Shown here in pieces: positions 1 to 64,000 of a DNA stretch of 64,000 nucleotides. The stretch's first letter is position 1; the number at the start of each line of letters is the position of its first letter. The position numbers and the translations under genes are program-made. The notes beneath the pieces are model-generated. The model saw only the letters and a program-made list of their open reading frames with translations, searched no databases and had not been told where the DNA came from. Source of the stretch: Beverwykella pulmonaria (taxonomy: Eukaryota > Ascomycota > Dothideomycetes > Pleosporales > Melanommataceae); the NCBI GenBank assembly GCA_001599595.1, contig BCHH01000002.1, forward strand, positions 3,139,341-3,203,340, written 5' to 3'.

Positions 1-1156
1 AGGCTGACAGAGGTGTTCTGAGAATTGAGTCTGCCAAGTCCCAGTTGGAGTTGGAAATCGCGTTCCTAAGACACTCTGATTCATTCAGTGCCGTAGAAAC
101 CCCATATAGGATCAACAACTGAGCAAGAGGGGTATCGTTTCGCTTAGAAGCTGCAATAAGAAGTCCAGGAAGACCAGAAGTGGTGGGAGGTAGGCCACAG
201 CATAGTAGAAGCTGGAGAAACTGATATGTCTCCTGGGGTGTTTGCTGCATATTCATGACCACTCTGAAAAGGTTCTGAAGTGACACATCCGTCAGGGGGA
301 TCGGTCCAGCAAGTAGAGCAACGGACAACCGGTAGTCTCGACTTGATATTGCCATTCCAAGAGCACTTGCGCCATTGAAGTTGGGATCTGCCCCGTTTCC
401 AATCAATAATGATGCTATGGGTTCTGATTTCTGCTGAACAGCAGCCGGCAGACACGAGGAAACGATATCAGGTCGAAGGGCCTTCGGGGCCCTCATAAGA
501 AGCCGCACGAGGTTCTGATTATTGGACCTAACAGCATCAGCGAGTGCATTGGGGAATCTGTTGATGTCGGCCCCATGACGAAGCAACTCCTGAATGCATG
601 AATGGTCGTTGGCGGCAAGCGCAGCTCTGAGCCCTTCATCTAACGTGGTCTGGTCGGCTCCAGAACTGGCAAAAAGACTAACAGTATCTGCTCTTCTCAG
701 TGTCGCAGCCTGTTGTAACACAGTGCTCCGTCTTCGAAGGGCTGCATTAGTCTTCTTACCCGCTTTTCCCTTTTTGTCATCTGACGTGTCGATAAAGTTA
801 ACCTTGGCCCCGAGATTCAGGAACGCTTGGACGAGTCCTGGACTTGTCGTCGGCTTATCGATAACAGCAGACAGTGCCTGGTCAATTTCTTCCTGAGAAA
901 ACTCCCATTGGTTGGTATTTTGTAGCTTTTCTTTCTCTTTGGACGTTTTGAATATGCGTTTTAGCTGCTTGCTGGGGTCCTTGTAGTCTGGATTCCTTCG
1001 CCTTTGATCGACGAGTAGGCCACGAGCCAGCATGTGATCTTCCTCGCTGGCCGTAATTACAGGCTGCGTGGGAGCGGGGAGGCAAGGCTGGCGTGCAATG
1101 ACGGGAGACACACCGGCATCTTCGATGAGTTGTTGAAGGCTCTTTCTCGCTTTCAT
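1..1156 (-). CDS. Ankyrin-repeat-like protein, 3' end beyond window
   Basis: An uninterrupted minus-strand frame runs from the ATG at 1156 to the window edge, giving 385 visible residues with the C-terminus missing. That ATG is the first after an in-frame stop, so the start is well supported. The first 90 residues are basic and polar (MKARKSLQQL start). From about residue 90 the chain shows degenerate ankyrin-like helical units with the typical hairpin words LNLGAKVN, LLRHGADIN (191-199) and IGNGADPN. Ankyrin repeats are protein-interaction modules; no catalytic domain is visible. Fungal proteins like this are often C-terminal halves of NACHT or large orphan ankyrin proteins, but nothing here shows which. 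The repeat assignment is by eye, and the partner or pathway is unknown. Confidence 0.75.
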   Translation of the reverse strand, partial: MKARKSLQQLIEDAGVSPVIARQPCLPAPTQPVITASEEDHMLARGLLVDQRRRNPDYKDPSKQLKRIFKTSKEKEKLQNTNQWEFSQEEIDQALSAVIDKPTTSPGLVQAFLNLGAKVNFIDTSDDKKGKAGKKTNAALRRRSTVLQQAATLRRADTVSLFASSGADQTTLDEGLRAALAANDHSCIQELLRHGADINRFPNALADAVRSNNQNLVRLLMRAPKALRPDIVSSCLPAAVQQKSEPIASLLIGNGADPNFNGASALGMAISSRDYRLSVALLAGPIPLTDVSLQNLFRVVMNMQQTPQETYQFLQLLLCCGLPPTTSGLPGLLIAASKRNDTPLAQLLILYGVSTALNESECLRNAISNSNWDLADSILRTPLSA

Positions 1157-2583
1157 GGTGCTTGCGTGTGGAAAGAAGAAGGCATTGCTGGTCAGTACGA
1201 TGGATTATTCGGCGCGATTTATTGAGTCTTCTGCAAATTCGTGATGCGTACGTCAAGCTGAGGCGGTGCTAATCAGCCTTGCACGTGCATTAAAAGCCAA
1301 GGACATGCTAATGACTAAACGGCTAGTGGATATTTCCGGTGGCCGTTTCCGGCAAGACTTTTTCGTTCCATCCAGAGCCAACCTCAACCTCTAATGCCAC
1401 GTTCCATTCGTCAATCTCAATCGCTTCATCATCATGTTCAGCCCACTAGGTCCACTTGCGACTGCTCATGATTCACCATTCAGCCGAGCTTCTAGCCCCG
1501 GAAACATTCAGGCCAGCTCAAGCGGATGATTCGGATGCTTGACGGTGCCTGCGTTCTTGTTCAGGAAGATGGACGGCTTGCGAGAATAAACTGGGCATGT
1601 TACGGTAAGCTGCTCTCCTTGTTTCAGGCGTATCCGACCCGTCTGAAGGCCCTGTATTGTTCAACGCTGGGCCAGCCCGGGAAAGAGGTAGATGCTAGGA
1701 GCAAAACAACACCCTCTTGAAGCCCGTTCCCCAAATGCAACAAACGCGGGAGGATTTCCTCCCACGAGAAACTATCGCCAGTTGAGGTCTAGGGGCGTAT
1801 GAAGCGGCTGTTTCACCAAAGTAGTACAGTTTTCGCACAACTCCCATGTTTCCCGGACGCCTCCTATTCGCTAAGCGAGTCAGTTTCATCATCCGCAACA
1901 GGTACAGTTTCACCCCAAAGAGCGTTTCCCGCCGCGACAGATTCTAAGTTTGTGTTTTGCGCGGAGAAATCGCCATGTCCAACTGTCACCAGCACGTTCA
2001 TGGGACCACAGTGCCCGTGCTATCCTCGGGGAAGCTCTCCTAATTGCATATTTAGCCAAATTTGCTCAAGGATCTGATAACTAATTAAGCTCCAACGGGA
2101 AGCCCGCACCTCAACCAGATTGAGCTCTGGGAACTTACGAATGCTCATTTCGTTCGGCCTGCAACTGCTGTCAGCCTGCAGGTTGCACGACAGACGGGCC
2201 GACGTCTGGCACCTGTTGTTGACATATTGGGCCTGGCCAAAACGCTTTTTTCCCCATGAATGTGTTTGAGGTCTGCGCAACCGAACTACAACTGCACACC
2301 CTAGTGATCTATACTAGTTTTTCCAGATGGGGGCTACGATATCCCAGACAGGCAAAAAAGTATATATTGGAAGCTACGACGAGCTCCAATTTCCGGCTCT
2401 ATAGCAAACATCCCTGGGATAGCTTCACTATCGTCTGGTTCTTTTCATTTCTTTCCAACATTCGCTTCTCTTCTTCGGGCTCTGGTAGCTTCTCCCTTTC
2501 GCTATACATATTTGTCCTTGTCTCCGTCTTTCGACCAATCGACTTCCGCTTCTTCAAGTGCCATCACCACCGAAGACCTCGCC
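1157..2583. other. Divergent intergenic region
   Basis: This lies between the ankyrin-like gene (-) and the DUF3455 gene (+) and should carry both promoters. The right part has a TATA-like box and a long pyrimidine-rich tract (about 2440-2540) just upstream of the DUF3455 start. I see no further coding potential; the open frames are short and lack recognisable protein features. Confidence 0.6.
2361..2368 (+). promoter_or_regulatory. TATA-like box of DUF3455 gene
   Basis: The string TATATATT lies about 215 bp upstream of the ATG at 2584 and is followed by a CT-rich block (about 2440-2540). A TATA box followed by a pyrimidine tract is a common layout for highly expressed filamentous-fungal genes. 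The role is inferred from position only. Confidence 0.4.
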
Positions 2584-3261
2584 ATGTATTCGTCACTCCT
2601 TTTCGCGGGCCTCGCCCTCCCGCTCACTCTCGCTTTCCCCACTTTGAACGACCATTTCCGCCTCCCGGGTGTTCACCGGCCGCGTCAAGCGAACGGCACC
2701 GAAGGAAGCTGCAATCTTGCATCTCTCCCACAACCCGCCAACACCCTCACACCCCCCGGCGCCGACGTCTCTCTCGTTCTGATTGCCCTCGGCCACGGAA
2801 CGCAGAACTACTCTTGCGCCAGCGAAACCGCCACTCCCACTGCAATCGGGGCCGTAGCCCAACTCTTTAATGCATCGTGCGCCGTCGCCAGCAACTCCGA
2901 CAGCTTGGGCTCCATTGCAGAAGAGGCGGGTGCTATTGGCGCGCACTTCTTCGTGGATAACACCACGCCCGACTTTGACATCGTGGGTCTTGGCAATACG
3001 CAGGCTAAGAAGGTCGAATCGATGGCATCTCCCCAGGCTACCAGTGTGCCGTGGTTGAAGCTCGATGCACAGGCCCAAGGCACCACAAGCGCGGTCAAGA
3101 ACATATACCGTTTGGAGACGGCTGGTGGGGTTGCGCCCAAGGATTGCACGGGCCACGCGGCTGGGGATGTGGTTACGGTGGAGTACCAGGCGCAGTACTG
3201 GATCTATGCCATCACGGAGGTAGTTGAGGCTAGAAGGCGGAAGAGGAATGCTGGGTTGTAG
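2584..3261 (+). CDS. Secreted DUF3455 family protein
   Basis: Single-exon gene of 225 aa. The ATG at 2584 is in good context (gccATG) and starts a signal peptide (MYSSLLFAGLALPLTLAFP), so I prefer it to any upstream near-cognate codon in the same frame. The mature chain reads as a DUF3455 protein: an early PPGADVSLVLIALGHGTQNY segment, a central HFFVDNTTPDFDIVG segment, and a late VPWLKLDAQ...VKNIYRLETAGGVAP...VEYQAQYWIYA block. The family is widespread in ascomycetes, is often abundant in secretomes and is sometimes labelled malate-dehydrogenase-like, but its biochemical role is not established. There are two possible N-glycosylation sites near the N-terminus. The C-terminus is basic (EARRRKRNAGL), which is unusual for a secreted protein and may be trimmed. 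Confidence 0.85.
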   Translation: MYSSLLFAGLALPLTLAFPTLNDHFRLPGVHRPRQANGTEGSCNLASLPQPANTLTPPGADVSLVLIALGHGTQNYSCASETATPTAIGAVAQLFNASCAVASNSDSLGSIAEEAGAIGAHFFVDNTTPDFDIVGLGNTQAKKVESMASPQATSVPWLKLDAQAQGTTSAVKNIYRLETAGGVAPKDCTGHAAGDVVTVEYQAQYWIYAITEVVEARRRKRNAGL

Positions 3262-3638
3262 ATGGTATGCCGGTCAACTCGACTGATGGTCTGAAATGCC
3301 CTGAGGTCGTGTGAAAAGGTGGGTACCGGAGTCTTCAGGCAGTGGTCCTTGTGAAGTTTTGGTGTTGATTCTGGTACATAAACTTTTGGTCTGAGATCTG
3401 GAAATGGTCTCATCGATGTTGATATATAGTATAAGCGCGACAAAAGTAATGTTATTTCAGTATACCCTTTCTCCTCTCCTCTTTAGATCGCCATGTCCTC
3501 CTGCTCTCCCAACTGCTACCTCTTAAGAACCATGCATTTTAAAGGAATAACGAACTTCATCAAAAGTTCCAGTCTTCTTAACAAATGCACTACAATGATC
3601 TTTGTATCCTGAAGCAATTTCTTACGGAACAGTTCCAC
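3262..3638. other. Short convergent intergenic gap
   Basis: 3' regions of the DUF3455 gene (+) and the orphan gene ending at 3639 (-). AT-rich in its second half; nothing else seen. Confidence 0.5.
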
Positions 3639-5736
3639 TCATATATGCCTCTCCTCTTTCTTCTTATTCTTCTCAACATACCGAGCCAACATCTCCACTA
3701 ACCTCCACTTGACCTCCAGCGCCTGCCTCCACAACCTCTCCTGCACCTCCACTGTCGGTCCCACATAAACACACTCCGGGTGTCGCATGGCCAACGGCCA
3801 CAAGTCCTCGGGAAACTGCGTCTGGGCCGCCACCATGGCAAATAGATCGCAGTAGAGTAAGTTTGGTAATATCCGAAGTTGGCCTGCATAATGTGGCGAC
3901 TCGTCAGCATGCTCGCCGAGATTGTTGGGATCGAAAGCGACGTCGATAGCAGTGACGAAACCCCCGGTATCGCCGGCGCAGAGGAGTGGCGTGTAGGGTG
4001 AGCCATAGGTGTAGGAATCGAGGGAGTGAATGTCAATAGCGAGGAAGACCTCTGGGTTGTACCACGGGTCGGTGGTGTCGTTGCCTGTGTTACCGGATAT
4101 GAGGGTTGTGAAGTGTCTATAGATAAGTCAGCATGGTTCGGGATGAGTCAGGGGGGTAGCTGTGTGGACGTTAACGCGCGTGTGCTTGCTTGCTCGCTTG
4201 TTGTCCACTTGATGGTATCTCATTATGACCCTAGGGTCTGTGTATGAGAAGTAAATGCGTCCTGCCTCCTGCCAAGGTAACTGGTGGGGAATAGAGATAT
4301 GGGTTTTACTAACTTCTTTGCGCCCTCAAAGTCGCCTTCTGCAATGTTCAACTCACGCCCATCATACCACTGCAGGCTCGCAAATTCCTTAACATCTCTC
4401 GCGCCATCCTCGCCATCCCCCCAATCCCTCAAGTCCTCCTCCAACCTCCGCAAAAACACCGCCCATTCCTCCTCCGTCTGGCTGTACGTAAGTCTATACG
4501 CTACATATCCCCACCTCTTATCCTGCACCCTTGCCAACTTCTGCTTCAAACTCGCTATCCAACCCACAGGCGGCAACTTGACCGGCGCCTTGCGCAGCTC
4601 CAGCCGAATATCGTTCTGTGCCTCCCGCTGATACCGACACACATTCAGCAGTCTCGCCGGCGAGTTCTCTGGCTCGAGTGCGAATGCGCTGATCTCGGAC
4701 ATGAGTTTTTGCCGCGAGCCCACGCGCAGCGCTTGCGCGTACTGCTGCCGGCGCAGCTCTTGCACTGGCAGCTTTCCGACACAAGGCGGATCGGACGAGG
4801 GAAGGTGCATGAAGATGGTGTAGTCTGCTCGAGCGGCTAGCTCGGTCGAGTCCTGGATCCGGTTCATGATTTCGATTTGGTGTTCGGAGTAATCGCCTGA
4901 AGAGGGATCTGAAGGGAGGGATGAGAGCAGCCCGTAGTCGCGGTTTCGCAGTCTTTCGACTTTGGAGATAATCCAGGTGTGTGCCCGCGTGGCGATGGAT
5001 GTGTACAGTGCAGTGATGTAGGTTTTCCAGAGAGCTGCGAGCTGGATTTGTGGTTCGCCAGCTCGATTTGGGAGCTGGTTGATCACTCGGTCGAAGTCGC
5101 GGAAGTGGTCGTAGATCAAGCTGTATGTTGAGGTGAGTCCCTCCAATATTGGTGGATACTGAAAATACGCGAAGACTTCGATAACCATGCCTATGTGCCG
5201 ACAGGCAAGATGGTGATACTCTGGCTCATCGAGATGCTTCTGTCTCCAGCGGTTGTCGGAAAGAGGCATTATACCTTCCCATAGACGCGACTTCATGGCA
5301 TGAACTCCCTTCTCGACAATAAATAGTCGGTCCGAATCTTGCTTGGAGCCAATCCGGATCATGGCATGATCGAGTGGAGACACAGAAAACTTGTCGTGTG
5401 GTCCTGGAGCCCAATCTGCGTATGGTGTCATTACATACTGCTGGAACACCTCGATTGATAATGTGGGAAGTGTAGTCGTCCCGCCAGTCGGAAGCTCGCC
5501 TGACATGGCAAACTCTAGGAAATGTGGGATGGTTTGTGGTTCGAGTATTCGATCAACTGGCATGATGTAAGTAAGGCAGCTAGCATCAATGCTTATGAAG
5601 GAAGGGCGGGTTTGTATATACCAATAAGTAGTCTATCATCTGGCGTATGTCCGTTTAGATCTTTTGGTCCAAACTCGCTCGGGTTGCGAGGAAGATTCTT
5701 CTGCCAATCAGGATCAATTCTAGACCTGAAATCCAT
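3639..5736 (-). CDS. Conserved-looking fungal protein of unknown function (three exons)
   Basis: I reconstruct three exons: 5736-5622, 5556-4314 and 4116-3639, encoding 611 aa. Intron 1 (65 nt) runs GTATAT to CCAG. Intron 2 (197 nt) runs GTTAGT to CTATAG with branch CTGAC just before the acceptor. Both joins keep frame and remove stops. The start is the first ATG of the upstream exon (MDFRSRIDPDWQKNL). A start at 5563, at the intron 1/exon 2 boundary, would lose the 38-residue N-terminus. I recognise no domain. The protein is soluble, rich in Trp, Arg and Tyr, has no signal peptide or membrane segment, and ends in a Lys/Glu helix. The long middle exon contains many aromatic helix-like stretches (VIEVFAYFQYPPIL, RWGYVAYRLTYSQ). 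The C-terminal exon has an acidic, Pro/Gly-rich motif (DPWYNPEVFLAID...CAGDTGGF) that may be a useful search anchor. Confidence 0.7.
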
Positions 5737-6105
5737 CTTGCGCACTCTCTCTCCAACTCCAGGAACTGCTCCCAAAATATAACAATTCCAGATGTTATGT
5801 AGGCAAAGGAGAGGTGTGTCGTAATCAGAAAAAGGAGCTGAGGTCAGGGTTGTTTAGCTCCTGCCTTGCCGAATCCTTCTTATTAGGCAGCAGAACCATG
5901 TAGGTTTAGCGTCATTTAGTCGGGGCAGGGAATAATATATTTATGATTCTCACAATTCAAACGGGCAGCCATACTAAAGAATGACAGGTGTTTGATTCAT
6001 GCCAGCCTTGTAGAACGAAAGTCCCAGCTTTTCGCAACCACCCAATGACCCTCAAAACCTAGACCTTCCGACAAATGGTACAATCATGACCCACTCACTC
6101 GGCCA
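5737..6105. other. Intergenic, no gene seen
   Basis: Between two minus-strand genes: the promoter of the 611-aa gene and the 3' region of the SDR gene. No other feature seen. Confidence 0.5.
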
Positions 6106-7098
6106 CTAGTCATCCTCAGCACCCACTAACTCACAACTAACCTTCCACAGCCGTCCCTCCTTGACCTCATCATACGCATAAGTCTCATGCCCAGGATCAA
6201 TCTGACTATACCCTTCCTTCACGGGGAGACTGACCTGGCAATTCTCCAGATACACTCCACCCTTGCCCTCCCACTCCTTGCCCAGCGCTGCTAGCACCTG
6301 CGTTGCGGCCCCCTGTTCCGTACTCGACATGTAATTATTCACCACGTCCATTTTCTTGTAGTTTGCGATAACTTCGTCGCCCATATGAATTTGAAGGCCC
6401 GTCCAGATTCCGCCTGGATGCAGCGAGAAACCGTGCAGGTTCTTTGAGCCATACCGCCGCTCGATTTCATTCGCCATGTATATGTTCGCGAGTTTGGCCT
6501 GCGCGTAGCCGAGCCCGGGTGTGTATATGCCCTCAAGCTGGAGGTTGTCGAATTGGATCTCGCCGCCGCGATGGCCGGTGGAACTTACGCAGACGACGCG
6601 GGATCCAAATTCCGGGGTAGCAGATGTTAGAAGCGTGGGTTTGAGGAGCTGGAACAGGAGGAAGTGCGCAAGGTGATTGGTGCCGAATTGTAGCTCGAAA
6701 CCATCCGTGGTGCGGCCTTCGGGCGTCGCCATGATGCCGGCGTTGTTGACCAAGATATTGAGCGTGTTGCTCTTGGACAGGAACTCCTTGGCGCACTCCC
6801 TGACGCTGTCGAGACTGTCCATGTCGAGATGGATGAGTTCTAGCTTTCCTGGCTCGAGCGCATCGCCCAACGCCGCTTTGCCCTTTTCGAGGTTGCGAAC
6901 GGCGCCGAAGACACGCATTCCAGCAGCCTTGAGCGCTTTGGCGGTTTCGACTCCAATGCCGGAAGAAGTGCCTGTGACCAAGGCGACTTTGCCCTCAAGC
7001 TTACCGAGCAAGTCATTGTCTTGGACGATTTGGAGGGCCGTGGGACGCGCGTCGCCAGGCCCTTTGGGGTTTTTGAAGGTGTCGGCGTAGCGGGACAT
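6106..7098 (-). CDS. Short-chain dehydrogenase/reductase (SDR)
   Basis: Single-exon 330-aa NAD(P)-dependent oxidoreductase of the classical SDR superfamily. The Rossmann cofactor motif TGTSSGIG is at residues 42-49, the structural NNAG at 118-121, the catalytic Ser region VSS at 171-173, the catalytic YxxxK (YAQAK) at 198-202 and the following PGG turn near 228-230. The layout (an N-terminal extension of about 35 residues, then the Rossmann fold) and the sequence TNHLAHFLLFQLL resemble the retinol-dehydrogenase/WW-oxidoreductase-like group. The substrate cannot be read from sequence. No signal or membrane anchor is evident, so it is probably cytosolic. Neither neighbour is an obvious pathway partner, so there is no sign of a biosynthetic cluster. 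Confidence 0.92.
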   Translation of the reverse strand: MSRYADTFKNPKGPGDARPTALQIVQDNDLLGKLEGKVALVTGTSSGIGVETAKALKAAGMRVFGAVRNLEKGKAALGDALEPGKLELIHLDMDSLDSVRECAKEFLSKSNTLNILVNNAGIMATPEGRTTDGFELQFGTNHLAHFLLFQLLKPTLLTSATPEFGSRVVCVSSTGHRGGEIQFDNLQLEGIYTPGLGYAQAKLANIYMANEIERRYGSKNLHGFSLHPGGIWTGLQIHMGDEVIANYKKMDVVNNYMSSTEQGAATQVLAALGKEWEGKGGVYLENCQVSLPVKEGYSQIDPGHETYAYDEVKEGRLWKVSCELVGAEDD

Positions 7099-7943
7099 GA
7101 GTGCTTTATGATAAGATGTTTCTTTCGTAAAATAGTTGCACCGCTTTTTGCTAAAGAGTGACTGGACTCTATAGTGGAATCAGAAGGATAAGCACAGGTA
7201 GACCAAAATATTGGGGTGTGATAACGTGTAAGAGAATTGGAGAAAGTAGCTGTTAATTAAAAGCTGTGGAGTACTATGCGAATTAATCTGGGCGTGAACC
7301 ATTTTCGCAAGTGCTGAAGCGAGACTCTTTATACTTGCATCTCAGGAGGCACAGCATCTTATCATACAGCTGGGAATACGTAAAGGATTTGGACTCTTCG
7401 ACGTTGCCCTGGTGGTTAGTCACGGAATTCGCAGGTCAAAAGGGACTAATTCGTCCGTTTCCTCGTGCATACCACGGATATAGTAGTGCATTGCTTAGAT
7501 AAGTCAACCGTCCTCAGGCGTCCTCGGAGTTTAGGCGGTACTCGATGCTAAGAAAATTGCACTCGACGTTAAGCTGACTGGCTAAGTTTTGCACTCGCAA
7601 ATGGACCAATCGCCGCGGGGTAATCCGAGGTCGAATATGAAGGCGCATGTGGAACATCACTCACGACAGCGAGACGCCCTTTGCTTCCCGAGGCTCTGGT
7701 GGCTGCATATATTCAAATGTGTGCCATTCAACGATGTCTGAAGCCAAATATGGGACCCAAATCCACCGGTAAAGGTATGATGCCCAAAGCACGCGCCTGG
7801 TCCGAAGTCCTCATCAATTATAAGCGTATAGAATGCGCCAGTTCCTAGTGGCTCCTTGACCGTCTCGGCACGGCAGAAGCACGAGAGCTGATCTTGTTCG
7901 TTACGTCGTTGCAAGCAGGTTGGCAAGCTCGAAGTGGGTATGC
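7099..7943. other. Intergenic region
   Basis: The promoter of the SDR gene lies at the left. The right part (about 7640-7943) is the 3' flank of the small coiled-coil gene. The residual open frame on the minus strand there has no recognisable features and lies just after the predicted stop. Confidence 0.5.
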
Positions 7944-8529
7944 TTAGGCTCGCTCTCCGTCGTCGGTCTGAGCCGTGCGTGGGCGGTCTACCAGGACATA
8001 TTCAGCGCTGTTCTCGGATACAGGGGACTCTGACAGCGCACCTGGCGTGGCCTTTGCCCCTTGAGGGTCGGCGCGAGTCTTCTGGCGCACAGCCAAAGGG
8101 CTGCCTGCCTCCCCTATTCGAGCATTGTCCGTGTCCGAGAATGCGCCCTGGACGGGGGTTTGGCGCTGGCTGGTCTTGCGACTCGGAGGAGACGACTTGG
8201 CCTGCTTGAGCCGCTCCTCTGTTGCTCGGAGACGGGCTTCCAGAGCCTCGAGCTCCTGGGTGTGGGTGGTGACGGCTTGCTTCCTGGGGCAGGGCTAATT
8301 AGTAGAGCGTGGTAACAGCTTGCAATGCAGCGTACTTCTGGTGCACGTTCTTGTCGAGCAGGTCAAGCCCGCCATCGAGCTTGAACAGGTCGTCCAGCTC
8401 GGACATGAAGTTCAGAGCGATGGTCCTGCGGGCGGCAGTCAGAATCTGGGGAAGCGCGACGGTAGCGCGGGCAGGCTCTTACGACTGAGGGCGGCCGCTG
8501 GGCTTCCACTCGCGGTCGAGGTCGTCCAT
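7944..8529 (-). CDS. Small coiled-coil protein of unknown function (three exons)
   Basis: This gene is easy to miss because its first two exons are 47 and 90 nt. Exons are 8529-8483, 8425-8336 and 8283-7944, encoding 158 aa. Introns of 57 nt (GTAAGA...GCAG) and 52 nt (GTACGC...CCAG, branch ACTAAT) keep frame exactly. The N-terminus MDDLDREWKPSGRPQ leads into an amphipathic block (LNFMSELDDLFKLDGGLDLLD), then a heptad-rich coiled coil (HTQELEALEARLRATEERLK, about residues 53-72). A Ser/Pro/Gln-rich tail ends in EYVLVDRP. There is no signal peptide or membrane span. The short acidic N-terminus plus coiled coil looks like a subunit or adaptor of a complex, but I cannot name the family. It is divergently transcribed from the bromodomain gene at 9360. 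Confidence 0.75.
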
Positions 8530-9359
8530 GGCGAGGGAGGAGGGAGTGTGGGGATGACGCGGGAGAAATCTAGGGTGTATGGTAGTGGTCCAGATGTGGG
8601 CGGGACTGACGAGAGCTCCAGACAGAGGCTGATAGGCAATGTGCACTTGTGCAGGCGCAAGCGGAGGGTCGTCGGTCAGGGTGTTTCAAAGTGCATGCGC
8701 AACCGGGTCGGGTGGTGGGGGCAGGGCATGATATGCCTCCTGTGCCTGAGTGAGATGCGAATGGGGGGTCAAGTACAGAATGGTGGAAAAGGAGGCGTGC
8801 ATTTCGGCATGGCCTGCCCATTCCTGTCGCAGACGGGCCGATCGCAGATGGGTAGAGGCTTGACGCTGCCTGCTCCCTCACAACTGCCATCACCAACGCG
8901 GCAAGCAGAAGAACGAATATCAACCCCCATTCCCACAACACACGGCTGCACACCGCCATCGCCACACAGCGCGCTGAAGCAGCTCCCTGTCGCCGTCGCC
9001 GTCGCTGTGAACCCGCCTTCTGTGAGCCCGCTTTCTGTGCATCCCCTAGCAGCTGCCGCACGTGCCGAGAGCAAGCTCCGCCGCTGATTCGCCCACCCGC
9101 CGGCGCCCCTACAGGCAGTGCAGGCCCGCGGTCGCAAAAACACCAAAGCCCACCGACCACAACTTCACCCGTCCGTCGCACTTCCATCAACCACGCCGCC
9201 CCCCGTCGCTCACAATCGGCCACCGGTCAACATCATCTCGAGCGGAGCTCCGCGGTGCCCTGGTGTTTGCCTTGACCGCAGCCCTCCGTCGTGCTGGCTC
9301 CCCTTGCGCCCAACAGGCGTCGCCCGCGTACCCAAGACGCCGTCCAGTGGTACCGGGGG
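8530..9359. other. Bidirectional promoter region
   Basis: GC-rich spacer of about 0.8 kb between the divergent coiled-coil gene (-) and the bromodomain gene (+). CT/CG-rich sequence near 9150-9350 fits a 5' UTR. Several frames are open on both strands because of base composition, but none looks like a protein. Confidence 0.5.
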
Positions 9360-12300
9360 ATGAATACTAGCCTCACCGCGTACACCCACCTCGAGTCACT
9401 GCTACTGTTCCAGTCCCTCCATGCCTATGGCGTAGGCTCCCCAGTCTTCAGCAGGATCTCGGAGCTGCTGAAGAACAACCCCCACATCACCGCCGACAGG
9501 CGCTTCCAGAGCGGCCGCCTGAGCCCCGATGCCCTGCGCAACTTCTACCTGCACATCTTGAAGGAGGAGATCCGGAGCGAACGCCAGGACGGCGTGGCAG
9601 AGACCCCGCCTCCCAACGGAGAAGTCAAGAGCTCGCGAAAGCGGAAGGCACCCAGTCCCAGCTTGCCCACAACCCAAGAAGCCGCCCAGCACGCCCACCT
9701 CATCCCAAAGCTTGTCACAAAGCTGTATGCACGCTACCGATCCGCCATCACCGAACAAATCCGAGACGAAGAGGACAGATACGAAAGGCTGCAAAAGGAA
9801 CTGCAAGGTGTGGAACGGGGCGAATGGGACCAACAATTGCAAGAGCGGGCAAATGCGAAGAATCCTGCATCGCGAAGCCCGAGTCTTTCGAGGAAGTCGC
9901 CCTTGATCTCTCAGAAGCTGTCCCCGCCAAGTTCAGCTCCTCAGCCTGCAAGAGATGGTGTCCTGGGTTGCGCCGCGCCGGGCGAAACGCAGTTTCCCAA
10001 TGGCCCCAGACCAGTGAAGCAGGTTGTACTAGGACTTCAGAAGCCAGACGAGCGAGTTCAGGTTGAAGAGGATTCGAAATCGAACCCTAATTCGGACATA
10101 CCTCGACCTGTTTCTCTGGATACTCCACCTAAAAAAGAGCAGAGCACTGGGTCTGACCTCGAACCGGCCCCACTACCCCCTTCGAATGAACAAGCGCGCG
10201 CTGATCAGGATGGCACAAGAGCTTCGAACACCCTTCCTCTGTCACCTTCGGATGTTCAAGCTCCGTTGCCGGCTCCGGGTGCGCGAGCTCAGGTTGAGCA
10301 GAATGAAAAGGCCGCCTTGACAACCTCTACTTCGGATCAGACACGATCCAATCAGAACACAGCACTTGCTTCACATACATCTCCGCTACTTCCAAATGGG
10401 CAAGCCCAGTCTGAGCAGGATGCAAAATCCGTCCCAGCGCCGCTTCCACCAGGCCCTCATAGCGAACCATTGGAAGCAGAGCAGAAGGCGAAGACCGCTC
10501 CAAAGAAATCTTCACGCAAGAAAAAGACTGCTGCAGACTCGCGTGCCACGCCATCAACCCCACAATCGCTCCCAGGCCCCAGTCTGTCTCCGCAGCCAAA
10601 CCAAGCACCTCTTCAGCCACTGGCAACCCCATCTGCACTGCAGCCTTCACAGCACGGTTACAACGTACCTTCTCCGTATGTTCATCGATCGCCATATCCC
10701 CCCCAAGGTCCGCATCTCCAGACACAGGCCCCTCAGGCTATCTCCGCATCTCCTCAAGGTGGCCCCCAAGCATTCTCTCAACCTGGATCTCACGGCAACC
10801 ACCAAGCTATTCCACAATCAATACCGCTACCAGGTAGTCATCAGGCATCGAACCAAACTTATTCGCCACATCCTCGGCCACCAGCCCAGCCAGCTCAGCA
10901 ATACGGTGGAAATGGAGTTCCTCCATATGGTCCTCTATCTACTGCAACTCCACAGTTCTCTCCCACACGACGATTTTCAGGACCACTTCCACCAGGATCT
11001 CAGTCTCCGGGTGTCCAAACCAACCACCAACAGAGGAATCTCCATCCTTTTCCTGGGCAACCGCCATACCCCCCGCAACAGCCGCAAATGGGTCAATCTT
11101 CATCTCAAGGCGGAGTCATGCTACCTCCTTTCCAGGTGTCTCCACAACATCCATCACGTGCTCACCAACAGTCATCCATCCCGCATCATCCACCAGTCTC
11201 TACTCCTGTGAATCTACGGCAGCATCCACCTTCAGCAAGCTCCAGCCGCCCAGGTGTACCGCACGCGCCTTCGCTGGTCACTCAAGCTCGACATTCTTTT
11301 TCCACCCCAACAAACCTGCGCACTCCTAACAGTGCGATACTGTCACCAAGATCTGCAAAAACCCCGTGGAAGGAGTCCGCCAAAAGTTTACATCATCCCA
11401 TTGTAGATCGTCCGGTACCCCTCCCGATTGACGACCTACCCGATTCCGTTACTACTCCAGTCAAGCAAAATCAGCCAAAGACCAGAGCCCCGCGCAAATC
11501 AAGAGCGAAGGCTAAAGCGAAAGAAAAGGAACCAGAACTGGAACAGGAAGAAGAGAAGGAACCCGAAAAGGAGGTTGAGAAGGAGACTGAGCCCAATCCT
11601 GCACCCGAGCAAACCGAAGAGCCTGTCCCAGAGGTGGAAACTCGGCAGGGCCGCAGTCGTCGAAAGGCTCCCGCGAAACGGAGAAGACTAGGAAGCAAAG
11701 CATCTTCCCTAGCTACTGGCTCGGCCCGTGAAAGGAGCAGGAGTCCTTCTATTCTCTCTCACACCGACACGGTGACAGCAGATAACGAGTCTCAAGCAGG
11801 ATGTCAAGTCAAGTCTGAGCCCGGCCTTGCCAACGATACTATTGATGAAGATTCTGCGGCAACGCCTTCTCAGCCATCGTCACGCCGACGAGGTGCCCTG
11901 TCTCTTAAGCGAAAACGAAATGCGCGAGAACCTTCACCGGCAGAATCAGAAGAGCAGCCCGTCACACCTGGATTGCGGACTGTCATTGCACCTCGGCAAT
12001 TCAATCGCATGTGTGTTCCGATCATGAACGATATTGGGTCACATAAGCACTCGTCCATCTTCACCACGGCGGTCAAAGCGAAGGATGCCGAAGGGTATTA
12101 CGACATTATCAAACGACCAACCGATCTGAAGTCGATTCAGAAGGCCATCGCGGCGGGAGCCAAGGCCGTGGCAGCAGCGGCGACCGATACCCCAGTTGGT
12201 AGTCCCGGTGGCGGAGGAAGCGTCGTGGAGCTACCCATGAGCCTGGACAACATTCCCCCGAAAGCAATTGTGAATTCGGCACAGTTGGAGAAGGAGCTGA

Positions 12301-12503
12301 TGCGCATGTTTGTCAATGCAGTCATGTTCAATGCAGGCGAGGAAGGAATTGTAGAGGATGCACGACAGATGTTTGAGACGGTGCAGCAGAGCGTGTCGAA
12401 ATGGCGGAGCATTAAGCAGTCGAGTGGGAGACTGGAGGTGGAGGAGACGCCGCCCGCGCAAGAGGAAGATGTGCCTGCTGCTGCAAAGCGGAGGAAGCTG
12501 TAG
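9360..12503 (+). CDS. Bromodomain protein, BRD8/Bdc1-like (putative NuA4 subunit)
   Basis: Single-exon gene of 1047 aa; 9360 is the first ATG in the frame. The N-terminal 150 residues are folded and helical: ESLLLFQSLHAYG, then SRISELLKNNPHI, then a coiled coil about RDEEDRYERLQKELQ. This resembles the N-terminus of fungal BRD8 homologues that sit in the NuA4 acetyltransferase. Residues about 190-700 are low-complexity Pro/Ser/Gln. They are followed by a Lys/Glu block (KAKEKEPELEQEEEKEPEKE) and basic nuclear-localisation-like runs. A C-terminal bromodomain lies at about 870-1015 (FNRMCVPIMNDIGSHKHSSI...YYDIIKRPTDLKSI...MFVNAVMFNAG). The VMFNAG segment carries the acetyl-lysine-contacting Asn, and the ZA loop contains an insert rich in Ala and Gly. 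The bromodomain is clear; assignment to NuA4 rests on architecture alone. Confidence 0.85.
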   Translation: MNTSLTAYTHLESLLLFQSLHAYGVGSPVFSRISELLKNNPHITADRRFQSGRLSPDALRNFYLHILKEEIRSERQDGVAETPPPNGEVKSSRKRKAPSPSLPTTQEAAQHAHLIPKLVTKLYARYRSAITEQIRDEEDRYERLQKELQGVERGEWDQQLQERANAKNPASRSPSLSRKSPLISQKLSPPSSAPQPARDGVLGCAAPGETQFPNGPRPVKQVVLGLQKPDERVQVEEDSKSNPNSDIPRPVSLDTPPKKEQSTGSDLEPAPLPPSNEQARADQDGTRASNTLPLSPSDVQAPLPAPGARAQVEQNEKAALTTSTSDQTRSNQNTALASHTSPLLPNGQAQSEQDAKSVPAPLPPGPHSEPLEAEQKAKTAPKKSSRKKKTAADSRATPSTPQSLPGPSLSPQPNQAPLQPLATPSALQPSQHGYNVPSPYVHRSPYPPQGPHLQTQAPQAISASPQGGPQAFSQPGSHGNHQAIPQSIPLPGSHQASNQTYSPHPRPPAQPAQQYGGNGVPPYGPLSTATPQFSPTRRFSGPLPPGSQSPGVQTNHQQRNLHPFPGQPPYPPQQPQMGQSSSQGGVMLPPFQVSPQHPSRAHQQSSIPHHPPVSTPVNLRQHPPSASSSRPGVPHAPSLVTQARHSFSTPTNLRTPNSAILSPRSAKTPWKESAKSLHHPIVDRPVPLPIDDLPDSVTTPVKQNQPKTRAPRKSRAKAKAKEKEPELEQEEEKEPEKEVEKETEPNPAPEQTEEPVPEVETRQGRSRRKAPAKRRRLGSKASSLATGSARERSRSPSILSHTDTVTADNESQAGCQVKSEPGLANDTIDEDSAATPSQPSSRRRGALSLKRKRNAREPSPAESEEQPVTPGLRTVIAPRQFNRMCVPIMNDIGSHKHSSIFTTAVKAKDAEGYYDIIKRPTDLKSIQKAIAAGAKAVAAAATDTPVGSPGGGGSVVELPMSLDNIPPKAIVNSAQLEKELMRMFVNAVMFNAGEEGIVEDARQMFETVQQSVSKWRSIKQSSGRLEVEETPPAQEEDVPAAAKRRKL

Positions 12504-12610
12504 TTTTTACACGTGTAATGCATGCTGAGTAGTACTCTTAGGTGAGAGGACGAGGTCCAATAGAATTTTTTTTAAACCAAAAAATAATTACCTTTACTCG
12601 AACGATTTCC

Positions 12611-12710
12611 CTTGCATTGCCTGAGTGGTTCGGCTTAACAAGCCGTCCATGTCATCACCTCTTGCATTGCTTGAGTGGTTCGGCTTAACAAGCCGTCCAT
12701 GTCATCACCC
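12611..12710. repeat. 2 x 50-bp tandem repeat containing a hairpin
   Basis: Two head-to-tail copies (12611-12660 and 12661-12710) differ at only two positions, the 11th and the last. Each contains the perfect inverted repeat CGGCTT-AAC-AAGCCG. A few bases of a third copy follow at 12711. The near-identity implies recent duplication. Confidence 0.9.
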
Positions 12711-13010
12711 CCTTGCTTATGTAAATCGGCACGGGGATGGCACCAGCTCTCTTTACAAGGGGGACTGGCGAACTGACGTCACTAGCCAGACGTCATGTCA
12801 TGGATTTTGCCGTTCCCAAGTCGAAGATGCTCCCTGCCCTTTCCCCCTTCCTTCCTCCAACACGGCTTTAGCTCAATTGCAAACTGTTCGCCCTTGAGGG
12901 CGCTTTTTCTTGTAAATTTTTTGTTCGCGATGCATGGCTGGTTGGAGGGCCTTGGGAAGGGGGATGATGGTCGATATCTGGAGGGATATGGGAATGTTGG
13001 AACCCGAAGA

Positions 13011-13214
13011 GATGGGATTGTGTGATGGGCATTTGTGATGGGCATGTCCGGTGCCTGGAGAGATGGGATTGTGTGATGGGGATTCATGATGGGCATGTCC
13101 AGTACCTAAAGAGATGGGAATATATAATGGGGATTCGTGATGGGCATGTCCGGTGCCTGAAAAGATGGGATTGTGTAATGGAGATTCGTGATGGGAATGT
13201 CCGGTGCTTGAAGA
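13011..13214. repeat. 4 x 51-bp minisatellite
   Basis: Four tandem copies (starting 13011, 13062, 13113 and 13164) begin with GATGGGA and contain the word GATGGG(C/A)ATGTCC near the middle. The period is exactly 51 bp, or 17 codons, so open frames cross it on both strands. A degenerate half copy precedes it at about 12981-13010. Copies diverge by several substitutions each. Confidence 0.9.
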
Positions 13215-13809
13215 GGCACTGGGGTATGTGCTCTAGGGTCAGAATATGGGATGGTTCTTTTGGCGGTCTGTCGTTGTGCGTACGTGCGTGAGTCTTTCAA
13301 TACATCAAGGCATGTTCGAGAGCTGTTTATTGAGCTTCTCATTCTGGATACTAACAATTATATACTGATATGGATATAGGAAAGTTTTATTTGCCGCCAT
13401 TGAGAAGAAAGAGCTTGTTCGGTCAAGAGCAGAGGAAGAAGAGATATTTTCAAGAGTAGAAGTGATTGGAATTTGAGTTCAGGATTAAGAATTAATAAGT
13501 ACCAACTATCGCTACTGCTACTAATATGGACATGTGAAAGTAGTTCATTTTCGTCGTCACGTCGTTGAGAAGAGTTTATCTTGCTCGCTAACAACAGCCT
13601 CATCAACACTTGATGGAATGCCGAGACTACAAAAAGAGAGGGTTGGAAATATTCCCGTTACTAGTAACGAGGTGCCCGCGAATAGAAGAGATGCAATCCA
13701 ATCCAAAGTCGTATTATGGGAGTGAGAAGGGGGTATCGACGACTTTTAGGTGCAACAGGAACCCAAAGAAAGAGAAGCAGACCGCTGGAAAAAGGAATAC
13801 TATAGTGCA

Positions 13810-14793
13810 TTACTGATCGTCCTCGACGAAGTCAGTCGCAGAGTCTTGTCTCCGGCTTTTTACCTTGCGGTCCCCTTTCGCCTTTCTCCAATTCCCGGTG
13901 CCTATCCGCTCCATCTCCTCGAGGAGGGCGTCCCTTTCGCGCTCAATCTTGCGGATGTACTCGATGGCACCGGCCAAGACCATGGCCTTGCTTGGCTTGG
14001 GCTGGCCCATGAGGCCCCCCTCGTCGCTTTGCGGCAGCGTCGGCACCGCGCGCCGTAACCGCTCGAGCTCCGAATTGAGGCCCTCTCGGTACTTGCGCTC
14101 GACTTGATTATGCGGGAGTCGGCTGGTGCGCTGCTGCTGTTGCTGGTATTTGGATGAGGCGGAGCCGGTGGAGGAGTTGGAAGGGGTGTCGGAGATGGTG
14201 CGGTCGAGCCTTGGGCGGCCGCGTTTGCGCTGCGGGCGCTTCTGCTGGGGCTCTTCGCCGGCCGAGTTGGGCTCGTCGGGGGACTCGCGTTTTAGCGAGG
14301 CGGGGGAGCGCGGGGGGCTTCCGCTGCTAAACATGGCGGGCGGACCATCGCCGCACAGAGAGGGGGTAGGCGAGGGGTTGTTGAACGTGTTGCTCTTAGA
14401 CGAGGTCAGGGAGCTGGAGTTGCGTGGGCAAATTGGTAGGCTCGGCTCAAACGACGATGACTGTTCAAAAGGGAAATTCAAACCGAAGCCTTGCTCCAGT
14501 TGGCCGAAGGGTGCGGGGTTGAAGGATGGCCGGAACGCGCTCATATGTGCGTTCGCTATCGGACTCGTGTTCCCGTTGGCGGCGGGATAGTTAGCGGGGT
14601 ACTCGATGCTGGAGACGGGGCGGTCGAAAAAAGAGTCGCAGTCGATAAATGTATCGAGGGAATGGTCGGGCGATGTTGTGTAGAAATCAGCCAGGTATGC
14701 TTTGTCGAACGCATCTGGATAGCTGAACGACTCGCTCGACGGCGAGTAGTCGGCGGGGGCGACCATTGGGAAGGCGGGCAGTGAGCTGTCCAT
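13810..14793 (-). CDS. bHLH transcription factor with AT-hook
   Basis: Single-exon 327-aa nuclear regulator. Residues 1-185 are Ser/Pro/Asn-rich and acidic-aromatic, as in activation regions. A basic segment with an AT-hook core (KRGRPRL, 190-196) binds the minor groove of AT-rich DNA. The bHLH spans about 225-290: the basic region RLPHNQVERKYREGLN, helix 1 ELERLRRAVPTL, a loop and helix 2 KAMVLAGAIEYIRKIERERD. The basic region has the H-x3-ER pattern for E-box binding and a Tyr after ERK. That Tyr is reminiscent of SREBP-type factors, where it allows SRE binding; whether this protein shares that property is inference. A basic tail follows. It has an unusually long upstream region (3.2 kb), as is common for regulators, and a triplet-repeat 5' UTR. 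Confidence 0.9.
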   Translation of the reverse strand: MDSSLPAFPMVAPADYSPSSESFSYPDAFDKAYLADFYTTSPDHSLDTFIDCDSFFDRPVSSIEYPANYPAANGNTSPIANAHMSAFRPSFNPAPFGQLEQGFGLNFPFEQSSSFEPSLPICPRNSSSLTSSKSNTFNNPSPTPSLCGDGPPAMFSSGSPPRSPASLKRESPDEPNSAGEEPQQKRPQRKRGRPRLDRTISDTPSNSSTGSASSKYQQQQQRTSRLPHNQVERKYREGLNSELERLRRAVPTLPQSDEGGLMGQPKPSKAMVLAGAIEYIRKIERERDALLEEMERIGTGNWRKAKGDRKVKSRRQDSATDFVEDDQ

Positions 14794-14805
14794 GGTCGTT
14801 GCAAT

Positions 14806-14881
14806 TGGTGGTAGTGGTGGTAGTGGTAGTAGTGGTAGTAGTGGTGGTAGTAGTAGTGGTTGGTGATGGTGGTGGTGGTGG
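14806..14881 (-). repeat. CCA/CTA triplet tract in the bHLH 5' UTR
   Basis: An imperfect trinucleotide tract (CCA, CTA, CAC units on the minus strand) ends about 12 bases upstream of the bHLH start codon at 14793. It would be transcribed as the 5' leader. Confidence 0.8.
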
Positions 14882-15960
14882 CAGGTTGATCAAAAGATCA
14901 AGTATGGTCAGTTGAGTGTTGTTGTATTGACTGTTGATGGCGGAGGTCGTCAAAGACAGAGGAAGGGCTCTGGAGAGGGCCCTCGAATTGAAGTAGGGCT
15001 GTTGGGATAATGAAGGTAGCTCAGCTACGCTATACGCTCTGCAGTAGTCCGCACGAAGCTCGCCTAGGGTAGGGATGGCTTGTTCCCGGGACCGTGCAAT
15101 CGCGTGCCGAGCAGGAACTGCGGTGCCCGCTGATCAGAGACCAAGAAAGGATGACAGCCAAGATGGCTTGGAGAAGGTTGGAGAAGGGATAAGAAGGGCT
15201 GGGCGGTCAGTATCACGTGGTGCGTGGAGTGATGAGTGTCTGCCGCGGCTTGTGCGAAGAGCGGTGATGGTGGTAATGCCCGATGACGTTTATGCCCGGC
15301 CGTCCCCATCGGACTCGCCTCTACATATACACATACTGCATTTTGGCCTTTCCCTTCTACCCTCTTCTGGCCCGAGGAAAATAGTTTTCAGGTAGACGGC
15401 CAAGCGCCAAAAAACAGCCCACAATCGAACGACAAACTGCTCACGCCGGCAGCTCCCGCCGGGGTCCTGGGAGGCAGAGGTCTAGACTCCTGCGCGTGCG
15501 GGTGTGGGACGTTGCGGGCAACCCCTGCCGTGGCCCAAGGGCACAAGATGCCGCTGACTTATTGGAGCGACCCGATTCGCCGCAGCGCGCAGTGGCGCAA
15601 CATGGGATTGTTGGGCGACCGCAAACGCGTCGGAAGTCGCTCGGACTACAGAACACGGGCGTTGGCGTCCGCGGAGAAGCTCTCAGCGCCAGCATCAACG
15701 GCATTGTTCTACGCTGTCTAGATCACACAGTCGCAAATGGACGACGTGATGCTCAGACGAGCCAAATCCCAATGCCCCAGATCTGCGAACTGCCGGGCAG
15801 AGCTCGTAGGTTGGCTGATGCACACACGCTCGCGTGGACGGCCTGCCCAAGTTTCTTTTGGGTAGCATGCCGTTTCCAATCCGCCATGCGCATTGTGTCT
15901 TGCGAAGTAAATCGCACTCGGCGCCCCAACTCGCGCGCTTCCTTCCTGCTGTTGCGCACT

Positions 15961-16058
15961 TCCTGCTGCTGCTGCTGCTGCTGCTGCTACTGCTCCTCCT
16001 GCTGCTCCTCCTGCTGCTGCCCCTGCTGCCCCTCCTGCTGCTGCCCCTGCTGCTGCGC
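15961..16058. repeat. CTG/CTC triplet repeat tract
   Basis: Imperfect CTG/CTC/CCC triplets are flanked by near-identical words (GCGCACTTCCT on both sides), which suggests slippage or duplication. Read on the minus strand it would be a Gln/Glu/Gly run; read on the plus strand, Leu or Cys. No surrounding gene supports either reading. Confidence 0.8.
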
Positions 16059-17975
16059 ACTTCCTATTGCTGGATCGACGGTTCCCATGATTGCAGTGGT
16101 AATCCACAGTATGGGATCGGGATGGTGCGTTATCGCCAAGACGGAACCATGGGCAACATGCGTTGTCACCCATGATTGACTGTCTCGACCATTCATCTCT
16201 CCGCGCACCTGCCTTCCGTTGTCACAAGGCTGGACGGAGAAAAGCCATGTTCTCGATCGTCCTCCCATGCATGTGTGGCGGTGCAGCCTTGTGGTTGACG
16301 TGAGAATGACGTGACTCTCACACCACAGCCCAGGACGAAGGTCGGCCGCGTTGCCGGCATATATAGCCGCAGCGACTTACCAGTTGAGATCTCGATCGAA
16401 GGCATAACACCCTTGCTTTTGTCTGCTTGCTTTGAGCGATGCTCTTTTCGCATGCACGACAATACCAGCACGAAGCCAGATGCATTTCGATGCTGGTCCA
16501 GAACGCTGTTGGCAGGAAGCCGAGAGACACAACACACCCATAGCGAAAAGCGGTCAGAGATGCGAGGCAAGGCGCGTGCACAGCGCAAAGATTGAAAGTA
16601 GGGCGTTCCCGTGGACGCCGTCCTCGGGCTTCCGCAAGTTTCCTTGTCCCAAGAGTTCGTCTCGAAAAACTTCGCCTCGATGAGCGCTGACTACTGCCCC
16701 CAGTTTCATATCCATGGTACCGTCGGTAACCGGCCCCTCCCAGGCTGGCGTCGCGATGCTGCCGAGTGCGAAGGCGCCTCGAACGCCTGAACATGCGTTC
16801 TCGTCGAAGCAGCTGCGCGACCCCGAGCAACACCCCAATCCCACTCTCCGGTCCCTCTGAGCCAACGCTTCGAAGACGCCGCCGCCGACCAAGCAACACT
16901 GCCCGCATTGCACTATCGCGGTTCACAGCACCCCCCTAGCGACTGCCTCGCCATGCTGGAACCGTCTCGGGTGGCTTACTTGGTTTGTTTCTTATGAGTG
17001 GTGGCATGTGTCGCGCAAGCGATGGGAGCGGCAGTGCGTGGAGACGGTCTAGAGCTTGGACAGCGCGGTGTTTCGGCACATCTGTGCGCCTACCGTCTGG
17101 GTATGTGCTGCATGCTGTTCCTTTGAATATCCAAGCAATACGGATGACTGCTTCCTGAGAAGCTTACTCCTTTCTCATTTTGAAGAATGCGCCCAACACC
17201 CGGTCTCCTAACTTGCCAATGACACAGCATACCGCCCGCGTACCCACCATCGGCGCAAGTAGTCTGGCTGACCATGTCTCCTCTACCATGGCGACCGACG
17301 CACGCATTATTACCCTACCTACGGCTCCCCTTGCAATGAAGCCAGACTCCGCGGAGCGACGGAATGTGCTAAGGGGTGAAATAATGACAAGGGGATGGTT
17401 AGAACAGAACGGGAATGTTCCGGGAATAGCTCGCGCGCTTCAAGCAAACATCGCGATCGAGCAGGTCCAGACCGAGGGCAGAGAAATTACCTAAAGACCT
17501 CCAAGGCCCTAGACCCACTGGATCGGAAGATAACCTGCAGGATACGCGCTTCCGGCGGGGTGTTTGAATTGGGCTTTCAACTTGCCGGCTTTGATGCGGG
17601 TTTCGCGGCATAGACGGTTCTGCTGGTCATTCCATTCTTCCATATAGACAGCTTCGAGTGCAGTGTGTGCAGAAAAGTAGTTGGCCAATTCCATTCAGGC
17701 CGTCTTGAAAATGAGCGTGTAGGCACCTACCCGTTCAGTGCTGTATGAATGCATACGATAACTCAACTATAATTGCACACGGTGAGCCAATGCGAGTCTT
17801 GTTTCTCTCCAAGCCCGCACGCCATCCAATGCTCTCCAATTTTTTTCTGTCTTGAAAATGGCCTTTCGCAAATTATTTGGTTCCCCACGCCACAATCCAG
17901 CGCCACAGCAGAGCTCTCGAGCTCCCCCGCCATCCCTCACTTCCGCGCGCCACTCCCGCATCTCATGATCCCACC

Positions 17976-19022
17976 ATGGCTTCCCCATCCCCCAAACCAC
18001 AACCGACGTCTTCCTATATAAAAACGCGCCTCCTCATCCTCTCCGACACACACAATGCAACCCCCTCCCAAACCAAACATGTCGCGTTCCGCTCCCCGTT
18101 GCCCAAGGCAGACGTGGTGCTACACTGCGGCGACCTGACCATGCTCGGCCATCTGCACGACTATGAGCACGTGCTACACATGTTGGGAACCATTGAAGCG
18201 GAGCTAAAATTGGTGATTGCGGGGAATCACGATATCAGCCTTGATGAGGAGTTTTATGGGAGGAGAGGAATGGCCATGCACAGGTTGGAAGAGCCAGACA
18301 GGGAGATCCCAAACCGGGCAAGGGAGATGTGGATGGGAGAGGAGGCGAGAAGGGCCGGAGTTACGTATTTGGAGGAGGGTGTGCATGCGTTTGTGCTGAG
18401 GAGTGGGGCGAGACTGCGTGTATGGGCACACCCCGTCGATCCTCTGGTTCCTTCACCGAGAGCTAAAACGTATAGGAACGAGTAGGTCTACGCCTCGCCC
18501 TACCAGCCCGAGTTCCGCGACTGGGCCTTTGCCTACGACCGCACCCAAGACCGGTTCAACCCCCCGCACCTCGCGACGCCCAACGCTGTCCCCATCGCCA
18601 CGGATCCCGTCCCGGACTTCCCCGCCGTCGATGTGATGATGACGCACGGGCCGCCGATGGGGATACGTGACGAAACGAGGCAAGACGAACACGTGGGCTG
18701 CGAACACCTGCTTCGTGCGGCGCGCCGCTGTAGACCGCGCCTGCATTGCTTTGGGCATATTCACGAGGGCTGGGGCGCGGAGAGGGTGACGTGGAAGGAG
18801 GGAGAGCTGGGGGAAGAGTATGTGGAAGGGAAGAAGTGGGTGGATGTTGACGAGGGGAAAATGGTTGAGGAGGGGGCTGCATTTCTGGATATTAGTATGG
18901 ATGGAGAGGCACTGGAGTTTGGAAAGGAGACGTTGATGGTTAATGCGAGTATTATGACCAGAAGGTATAGACCGTTTCAGGGGCCTTGGGTTGTGGATTT
19001 GGATCTGGAGAGGGCTGTGTAG
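17976..19022 (+). CDS. Calcineurin-like metallophosphoesterase (MPPED/239FB-like)
   Basis: Two exons, 17976-18419 and 18486-19022, encode 326 aa. The 66-nt intron (GTATGG...AGTAG, branch-like GCTAAAAC) removes a stop and joins LRV-to-VYASPYQ in frame. The start ccaccATGG is near-optimal. All metal-binding blocks are present: D-x-H (SDTHN, Asp24/His26), GD (52-53), GNHD (83-86), a THGPP motif (201-205) and GHIH (238-241). The order and spacing match the MPPED1/2 branch of the superfamily, which has Mn/Fe-dependent phosphodiesterase activity on small substrates in the few members tested. The physiological substrate is unknown. No targeting signal is seen, so it is probably cytosolic. The C-terminal part carries an acidic insert (EEYVEGKKWVDVDEGK). 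Confidence 0.9.
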
Positions 19023-20835
19023 GGAGGAGATGGAGCAAAGCCAAAGGGTGTCGTACAGGTACGAAGCATATCCATGATTGAGAGCCTTAACACAAGTTTG
19101 ATATCTAGATGGCCTGGTTTCTTTTCAAAATGCCGTCTCCCTACATACTTGAACATGTTCAATGCTCCTTATGCCATTCCTCGCGTATCCATCACGCACT
19201 CAACCCAGGCTACTTCCCTTCTTCGTCGGGAGGCCGTCTCAACGCACTCATTGTTGGCACAGGGAGTGCTATACCCCAGGCAGGTTATCCCCGCTCGACA
19301 CTGCGTTACATCTCTGCTCATGCACGTCCTGCCCCGCTGGTAATTACTTCTGCGCGCCGATCCCGTGCTCCTCCCATTGGCATGTATCCGCGGCCTCGTC
19401 CCGTCAATTTCCGCCCTTGGCTCGGCGATGCGCTCTCCAACCCCCCTCGAACATCGAATCTAGATCTGCATCCTGCGGCGAGATTTCATCTCAGCGAATC
19501 CCCCGCGACTTCGACATGGCGATCATTTCAGCCCCAAATCTGCATCCCCAATCAACTGGTTCGGGTCTCCATCCCGCTATGCCCGCGACGAGAGATCATC
19601 CCACTCCTTACGCGTCAGCGGCAAGGGCCGGGTTGTGAAGGGCGTCCCGGGAGCAGGTTTGTCTCTTATGCATGCGGTAGGTCTGCGGAAGTGGCGTAGG
19701 GCCGCGGCAGAATCACAGCGAAGGCGTGGAGCGGGCGTGTTTGGTTTGAGGTGGTGGAGGTGGAAGGGTGGTTTGCGTGGGCGGGGATAGCGAGGTAGTG
19801 TGCTGGTGGATAGGAGCTGAGCGCAAGAGTTTGAAGACCATACCGGTTTGATGTCGAGATGTTCGCCCGCAAAACGACTCAGCAACGTACCGCCCCATCC
19901 TCACTCCGATATTCCAAGTCTCAGCGAGACGTCGAGGCTAAGACGGAGGTATCTCCGACCGTGGAGCTGGGTACGGAGCCCACCCAATGGAGGAGAGGAG
20001 AGCGCGCTGTATGTCGTACACCCCTTCCCGAGGTGTTGGTGCACAATGGTCACGCCGCGGCTGGAGGTGGGAGCAGTGTGTGAGGTGAGAGTTCGAGTGT
20101 CTCTGGGGCCAGGTCAGTGGGTTGGAGGACATTTTGGGGGTTGGAGAAATAGAAGTGGTGAGGGTTTTGTTGGGGGGAGGGGGTTTGGCGATTAGAGGAC
20201 CGCTGTTTACTCTTACATTTGCTATCGCTTGGGGGGTCCCGTGTATATCCCACGGATGATGGAGAGAAAAAAATACAGAGACATCATGATAGTAATGAAG
20301 TTGGTATAGCTGAGAATGCGTATGAACAAAGCTTGGTGGAACGGCGGGTAAGAAACAAAGGGGAAGAGGTTAGGTCAACAATGTTCAAATCTGGGACATC
20401 TTCCTTTCAGTGATGTTTTAGCACCGATAAACTATACTTTAGAGGCAGAAGCTGATGATCTCACTAAATCAATAATTTTTTCTCGGATTCAATTAGACTT
20501 GGCAACATTACTGGTTTCACACGGTTCAAATCTTCCGTCGATACAATGGCTTCAGCTTACGATTAATCTACAGCATCATCTGTGAAACATGCCTCAAAAT
20601 ATGTCTGACCGAAGTGTTCTCACGGTCTCCGCAAACTAACTCTAAGAATTCTCTATCGAGTATCTTTGCTTGTTTTTATCAAGTATTTCTCCGTGCTCTT
20701 TATTACACTGAACTCTCGCTAACAGAAATCTAGTACTGAGGAGAGAAGAGCCGCTCTTCAATTGTGTCGCTGAAAAGCTCGAACAGTGCGCATTGTATTG
20801 AGTAGCCTGATCCGCGAAAGCTCTTCTATCATTTC
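19023..20835. other. Intergenic region, no supported gene
   Basis: 3' flank of the phosphoesterase gene, then a GC-moderate stretch becoming AT-rich after about 20400. A 196-codon plus-strand open frame (19109-19699) has no domain, signal or intron support, so I leave it uncalled. No tRNA is confirmed; a B-box-like GGTTCAAATC near 20523 lacks a partner A box. Confidence 0.45.
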
Positions 20836-21218
20836 TCAAAGTTCTGCATCGTAGGTACCATCTACGGCTATCATCAACTCGACGATCAATAGCACGTATA
20901 TCAGTGGGCCACCCATGAAAAAAAAGGTTTCGATAAGCCGCCTGAGATGATCAAGAAATCCAGAGTTATTGGCCGGTTCTGCGTTGAAGGTCTGCACTTT
21001 GCGGAGCGCATCACTGTAGCAGATGGGCCACGAGTAGTGATTTACCTTTGGACTGGGCGTCGTATCACTATTTCGAAAGACACTTCTTGCCAAATATGTG
21101 GCTGCACACTTGTCGTTGCACCAGGCTCATCTAGCTCGCTGTCTCCGTCTGTGCAAATCAAACAACAGATGGGACAGCCGTCCTCAATGTCGGAAACTGG
21201 TGTAGTGAAGTCCTTCAT
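20836..21218 (-). pseudogene. Degenerate RING-finger gene
   Basis: The Cys/His pairs of a RING finger can be followed only by changing frame. From an ATG at 21218 comes DIEDGCPIC. In another frame comes CSHIFGKKCLSK followed directly by a stop at the place where RING proteins usually have Trp. After a further shift comes a WPIC word in the position of the last CPxC pair. A hydrophobic tail to a stop at 20836 follows. The order C-x2-C, C-x-H-x3-KKC, (C)P-x-C matches fungal RING E3-like proteins. At least two frameshifts and stops make this a relic. Detection is by motif order only. Confidence 0.4.
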
Positions 21219-22624
21219 CTTGATGCTACCAAATAGTCATAGCCCACGCTCGATTATATTCCCTCCGCATACCCTGAATATAACGCTCGCTACAGTGCTC
21301 AGTGATCTTCAACCTGCCTAAGCTGGGGATGATTGACTGCCACTCTATACCCGGGATATTATGATGACCACTGAGCCATTGGTATTGATGATGCAAGATC
21401 CTTTCTCACAACGCATCGTAGCGTTAATGTGCATATATGAAATCTGTTAGAAGTTCCCAAGGGGGCTGCCCTCTGCAACCGTGCAATGTACCCAAGCTCA
21501 CGCGCGAGATCGCGGAACTCAAACAACCTTTCAAGTGGTCCTTGAACTCCTTCATCTGGTCTTCAAACATGCGGAATTATAGAATGTTATTTGAGGCGAC
21601 ATCAACTCCGGCTTCGATTTCATCAGTCTTCTCAGAGCAGCCGCAATACAATACACAACTCCTTTTGGACCCGGACGCCTTACATTCGCGATTACACAAT
21701 TTCAAGATGAGTTCTTGACGCGCCATTGATACTTGCTGTTAACATAGTGTCGGCAATGTTTGTCTTCTGTGAATTCATGTCAGGATATCGACTTGGGCTC
21801 ATTGTTCTCGGTGTTCTGCCGCTTGCCGGTCTTGCCGGAAGACATCTTGAACGACACCTTCAACTTGGTAACCGCACTGGAAACCTCCCAGATATGCCTC
21901 GTCTTCTCCTGTGGCTCAGCCTTGCTGAGCTACCGCTCATGGAAAAAAGTGTCGAAAGTCCGGGTGCAGTTGCAGGCAAGTGCCACTTTGCGGGAGAAAG
22001 GTTACAGAAGCTACGCTGTAAATATTTTGAATGTGACTTCCACGTAAGGAAGATGTAAAGGCGAAGGAGAGGAGCGAGAGTAAGAGAAAGAGTAAGGGTC
22101 GTTGGCAACGTATCTGGAAAGCTAGCCGGATTAGGTGTGATAGTTGAGGACGTAAACAGACAAACGCTTCACACGTCAACATCAAATGCCAAGGGAGTTG
22201 TACATCACAACTCATTGCAATTACATATCTGGTTTCAGATGACAAGTCAACATATCAGGCGTTCTAACCATATTGTGTGTTGTATTTTCCACATAAAACT
22301 CCAAAAAAAACAATGCAAAGATACCTTTGGCTAGTGCAGTAAAGGATGACGAGAACCAAATGAATGGTCTCATTCTTTTCTTACTGGCATTGGACACAGG
22401 TCTTGCTCATGATTGATCACACGGAATCAACGCCTCCACATCTCTGAAAATGGTTTCAGACCCATCTTTTGTCCAGGAAATACAAAATCGAGAAAGAGGG
22501 AAACTAGCACATGTGTCACTGTAGAATGCGTCAAGTATTCAATCCTTATGGGACGTACCTGGATATGAGGGTAACGTCAGCTATATCTTCAACAGGCTCG
22601 GAGTCTCGATACCATCATGTGCCC
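21219..22624. other. AT-rich intergenic region
   Basis: Short overlapping open frames occur on the plus strand (21437-22058), one of them hydrophobic (FCRLPVLPEDILNDTFNLV). I recognise none, and no splice model gave a convincing protein. The left part may be the promoter or upstream part of the RING relic. Confidence 0.4.
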
Positions 22625-23972
22625 CTATTCGTTCGCTGCCTTGTTAGTGTCGCCCCTCACACTGCGAACTCGGAGAGAAGGCATGCTCAGTATCTTATTC
22701 AAACGATTGGCTTTCTTCGCTGCCGGCATGTCCCTTTTCGCATAGTCCTCTCTACGATAAGCCTCGCCCTTACCAGAAGCATGGGGCTCCAAGAATGTGT
22801 CGAAGGTAACTTCGGGGTTGGCCTTGAACACGAACTCGTCACCCAAAGGGCTGTAAACATGACTGGCGACGCGGGAGTACCTCAAAAGATACTGTGACAT
22901 CGGGCCGCGGGGTCGTTGAGCAACTGGACGCGAAAAGTAGTCGTCACCAGTGCTGGCGTTGCGGGTATGGATAGCGCGCTTGCGAAACTCCTGGGGTGGT
23001 ACTGGTGAAGAGACAGGCGGAGGTGCTGTCGTTGGTGAAAGGAGCGGTGTAAGGAAAGGCTGCGACTGGGGAATGGGCGTGCTGGAAACGCGAAGCTCAA
23101 GTGTCGACTGCGCAACAGTCTGTAGACGGTAAGTCTTTGAAAGAGGCGGAGTGGATGAAGCTAGGGTAAACGTGAACGTAGAGATCCCCGCGAAACGACA
23201 TACTTGTTCCTTTACTCTCAGGAGGTACTGCTCAGGATTGCTCTTCCCCCTTTCCATCTCTGCAATCACTGCCTCTCGACCGTCCAGGCTTCGAGGAGAA
23301 AGATCAATTGGCGACTTCAGAAATCCGACCAAGCCTTTTATAGACCAATCCTTCGAACCGGTGTTTTTCTCCCCTATAGCTAAGGCCTGTTTGTCTTCCG
23401 TAGACAAAGCCCATCTGTAGTAGCGCACATTCTTTGCCTTCTTTTGAGGGAAGGGATGTTGTATGAAGGAGGTTCTGTCCATTGGCTGGGCTTCCTCTAT
23501 CACATCCTCTTCTGTGAAAATATTGTCGTAGGATCGCTGCTTGTTTGCCTTCACACGGGAGCTGTCGCGCAACTCGGCTTGATCAGTTCTTGGCTGACTG
23601 AACAGCTGTCGCAATGTGGACCAAGCATCTTTTCCGAGGAGTGAATCGTCGTCAACCGTAAGCCCGCCGATAGACTCAGCATTAGCCTGGCAGCCGAAGT
23701 ATCCTGCGGGGGACCGAGTCAGCTTTGCGGGTGCTGGAAGGGCTGGCGTAAGCTGAGGATGCTGGTCGATATCCAAGACTTCGGGTATGTTGTGCACATT
23801 CTTGGTCGCCCTACCATGATACGGCTTTGCCGGTCGCTTTGGAGTCTTCGGCTATTTTTTTCGTGTCAAGATGTTCTAGTGTAGAGACCACCATGTCAGG
23901 TTCACTCACCCTCTTCAACAACCTGGAATGCATAATGGGCTCAATCATCTTCTTCAAAAACTTGTGAGCCAT
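22625..23972 (-). CDS. Hypothetical fungal protein (two exons)
   Basis: Exons 23972-23910 and 23851-22625 encode 429 aa. The 58-nt intron is textbook: donor GTGAGT, branch CTTGAC, acceptor ATAG. It joins MHSRLLKR to PKTPKRPAKPYHGRATKN in frame, which gives an ATG start that exon 2 alone lacks. The N-terminus is short and very basic. The middle is polar with the aromatic motif KNVRYYRWALSTEDKQALAIG. A Pro/Ser-rich linker (PPPVSSPVPPQEFRKRAI) follows, then a second conserved-looking block (SQYLLRYSRVASHVYSPLGDEFVFKANPE, shown here as a motif region only). I recognise no domain, signal peptide or membrane segment. The basic ends suggest nucleic-acid or nuclear association, but that is inference. 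Confidence 0.7.
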
Positions 23973-24712
23973 CTCGGGATGAAGGTGCCGTTTCGTGAGT
24001 TACGGATGGATCTCTGATCGGGGCAAACCCTATAGTCACTGATGGTGAAAAGTCTAGAGCCTAGCTTGCTTAGAGGAAGTGATTTATATATAGTACATGT
24101 ACACATTGTGAAAGTGTGTCACAAGGAGGTAAGTTATTCCGTAGAAAAGTATTTGCTGCCTTGTTCACTGCTGAAAGGCAGCCGAGAGTGCCCCATACTA
24201 TAGGTGAATGGACGCACTAAGCACTTTACATTGGTGAAAGGCAAATGCCAAATGATGATGGTAAAACGAATTGCGAAAAAAACTTGAAAAGCAGCGAAGC
24301 TTACATACAGATGAGATTTACCTTCTAAAATATCAACTGCATTGAGGCAGAGTGGTGATATAGATTAATACTAAGTCTTCTCGAATTTTCCAAATGCATA
24401 TTGGGGAAGAATCCTAATAGTGAAATTCTGTGTTCCTGATTGCCCACAGTGTCCCTCACAGCGTCTACTTTACTTCCAACAGACAATAATACCAACCCAA
24501 ATTTCTTTGTCAAAGATGTAAATGCCGAAGTATTGTATGTGTGCTATTCTCTTTAATAAATCCACATGGAAGGAGATCCCTTCTTGTCGAAAAAGACCTT
24601 GCTTAGGACGCAGTACTATTGTTGAAACAGAAGCGTTGCTGATTTGCTCTCTATCAAGATTCTTCCTCGACGAGCTGCCGTATGGCTTGCTACAAGAAAG
24701 TCTGCAAGACAT
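23973..24712. other. AT-rich intergenic region
   Basis: Promoter of the 429-aa gene at the left; otherwise AT-rich sequence without recognisable coding content. Confidence 0.45.
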
Positions 24713-25391
24713 TTATTCGTACCCAGAGTCATTCGAAACCTGCTTTCTGTTTCTGATAATAGAACGACTCGACTTTTGTGATACATCTTCAATATCGCTG
24801 TCCCAACTAGATCTGATTTTAAAGGTGAGCCTCTCAAATGCAGGAGTGTTACCCTTTTCCTTGCGCAGCTTAGAGTTAGAGTTTGTGCTGTATGATCGAT
24901 GATAATGCTCCATACAATTAACCATGTCGACTACTTTATGAATGTTCTTGTAGATGGGTTGAAGTTTACACCAAGAAGCTTCCCTGGTCATATCGGCAAT
25001 GTATTTGTGAGTATCATTCTCCTCGTCATCTTCGAGCCGGACTTTCGAAGACTCGTCGACATACCTATTCGGGATGGGGTTGTCGTCGTGTGATGTTGCG
25101 TGAGAAATACCACCTGTGTCCAACTTTGAAGCGAGCGCCTCTCGAGTTGCATATCTTGTCTCAGACTTCTGCAACCGCTGTCTTTGCCAGATGTCACACC
25201 TCCCTTCCTTCATTTCCTTTGTTTAGCATGGTGTTAGAAAACAGATGAGCAATTCTCACAGTTGGCTTCTGAACTGTAGCAGGCATAAGGGCAGAATGCA
25301 TATAGCTAGCGCATAGTAACGGCACAGGGCGCATGGCCATAATAGAACATACATACATACGTGAAGTTTTAGCTGTGATATTGAGCATCAT
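24713..25391 (-). CDS. Possible small orphan gene (two exons, weak)
   Basis: A 167-codon minus-strand frame ends with a stop at 24713. A 43-nt intron candidate (25259-25217, GTGAGA...CTAAACAAAG) would join an upstream 44-codon exon starting at 25391 (MMLNITAKTS), for 211 aa in total. The protein is polar with many charged residues, has no recognised domain, and ends SNDSGYE. An alternative single-exon start is the ATG at 25213. It lies in an AT-rich, relic-bearing stretch beside a dead transposon, so it may be a decayed or spurious frame. The only support is frame length and plausible splice sites. Confidence 0.3.
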
Positions 25392-25420
25392 TTTGCACTC
25401 TCATGAATCACGTGTCTGTG

Positions 25421-26640
25421 CTAATTGAGCTTTATATGTCCATTGCGCGCAACAGGTCGCCGCCTGCGCATCCCCGCTGCCATATACGCGCCACTGGGGC
25501 TCTTCAAGGTTCTAGCGCATTGCCATCCTCCACAACCTCCTGCGAGTATGTTCTTCTTGATCATCGCCTGTTCCCTTGCAAGGCTGTGTAGAGTGATGAA
25601 GTGCTTCTTGTTAATCATAGTTACACCTCCTCGATACAGGCGTTCTACCTGGTCGCGATAAACCGTCTTTAGTGGACCAAAGACTGCAACATCGCAGGGC
25701 TGGAGCTTGTGAGAGGTGTGAGAGGGAGTCGGCATATAATGGTGTTGTTTTCGAAACAAAATTCTAAGATTTCGAGGGTCTCGTGTGCCCCAAAGCCATC
25801 ACATGTTAGCATTCGTGGTTTCTGGTTAGCCGTGCCTTGGCTAGGAGTCAAATACTCCTTTCATCCACTCCAAGCTGAGGTAGAAATCGTTATAGCCAGA
25901 CTCGGGGCATGCATAGACCCATCCAGAGGTAAGGTACGTTGTCCAATTGCTTTGATGGGTAGAGGCTGGTTAGATTATCATTAGGTTCAAATACTCACCG
26001 CTTGCAGATATACACTCCATGGCTGTCACCATAGTCCGCTTAACACTGGCGCCTCTACCATAGCATAGTCTCGCTGGTCATCCTTGCCTAGGAGGATCTT
26101 AACACAGCCTAGCGTAGAAAGCACAACTCCTGTTCTCTCGTCCATATTGTAGACATTCTCTGGCGCGATGTCTGGTCTACAAAGTCCCGTTTCGATCACC
26201 TCTAACCACTGAGTGATCTTGTCATATATGTTGTTGTCATGACGATTCCAGTCCATCGTCCTGTTTTTTTCCTGTAAGTTCTGGATGGCAACGCACAAAT
26301 GCCTAAGGCCAGTTCTTGTTCGGCGGCTTGATCGCTTTCGTCGTAGATCGCCGGCGAGCGAGGCTGAAGGCCAGCGAATGTATGAACTTGATGCGTACGG
26401 GAGATTTGAGTGCAGACATTCGAAATAGAAACATATCGAAGGCTTTCTCTTTTGACGGGGTAAGGTATTGCTGGCGTTCGGTCGTTGTCTTTCTTGAGGA
26501 TCACCGTCCGCGGTGACGATACCACACATTTGGAGGGAGTTCGTTCTTGCGCCAACGCCTGGCTGGCTCGATCCATGGCTACTTACTGTACTGTGCCGAT
26601 GCTAATCGGAAGCAAAGGCTGCTCCACGCGGCAAAGAACA
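25421..26640 (-). mobile_element. Degenerate pogo/Fot1-type DNA transposon (transposase relic)
   Basis: Minus-strand fragments in shifting frames match the order of a Tc1/mariner-superfamily pogo (Fot1-like) transposase. The helix-turn-helix/Tc5-like part lies around 26200-26580. It is followed by YNMDERTGVVLSTLG with GKDDQR at about 26050-26160. The central DDE segment TCDGFGAHETLEILEFCFEN is at about 25730-25810. SHTSHKLQPCDVAVFGPLK, RDQVERLYRGG follow at about 25590-25720. The ENN...CRLP and SHTSHKL words are in different frames, so there is a frameshift near 25735, and other breaks occur upstream. Internal parts between 25850 and 26040 look deleted. It cannot encode an active enzyme. I could not identify convincing terminal inverted repeats or a TA duplication, so the element borders are unknown. 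Confidence 0.8.
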
Positions 26641-27206
26641 ATGTGCGCTAATAATAGAATAAAACAACATTGCTGCCAAGCGGCAGATTGGGCATAGCGC
26701 ATAATTTCGTTTTAGTACTCTTTGTATACCGGTATTATGACATAGCCGTGTCTTGTATGCAAAGACTATACGCTAAGCCACGTGGCGACCCTCTTCTGCA
26801 CGGAGAAACTCCCGGGTGGTATTATTAGAGCCTGTAAATATGGCCTTTCTTAGTCGGGGTATCGTCTTATAGCTTTGAAACTCGAAAATATACTAAGTTC
26901 GGGTAGGGGTAACAGCTGAGGCGTGAACAGTCGCTGCGAATGGAACGATCGGCAGCATACCCAGGACTTCCGTATTATTTTTAGCTAGGACCTAACATTA
27001 TATGCACGATTAGCTGAATAATAGCGAGATGCTGTCTGAGATGCTGTCTGCAACCCTATAAACCCGCGTAGATATACTTCAGGTCCTTAATTAGGTGATG
27101 CAGCTCCGCTACGGCGGTTGTTCCATTACGGGCGAATGTACATTAGAACTTTGTTAGTATATCGCTGTTCATTTGTTGCTAATTATGTTCTCTCGCCCTA
27201 ACCGGC
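26641..27206. other. AT-rich spacer between relics
   Basis: No gene seen. It may include the 5' non-coding end of the pogo-type element. Near 27025-27050 the word GATGCTGTCTG is directly repeated. Confidence 0.4.
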
Positions 27207-28010
27207 CTATAATAAAGCATGATCTTTGGCCTTTCTGGTAAACTTCGTCAAATGCGGCTCCACAATATATACCACGCTCTTGATGAACTCATCGACATGG
27301 TCATGAGGGTTTAGCTTATTCTTCAAATCGCTCATTAGTCCCTCGCTATACTCGATGATTCCAGCCCACACGACCCTCGGTCGTGAAATAGGCGTTCTTG
27401 GGAAGATGGGTCCACCAGCATATTCAAACCTGTTTGGAGGTGCGGTAGGGTTTGTTAACCTCTGTTAATTATTTTCCAGGTTATGTGGTCTACGGACACG
27501 CCATTCCTCATCTGTCTCACTGGTGACCCCTAGATCATCTGATTCTTCATCGAAGACATGGCCACACAGAAAGCTGTCAATAATAGATGCTTTATTCACG
27601 ATTCGGAGCTGCCCATCTCTAGGTGGCTCGCCTCGCAATCCAACGCCCTCGATCTGCGGCCCTGGAGAAGATCATCCTTCAGCGACGGAGAGGTTGGACA
27701 GGCGATTCACGATTATAAGGAGACAGTTTCGACGAGATAATTCGGGGACCATGTACGAAAAGTTGTAGAAGCGGCCGAAGCCGTTCGCCTGGATTGTGGG
27801 TCATGAGAGGGGGGCAGTTCAACCACAATCAAGAGCTTACGTTTGAGATGTCATAGACATGAGTGCGAAGCGAGCCATAAACTAGTTTAGTGATGATAGG
27901 CCCAATATATGGACCTTCGAGCTTAGCAGGGCTTTTCTCCTTTTTTGCGCCTTCAAATAATCGTGCCGCGTTTCGAAAGGGGCTGAGCCTGGTGTTTCAT
28001 TGCGCCATAT
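27207..28010 (-). pseudogene. Unidentified pseudogene with preserved intron
   Basis: A coherent minus-strand reading ends at a stop at 27207. The 52-nt intron (27840-27789, GTAAGC...ATCCAG) is intact and joins THVYDISN to ANGFGRFYNF in frame. Downstream the 194-codon exon is interrupted by two in-frame stops, TGA at 27674-27672 and TAA at 27467-27465. The protein-like frame is conserved around both (for example DSFLCGHVFDEESDDLG and VDEFIKSVVYIVEPHLTKF). The TAA could come from CAA, as expected for C-to-T decay. The 5' end is unclear because the frame is lost near 28010. I do not recognise the family. Confidence 0.55.
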
Positions 28011-28512
28011 CCTGTGCTTTCTGGCCAATTGTGTTTGGTGATTATTACTTTGATAGCTCGAGGATTAGAATTGGGTGCATTGTGCAATTACAATGTAAAA
28101 TTGTAGAAGCGTGAAATTTTACTGTGGAATCCATAATGAAGTTCACAATTATTGCGAGTACTGTACAGTGCAAAATCAGACACCTAAAAGTAGATTGGGT
28201 TGGAAAATCTGAGCCTCATATTCAGGGACAGACCAACTGGTAGGTACGATCAGAATAACATCGCAAGAAATGCCCTCACATTAGGACATTCTTAAAAGAA
28301 AGCGATGTCAGAATTCAATCCTATACCAGCCGTCTTCCCGCCGTCCGAAACTGGCACACCTCCTAGGGATACGATTAACTAATATTCTAGCAGTTTTTAA
28401 TATTCAGATATAGCTCATTGTAGGCAAACCAACCTTCTAACTCTGCAGAGCAGGCGATTAATCGACACAACCTACCAACTTCCCTTTCCCAAAGACTGGG
28501 GGTATTATCTAC
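28011..28512. other. AT-rich intergenic region
   Basis: Probable 5' remains of the pseudogene and the 3' flank of the 316-aa gene. A WRNETPGSAPF word near 28000 in another frame suggests that the pseudogene originally extended further. Nothing else seen. Confidence 0.4.
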
Positions 28513-29463
28513 TTACATTTGTTTAGGCGAGCCATTATATTCCCTGCCAATCTCAATCCAGACATCCCAATCATCCTCACTCAGCGTACTGTTCTTATGG
28601 AACCTAAACCGCATCTGACTATTCAAGTTCTCCACGGAATACTGGCCCTTTCCAAGATCACGCTTCGCTGTTACCTCAACGCTCGACTTGCTCGAATTGG
28701 AGGGGGAAATGCCGTCAAGCGTCTTAGACAAAGCGCTATCATCTTGCACCGGTTCGGAATCAGAGGTGCCCGCCTCCTCATCAACGTAGCCGAAAACAGC
28801 AGCATGCGAGAGACTATACCCATCCCCAAGCATTTTTTCCATCATGCATTTGTTAACGACCTGCGCCTTTCGAGAAGAAACTTGGCCACATGTCACACGA
28901 TCATCTGAGCCGTGGGAGGGCCAGGGTTTCGGGATCGAGAGGGATCGGATCTTGTCTAAAACAAACAGCGGTGTAGGAATACTGGTCGCCGAACTACCTT
29001 CCACCATTTCGGAACCTGTGGTGCCCGAAGAACAGTCAGTGTATTTCATAACAGCGTCATGCGGACGTCTATACCCATCCCCCTGCCCCTTTTTCACCAT
29101 CTGTGCATCTCCTACCTTCACCTTGCCTTTCTTCATCTCGCCAAATACCATTCGCTCGTCCAGGTTGTGGGAAGGCCAAGGTTTCATGACACCTAGCGGC
29201 TCGATCACTTCCATAGCTTCTTGCTTGGAAAGTGCGGGTTGGGGTACCTCAGTGCCAGTGCGAGGCATCTGAACATGTGGGTGCGAGAGATCACCTGAGT
29301 ATACAGTGCGAGGTCCAAACATTTCAGCGGCCGAGACGTGCGATTGATCAGCTTTGAATAGTCTGCCAGAAACTGTGCGGCGGAGGACAGGATGTTGAAT
29401 TCCGGGCTGGACGGGGTTGTCGTTTAGGTCGTGGACGTAAGCGTCTGTCTTGCGGATAGGCAT
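28513..29463 (-). CDS. Orphan protein with an 85-residue internal duplication
   Basis: Single-exon 316-aa protein starting at the ATG at 29463. It has no signal peptide, membrane span or known domain. The middle consists of two diverged units in tandem: KPWPSH starting at residue 94 and again at 179. Each continues with GDGYxxxHxAVxxY and a Ser/Thr/Gly-Glu stretch (CSSGTTGSEMVEG versus EEAGTSDSEPVQD). The two 68-residue cores align without gaps. The C-terminus (MRFRFHKNSTLSEDDWDVWIE) is more structured. The gene-wide reading frame over 950 bp in a relic-rich block argues that it is under selection, but function is unknown. Confidence 0.65.
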   Translation of the reverse strand: MPIRKTDAYVHDLNDNPVQPGIQHPVLRRTVSGRLFKADQSHVSAAEMFGPRTVYSGDLSHPHVQMPRTGTEVPQPALSKQEAMEVIEPLGVMKPWPSHNLDERMVFGEMKKGKVKVGDAQMVKKGQGDGYRRPHDAVMKYTDCSSGTTGSEMVEGSSATSIPTPLFVLDKIRSLSIPKPWPSHGSDDRVTCGQVSSRKAQVVNKCMMEKMLGDGYSLSHAAVFGYVDEEAGTSDSEPVQDDSALSKTLDGISPSNSSKSSVEVTAKRDLGKGQYSVENLNSQMRFRFHKNSTLSEDDWDVWIEIGREYNGSPKQM

Positions 29464-30159
29464 GGTGAGTGACTGTTTGTGTTTCGTTTTACGTGTATGC
29501 GAACTTGTACTGCAGGAGAAATATGGACGTTAAGAGAGGCATATATGTATGTGAGGAAATGGACATTGTGTGTAGACGTGGAATAACGAACATGTATTGT
29601 GGGCTAACAGAGAGGGTTATAATCTAGTGAATCTGTTCATGAACGACGTGAGTCAATGTCTGAAACTTTATAATGATATCGGACTAGTGAACTAGGAAGT
29701 ATGTAACCAAGAACGCGGATGTATAGTGTTGAAATGAAGAAAATTAGAGAAAAAATGTTTGAACAAGTGTCGTAGAAAGACCTGGCGTGGCGAAGGTGGT
29801 GTTTTCACGCTTGTATGAGTAACTGATACCGACCATGAAAGTGTCACGCCGTGAACTCCATCTCACAAACACAGATGAATCACAAGAAACCAAAATAAGC
29901 GGCAGCATGTAGGCTCCATCTATTCCAACGCTATGCAACAGAAGATAGCAGACGCGAATATTGTGAAAAACTCCCATCATCAAAAGATCCTCAAACACCA
30001 CAATACTAAACCCACTCATGTCCTCGTGAGAATGATATCTTTTAATATGCGAACTACACGCACATACCAGGTCTTTTGAACAGTAGATGTAAAACACCGC
30101 TCGCTCGATCATCACCTTGCCGAATACACCTGGAAATAGGGGAAATTTTTTTATCATTC
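29464..30159. other. Intergenic, no gene seen
   Basis: Promoter of the 316-aa gene and 3' flank of the Utp12-domain gene. A 139-codon minus-strand frame (29744-30163) overlaps the end of the Utp12-domain gene and has no recognisable features. Confidence 0.45.
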
Positions 30160-31551
30160 TCAATGCCGACGCGCAAGACCAGCGCGGCCAACTGTTGACC
30201 GTCTCGCTGGTTTCGTCTCTTCTTCGCTCTCCGACTCCTCCCCATCATCAAGATCATCGCCGCTCATCGGGTCGGACAGATCGTCTCCTGTGTCGTTCCC
30301 CGTTTCCTCGGCTTCTTCGTCAAACATGCCCTCCGAATCCTCGCTTCCTTCGTCTGAGATCTCATCAGCCTCCATCGTGGTCGGCATCTCATCCACAGAG
30401 CTTTCGCCCTCCTCCGAGTCCTGCCGTATCCTTTTCCTTGCCTGTTCGGGAATAGTGTCCACACCGTCTTCCTCTGCTGAAGATTGGTCTTCCTCTCCTT
30501 CGACGTAAATCAATGCCTCATCTTCGTCGTCGTTGGCTGCCTTCTTCTGGTTCCTTCTCCGAAGTTCAAGCTGCGCCTGCAGCATATCGAGTCTGCCTTT
30601 AAGCGAGAGTAGCGGCTGCAGACCGCTCGCACGTTCCTTGAGCACCTTGTTCAGAGTCGCAAGTTGCTTGACCAGCTGTGGCTGACTTGCAAGATAGCCA
30701 CCGTGGGCCGCAAGTGACCACTGGACCCACACCATGAGCATCCCTGCACGTCCTGGCTTCTTGTGTAGGCGCTCGGCGAGCTTTTGTAGGAGGGTTCCGA
30801 CGAGCGGCGAGGGGAGGCGTTCGACGGTCGCATAGATGGTGTCCACGTCGATGACTCGCAGGCAGGAGTCGAGCAGGTCTTGGTCGTTTGTTCGGAGGGC
30901 CTGGGTGAGAACTGTGCCTAGTGAAGTCGCGTTTGGGGCTGACAAAGGTCGGCTGTTGGATGCAGTTGCCAGGGCTCTTGATTCGGCATTGGAGCCTACG
31001 AAGGCAGCTTCCACGTCAACAATACGCGGCGCATGTACAGGTTCTGGATCTTGAGCCTGCAATCTCTCTCCGAATGAGAGTTCCTCGGGCTCTGCGTTCT
31101 CTTCGTCGCCTTGCTGGTCATTTGCTGCGCCTTTGTGTCCATTTGTGACGGGTGCAGCGTCGACATGCTCTTCTTGCGCTCCTGCAACGGCGGCGTCTTC
31201 GTCCTCGCTTTCTAAGCTCGAATCATCGATTTCCTCGATGCTGCTGCTGATTTCAATAACCTCGTTATTGACATCCTCCATATCGACGTCACCATGGCCG
31301 GCCTGTCCCCCGCCCACCACGGCGGTAGCTTCGTCGACCTTGTCTTTCCGGGCATTCCTGACGCCGTTTATATTTGAGGTAGCAGGCGGCTTCGTTGTCG
31401 GGGCGCCATTGAGCAGCGCTTTGAGCCCATTTTGGCGGGGTCTCGCGGGCGACTGTGAGAGCTTGGTTTTTTTTGCGGGCGGCAGGGCATCGCGGCTGGC
31501 TCTGGGATGGTTCGCCAGCGCGCGGGCGCGCGAGGCTACAGCAGCAGACAT
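30160..31551 (-). CDS. Utp12-domain protein, Utp5/WDR43-like SSU processome factor
   Basis: Single-exon gene of 463 aa from the ATG at 31551 (MSAAVASRARAL). An in-frame ATG at 31725 would add 58 residues that look like untranslated sequence. Residues about 1-200 are disordered, with a basic PPAKKTKLS nuclear-localisation-like motif and an acidic SSSIEEIDDSSLESEDED block. The Utp12 domain (PF04003-type helices) is at about 205-330: LGTVLTQALRTNDQDLLDSC, VERLPSPLVGTLLQKLAERL, WVQWSLAAHGGYLASQPQLV. A long Glu/Asp/Ser tail ends with a basic RRSTVGRAGLARRH. Family members are t-UTP/UtpA subunits needed for early 18S pre-rRNA processing in the nucleolus. Utp5 usually carries WD40 repeats before this domain; they are absent here, so the exact family member is uncertain. 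Confidence 0.85.
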   Translation of the reverse strand: MSAAVASRARALANHPRASRDALPPAKKTKLSQSPARPRQNGLKALLNGAPTTKPPATSNINGVRNARKDKVDEATAVVGGGQAGHGDVDMEDVNNEVIEISSSIEEIDDSSLESEDEDAAVAGAQEEHVDAAPVTNGHKGAANDQQGDEENAEPEELSFGERLQAQDPEPVHAPRIVDVEAAFVGSNAESRALATASNSRPLSAPNATSLGTVLTQALRTNDQDLLDSCLRVIDVDTIYATVERLPSPLVGTLLQKLAERLHKKPGRAGMLMVWVQWSLAAHGGYLASQPQLVKQLATLNKVLKERASGLQPLLSLKGRLDMLQAQLELRRRNQKKAANDDEDEALIYVEGEEDQSSAEEDGVDTIPEQARKRIRQDSEEGESSVDEMPTTMEADEISDEGSEDSEGMFDEEAEETGNDTGDDLSDPMSGDDLDDGEESESEEETKPARRSTVGRAGLARRH

Positions 31552-32833
31552 GCTAGCGGTATCATGCAACGGAGTGCGGACGGCGGCCAGGCTGGGGTTG
31601 CGGGGGAGTGAAATGGTGCTGCCTGGAAAAAATGTGGTGGTTGATGGCGGTGCCCAATCGAGGCAGAAAAATCTTTGGCCGCCTTGCAGGTGTGTGGAGA
31701 TATTTCGGGGCACGGACCAGCCCATCCCTGTCGAGGCAGCAGCATTCTGATCTGTGCTTCCGGATGCTTCCCTCGCAGTGTTTCTTTTCTTCTTTCAACG
31801 GAGGGGATCGAGATGCAACATTGGCACCACCCGCAGCAGCGACGAGGCATGCATTGCCGTGTGGAGCAGTGACAGTCGAAGCAGTTGGGGAGGCAGTGGC
31901 ACGTGATCGGCGCTCCTTCCTGGTGTTGCGCATTCAGGGGGCGCTTGGCGAGTGCGCACGCTACACCCCTTTAGGACGGGCGGGTTAGTCGGTGTCGGGA
32001 CGTATAAACACGGGTGCCGCTCCCAACCCCGTGGACTTTTCCTTCTCGCCGTTGTTGTCTTTTCTGCTTCCAATCAACGACGCGCTGCTCCGGATCCATT
32101 ACTCGCCCCCCCACCATATTCACTCCGGCTCAGGCCCAAACCGCGGCCCATCTCACCACTATCGCCGCTGTCTCCGCTCGCATCACACCTGCGAATAAAT
32201 AATTGTCGACCCCTCCCTTCCTTCCATCGCGCTGCAGCTAGCGCCTCACCGCCTGCCGCTCACCACATCGCGCCATACCATATCCATATCCGTGCGCTCC
32301 CGCTCTTGTCGTTTGCTTCAGTGTTGTTGTTGCAGTTGACGCCGCCGCGCATATGCACCTTGCCTTTCACTCTCATTAACTCTCTGGACGCGCCCTCTGC
32401 CTCTCACAACAACCAACGCGTTGGCGCATCGACTACAAACTCTGACTCATCCGCGCGCCCACTTTGACCACCTCGCCGCCACCGGCCCCATCACGTGAGT
32501 ACAAAGCCGTTTCAGCCTCCGCCGCGCATATATCTTCCCCCTGCCCCTCCTTTGCGTTTTCGCGATCTTTGCAACTCCAGCCACACAACCGCACCGGACC
32601 CAACTCAACCCCACTCTACGGAACCGACAGCTTCGGCGCCGCATTCCCCGAATCACCCACCGCACTCCGTCGTCGATAGTCCGCCTCTCTCGCGCCGCCC
32701 ATTTGCCGCTGTCGCGTGCGCCGCGCCCAAACCATTGTCACTGACCAATTGCAGACCCGCGCCCGCGCTGTTATTGCACACAAACAAACCACGTCATCTG
32801 CGCGCAACACTTTCACCTTCACTTTCATGGCCT
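31552..32833. other. Bidirectional promoter and 5' leaders
   Basis: Divergent region between the Utp12-domain gene (-) and the BET gene (+). It is CT/CA-rich near 32050-32450, as in fungal promoters and leaders. It contains a predicted 5' UTR intron of the BET gene (listed). Open frames here are composition-driven. Confidence 0.5.
32495..32754 (+). other. Predicted 5' UTR intron of the BET gene
   Basis: Strong donor CAC|GTGAGT at 32495, branch CACTGAC followed by acceptor AATTGCAG ending at 32754. The 260-nt length is larger than the coding introns in this window. Removal leaves a leader of about 79 nt before the start-codon cluster. Confidence 0.5.
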
Positions 32834-32865
32834 ATGGCAGTGATGACATCAGCAGCCCTCGATAA
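32827..32865 (+). promoter_or_regulatory. Short uORF overlapping the BET gene start
   Basis: The first ATG after the predicted 5' UTR intron (32827, cATGG) opens a 12-residue frame ending in TAA at 32863-32865. It overlaps the in-frame starts at 32834 and 32846. The next in-frame main ATG after its stop is at 32873. If transcribed, it would force leaky scanning or reinitiation. Confidence 0.45.
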
Positions 32866-35580
32866 AGTCCCCATGGATCTCAAGGCGACGTTTCCGTCAG
32901 TAGACGAGATGGCTCTTGAGCCCGAGACCAATGGGTGAGTGCACCTCGGACCGCGCCTTCGCTTCACCTATGGTGGAGACCATCTGCTAAGCCTGTCATC
33001 ATCTAGTGTACATGACGTTCTCCTTGACCAGCCCGACTCCAACCCCTCCGAGAACCTTGCGCAATCCATCGAGTCAGCACCGGCCTTGAACGGGAACCAC
33101 CCACCTCTGGACACGTCTGCGTCTGCAATCGAGCCTACTACCAACGCCTCTAGTGGCATCGAGGGTATTACACACTTTCTTCCCGATAGTCAGATGGACG
33201 CCAATTCCTTGTTTGATGGCTCGGAACTTGGCGCGACCTCCCTCACCAACGCCGTCGAGGCACCTACCTCAGATGCACGAGACGAGCCACCGCCAACCTC
33301 CACCACCACCACGCAGCCTTCGAATGAGAGCACACAGCAGGTCCCCGAAACTCAGTTTCAAGCAGCGCAGGAAGGCTCTGGCAACATCAACCCACCCGAA
33401 GACATGGAAATCTCACAAGATGAGCCAGCTCCAGCCGCACCTGTACCTACTTCCTCAACCGATGTTCCCCGGACCGCTCATCGAGAGGGTGCTCCAACAA
33501 AGCCTATGAAGGATCTCACACTCCAAACTGATCAAACTTCGGCTCCACCGTCTCAACTTCCTCTCACGCAGTCACCTTCAAACCTTGATCACGATATGGA
33601 GGATGCGCCGACCTCAGGCAAAGTGCGATCTAGAGAAGATGATGATGACGAAGAAGACGCGCCTGAAGCGAAGCGAACAAAGACGGAGGATAGGACCGGC
33701 CAGAAGTTGTTTAAAGTCCCAGAGGTTCCCACTCATGCCGACCAACCCAATGGAAATGGAACAGGCCCAGTACCGGCGACCTCGGGAGACCAATCTGGCA
33801 TCCAACCTGCCGTCACCTACGATGAGTGGCCGCTAACGCCCATCACCCAAGCGCAGAACAAGTTTCTTCTAGAACGCTTGCGGAACACGAAGAAGATCAA
33901 AGTCTCTCAGCCGTTCAAAGACCCGGTAGATGCCGTAGCCTATCCCAGCTACCCTCAATTCGTTACGGTCCCCATGGACCTATCATTGATAGAATCCAAA
34001 CTGCGGGAGGGAAGCTATGGCAATATCCGCGAATTCATGGCAGATATCGATTTGATCATCAATAACTGTGTCGCATTCAACGGAAAGGAACATGCTGTCA
34101 CTCAGGCAGGATACAACATGCGCGCATACTTCCTCAAAGGCATGGGCAAGATGCCAAGATCGGGCGGTGAAGAGCCAGTGAAGCAACCTAAGCCTCGGAA
34201 GCCAACAGTAACCACGGCTCCGAAGCGACGTGAATCTCGGACCCCTCTGCCGACTGCAAAGTCTCCTACACTTCCCACACCAACAGTAGCGTCTCCGCAA
34301 ACCCCGTGGCCGCTGAATGCAGACGGCATGCCGCTTATTCGACGAGATTCATCCAGTGCCAACGATCGTCCTAAGCGTGAGATCCATCGGCCACCTTCCA
34401 AGGATCTGCCCTACAATACCGCTAAGCCGAAGAAGAAGAAGTATCAGCAGGAGCTCAAATTCTGCGAGAGTGTCATGTCCGAGATTATGAAGCCTAAGTA
34501 TGCCAAGTTTGCCTTTCCTTTCTTGACGCCCGTAGATCCTGTCGCTTTGAATATTCCCACGTACCTTAAGATCATTAAGAAGCCTATGGACTTTGGGACC
34601 ATTGACAAGAACTTGAAAGCGGGGCAGTACCAGAACGCCAAGGACTTCCATGCTGACGCGCAGTTGGTGTTTGCCAATTGTTACAAGTTCAACCCCGAGG
34701 GCGATGGTGTATACAACATGGGCAAGCAACTCCACGAGCTTTTCGATAGCCTTTGGAAGGAGAAGTCAGACTGGCTTGCCCAACATGCTCCCACTTCTGA
34801 TCCTCAGTCTCCAGATCCGGCCTACTCGGAGGATGAGGAAGAGGAGGAGGAGGAAGTGGATCCTGCTCAATCTCAGATTCAGGCCATTCAACAGCAAATC
34901 GCAGCTCTCAATGAAGCCGCGCAAGCGCTACTGCAGCAACAGCAAGGCAAGCGGCCCTCCCCAAAGGTCGCCAGCAAGAAGAAAAATGCAAAGCCTGCGG
35001 CTCCTAAGAAGAAGGGCACTCTCGCCGTTCCGCCTCCCGTAAAGCCTGTGAAGTCGAAACCTCGTGTCAAAGCACCGGCACCGCTGACCTTTGCTCAAAA
35101 GCAAGAGATCTCTGATGGAATAAGTACCTTGGGAGATGCAGATATGCGGCGGGCAGTTCAGATCATCCGCAACGGATGTCCGAACCTGGCGTCCGTCAAT
35201 GATGACGAGATGGAGATCGATATGGATGAAATTGGTGATGACACGCTGCGTGAGCTCTTCAAATTCATCAAGCAGGTGCGGGGTCCAAAGGGTTCTGTGG
35301 TTGATGATGACTTTGAACCACCCCGTGTTTCTCATAAGACTGCCCCGGCCAAGCCTAAAAAGAATAAGCCCATGGGCAAGACGGAGCAGGAGGAAACTAT
35401 TCGTAAGATCGAAGCAAGTCTGCAAAAATTCCAGGCGAGCGCGTCGGGATCCAGTCAATCTCCACCTGGTATGTTGCTAGCCTGTTCTGTGCAATAATAT
35501 ATGAACCTAACCTTTTTTTAGCAAACCAGGAAGAGTCTAGCGAAGACGAAGACAGCGCGTCTGAGAGCGAAGAAGAGTGA
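32834..35580 (+). CDS. bdf1: BET double-bromodomain protein (Bdf1 family)
   Basis: Three exons (32834-32934, 33007-35468, 35522-35580) encode 873 aa. Introns GTGAGT...CTAG and GTATGT...CCTAACC...TTTAG keep frame; the last exon encodes an acidic Ser/Glu tail. Bromodomain 1 is at about 312-405 (TKKIKVSQPFKDPVD, YPQFVTVPMDLSLIESKL, NNCVAFNG). Bromodomain 2 is at about 512-620 (FAFPFLTPVDPVALNIPTY, KKPMDFGTIDKNL, ANCYKFNPEGD). The ET domain is at about 725-795 (LTFAQKQEISDGISTL, NDDEMEIDMDEIGDDTL). This order defines BET proteins, which bind acetylated H4 and, in yeast, serve TFIID and the SWR1 complex. The N-terminal 300 residues are disordered with a basic nuclear-localisation-like segment (EAKRTKTEDR). 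The start could be 32834, 32846 or 32873. Confidence 0.95.
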
Positions 35581-37061
35581 TCTTTCAACCTCAAGACGGT
35601 TCAATCCTCGTTGGTGGCTGGCACTTTTTCGTCCTGTGTATCATCTTGCGATCTATGATGAGGATGTGCGACCGAGCATCATCCATAAAATTGAGGAACT
35701 GGATTCGACCATGAAGGCGGCTTGGCAGGGTTCTGTCGCATTCATTAGCATCCAATATTCTTGGCGGTGTTCCTCCCGTTGCTCATCGAAGCCACTGGCT
35801 TCTGCTTGGCCTGGAAATTTTACGTCTTTGCGCCTTCGCGATGGAGACACGAGTTTCGAAAGCGCGGGAACCTGGACTTAGCGTGCCTTCACGATTCCGA
35901 GCTCTTACTCCGCTCTATCTCTCCCCACACCATCTCACCCCTGTATAATACTCCTGCATGCGACCGGCATTTTCCCGTTTCTCTCCAGGCATAGATTCGG
36001 TACTTGGCGTACCGATACCGGCAACGGTTACGATTTGACGAGGCTTTTTTATTTTATTTTTTTGGATCCTTACCCTTTTTAAGGAAACTGCTGGCCACAT
36101 TGAGCGGTGGCTGGCTCGGAATGGGAAAATGGAAGAGAATCCGGATGGGCTTTTGCTGTATGATAGGCTGCCCGATCTGACAGCGAGACTGCATGTCAAT
36201 AATCAGGCCGTGGCTCATGTTTTCGAGAACGATGCAATGTGCCTGATCGTATGCGTGATGTTTGTGGGTCGGCCTACGGCATGCCGGAGGATAGGTGGTA
36301 TGGCGGATCGTGGGGTGTGGAACGCGGATCGAGTGAGGTGAGAGCGGCAGGCGTCTATATAGGTATCGTAGAATGCGAGATCCCAGGGCAATCATTTCAG
36401 ATATTCAACGTACAAATCCTTTGGAATATACAATACGCCTCATCATATCTCTTTCTTCTCTTTCTGACGTGTGTTGCTTGATTGTTGGATTGTTCGCTCG
36501 GGGGTGACGATATGCGGTATGCGAAGGGGCGTCGAAGTCGGTCAAGGGTTCTAACAAATCAGTATGGAAATTTGTGGAATACATATAACATGCACTCTGC
36601 TTTATAGGTAGCCATGTTGAGCGCAGTACGAACTCTGGGGCGTACCTTCAGGATTGTGGTGAGATACCGAGCTGGAAATTGCTGGTTTGAGCGTGGGAAT
36701 ACGTGTAGAAAGAGAGCGAAAGCGATGCAAGAAAAACCCGTAAAAATAGACCGACTGCTATTGTGCTGTAGGGAAGCAAGGCACCAAGACTCAAAAGGAG
36801 ACATGGAATGGGGGTGAATGTTCGCAGGCGGAGAAGAGGGGAGTCGGGGAGTTGCCATGAACGGTGACCGGTTTTGGGCTGGTGGCGTTTCATTGGCCGG
36901 GTTTGCGCGCTCGAGAGCTCCCCAGCTTTCGCTTTCGCGAAAATCTCCAGCTTCAAGCACGTCCCAAACACGTCTCACAACACCTCTTCTCCGACCATCC
37001 ACAGCTCCACGGTGCACACTCGTTCATCGAATAGGAAGATTGACCCTTTTCGACAGCCACC
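35581..37061. other. Intergenic region, no gene seen
   Basis: 3' flank of the BET gene (a T-rich stretch near 36040-36065 may serve in termination) and promoter of the Rvb1 gene. Overlapping open frames near 36560-37020 show no recognisable protein. Confidence 0.5.
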
Positions 37062-38663
<1,602 letters not shown>

Positions 38664-39029
38664 ATTCTCTATCGGCTGGCGTTAGACGCAAGGGATGGCT
38701 TGGGATCTTCTATTTCCGAGGACAGTTTCTTCTCGGAAGGCGCAGTTAGTGAAAAGATGTAGCGAATTCATTTGAAGATTCTAATTCCATTAATTGAGAA
38801 TACGGTCCGTTCTTGGCCAGCGTGTGGAAATTGTGAGAATGCACCTCCGTCGCCACTCCCATTGGCCAGTCGAGCCGCGGTTGGAAAGCTGGGCGGCGAA
38901 ATGACGATATTACGGTCTGTCACAGCTCATCGCCATCACAATTCACAAACAGTGCACCCACATCAACTAACTGAAGAAGCACCCTATTCTCAGCGTCAGA
39001 CTCCCTCCGCGCGTTGTAATAGCAACACA
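38664..39029. other. Short intergenic spacer
   Basis: 3' flank of rvb1 and promoter/5' leader of the SDHAF4-type gene. No other feature seen. Confidence 0.5.
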
Positions 39030-39506
39030 ATGCGCTCCCTCCAAACCGCCCGCCGCTGCATCTCCCCGCGCTGCGTTCTCTCTCTTCGACCCTTCAGCAC
39101 TACACCTCTCTGCGCTACCTCAGTCTTCGACAGCGGCCCCGCGCCCCCTCGATTGCCGAAGGAAGAACAAGAGATTTTTGAGCGTCTGCAGCGGCAGAGT
39201 ACGGGCGCGTTTAGTACGCCTGCACAAGACTCTTCTACTCCCACCACTGCCACATCCTCGGCGACGTTGTTCACACCCTCAGACACCCGCGCAGGGATAA
39301 ACCAATCCCCATCCTCACAAACAACTACACAGCCAGAAACTACAGCAGAGGGAGGCGTTCATCCGCATTTGAGGAGGGGCGCGCCGCCCGAGTTCGAGGG
39401 CGATGTTAATCCGAAGACGGGAGAGGTGGGCGGGCCGAAGAATGAGCCGCTTAGGTGGGGGGAGAAGGGAGATTGGAGTTTCAATGGGCGGGTCACTGAT
39501 TTTTAA
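39030..39506 (+). CDS. sdh8: Succinate dehydrogenase assembly factor 4 (Sdh8/SDHAF4), mitochondrial
   Basis: Single-exon 158-aa protein. The ATG at 39030 (MRSLQTARRCISPRC) starts an Arg/Ser-rich, acid-free N-terminus with PFSTTP, a typical mitochondrial presequence. The upstream in-frame extension has no ATG of better context. The C-terminal DUF1674 signature (about 119-158) is complete: PPEFEGDVNPKTGEVGGPK, then NEPLRWG, GDWSFNGRVTDF. In yeast and animals this factor binds flavinated Sdh1 in the matrix and protects it from oxidative damage during complex II assembly. The linker between presequence and domain (about 50-110) is Thr/Ser-rich and probably disordered. Identification is by the conserved C-terminus. 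Confidence 0.93.
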   Translation: MRSLQTARRCISPRCVLSLRPFSTTPLCATSVFDSGPAPPRLPKEEQEIFERLQRQSTGAFSTPAQDSSTPTTATSSATLFTPSDTRAGINQSPSSQTTTQPETTAEGGVHPHLRRGAPPEFEGDVNPKTGEVGGPKNEPLRWGEKGDWSFNGRVTDF

Positions 39507-41074
39507 GGGGAAGAGAGGATGTGGCCGCAGTGGGCATATAGGCTACGCTGCTCGAATGAGTTTGGCCGCTTCGTTAGGTTCTTGGGCACAGGCGGATACC
39601 AAATTACATACTATTCAAGTATAATCTCCGTTGCGGATCTGGACTCTCTCATGTCACCTTTGAGCACTGTCCGAACGCGAAGTCAACTTAAGCAATGCTA
39701 AGAATTTCACAAGGGGGAAAGATCTACTCAGCCTGACTAAGACCTACCGAGCTGCGAGCCTACTGTACGATCCTGGCATTTGAGCATGATCCGAAGTCCT
39801 GGCTTGTGGTTGAGAATATAAACAACATACATGTACTAATCACTACTCTGCACAATAGTGGAGGCAACTGGAGAATAAATACTCGTGCTGTCTTTGTCCA
39901 TTCTGAGCCTCACCGTCAACGCAGTCTATTGCTTCTGCTTTTTTCAACTTCGCGCGGAGACATGTGCCGCGGAAAAGAGCCGCGATTGGCTATATCCCGG
40001 CTCATTCCAGCCGTCGCGAAACCCCACATACGCTGAACTTTTCGATAATTCTTCCAGAACGTCTAGGCTCGGCATGTCACTTGACATGCTCGACTTGTTG
40101 GTTCCGCTAGAGCGAACGCCACCGCGGTAATTCTAGGTGCACCAGAACGCCGACTTCTTGCATCATTTTGTGCATTTTCCCGTGTTGACGAGGAGCACGC
40201 GGTGTTCCCAACTAGGAGAATGTGACATTTTGAAAGACAGTGGGAGGTGTAGGCATGGCACAGATGGCTGTTTCAGACGGACTCCCAGCTATTGGATCCG
40301 GAGGATCTCTTAGCCTCGCGTCAAACGATCAGGGCTAGGAAACAAGCATGCAGGGTCTCTTGGCACGCACCTGCATCTCGGATCAACATTCTTGACTGGA
40401 ACCTCATTTGGAGCCGTTCCGCGCTCTTCTCGCACAGGAATGCCATAGAGGCCCACAAAACCGTATTGCATTGTGCTGATTCCAAATGTCTCGACAGTCT
40501 CAGCCGAGCGTCAGCGCACCCGCACTCGGTGTAGCTAGTTGCGTTAGCCATCAGTCGAGAGCCACCCAATCGCGGATATCATGCACGGTGGTCTGGAGCA
40601 CTCGGGCCAGTGCACCTTTTGAGCAGAGTGCGACAACACAGCCGACATGCCTGTGCAGGATCCGTTAATATATTGTACCTTTTCCCCTCTTGTGTATAAC
40701 CGTGTCCGACCTCACCTTTTGCTCCTCTCTCACCATGTATAACGCTGGTGTTGCCCCGGTCTTAGCCTTGTCCTGGTATGTATTCACCAGTGTCCACATT
40801 CACACTTTACTGATTTGCCGTGCAGTATTGTACAATCAGTCCAGACACGGTAGTGACACGATGCGGTTATCGAATGCCCATTCTTTTGTTTTCACTAGCA
40901 ACTCCCTATCTACGTTGGAGCTTTCTCTCAAGCACGCAAAAGACAGGCTTCGTGCCTTCTACTGTCCATTCCACTTGCGGTCTTCGAGTCTGTCGTCAAT
41001 CACGCCTTGCTGCGATTGACTCCCTTGATAAACGGACCCTTTGCCCCTTGTGTCCTCGTTTCAATTTCGCAGCC
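39507..41074. other. Intergenic region, no gene seen
   Basis: About 1.6 kb: 3' flank of the SDHAF4-type gene and upstream region of the carboxylesterase gene. Only short open frames without recognisable features. Confidence 0.5.
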
Positions 41075-42758
41075 ATGGTTCCCTTCCTTTTTATACTGCT
41101 TGCGCTATGCGTCCAGCGACTCGTCGCTGTCAACCTCGTTGTTGACCTTGGCTACGCCAAGTACCGTGGCATCAACCAGGGAAATGGCATCAACAGATGG
41201 GCGGGAATGCGCTTTGCTCGTAGTGTTTCCCGCGTCGATGGCATGCGGTTCGCTGCACCACAAGATCCTGTTCCCGTGGGAGGCATTGTGAACGCCAGCG
41301 ACGTACGTTGGTGTAAACCCTTTCACCAGCATCTCCATGCTAATAGCAATCTAGTTTGGACCTCTCTGCATCGGTTCCGGAACTAATCTCAAGTTCGAAT
41401 TTGGGGATAAAACTTCTGAAGATTGTCTCTTTGCCAACGTCTTCGCCCCGGCAAATGCTACGAACTCGAGTTCTCTGCCAGTATACATCTTCATCCAGGG
41501 TGGCGGCTTCAATTACAATGGCAACGCCGACTACAACGCCGGCCGCCTAATCAATGCCGCGAGAGGTCAGATGGTAGTGGTCAACTTCAATTACCGAGTA
41601 GGACCGTACGGCTTCATGGCCAGCAAAGAGATTGTGGCGGACAAGAACCTGAGTCTCAACAACGGCTTGAAGGATCAGCGGCAGTTGCTGAAGTGGGTGC
41701 AGACTCACATCCGCCAAGTATGTGGACCTTCTTCCTGAAACTAGAATGGGAATAACATGCTGACGATGCAGTTTGGGGGAAATCCCGATCATGTGACCCT
41801 GGGTGGTGCCAGCGCTGGCGCTGCTTCAGTCATACTGCAGCTCACGGCGTACGGAGGTCGAGATGACAAGCTATTCCATGCGGCAGCGGCAGAGTCCCAA
41901 GCGATCCCGCCGATTCGTAATGTCACTGAAATGCAATGGACCTACGATGCTCTCTTAGAAAAGACAAATTGTGCGGACCTGGCTTGTCTAACCAAGTTGG
42001 ACGCTGTCACTTTCCAATCGGCTGTGCGGGGCTTCAGAGTTCCGTTTCCAGGTGGCCAGAACCCCCCTTTGTTCTTCTGGAATCCTACACTGGATTACGA
42101 CTTTGTTAAGGACTACACCTACAACGAGATTAAGGCGGGTCACTTCGTCAGAGTGCCTACTATTTTCGGCGACACCACGAATGAAGGCTTGGGCTTCACC
42201 CCGACCACTGTCAACTCACAAGAACGCGCTGAGCAATTCGTTAAGGACCAATTTCCCAGCCTCAATAAGGCAGACCAGGCTCGCATTCGATCAGTATGGC
42301 ACGAACCCATTGGCGACCAATTCAACCCGAAATGGAGGAATGTTGCATCGGACGTTTACGGACACATTCGATACATCTGTCCAGGCCTCAACATCTCTCA
42401 TGCATATGCGGGAAACGATAGTGTGCCTACCTGGAACTATCGATGGAACGTTAAGAAAGCACTTCATGTTGAGGAGCTTCCCTCTGTATGGGGCAACGGT
42501 TCGACAGCAGCAGGCGTCTTCATGCAAAATTACGTGGCCTCTTTCATCCGATCCTACGACCCAAATAAATACCCAACTCAGTTTCTCCTCCCTACGGGAA
42601 TGGAGCTGCCTTCTCCGACTTGGGAAACGTTTGGCGGGGGGAATGGAAAAAGGATACTGCTTAACGATAGTAACGAAGTGGCTATGGAGGAGGTATCCCA
42701 GCAACAGCGTGATCGGTGCGATGTCATCACTGATCTGGGGATTCAATTGGCGCAGTAA
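41075..42758 (+). CDS. Secreted type-B carboxylesterase/lipase
   Basis: Three exons (41075-41302, 41355-41717, 41772-42758) encode 525 aa. Introns are 52 and 54 nt (GTACGT...CTAG, GTATGT...GCAG). The signal peptide is MVPFLFILLALCVQRLVAV. The alpha/beta-hydrolase signatures are in order: FGPLC after exon 1, SEDCLFANVFAP (carboxylesterase type-B signature 2), the oxyanion-hole run IQGGGF, NYRVGPYGF, the nucleophile elbow GGASAGA with Ser211, an acid in the DTTNEGLGF region, and the catalytic His in ALHVEELPSVWGN. The family hydrolyses esters (lipids, phenolic or toxin esters); the substrate is not predictable. Family length is usually 500-580, so it looks complete. Confidence 0.92.
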
Positions 42759-43981
42759 GTTCAATATCTTTTCTTCCCATTATAGTGGGTCGTAGCTTCC
42801 AAGGTGTTATTGTTTATGCGATTACATCAGTGGACTGCGTCTATGAAGGAGAAAGTAAAATCACGGTCAAGCCCTGCCTCTGGGGATGTAGGACGTGATA
42901 GAGCCCTGTCACGAATTTCCCTTATTGGGAGTCAGAAGTACTGAGGAATGCATTTGCTGACACATCAATCGCAGGATCCCATCTACTGGGAACCGAATCT
43001 CTGCTATGTGGTCGACCGCATACCTTACTTACTTCGTAGTCGTACTATGCTTTCTGCAACAGCTATGGACTTGAAAGATACATCCTGGATAACTGGACGC
43101 CTGGCGCCTGAAATCAATAATATACGATATCAGCAGATGTCGAAGTGAAGGGCACAAAAATAGATGCCCTTGGACACGGATTGCAGCGGAAGACGTTAAT
43201 ACCTATCAATTTTGAGAATTGATATGTGGTGCCAGCCCCGCAGGGTGTGGCTGATTTCGGTTTCCGACTGTTCAAAAGAGCAATTTACGGAGATTTTGCT
43301 GCACACCTTACCTTGGGGCCAGTTCTCCTTGGTTCAATTACAGCCTCGCCCCTCGTATCGTTCGTCGACTGCACCGGTATGATTCAGGAATTATTTCAGG
43401 GTTCTCAGCGGTATTATCAGAACTAAAGAAGGATAGTTGCGCGATGATGATTAGACTAAGCACACTGAAAGATGCAGAAGCAACAACAGAACCGAAGGCA
43501 TGGTCTGCTATAATTACGATAACTTGGAAGATATGTCAGTTGCTAGGTGATGGTTCACTCTGGGCCAAATGGCAGGTGGTACGAACTCCCCTCCGCCAAA
43601 TCCTACATGTAGAGCTAGCCGAATTTGTCATACAATGGAGAGCAATTGACCAATGGAGCGAAAGTACTGTCACGTCGGCATGGTGGGCAGAATCCAAACT
43701 CATCTATTGACGAGTAAGGCTATATATACTCGTGCACTCAGGTGGATCGTCGATCTAGCTGAAAGGCTGAGCTCCACAGTCGTATTCTTCAGCCATACAC
43801 ATCAGTCCATTTAGCACCGTCACAAGTACTTACTTTATGCAGATCCTCTACTCCCATACTCAATCCCCGCCTTGTGTTGAGTTGGACCTATTGTATACGG
43901 CAAGGTCCCCCAGGAACCTATATATGCCAATCCCCCCGTGTCTTGGATTCGTAGGTTTTTTTCGCCCCTAAAAGGACAGCA
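42759..43981. other. Intergenic region, no gene seen
   Basis: 1.2 kb between the esterase and the single-pass protein genes. The TATA-like string CTATATATA near 43720 and a CCCC-rich leader precede the start at 43982. No supported gene. Confidence 0.5.
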
Positions 43982-44865
43982 ATGACAGAAGTATCAAAGT
44001 CTGGTCCAGACACAATATTCCACGACCATGGAATGGAAGCAAAGCCTCACAACGGTGGACTCGAGGTAGGACTACCGCACAGCGACTTGGAAGTGCACCA
44101 AACATATCCTCCAGCACAGCAATGGGCGCATTACAGCAATGATTCAGAAGGATACAAGGGATCGACATCGCCAAAGAAGATACTTGGTTTAGCTCGACAG
44201 ACTTTCTGGCTGCTCATCCTACTTGCTGTTGTCATCGTCGCTGCGGCCGTCGGGGGAGGAGTCGGAGGCTCAGTAGCTGTGAAAAACGCAAAGTGAGTGC
44301 CGCTCTCTTATCGCTGCTCGACGAAAGCAACATCTAACAGAAGCCAAGGTCGCAATCGCAAGCACAATCGCAACCAAGCGCAACACCAAAAACCATATTG
44401 CAAGGATCGGCAACCCCCAGCTCATCAATGCCAGCCATGACGCAATCCTCTTCCACAACCACCGCGACATCCGCTATCTTCACTCCGCCTGCTCCCTCTT
44501 CCCTCGCCCAAGTAGACATCGCCTGTCCCTCCTCCCTCGTGATCAAGACCTGGAGCGGAAAGGCCTGGTTCAAATGTGTTAGATCGATGGACATGACCAA
44601 TGGGGATATCGCGGCATTTCAAGCCTACTCTCTGCAAAGCTGCGTAGATTCGTGTGTCACGATGAACGTGATAGCAGGCAAGACTCGATGCATTGGGATT
44701 AGTATCGTTGCGTGGTTGAGCCAGCAGTACAAGGAGAATAAGGGCGCGAATTGTTGGTTGAAAGGGAATGGGACAAGTGATAATTTTCTGGATAATACGA
44801 CGAGCGCCAAATTGTGTGTTACGCCAGAGTGTGATAGTTTGGTGGAGAGTGCGGACCCAATTTAG
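43982..44865 (+). CDS. Single-pass membrane protein with Cys-rich, PAN/apple-like ectodomain
   Basis: Exons 43982-44292 and 44349-44865 encode 275 aa. The 56-nt intron has donor GTGAGT and branch CTAAC. The nearer AG (two bases after the branch A) gives a wrong frame; the AG at 44347-44348 restores it. Residues 1-70 are polar without a signal peptide. One transmembrane helix (about 75-98, FWLLILLAVVIVAAAV followed by a Gly-rich stretch) is followed by a Gln/Ser/Thr-rich stalk. The C-terminal about 120 residues contain seven or so Cys (IACPSS, WFKCVRS, SCVDSCV, TRCIGI, ANCWLKGN, LCVTPEC) in a PAN/apple-like spacing. This type II-like layout is common in Dothideomycetes and may be a cell-surface sensor or adhesin; function is not known. 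Confidence 0.8.
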
Positions 44866-46091
44866 AGGAGATTGGGGGAGGTGATAGGGAAAATTAAGCC
44901 TCGATTCCACCAACCTGGCTATCTGTCCTGCATCGGAAAGTATGAACATCACCATTCATGCGGACTTGTTTCTACATGTCAAGTTTGTGTAAGGGACAAG
45001 GCCGTTGGCGATGCGAAGGAAATGAAGGATTTTGTTTTGTTCAGATGTTACGCATCGACAGCGGGTGGCGGGCAGCTGAGACGCGGTGGATGTTGCGTGA
45101 CGGAAGCTATAAGGCTGGACGTGTTTCATGGCGCTTGCTCACATGTCAGGGCGGAAAGTTTGAACGGCACAACGTCTCCTGGCCGATATCGTTTTGACGC
45201 TTCGACTTCTTTCCGATATGCCAATCGTCCCTTTTGGACCTACTGCAGATGATATATACATGTGTATATATCAAGTCCTACGCGTCAAGAACGCGAGTAG
45301 GGCGGCGCTGGGATGGGGCAGCGTTATTCCATAGTAGGAAAACATTAATCTACGCGGTGATCATCAGCGAGCCCACAATAATTGTTTAAGCATATCTGCT
45401 AGGCACGCCACCCCTGATGAGGCCCTGTGTCTCTCGTGCGGGTTAGGGCATTTCGAAACAAGACACAGCAACTCGGGGCTGGCGATCTCCTCATGCGTTG
45501 CAGTCGTCACTCGTGAACGGGAATTGGGCGGCGCAGTTGATGGACGATGGTGGCGCCCGAGTCTCGATGCCATCTGAGACGTATCTATGCTTGTGCGAGA
45601 TCTCACGGGCGCGAGGCGTGGATGGCATGTGTGAATGTTGAGGGCCCCTAGGCTCGTCCGTGCGCCTAGCTTCAAAATGCAGGAACGGCCGGGGGCAGCA
45701 GCAACGGGAAGCTTTTTCGACACACAACACACACTCTCGCCGTCGCACTCATCACATCGCCGCAAAACCCTCCTCTGACACGCCCCATCGCCGTCGCTGC
45801 TCCGCTACACGTCCCGCCACGGCTCAATTGCCCGCTGCCAGCGCTCTCACCAACGCTCCGTCTCCGCATCCTCGGTGGTGCCGCGGCGTCCCCCAGACTA
45901 CTTCAGTCCCGCCGCTCCTGATCCGATCCAGCAACACAGCACCCCGTCAGAGACACCGTTCGCACCCTCCGGCGTCGTCGCTCGCGCCTCGCCCCGCCGC
46001 AATTGCGCGCGACCCTTCTGCGTCAACGTGTCTGCTCGTGATGCTCCCAAGCCCACACTCTCTTGTATAGCGCATCAAGTTGGAGAGTGCA
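44866..46091. other. Intergenic region, DOCK gene promoter
   Basis: 3' flank of the membrane-protein gene, then the upstream and CG/CA-rich 5' leader of the DOCK gene (about 45650-46091). Open frames on both strands are composition-driven. Confidence 0.5.
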
Positions 46092-49000
46092 ATGCCTGGC
46101 TGGCGGCCACTCCCGCGGATTGCTTTCGCCGTCTGCATCTATCCATTCCAGCCTTCGTCGCCCGCCGATCTCCCCCTCGAAATCGGCGACGAGCTGTACA
46201 TCATCGAGCAAGGAGGAAAAGATGGCGCGTGGTATCGCGGATACTTGGTTGCGCCGCCGTCTCTGCTGGCCGGCCTGACCAGCGTCAAGGGACAGACGCT
46301 CGAGGCACGCGTGTTTTCGGGCATATTTCCGCGGTGCTGTGTCGAGGTGCGCGAGGTGCTGGGCGAGGGCAAACAAGCCGGGAGCGTTTCGGACGCGCAC
46401 GAGAAGCTACCACCAACGTCGCGCAGTAGCCACGGCGATCATGGCACCAACGGTGTAATTACCCCCACAGATAGCACAGGTGCTACCACTACACCTGCAA
46501 AGGCCACCGCCGCCTGCGCCAAAAGAACGTCCAGATCCGATCATGTCTCGGTCCTCCCCTCCTCCGCATCCCGCCCACTCTCCAGACAACGGTCGACCAA
46601 GAAGCGCGCTGGCAGCCTCGGATCCCAGTGGACGGCTCGCTCCGAGCACCTCCAGCAGCTTATGCTCCCTCTGTCCCCCGTCTCCCAGACCTCCCACGAT
46701 CCCACCGCACCGCGACCGCCGGCGCCGGTACCCATGCTGAAAATCGGCGACGAGACCCCAACATCGGCCCAGGAGCCATTGGTCGACGAAATTGCGTCCT
46801 GCCTGCGCGAATGGCACTCTACAAAATTACACGAGCTGCTGTTAGCAAGGAGGTACAGCTCGTTGGACAAGATGTCGGCGCTTGTCCAGCGACTAGACAC
46901 TGCGCGACGCCAACTGCTACACAAAGTCTTGACCGCAAAAGAGCTGGAAAAGGTACGCGAAAGGACAGTGTGGGACCTTGTGACGGGTAACAAAATGCTA
47001 TGTGGGGACGTTATTGTGAGGAGCCCCTCGCAGCGTGGCCGCATATTGACTTGCGACGACTCGGCTATCGAGATCACAAAACTACAATCCATGATGAGCT
47101 TGCTAGATGGACGACCGGTTCCTCATCTTGACGAGCACAACCTGCACCACCTGTTTGTCAATTTGAAGCAGGTCGTGGGTGACGTTGTGCAGGGTGCCGC
47201 TCAAGTCAGCATGTACTTGTGTTTGAAAGTACCCGGCTCAGCATTGAAGCCCCTATCGGAGGTATACTCTTTCGATCTGACTGCCCGTGACGGAACGGCT
47301 GTTTCATTAACAGGAGAAAAACTAAAGTCACTGTTTGTCGACTTCAGCTCAACAGACATCGGCGAAGGGGCGGGTTCTGGATCTAGTCTCTACCTTGTGT
47401 TTAAATTACTTTGCAACGAACCATTCCGGACTGGAACCGCGAATCCGGGACAGAACACCCCCCCTAGAGAGAGCACCTCGAACATTGCTCCTACATTGCA
47501 ACCATCCCAATTTGGTAGCATCAAAGGTGGGAGACGTAGCGTGATGTTTGGCGCGAAACGCAAAGCATCGAATCATTCTAATTTGAGTGCGGCAGAAGCG
47601 CGACCGTCGAGTGGTGATCCGAAACAAGCCCAGAGCAACGACGCACGACCAGAATCTTCAGCAGCCAAAATCAGGGCCTCCTCTAGGGATCAGAAGACGA
47701 TAAAGAGAACCGTGGCCGCGGGCGTCTTCCGCGTGGATGCATTGATGCGAGCTCAGTCAGAGACGGACCAAACGATTACGTTGTGGTCTCCTCCTACGCC
47801 ATTTGACGAGCCTTCGGAGGAAGACAATGACTGGGATGAGGTGCTGAGTGAGATCTTCCCCAGTCCCAGTGGGAAATACAGGAAGAATTCGCAGATCAGC
47901 CGCATCACGGTGCATCTCAAAGCCTTTGCAAACCCCGATGCCGAAAGTTTGGTAGAGGTGACGCCAACTCTGCTCCACAACATCAAACAGACGCGTAAAA
48001 TTGGATTCTCCGGTGCGCCAACGAAGCCTCGAAGCGACATTTACCTTTCTCTTGTAGAACCATTTCTCCCCAAGAACGCATTTCTGGCTCATCCCAAATC
48101 CGGAACCGTCCCTCTCGTGCAGTCTTCGCCTATGGGCAACCTACAATTGACTATTGAAGTCCGGAAATCCAATGGAGAACGCATTGAAGGGTGCATATAT
48201 CCTTCCAGTAATAGCGCTGGGCATACGGCATGGCGAACGACAGCAGTAGAAAGAGGCGAGGGTTGGAATCTGACAGTGCGGCTTGCCATCAAGACTGAGG
48301 ACGTACCTGGATCACATATCGTCATGAGTGTGGCTGATGCTCCTGGATTTCCCTTTGCCCTATGTTGGATGCCTCTTTGGAACCAAGATGCCTTCATACG
48401 AGATGGCGAGCACTCGTTATCACTCTACCGATACGACGAGTATACATCTAGCATGATAGCTGGAAAAGGTGCGTATCTTGGGCTGCCGTGGAGCGCTCGG
48501 AAAAAGGACGAGCAAGTCATGGGACCAATGTCAGCTTTGCACCTTAGGACATACCTTTGCAGCACCAAATACTCCCAGGATCCCAATCTACTTGGTCTTT
48601 TGAAATGGCGAGATCAGGCTGCAGGGGAGCTGGTCGGACTACTTCGAAGATTTCCTTTCGTCCCAGAGATTGAAATTGTGAAACTATTAAATGAGGTTTT
48701 CGACGCTCTATTTGAAATCCTTGTGGAGTACGCTGGCAGCGATGAATACGAAGACCTTGTTTTCAATGCCCTCGTCATTGTCTTGGGGATTGTTCATGAC
48801 AGACGCTTCAAGCTCGGCCCACTTGTAGACCAATATGCCGAGCTAAAATTCAACTATCCCTTCGCCACATCCTGCTTAGTTCGGAGCTACACTCGATTAT
48901 TGGCCAACCCGGTGGAACCAGAGTGTTCGCGGCGCTTGCGAGCAACGTTCAAGGTCGGAAAGCATATCCTCAAGTTCATCATGAATGCCCGGCAGCAGCA

Positions 49001-52000
49001 GATGGAAAAGGAAGCTGGGATTGGAATCACGAGTCGACAGCCAACTTTCACAAAGGACCTACAGACCATCTTTAAGTCACTCGAAGCACTCATGCAGAAC
49101 CCATCTCCTGTGCTGATCGGAACCAAGACTATTCTGGTACAAAACTTCCACACATGGCTTCCTGAGCTATCAGTATCAATGTCTCCGATGGAAATCCTGG
49201 AATTGTCCTCAAGATTTATCGACTCGGGATCGGCGGCACAGGGGAAGCTGATTCTGTACAAGCTGCTACTCATCAATCATCTCACGGGACTCGAAGTTTT
49301 CAAGGCACCAGATACCCGACGCGTTCTGCTCTCCAACACGGTCAAATGGCTGGCACCTCACTGGGGCAAAGTGGACACCGTGACTGATCAATGGAAGGAT
49401 CAAGTTCGACTTTGTTGCTCTGTCGTTGCTTCTCAAGTTGAAGAGCTAGGGCAAGAAGCTTGCGAATATATCCCGAAGCTCGTAGAATCGTATCGCGCGA
49501 TCCAAGCAACGCCTCGACCAGCCAAGAAGGCACTGTCACTCCTCTTCCCAACTTCCTATCCGTTTCAATCTCGTCCAACAACTACTCAAGCCTCCTTCGA
49601 CGAGGCCATGGTTGAAATTTCGGCAGTACTTGCCGCAATGTCCAGTCTTCCCACCATCATTCATCTTGATTGGCCCAAGGAAGATATCGCCGACTTCTTA
49701 TTCTCCGCTCTGCAGGTCTACATTTCCATCCTCGATTGCGAGGCCTTTCCCAGCACTTGGCTCAGTGTTCATATCTATCACCACAAGGCCACCATGCGAT
49801 CTCTTGAAAAGCTGTCTAGCATCATGATCGATTCCTTCCTCCCTCACCCCGATGAAGCGGATCAGTTCAACACAGAGCTCTGGCGTACGTTCTTTGATGC
49901 ACTTTTGAAGCTTGTTGGTAGTGATGCTCTCGCATTGGAAACTTTCCCCGAGCAAAAGCGCCGGGCGGTCTGGAAAATTGCAGGCGATGTGCGGGAGCAT
50001 GGCGCCGACCTGCTGCAGCGTAGCTGGGAAGCCATTGGATGGGAGACGAGCGTTGAAGACAAGAAGCAGTATGGCCTTGAAAACATGGGCGGATTCCAAG
50101 TGCAATACGTCCCCGGCTTGGTCGCTCCGATTGTCGAGTTGTGTCTCAGCGTTCATGAAGGCCTGCGCAGCGTTGCGATCGAGGTGCTCCAGACGATGAT
50201 TGTCAGCGAATGGACTTTGAGTGAAGACCTTGCGTTGATACAAGCAGAAATGATTGATTGCCTAGATCGACTGTTCAAATCTAAGCATCTCACCGAGGTT
50301 GTGCTTCAGAAGCACTTCATTCAGGAGCTGATCGACCTGTTTGAGCCTCTAGCTCATGATCCAAACGAGCAAATATTCGTCGCCGTCAAGAATCTCATCA
50401 CCACCATCGATGAACTGCTAGATCTTCTCGTTGCCGTCCATAGCACCGAGGCCGCCGGCGAGGTATTCCATATCATGGATACCCTACATTTAATGGAGTT
50501 CTTGAAAGATATGCAAAAGGAGGATATCTACATTCGCTATGTCCATCAGTTGGTCGAGCTCCAAGCTAATGCCCAAAACTACACAGAAGCAGGCCTTGCT
50601 CTCCGTCTGCATGCTGAGCTGTACGAGTGGGATCCTGCGACTGTTGTTGAACCACTATTTGAACCAAACTTTCCCGCACAGTCGTCATTTGAAAGGAAAG
50701 AGCAGCTGTACTTTCAAATGATCAACTACTACGAGAATGGACAATCCTGGGACAACGCACTAGGTACATATATGGAACTTGCGACTCAATATGAGCACAA
50801 TGTATTTGACTTTGCGAAGCTGGCAAGAGCTCAGCATGCCATGGCGACAATCTACGAAAGCATCGCAAAAGGCGACCGACAGAATCCCCGCTACTTCCGA
50901 GTTGTATACAAGGGTCTGGGCTTTCCTGTTGGTCTACGAGACAAGCATTTCATCTTCGAGGGAACATCGACCGATCGGTTGGCAACTTTCACAGACCGCA
51001 TGCAACAGCATCACCCTGCTGCTCAAATTCTCACAGCTGGGACAGAACAGGATGTCGAGGGCCAGTACCTGCAGATCTTTCCTGTTAGCCCACAAAAGGA
51101 TCTAATGCATCCTATCTACCAGCGTGCAAAGGTTGCTCAATCAATAAGAGATTACTATCTTCTCTCTAGGCCATCGCACTTCACAACAGCGTCTCGTCGA
51201 ACAACCACCGATGGGAATTCGAAGGAGATCACCGTTGAAAAGACAGTGTACACTACTGCCGAAGCCTTTCCGACGATTCTGCGGAGAAGTGAGATCGTGG
51301 CTGTAGGGACCGTGACTCTTACACCCCTTCAGACCGCCATTGAACGCACATCACGCAAAGCCGCGGAGCTCATCGTAATAGAAAAGAAGATCGCCGAAGG
51401 AGAAGATTCGGCCATGGCAACCTTGACCCAGGAGCTGAATATGGCGGTTGACACTGCTGCGGAAACTAGCATTTCCAACTACCATGAACTGCTGCCGAAA
51501 CAACGCGACTCGATGGCATCGGATGACGAGGATGGAGAGACACAACGTGAACCCAATCTCTTGGAGAATGCTTTGAAAGTCACATTAACCGACTATGCCT
51601 TGATCATCCGACGCTGCTTAGCATTGTACTCTAGGCCTGCTCAGCAAGCCACCAAAGCAGACCTAACGCAGCGTATGCACTTCTTTCCATAATCACAGAT
51701 ATTTCAACTAACATTCATACAGGATTCGAAATAGCGTACGCACAGGAATTAGCAGCACTGATGCCTGTCAACATAGGTCCAATGACCCGCTCACCAACAA
51801 ACTCATGGCTTCCCACCGCCGTATCATCACCCCTGAGAGCAAGCCCGACGTTTGTTCCGCAAAATCAAGCAAACGGTACGAGAGTGAAATCTCCAGCATC
51901 AGAGCGACCAGCACGGCAAGACAAGAAACGGCTAAGCCTCGCCTTCTTCAAGGGATCCACGAGCGACACTTCGGAGCCCAAATCCACCAAAGCCGAGCTT

Positions 52001-52366
52001 AAAGCCGAGAAGCATGCCACGGCAGAAGAGCTCCTAGACGCCGTCTCCAGCACAGCATCTTCGCGCAGCCGTAGCAAAGATAATAAACAAAACCGCTTGA
52101 GCTTAAACTTCTTGGCCCCGACGTCACCACCATTAGAAGCGTTACCTGCGTTTCCCAGCCAGCACGGCGGAAACGGAAGTCAAGCCCTGAGCCGGAGTCA
52201 AAGTATCGACTCAAGACCGGAGAGAAGCAAGAGTGTGAAGAGCGGGAAGTCAGATCACCAGAAGAAAGGGAGTAGTGTGAGGAAGAGGTTGAGCTTGCTT
52301 CATATCGGCAAGAAGAGCAGTAAAAGTAGTGTCAAGGGACGGGAGGATACCTTGATGGAAGAGTAG
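46092..52366 (+). CDS. DOCK-family guanine nucleotide exchange factor (Dck1-like)
   Basis: Exons 46092-51672 and 51723-52366 encode 2074 aa. The 50-nt intron has donor GTATGC, branch CTAAC and acceptor ACAG. The start is the first ATG of the frame (MPGWRPLPRIAF). An N-terminal SH3-like domain is at about 8-90 (FAVCIYPFQPSSPADLPLEIGDELYI interrupted motif, then GIFPRCCVEV). A helical DOCK-N region follows. The C2-like DHR-1 domain (about 630-800: RSDIYLSLVEPFL, then NLQLTIEVRKSNGE, PFALCWMPLW) binds phosphoinositides. The catalytic DHR-2 domain (about 1480-1860: HAELYEWDP, ERKEQLYFQMINYYENGQSW, RYFRVVYKGLGFP, FIFEG) activates Rho-family GTPases. The tail is a basic Ser-rich disordered region. 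In yeast the homologue Dck1 acts with Lmo1 on Rho5. The protein acts at the cytoplasmic face of membranes. Confidence 0.93.
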
Positions 52367-53068
52367 CGCTTGAATTTATTTTTTCCAGGCTCGACTCGGT
52401 TGTTCGCGAAAGCATTTTTAATTTTGGGTCATGCATATTTTGGATATTTGCCCGGATGTTCAAAATTCTGACCCATTGCAGGTTTTTGGAGGTTGGTGAT
52501 GGTGGTGGCAGGCCGTGATCTGCGACCATCACAGGCACATACCCTTTCTCTTTTGTCTGTACTTCTGTCTTCAAATACTTTTGCGTGGAGCTAGTGGATG
52601 GGTAGATGGGATGTAATCATGTGCACCTGTACGGTCTGTAAAGTTACTGGCTGGTAGTGGTAGTGGTTGTGGTCGGTGTTCTTTATACCCTGATATCTCG
52701 AGCTGCGAGACTTTTCAATGCAGATCGTCGTTGTTTAAAGTGCGATTCGTCTTCTCATTGCTAGGTGCGATAATACATTGCACTGCTGCCCGTGTGTGAG
52801 TAGGTAGACAGCTTGGCGATTAGAGTCAGAGGATGTGAAGTTTTTTTGCACCACTGCAAGTTCCTGGCATACCCACTGGATCAGCATTTGTGCTATTCTC
52901 TGAAATATGGTGCTCAAAACACTAGTATAAGATAATTGCCAAGGTTTTACACGTGACATCGTCTAATCGATAGCCACGTTCACCGCCCTGGCAATAACAT
53001 TTTTGTGCAAGAACTTTTTGCTCGGCGCAAATCCTCCCCCACGACAGTACTCAACAATATTGCCCATC
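52367..53068. other. Intergenic region
   Basis: 3' flank of the DOCK gene and promoter of the rrp12 gene; no other feature seen. Confidence 0.5.
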
Positions 53069-56000
53069 ATGTCGCTCGAGGAGAGACTGACGAAGATTCG
53101 TGACTCGCCGAAGCTTCAGAGCGTCGTGCAGGTAAGTTCTTTGTCCTTCATAAATTTATTTTTTTCAGTACTAAGATATTTTGAGACTGCGGTGGTGCTC
53201 TCCGCAATCGAAGAGACACTCCGCCAGCAAAAGTCCGAATTCACACCCACAGCATATTTCGCCGCCCTTTTGGCGCTTCTCGGTCGCCAAGTCACTTCCC
53301 AAGGAATTGCGAACAAGGACACTGCGGCCGCTGTGATCTACCTCCTCGATCTCGTCACACCCCACGTCCCCGCTCCTCTACTACGCTCAAAGTTTTCCGA
53401 AATCCTCACAAGCCTCGCGCCCGCCCTCACACATCCAGATGCCGAAGCACCGCTTCTCAGGTCTTCGATAGGATGTTTAGAATCTCTGCTGCTGGTGCAA
53501 GATGCGAGAGCATGGGAGCTCCCGCAGACGCAGATTAGTCCTCGACGGGCAGTCGCAGGGCTTTTGCAGATTGCTGTAGATCACAGGCCGAAGGTTAGGA
53601 AGAGGGCACAAGATGCGTTGGCAAAGGTTCTCGCACATGCACCTCCAAGCCCGTCGCTAGACCACCCTGCTGCGGATATGTGCGCCGAGACTGCATTAAA
53701 AATGCTGAAGGATATTGCGGAGACTACGGGAAAGACAAAGAAGCATAAAGGGAACAAAGATGGGCAGAGCAATGAGCCGGGCCTCATTCACGCATTGCAG
53801 TTGATCAAGACAGTTGCGTCTGCGTCTGGAGGCTGGCCGAGTAGGAAGATCGATGTACTTTGCGAGTTATTGCTGAACATCTCGAGATCCAACAGCGAGT
53901 ACTTGACCATGGCAGCTTTCGAGATCTTCGAGGTCATTTTCGCTGGAATGGCAGATGAGGTCTCATCTGCTAAGCTCCCGCGTCTTCTTGAGGTTCTCTC
54001 TGAGCTCGAGCCTTCGAAAAGCGACTCGCAGCTCCTCCCTCCTTGGATCGCCGTCATTTCGCGAGGATACGAGATCTCGGCCCAGATCGAGCCCGAGGAC
54101 ACTTTTCTGAAGCTTCCGGAGTTGTTTACTATGATTTCTGCTTTCCTTACTTCGCCGTCCCACAATATCCGCGTTTCAGCGTCCGAGTGCTTGATTTCTT
54201 TCCTTGCCAATTTGGTCCCTGAGAGTGTTATTTTAGATCCGTCAATCTACGATGAGAAGGTCTTGGAGAAGGTTGCGAAGATCGCCATCGATCTGCTGAG
54301 TGTCAAGTTCCAGGCCGCATGGATGGAGGTCTTCAATATGCTTTGCTCTATGTTCGAAACACTACGGTGGCGCTCTGATCCTATTCTGAGGCCAGTCGTG
54401 AGAGTAGTTGGGGAATTGAGGAGCAACGAATCATTTGCCGGGAAGAAAGAGGCGGATGCAGTTCTCTCGAGCGCAATCAGTGTGATGGGTCCTGATGTCG
54501 TTCTCGAGATTCTACCACTCAACCTGCCGAGACCACCTCTAGGGCAAGCAGGACGAGTCTGGATGCTACCACTTCTCCGTGATTCTGTTCACAATGCTAA
54601 ACTAGCTCATTTCAGATCCGAAATGGTGCCTCTGAGCGAGGTGCTCTTCCAGAAGGTCATTGACCACGGCGAGAAGGAGAAGACAATGGAAATCAAAGTC
54701 TTTGAGACAGTCGTGCAGCAGATCTGGTCGATTCTACCTGGATATTGCGACTTGCCGACTGACCTCACACAAGCATTCGATCAGAGCTTCGCTGAAATGC
54801 TGGCAAACCTGCTGTATAGCCAGGCTGATCTACGGACAGATATTTGCAGAGGCCTGCAACATTTGGTGGATAGCAATAAGACCATTGTGGAGCTGGAGGG
54901 TGAGGAAGATCTTATCGCACAAGCTAGAATCTCGAAAGCCGATGCGAAGAAAAATATAGATCATTTGGCGGGATATGCGAGTAACATGCTAGCTGTTCTT
55001 TTCAATGTGTACAGCCAGACGTTGCCGCAGTACAGAGGAACAATTCTCAAAACTATCAATGCGTACCTGAGCATCGTGCCACATAAAGTGAGTTTAAGAA
55101 GAAGAATCTTTCAAGTGGAACAGCTCCTGACTTGTCTTATAGGAACTGATGGAAACTTTCGAACGAGTAGCGACCAGCCTCGAAACATCGCTTGCAGAGA
55201 CTGGTCCACAAATGCAAGCGGACAAGCAAAAACAAGACAAATCACAGAACAAGATGCCACCGATGAGCCACACTCTTATGGACCTCGTTATCACCATATC
55301 TGCCTATCTCCCCCGTGAGAGTTTTTCGTCCCTTTTCCAGATGGCCAGCATCATGATTAATAAAGACGACGATCCACAGCTACAAAAGAAAGCATACAAG
55401 CTCATTCCTCGACTTGCTGAATCAGATACCGGCAAAGCTGCAATTAGAGAACGGAGCTTGGAACTTCAACAACTCATACTTCAAAGCGCCGACAAAGCAT
55501 CTGCCCCATCTCGTAGAGACCGACTCACCGCCATTTCCCGAATCATCGAACACATACCCGAAACCGAACTCCACTTTATTCCCTCAATTCTGTCCGAGGT
55601 CGTCATCTCCGCCAAGGAAGTCAACGAAAAGGCCCGAGAAGCAGCCTATGGCCTTCTCGTAGCAATGGGCGAGAAGATGGCCGCAGGCGGTATCGTGGTA
55701 CAATCTAAGGTTCCTGAAATGCCTGCAGATGCGCCGAGCGTGACAGCAACGCTAGATGAGTATTTCACAATGGTATCAGCAGGCCTCGCGGCCACCACAC
55801 CGCATATGATCTCCGCCTCTATCACCGCAGTTACCCGGATTCTATACGAGTTCCACTCCAGAGTATCAACAGAGACAGTACAAAGCCTCCTCGATCTCAT
55901 GGACATATTCCTACAAAATCCAAATCGCGAAATTGTGCAGAGTGTTTTGGGCTTCGTCAAAGTCGAAGTCATCTCCCTCCCAGAGAGTCTCATCAAACCG

Positions 56001-57017
56001 CGCCTCAGCACACTACTAAAAAATCTAATGGTGTGGAGCCACGAACACAAAGCCCATTTCAAAGCTAAAGTGAAGCACATCGTCGAGCGCATGGTACGCA
56101 AATTTGGTGTAGAGGAAGTCGAACGCGCCTGCCCAGCCGAAGATCGGAAACTCATCACAAATATACGTAAGACGCGGGAGGCGCGGAAGAAGAAGAGGCT
56201 CAATACCGAAGAAGTTGGCGAGGGAGGTCTGAAAGAGAAGCGAAAAGGCAAGTTTGAAAGCGAATACGATCAAGCCGTCTACGGCAGCGAGAGCGAGGAC
56301 AGCGCAGACGACAATTCGGAAGATGAATTCGTAAAGAGCCAGAGCCAGAAGGCGAATGGAAGGGCGAGAAAGGACGGACAAACGTACATCATCGAAGACG
56401 ACGACGAGCCGCTTGATCTCCTGTCCAAAAAAGCGCTTGGTAATATATCATCCACGAAACCCCTGCGGCAACGCAAGATCCCCCAGAAAATGACCACAGC
56501 GAAGAGAGACATCGAGTCTGGTAAACTACTCCTCGGCTCAGACTCGGAGGATGACCGATCGAAAGAGAAACCTAAGTCCAAGTCCAAGTCTAAGAAGGGG
56601 GCCCATGGCGACGATGATGGAGACGTGCTTATGGATGTCGATGTCACCGCCGAAAACGAGACTCTCGAAGCTGGCATCAACGCTTATGTCGACGCTATCC
56701 GTGGCCGCGATGCTGCGCAGCGCGGTCAGAAGGGGAAATTGAAGTTCAGTAATCGGAGAAGTAAAGATGCTGAGGATGAGGAAATGGATATTGATAGCGA
56801 TGATGGCGGGGCAAAAAAAGCGGGGAGGCTGGAGAGGTCAGGCAGTGGGAGGGGTGTGTTGAGGAGAGGAGGTGGAAGGGGCAGAGGTGGTGAGGGGAGA
56901 GGGAGAGGTGGTGGTGGGTTTGCGACGCAGAGGAGAGGGTTGGGTGTGCAGAAGACGAGGGGTGAGAGGGTAGATAAGAACAGGAGTCCACGGGCGAGGA
57001 GTAGTAGGTCCGTGTGA
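53069..57017 (+). CDS. rrp12: Ribosome biogenesis/export factor Rrp12 (NUC173 family)
   Basis: Three exons (53069-53131, 53186-55087, 55143-57017) encode 1279 aa, close to yeast Rrp12 (about 1230). The 54-nt first intron has a near-perfect branch site TACTAAG; its acceptor is the following TTTGAG, not the earlier TTTCAG, which would bring in a stop. Intron 2 is GTGAGT...TATAG with branch CTGAC. The protein is HEAT-repeat throughout. The NUC173 region is about 300-500 (PPWIAVISRGYEISAQIEPE, SPSHNIRVSASECLISFLAN). The C-terminal 300 residues are charged, with nuclear-localisation-like runs and an RGG box (GGGRGRGG). Rrp12 associates with pre-40S particles and exportins and helps rRNA maturation. 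Confidence 0.95.
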
Positions 57018-57981
57018 AGGGTGGAATGAGAAAACAGGCGCATTAGGTATGTCTTTATGAGGGACGAAATGAATAAATACCGTGGCTTTATTACTTACAC
57101 ACTTAATGCGGTTTAGAATGTGCTGTGGGGCTTTCTTCTTCCTCTCTTTTCATTGAAAAAAGAAATGACTTCGTTGAAACCGTTGCCTAATTTCTTCGAC
57201 CAAGCGACTAAGCTTCGAGCAATGCTCTTAAGGTAGCATTAAGCTTCGAATTGTGAGTTTATACTGATTTAATGTCCATCCTTGTGAAGCAAGAAACCCC
57301 CGTATTGAGAAAAATGAAAGGGTACGTCAACTTTGTACCTCTCAAACTCTACACACACTTTGATATCTATCATATTTTCACATTGCACATGTGCTATGGT
57401 TGATTCTAAACATGCAGGCACATTCGTACCCAAAAATTACCATCGCGTCGTCGTCGCTGCGCCTGATTTGTAGAGAGCCTCCTTTTTATCGCGAAATGGA
57501 TTTCTCCCGCTACAGCACCATCACCACGCTCTTGCCGCGACTAAAACTTATAGAATAGTTCTATCTAAACCCGCTCACCTCAATACAATGTTTAAAAGCT
57601 ACTATTAGTATTGTGGCTATTATCGCACGAAGATTCACCCGCTCAGCCATCCTCCCAGCTAGCGGTGGCAACGTGTCAATCCCCGCCCGCGCTTCACGCT
57701 CTGAATGCGCTCTCCCCAAACATTTCCTGTACACCTTATGTTGCTAAGAACTGGCTACACGATACAGAGAACTCTCTAATCGATCTAGTTGGCGGCCACA
57801 GCCCAAATGTGGCAGTGTAGCAGCGGTAGAGCGACGGTGTGCTGCAAGGCTGAGGCACAGCAATAAAGCACGGAAGCTCTTTCAACCGGCTGCTTCAGCT
57901 GTTCTTCGTGCGAGGCCGGCTGGCTTCAACTACCTACGCTCTCTTCTAGCACTGATCTGCATTTTCCCTCTTGCTTTCCAA
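57018..57981. other. Intergenic region
   Basis: 3' flank of rrp12 and promoter of the phosphorylase-like gene. A tRNA-like word near 57825-57845 (GCGGTAGAGCGACGG) has no matching T-arm downstream. Confidence 0.45.
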
Positions 57982-59406
57982 ATGCCACGAAGGCTCTCAC
58001 TCCAAGACTACACTGTCGGATGGGTTTGCGCTCTGCCGGATGAGCTCGCCGCGGCAACTGGACTGTTGGACGAGGAGCATCAAGGCCACCCGAGCAATCC
58101 AAACGACAACAACCTGTACGCACTCGGTTGTATGAACGGCCACAATGTCGTCATTGCATGTCTTCCAGCAGGTCAGTTAGGAACGAACTCTGCGGCTACC
58201 GTTGCTTCCCATATGAGGTCAATGTTCACGTCGGTCCGGTTCGGCCTAATGGTAGGCATCGGCGGAGGAGTCCCAAGCGACGAGTTTGACATCCGGCTTG
58301 GGGATGTGGTGGTTAGTCAACCGCGTCTAGGGAACGGAGGAGTAATCCAGTATGACTTTGGAAAGACTGGACCAAGTGGATTCATGCGTACAGGTGCTCT
58401 CAATACACCACCAGCCCTCCTGCTTAGCGCAGTATCGACTTTACGAGCGAATCATTTACTAGACAAAAACAGCCTTTTACCCTACATTGACAAGATCGGT
58501 CGACGACATTTCACACGTACGGGTGCGGGACCAGACATTTTATTCGAGGCGACCTACAACCATGTTGGGGGAGCGACATGCGACCAATGCGACAAAAAAC
58601 GGACGATACAGCGAGAGGAACGGGAAAGTAGAGAAGTTGTGGTTCATTATGGTACGATAGCATCAGGCAACCAGGTTATGAAAGATGGTAATACCCGGGA
58701 TCGGTTGAACTCGGAGCTGGGTGGTGTTCTTTGCTTCGAAATGGAAGCTGCGGGACTGATGAACAGCTTCCCGTGCCTGGTGATCCGAGGCATCTGTGAC
58801 TATGCCGACTCCCACAAGAACAAAAAATGGCAGCCATACGCCGCAGCAGCTGCAGCAGCATACGGAAGAGCGCTTCTGTCTGTCATTCCTACGACAGAAG
58901 GAGCAGAAAGAGAGACAGCGAGAGAGCACGAGAGACAATTGACAGAAGGAGCAGAAAGAGAGACAGCGAGAGAGCACGAGAAACAATTGACAGGCGAGGT
59001 AAAATGGGAAAAGGTAATGGACAGTCGTTGGACAGATGATCGTTGTCTCAACTGCGGGTCTGAAGTGCACTGGGAGTACGAGTGTCCAAACAACTGTGGT
59101 AAATGTGCGACTATCTTTTCAATCCAAGCAACACTCCACTAATGACAATACAATTAGGTCTCTACCGAGGTCACAAAGCGTCAATATGTGAATTCCCAGT
59201 CCGTTGCATAGAGTGTGAGCCTTCACTTGGGTATAATGTAATGTGTTACTAACGTATTTCTACTCTAAGGCCGAAGACAAGGGCACATAGCTGAAGATTG
59301 TCCGGATCATCATCGCATGCAAGACTTTCAGCGAAGCTTTGGAGAAACTTTCAGCGACCCTCACAACTCAGACTCAGCTTGGTATTTGAATTTGGAGAGT
59401 ACATAG
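57982..59406 (+). CDS. Purine/uridine phosphorylase-like protein fused to CCHC zinc knuckles
   Basis: Exons 57982-59098, 59158-59214 and 59270-59406 encode 436 aa. Introns are 59 and 55 nt (GTAAAT...ATTAG, GTGAGC...CTAAG), and both interrupt Cys-rich codons but rejoin in frame. Residues about 10-300 are a nucleoside-phosphorylase-like domain (VGWVCALPDELAAA, GLMVGIGGGVP, RLGDVVVSQP, CFEMEAAGLMNSFPCLVIRGICDYADSHK), the type used as the N-terminal domain of many fungal NLRs. Next come two 16-residue repeats (305-336). The C-terminus carries CCHC knuckles: C355-x2-C-x4-H-x4-C368, a variant C372-x5-H378-x4-C383, and C389-x2-C-x4-H397-x4-C402. It has no NB-ARC. Cleavage of nucleosides or nucleotides plus RNA/DNA binding is plausible but inferred. 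It is near an NLR and a HeLo gene. Confidence 0.88.
58894..58989 (+). repeat. 2 x 48-bp coding tandem repeat
   Basis: Two 48-bp copies (58894-58941, 58942-58989) differ by one base (Arg to Lys) and encode TEGAERETAREHERQL twice. They link the phosphorylase-like domain to the zinc knuckles. Near-identity suggests a recent or unstable duplication. Confidence 0.92.
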
Positions 59407-60360
59407 TAGTGAAGCAGAGGAAGGCGGGCAGCTGTGGTTGGCGTTGGCCCAACTCCTCATCCACCTTCCCAACGAACACGACAGCATCGCCCCGCACAAT
59501 GTACACGCCAATCGGGGGAGCTCTCTTCACCATGGAGTCGTATGATGCGCTCAGTCATGTCCAATAGAACTAGTACATGGAAACGTCGGAGGCTACGAGT
59601 TGACCGAGACCTTCTTTATAAGTGATTAGACAAACGCGGATAGTAGTATACTGGGTAGCCTACTCTCGAGAAAAATCGTGAGGGACATCATGTCTGAACG
59701 ACGGCCGTCCGGCAGGCTGTGTACGGTGTGCTGAGGGACTAATAACCCACACACTTGTCTGAGGGTGATTTGGCCAACAGTGCAATCAAGGAATGTTAGG
59801 GAGGATGACGGTGGGTAGAGTGAGGGACTGAGTAGCCACAAGTCATTAGGATAAAGTATTCACATAGACGATGAGGCTAGAAGAAGATTGGCGGATTTGC
59901 AATACTTGCCTCGGCACGATCACGTGTTGATGCTGCTTTTGTAATAGGCAGCTGTAGCTGAGTGCCTTCTCGAATCCATCTAGGCCTGAGGCTGCGACAG
60001 CATCCTTCCGAAACTGCATTCCCCCACAGGGCTTCCTCATTACAAGGTTCACACAGTCCCACAATAATCAGCTTTCCCGTTGAACAGCCTGACGGCTTGC
60101 AAAATGATTATTGGCCGTTCTCTAAACGCAGGCTCTCGTTCCTGGTCCGACGCCTATTCCAAGGCCTCTGTGGCGCATATGATACGCTCCCAACGACTGC
60201 TGAATTTCTTATGGCATAGCTGTCTACAGTAGAACTGCCTACCTGTTAGCGGTGGCAAACAGCAAAGAGCTTTGGGATTATTGCCCCCTCTCCAGCTCGA
60301 AATCGCGATTCGGCCTCAAGAGCCCTCTTTTTTTCTCTCGATCTACTTGACGCGGTAGTA
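59407..60360. other. Convergent intergenic region
   Basis: 3' flanks of the phosphorylase-like (+) and HeLo (-) genes. Just after the stops at 59404-59412 the frame starting SEAEEGG and containing LALAQLLIHLPNEHDSIA is open. It could be a lost C-terminal part of the phosphorylase-like gene, but no splice path was found. The rest shows only short frames. Confidence 0.4.
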
Positions 60361-61338
60361 TCAACTAGCCTCACGTTCTTCTAGAGCACCTTCTTCAGCG
60401 TCCACTTTATGAGACCGACTTGCCAAAGTACCTTTCCTATACGAATGCATTCCCTGTGCCCCCTGCTGACCATAGAATACATGCCCGGCATGGGTGTACC
60501 CGCGGCCTTTGATGTCCATGCCATCGACCTTGAGGTTACCTGGCTTCACACCTGATCCAAAGCCGTACTCATCTCCAAATCGGTGGATTCCGTCGCCGTC
60601 AACTTTCACATGACGGAATTCGAGACGGTGTGACTCAATATGATCGGCAATTGCTCTGCTCAGAATCTCATCGTCTGTGTTCTTAAGCCTGTCGTCATCG
60701 TTCCTAAGTACTTCAACGAGGTCGAAGACACTTTCTTCCTGAAGGCCGCCGACTTCCTGTTTGCAAAGTTCCTCGAGCCGATGCTTGTTTGATGGGAAGA
60801 GTTCCACAAGATTGCTAATGAGGGTGACGAGTTCCTCAATCAAGGAGTCGAAGCTGTCTTTGCCATACAAAGCCCAAGTGATCTTCCGTGGCAAGCTGAG
60901 ATGCCTCTGCCGCTCCTTTGTAATCGATCTTAGAGACACAACAAGACTCTTCATCGAACTTTCAGACTCTAGTGTTTGCTCTTCATCCAAAGGCTCCAAA
61001 TCCATATCCTTGCCCTTCTTCTTCTTGCTGTCGGCATACTTGGCCGAAATAGCTTTTGCCTCTTCGAAAGCAGCCTCGATTTGGCCGAGCCATTCGTATG
61101 CCTTGATGATGTCCGCGTCTTTGTACGGGCCCTTAATGTCGACTTTGTCCTCTAGAAGACCGATGGGCTCGCCCCAACGGGTTAAGCGAACCTGGGCGGC
61201 TTCGAGCTTGGCCAGACAGAACCCGAAGTCCTTTCCGAAGCGTTGACCAAGGCGGATATATTGGAGGCAGTCCAGGGAGGATTTGAAGATGCCTGGAATG
61301 CCGGCAATTGCCAATGAGAGAGAGACCGGGTCAGTCAT
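60361..61338 (-). CDS. HeLo-domain protein (HET-s-type) with C-terminal repeat pair
   Basis: Single-exon 325-aa protein; ATG at 61338. Residues 1 to about 215 match the HeLo fold of HET-S/LopB-type proteins. They include a hydrophobic N-terminus (MTDPVSLSLAIAGIPGIF), then DCLQYIRLGQRFGKDFGFC, LEAAQVRLTRWGE and helices with SLRSITKERQRHL. In HET-S the N-terminal hydrophobic helix makes membrane pores after an amyloid C-terminus nucleates. Here the tail (about 241-290) contains two imperfect repeats: r1 HVKVDGDGIHRFGDEYGFG and r2 NLKVDGMDIKGRGYTHAGH. Both start with (V/L)KVDG, and the linker between them is short. This is the two-repeat layout of HET-s-like prion-forming domains, but the residues are divergent. 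It is divergently transcribed from the NLR at 62253. Role inferred: executioner of NLR-triggered cell death or incompatibility. Confidence 0.85.
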   Translation of the reverse strand: MTDPVSLSLAIAGIPGIFKSSLDCLQYIRLGQRFGKDFGFCLAKLEAAQVRLTRWGEPIGLLEDKVDIKGPYKDADIIKAYEWLGQIEAAFEEAKAISAKYADSKKKKGKDMDLEPLDEEQTLESESSMKSLVVSLRSITKERQRHLSLPRKITWALYGKDSFDSLIEELVTLISNLVELFPSNKHRLEELCKQEVGGLQEESVFDLVEVLRNDDDRLKNTDDEILSRAIADHIESHRLEFRHVKVDGDGIHRFGDEYGFGSGVKPGNLKVDGMDIKGRGYTHAGHVFYGQQGAQGMHSYRKGTLASRSHKVDAEEGALEEREAS

Positions 61339-62252
61339 CGTAATAGTGTGGTGGAGTAAAGGTGTGATATAGAAATCAGGAGGGTAGAGGGCGACTCGCA
61401 GCCATGCGATGTCCGAAGCAGCAAATGCACTGGGGGAGGACGATCCAAAGATCTCGGGTGACGTTCACAAGAAGATGCGGTTTGGCAGCAGACTATTGCA
61501 ATTTCGTTGTATCTAGCTACCAAAGGAAAGAAAGAGATGTGTGATGAAAGACGGAAGAATGTTCGTGATCTCGTTAGAGTGAGGGTCGTGTGTTCGGTGG
61601 TCGGTTATATGTGACAGAGGGTCCTCCGTGTGGGATCGGTGCGGCGTAGGGTGAGGTTTGCTAATTAGCTTGAGGGAATCAGGCTATCAAGCACTTGGAC
61701 AAGGCGGTGCTTGCGCCAACTTAGGGAAGGTGCTGGAAGCAAATGCTTGACTTATTGGTTTATCTCTTTCAAGCACCTGCCAATGTTTCTTGCAGCATTT
61801 GGTCTAGAATGCAGACCTTGGAGGGATGGAAAACTGACCGGTGCGCCGCAGTAAGCTAACCGCCAAGGTCATGTGGCGCAGCCTTTTAGCCTATGGGCCA
61901 ACCATCTCTCAATAGGCGCGCGAGGGCTGCCTGTGAAGGCAATGTGGAACTGAAGGACCTTAGTGATTAGCTCGGCTGAGCTCAGTCCTCCTTGCGGGTT
62001 TGATGCCCGCGCGATATGGCATGATAGACTGATACCGGTAGTTCGCTCATGTGTGAGATGATGAAGGTGGTAAAGCTGCAGCTGAGGGAAATCTGCCCGT
62101 GCTCCCGTCGCTTGAGCGACCCTGTTTTGTGACCAAGCGGCACCGAGCTCACGGTCGCGCTCATTGTCCCCGAACGACCGAGTCAGGCTCGATGATCAGC
62201 TTGATCTACGTGAAGCCGATCTTCTTCACCAGGGCCTTAGGCTGTGGGAGAA
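61339..62252. other. Shared divergent promoter region
   Basis: 0.9 kb between HeLo (-) and NLR (+) starts, so common control is possible. Open frames (for example around 62164-62250) run into the NLR's first exon in other frames. No other gene seen. Confidence 0.55.
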
Positions 62253-64000
62253 ATGGAAGACTCATCAGGGCATAGGTATAACAACGTCCGCGCAAGCGGA
62301 AACGCCCAAATTCATCTCGGAGATGTTTACCGTCTCAGTGCGCACAGGCTTGATGCCCTTTCTTTTCACAGAAAGCTAACCTAAACTCTAGATCACGGCC
62401 CATCTCAGCGCGACTACAAGGGCGACTACTCGTACTCTACCCTCCGTCTAGTGACGACTTTTGTACGACGGCCCGGCCTACGCGACAATCTACACAAGAA
62501 CCTTTCACGCGAAAGGACTCAGGACGATAGCCAGGGTTCGAGAGTCGTCGTTGTGTGGGGCTTAGGCGGAGCCGGCAAGTCGCAGCTTGTCCTAAGCTAT
62601 TTTCAGCAGCACCGACAGGAATACAGCGCGAGATTTTGGATCGAGGCAGGTCGGAAAGAAACTATCGAGCGTGACTTTCTGCAAGTCTACCGCCTCCTGT
62701 TTGACGTAACTGCGCATGGGGACGTGAAGATTGAAGATGCGGTGTTGGCAGTTAAAAACTGGTTCGTCAAGCGCGAAGGCAGGTGGCTAATTGTTTTTGA
62801 TGGCGCCGATGGCATTGATAGGATAGATGGGGACAAAGAGTCAGAAAATTACGTCGATATTCAGCACTTTATCCCAGATGCGCCCTTCGTTGATGTCGTC
62901 ATTACCACCCGAAGCTCAAGCGCCGAAGGACTGACGCCAGTAGAAGTGGTAAAGGTAGCCGAAATGGAACCCGTGGAGGCGACGACACTCTTCCAAAAGT
63001 GCTCAAAGATGGATTGGAAAGGGTATGACGAAGCTACGGTCAACGAAATCGTGGACGAGCTTGGCTACCTTGCGCTCGCAGTCAGCCTCTCTGGGACATA
63101 CGTATGCAAAACTGAACGGTTGAAACTGGATCTGCGAAAATACCTCGATGAATACCGAACGCGTCGAAAAGAGATACTTGCTCGGAAGCCTAACCGGCTC
63201 GTTCACCAGTACGGAGAGAGCGTTCTTACCACATGGGAGACAACGTTTGATGCAGTCGCCCAGCAGTGTGTTGAAGCATCAAAACTTCTGACGCTGCTGG
63301 GGTTCATTAACTTTGACGACATATTCATCGACCTTTTCCTACCTATGAGCCAAGACGATAACTATGAGTGGAATAAAGAGGACGGAGCAGGGGCTGCATG
63401 GCATAACGGAATATTCGGAGAGGCGAAACCCGACATGTATACGATCGAGGAAGGCTTTAGTGTCCTGCAGTCATATGGCCTTCTCCAATGGAAATCAGAA
63501 CAGAGCTATGCCATGCACAAGCTGGTGCACGCTTGGGCGTTTGATCGGCTTCACATCGACAATCAGCGCAGCTACGTGCTTCCGTCGATGTGTATCTTGT
63601 TCAACGCTATATCGAAAGCCGACCACACGCCTAAAGCGCGGCAACGACTCGTACCACACATTATGGCCAATTTTGAGGCAGTTTCTAAGGCGGATCCGCA
63701 AGGTTTGGATAGAGAAGTCGCCATTAAACTTTTCAACACAAGTGGCGACTTCCTCAGCGACGAGGGGCGTTGGGTAGAGGCCTATGGCATGCGAAGATTT
63801 GTGTACTTCAAGACGCTTGCAATGCGGGGAGATAATGATCGACGAACCATCTCGGCAATGGGCGACCTCGCAAACACTCTAGGCGAGCAAGGCAAGCTAG
63901 AGGAAGCTGCAGCGATGAAGAAGGAGGTGCTAGAGAAGAGGAGGCTGGTTCTTGGTGAAGAACATCCTGACACCATCTCGGCCATGAACAACCTCGCCAA
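62253..64000 (+). CDS. NB-ARC/TPR NLR with N-terminal amyloid-like motif (partial, 3' end beyond window)
   Basis: Exon 1 is 62253-62337 and exon 2 is 62392 onward to the window edge: 564 residues visible. The 54-nt intron has donor GTGCGC, branch GCTAACC and acceptor TCTAG. The 28-residue first exon contains NNVRASGNAQIHLGDVY (10-26), an Asn/Gly motif of the type found N-terminally in amyloid-signalling NLRs. The NB-ARC region follows: P-loop GLGGAGKS (85-92), kinase-2-like WLIVFDGADG, an RNBS-like VDVVITTRSSSA, ELGYLALAVSLSGTYV, and an MHD-like AMHKLVHAWAF. Then come TPR units of the kinesin-light-chain type (LGEQGKLEEAAAMKKEVLEK, LVLGEEHPDTISAMNNLA). The receptor probably oligomerises on ligand binding and passes the signal to a HeLo partner. 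The partner in the neighbouring gene is inferred. Confidence 0.88.

Follow-up and report, generated by a model that had tools for sequence, protein, structure and literature searches.

The described systems closest to the locus reported here are the NLR-effector pairs with HET-s-related amyloid motifs (HRAMs), among them NWD2/HET-S and FNT1/HELLF of Podospora anserina. HRAMs prefer R or K at position 15 and a hydrophobic residue at position 16, neither of which is absolute, as HRAM5 has Q16, and the signature residues given for HRAM1 to HRAM5 in the main text of the 2015 survey are N3, Q3, H3, Q18, and Q16, respectively (PMC4518210). The single motif of the NLR (r0) falls in the same sub-group as the two repeats (r1 and r2) of its cognate effector for 82 of 90 r0 (PMC4518210, Table 2), and the HRAM2/HRAM3 species include Cochliobolus sativus (PMC4518210, Table 1). 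The Pfam model PF11558 (HET-s_218-289) recovered only 38 of 155 HRAM proteins (PMC4518210). HELLF is called HRAM5 in PMC7889193, and the Podospora HeLo-like protein was assigned to HRAM4 in PMC4518210. According to PMC7889193, HELLF and HET-s have a common backbone and do not cross-seed, and the triggers are unknown for nearly all such systems. HRAM sub-families can be regarded as natural experiments on what decides seeding between amyloids. Here, we analyze a gene pair in a stretch of 64,000 nucleotides from Beverwykella pulmonaria (the window), which looks like a known kind of fungal cell-death switch with effector tags of unusual variety.

The HeLo-NLR gene pair

The features of the pair are collected in Table 1. 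The effector reading frame is intact, and its domain corresponds to the HeLo structures of HET-S and HET-s (2wvo, E 1.5e-35 by profile; 2wvn, E 2e-8 by Foldseek), so that the protein possesses the HeLo or HeLo-like effector domain characteristic of the HRAM superfamily. Its homologues number 27 at E<=1e-3 with identities of 43-92% (89% in Lentithecium). The divergent neighbour is a NACHT/NB-ARC-TPR NLR, the second exon of which continues beyond the window to a stretch of 1,086 N, after which the TPR array resumes. A short first NLR exon bearing a motif ahead of NB-ARC, and a divergent HeLo protein ending in a motif and a second, diverged copy, had both been proposed in a preliminary description of this DNA, and both are borne out, with the motifs at the positions proposed.

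Table 1. Features of the HeLo-NLR pair, in window positions
Feature	Position	Strand	Basis
HeLo effector gene, single exon, 325 aa	60361..61338	-	open frame from M at 61338 to stop at 60361
r2, second, diverged motif, HeLo aa 267-288, GNLKVDGMDIKGRGYTHAGHVF	60475..60540	-	AlphaFold2 strands at positions 4-11 and 15-18
r1, first HRAM, HeLo aa 237-258, HRLEFRHVKVDGDGIHRFGDEY	60565..60630	-	invariant G19
HeLo (prion-inhibition and propagation) domain, aa 9-202	60733..61314	-	PF14479 E 6.4e-40
Divergent intergenic region, 914 bp, between HeLo and NLR start codons	61339..62252	.	start-codon positions
NLR exon 1, start 62253	62253..62337	+	gene model; r0 profile match
r0, single N-terminal HET-s-related motif, NLR aa 5-26, SGHRYNNVRASGNAQIHLGDVY	62265..62330	+	r0 profile
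NLR intron 1, 54 nt	62338..62391	+	GT..AG, sited by eye; frame to exon 2 restored
NLR exon 2	62392..64000	+	extends beyond window end
NACHT/NB-ARC nucleotide-binding domain, NLR aa 72-268	62520..63110	+	PF05729 E 4.2e-8; PF00931 E 1.7e-6
TPR array, beginning	63846..64000	+	PF13374 E 2.1e-10

In Decorospora gaudefroyi, the orthologues of HeLo and NLR lie on contigs of identical size (7,386 bp), and the two genes are probably adjacent there as well. Contigs were matched by eye between the 27 HeLo homologues and 120 of 331 NLR matches (proteins of up to 987 aa, 1.75 times the query); among the matches listed, only Decorospora shows this coincidence, and its absence elsewhere is uninformative. The search for co-conserved pairs, put forward earlier as a check, gave one further candidate among these matches.

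The pair is flanked by a two-copy direct repeat. With a copy on either side, it may also form a cassette prone to loss as a whole. A PNP_UDP neighbour was considered as a motif-linked effector and rejected, as neither motif profile gives any other significant match within the window. Prokaryotic and viral relatives were also sought: the two cyanobacterial matches fall in a protein that carries the string WALYGKD and was judged by eye to be PLP-dependent and decarboxylase-like, and they were rejected, and viral contigs gave no match.

Class of the terminal motifs

When r1 and r2 are taken as pseudo-repeats of 21 aa (aa 237-257 and 267-287), they lie 9 aa apart, within the loop of 6-18 aa expected for an HRAM. 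Plain likeness between them was rejected as evidence of repetition, since 205 of 300 shuffles of the window tail reach its BLOSUM self-similarity, and the repeats (0.56 and 0.58) are hardly more conserved than the linker (0.52). Tail set A3 comprised 17 of 24 tails, selected to thin near-duplicates. The charges of the two repeats are complementary in register, as in HRAMs: in 23 sequences, the window included, 62 pairs are opposite and 2 alike, counts that are not independent because the homologues are related, and the effect is strongest in the HET-s register. This test used 23 of 28 sequences, without P0018, P0020, and P0026 and without P0023 and P0024, which carry a 2-residue insertion; P0025 was kept.

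Residues were counted in 24 sequences including the window, with P0018, P0020, P0025 (truncated), and P0026 (frame-shifted) set aside. G19 is invariant in both repeats (24/24 r1 and 24/24 r2), and positions 5, 8, 10, and 18 are hydrophobic as in HRAMs, position 18 of r2 being mostly A (17/24). The usual HRAM features at positions 15 and 16 are absent: R or K occupies position 15 in 0/24 r1 and 0/24 r2, where the residue is mostly hydrophobic or aromatic, and position 16 is mostly Thr or another polar residue (T/N/H in 19/24 r1, T in 20/24 r2). Unlike most r1/r2, r0 has a canonical hydrophobic residue there (I16). Among the HRAM1-5 signatures, N3, Q3, Q16, and Q18 do not occur in r1 or r2 of the 24 sequences and H3 occurs in only 4 of 24 r1; position 3 is L in 19 r1, including that of the window, and in 11 r2.

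No match at E<=10 to the window proteins was obtained with PF11558 or with the PP and sigma models (PF17046 and PF17106), and PF11558 matched 1 of the 29 members of set A2, at E 0.17. As a genome-wide detector, PF11558 was discarded as uninformative, because it gave nothing at E<=10 in the own genome and the controls were equally silent. The effector repeats are probably an undescribed HRAM sub-type, judged from sequence and set apart by the residues of the 2015 main text only; the earlier suggestion of a new class or variant is plausible, as r1/r2 lack both the 15/16 features and these signatures. We propose more tentatively, as a possibility we rather doubt, a sixth HRAM sub-family in HeLo proteins of Pleosporales and Emericellopsis, in which the third strand of the effector is re-patterned and the receptor motif is canonical. 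If true, this receptor/effector asymmetry could leave the effector templatable by its receptor yet slow to nucleate alone or with other HRAMs. A sub-type of this kind would test which side chains carry seeding specificity. It would also bring into the HRAM map HeLo proteins above 310 aa, the size at which the 2015 survey stopped, together with a Pleosporales-type receptor-effector pair.

The receptor motif is found independently of the effector. A profile of r0 from six NLRs of other species matches aa 5-26 of the window NLR (E 1.4e-7 among 7,344 sequences), which gives the HeLo protein a neighbouring NLR with one N-terminal motif, and Decorospora P0053 as well as Lindgomyces P0028 and P0030 carry r0 at the corresponding position. 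The core V(K/R)-x-G-x-IH-x-GD-x-Y, said earlier to be shared, fits neither protein literally, although V8, K/R9, G12, G19, D20, and Y22 are common to both; in the gapless alignment on G19 of NLR VRASGNAQIHLGDVY with HeLo VKVDGDGIHRFGDEY, IH stands at 16-17 in the former and 15-16 in the latter, one residue off.

Proposed amyloid signalling and alternative explanations

From the domains, the positions of the motifs, the charge pairing of r1 and r2, the predicted two-rung fold, and adjacency, we consider it likely that the pair is a two-gene amyloid signalling unit like NWD2/HET-S, in which r0 rungs template r1-r2 and HeLo is freed to kill. The preliminary description had named the same type, and the HeLo domain, the charge-complementary C-terminal double pseudo-repeat, and the single motif on the neighbouring NLR agree with it. 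The steps from ligand sensing through amyloid templating and membrane attack to cell death are taken by analogy from the Podospora systems: the TPR array would sense a cue, the NACHT/NB-ARC domain would oligomerize and gather the N-terminal r0 motifs, and these would fold into beta-solenoid rungs that template the r1-r2 tail; its conversion would free the HeLo domain for membrane attack and death of the compartment.

That this r0 serves this HeLo protein is suggested mainly by adjacency, here and probably in Decorospora. The tail could instead be a genuine HRAM amyloid activated mainly by another NLR or by none, with r0 as a motif of another sub-type serving another effector. We regard this as unlikely, although I16 of r0 differs from the T/N/H16 prevailing in r1/r2, the r0 profile finds no match in HeLo at E<=10, and r0 of the window resembles r1 of the distant HeLo P0156 (13/22 identical), and also r1 of P0148, much more than it does the repeats of its own partner. 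Against it stand the divergent adjacency of the genes, the Decorospora contigs, the lack of further r0 in 60 scanned NLR-domain loci (30/30 NB-ARC and 30/89 NACHT matches, some overlapping), and r1 of P0148, which bridges both motif styles. Moreover, when an r1+r2 profile made only from sequences outside the window is run over all six reading frames of the 64 kb, the top match is HeLo and the next is NLR exon 1, at E 0.028 (best domain 0.073). In the 7,344 sequences, the NLR is likewise the best non-HeLo match of this profile but at E 0.73 (best domain 2.8), and N-termini of other NLRs, Decorospora's included, give none at E<=10. This larger-set value and the moderate pairwise scores of r0 against its own r1 and r2 (46 and 10 of 5,000 shuffles as high; z 2.7 and 3.3), the former exceeded by an unrelated r0, P0130 (15/5,000), would suit a chance likeness of the two motifs, an explanation that is scarcely credible beside the blind profile matches, the conservation of r0 and r1/r2 in orthologues, and the charge pairing.

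The tail might also form a small beta-roll in a soluble monomer or bind a partner, with no amyloid templating. AlphaFold2 indeed folds it as a single chain (mean pLDDT about 80) with two rungs 30 residues apart and strands at positions 4-11 and 15-18 in r1 and r2 alike; this two-rung plan is, however, common to the HET-s and HELLF amyloids, and a private fold would leave the related r0 of the neighbouring NLR unexplained, which makes the beta-roll very unlikely. HELLF/HET-s amyloids account for 3 of 5 Foldseek matches of the tail, each non-significant alone (best E 2.3, TM about 0.2), and the HELLF fibril 6eka ranks first, with only weak similarity to 6eka and 2rnm (Foldseek/VIA). Run against PDB sequences, a sequence profile of the tail retrieved neither HET-s nor HELLF at E<=10, and its two matches were both judged chance. 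Likewise very unlikely is a non-killing, HET-s-like effector, by which the pair would signal or block without killing: in the alignment, the window protein has D23, like 2wvn (HET-s) and unlike 2wvo (HET-S), which has A23, but position 33 is R, neither P (2wvn) nor H (2wvo), and is nearly invariant in the family.

Comparison with known systems

The signalling unit proposed here resembles NWD2/HET-S (HRAM1) in its divergently transcribed neighbours (PMC3321046), in the HeLo fold, and in pairing a two-repeat HeLo effector with an NLR having a single N-terminal repeat. It differs in that NWD2 has WD repeats whereas the window NLR has TPR, and in that r1/r2 of the window family are without N3, without R/K15, and mostly without hydrophobic 16, and the window protein is unmatched by PF11558. 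FNT1/HELLF likewise has two pseudo-repeats beside an NLR, and its fibril is the top-ranked fold match; HELLF, however, carries a HeLo-like domain in place of the true HeLo here, and Q16 and Q18 are both absent here. With HRAM2/HRAM3 pairs, the locus shares the gene plan and overlapping fungal groups, and H3 of the window r0 is the HRAM3 mark, whereas r1/r2 of the window family often have L3 and no Q3. In HELLP/PNT1, too, a cell-death effector has an NB-ARC-TPR receptor as its neighbour (PMC7889193), but its PP motif (PF17046) is single and pseudo-palindromic, in contrast to the paired repeats of the HeLo protein described here.

The HeLo gene and the adjoining NLR gene

Near the 3′ end of the window, a HeLo gene and a divergently transcribed NLR gene make a convincing new receptor-effector pair of the HET-s-related amyloid motif (HRAM) type, with an unusual effector motif. 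The intronless HeLo gene encodes 325 aa in an uninterrupted frame to its stop, and aa 9-202 match PF14479 (E 6.4e-40). A profile of the HeLo family matches the HET-S/HET-s HeLo structures 2wvo, 2wvn and 2wvq (E 1.5e-35 to 1.5e-31), and the AlphaFold2 model of the protein matches 2wvn by structure comparison (E 2e-8). In the profile alignment, the effector carries D23 and R33, the HET-s chain (2wvn) D23/P33 and the HET-S chain (2wvo) A23/H33. Having R33, the effector is without P33, which we take to be the mark of non-killing HET-s; this absence fits an active killer but proves nothing.

The preliminary description placed a short NLR exon ahead of the NB-ARC domain, and this gene structure is borne out: exon 1 is followed by a 54-nt intron, downstream of which NACHT, NB-ARC and TPR are matched. 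GLGGAGKS is the P-loop, and MHKLVH an MHD-like motif. In the assembly of this genome (45.6 Mb, 31 contigs, fungal by its content), the NLR frame continues beyond the window through 1,086 N (2042-3127 of L009, which reaches past the window end) into further TPR. The TPR units bordering these N share 94.7% identity across 95 bp, a likeness of the sort that concerted evolution produces in repeat arrays. Directly past the TPR end, an open frame whose cysteine pattern is ZZ-like (L009 3896-4201, plus strand; PF00569, E 0.16) might be an additional NLR exon.

Features of the HeLo-NLR pair and its surroundings (motifs in published HRAM numbering)
Feature	Position	Strand	Remark
PNP_UDP_1 phosphorylase-domain gene	57985-59400	plus	adjoins the pair
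Direct repeat, copy 1	59960-60220		261 bp
HeLo gene	61338..60361	minus	
NLR start	62253	plus	914 bp from HeLo gene, opposite strand
NLR exon 1	62253-62337	plus	
Direct repeat, copy 2	G000:C2:3208971-3209231 (L009 7672-7932)		261 bp
r0	NLR aa 5-26	plus (gene)	
r1	HeLo aa 237-258	minus (gene)	
r2	HeLo aa 267-288	minus (gene)	

Conservation and class of the motifs

HeLo homologues number 27 at E<=1e-3 (identity 43-92%), with named relatives in Lentithecium, Decorospora and Bipolaris (all Pleosporales), Pyrenochaeta and Emericellopsis (Hypocreales); the others include metagenomic sequences. A broader HeLo profile search reached 50 proteins; among the remoter ones, P0148-P0150 retain a comparable repeat style, and one of these three is from Aspergillus niger. 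The identity of 62-65% in two Hypocreales proteins of Emericellopsis cladophorae (P0017, P0019) is unexpected, because Lentithecium, Decorospora and Bipolaris, the other named genera whose classification was looked up, all belong to Pleosporales; horizontal transfer is possible.

In the text of PMC4518210, HRAM is described as 21 aa long with G19, generally hydrophobic residues at 5, 8, 10, 16 and 18, a preference for R/K at 15, opposite charges in r1 and r2, and scarce D, E and K in NLR motifs. The register of r0, r1 and r2 was anchored on G19, not on charge, and 22 residues were kept per motif. Among D/E/K, r0 has a single residue (D20), plus two R. The tail was usable in 24 sequences, one of them the window's; all of these have G19 in r1 and in r2 as well as H20 in r2. 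Their mean pairwise identity is 0.56 in r1, 0.58 in r2, 0.64 in the HeLo domain, 0.52 in the linker and 0.20 in the last 25 residues. In these 24, R/K is found at position 15 in no r1 and no r2; I stands there in 15 r1 and Y in 14 r2, while T occupies position 16 in 10 r1 and 20 r2, and position 17 holds R in r1 and H in r2, in 18 sequences each.

The text signatures of PMC4518210 are N3 (HRAM1), Q3 (HRAM2), H3 (HRAM3), Q18 (HRAM4) and Q16 (HRAM5), with R/K favoured at 15 in all, and none of the five fits the window r1/r2; r0 carries H3 and the canonical I16. We propose r1/r2 as a candidate sixth HRAM class, set apart from HRAM1-5 by their main-text signatures. As its text states, this 2015 survey took proteins of <=310 aa only, which would exclude the window HeLo protein and the Bipolaris one (317 aa) but not every relative, e.g., P0010 (292 aa). 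Among the titles listed for HRAM and for HeLo, amyloid and Pleosporales, none appears to describe the pair.

Kinship of the receptor and effector motifs

The NLR survey covered 120 matches listed of 331. In 70 of these, a P-loop pattern is either absent or lies ahead of residue 60, so that a first exon would scarcely be visible; in the other 50 it could be seen. By eye, r0 is clear in six of the 120 (P0028 and P0030 of Lindgomyces, P0053 of Decorospora, P0083, P0130 and P0131), from which the r0 profile was made, and it is weak in two further listed NLRs, P0136 (E 0.03) and P0146 (E 0.17). Among the matches listed, Lindgomyces and Decorospora (both Pleosporales) have four NLRs 67-78% identical to the window's, three with a clear r0 and the fourth being P0136.

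It had been claimed that r0 and the HeLo tail carry a related motif; kinship stands at the level of a superfamily, whereas a private match does not. BLOSUM scoring does not reveal a similarity between r1 and r2 (205 of 300 shuffles score as high). The likeness of r0 to its own repeats is only moderate, with 46 of 5,000 shuffles scoring as high against r1 and 10 against r2. An unrelated r0, that of P0130, beats the window r0 against the window r1 (15/5,000); those of the Decorospora and Lindgomyces NLRs score still lower than the window r0 against the window r1 and r2. The window r0 is much closer to r1 of a distant HeLo protein, P0156 (13/22 identical), and to that of P0148 (9/22). In the larger set of 7,344 sequences at E<=10, the r0 profile did not match HeLo, and the r1+r2 profile matched no NLR N-terminus besides the window's. 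On sequence comparison, the moderate scores, the better scores with motifs of other proteins and the profile failures together show that r0 and r1/r2 belong to one motif superfamily, rather than matching privately. PF11558 does not match the window HeLo tail, and a tail profile finds no HET-s entry in the PDB.

The link between r0 and the HeLo protein rests on adjacency, on Decorospora, whose HeLo and NLR orthologues (the NLR among the matches listed) each lie on a 7,386-bp contig, of equal size, and on the bridging motif of P0148 r1, which has GHR in common with r0 and the R17-hydrophobic-G-D end in common with r1. For Decorospora, the HeLo model is incomplete, with the tail absent.

Surroundings and comparison with NWD2/HET-S

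A 261-bp direct repeat flanks the pair, its two copies (the only ones found by genome search) being 92% identical and ~9.7 kb apart; they could delimit a cassette that was inserted or that can be removed. The neighbouring PNP_UDP_1 gene has cysteine/histidine knuckle-like stretches in its C-terminal part, across two probable introns seen by eye, which zinc-knuckle models match weakly (E 1.1 and 4.7), and HRAM was undetectable in it with the r0 and r1+r2 profiles. P0102, a metagenomic protein of 961 aa among the matches listed, is 48% identical to the window NLR and carries PNP_UDP_1 at its N-terminus, joined to NB-ARC-TPR in a single chain, a plan suggesting that this receptor family swaps effectors.

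The pair is of specialist interest and in kind unsurprising. What is shown is its anatomy; its activation would follow by analogy with NWD2/HET-S, the model for the sequence from cue to membrane damage in PMC5485727 and PMC7889193. By this analogy, perception of a cue would make the NLR oligomerise, r0 rungs would form on the oligomer and template r1-r2 of the HeLo protein, and the HeLo domain thus freed would damage the membrane, as in NWD2/HET-S.
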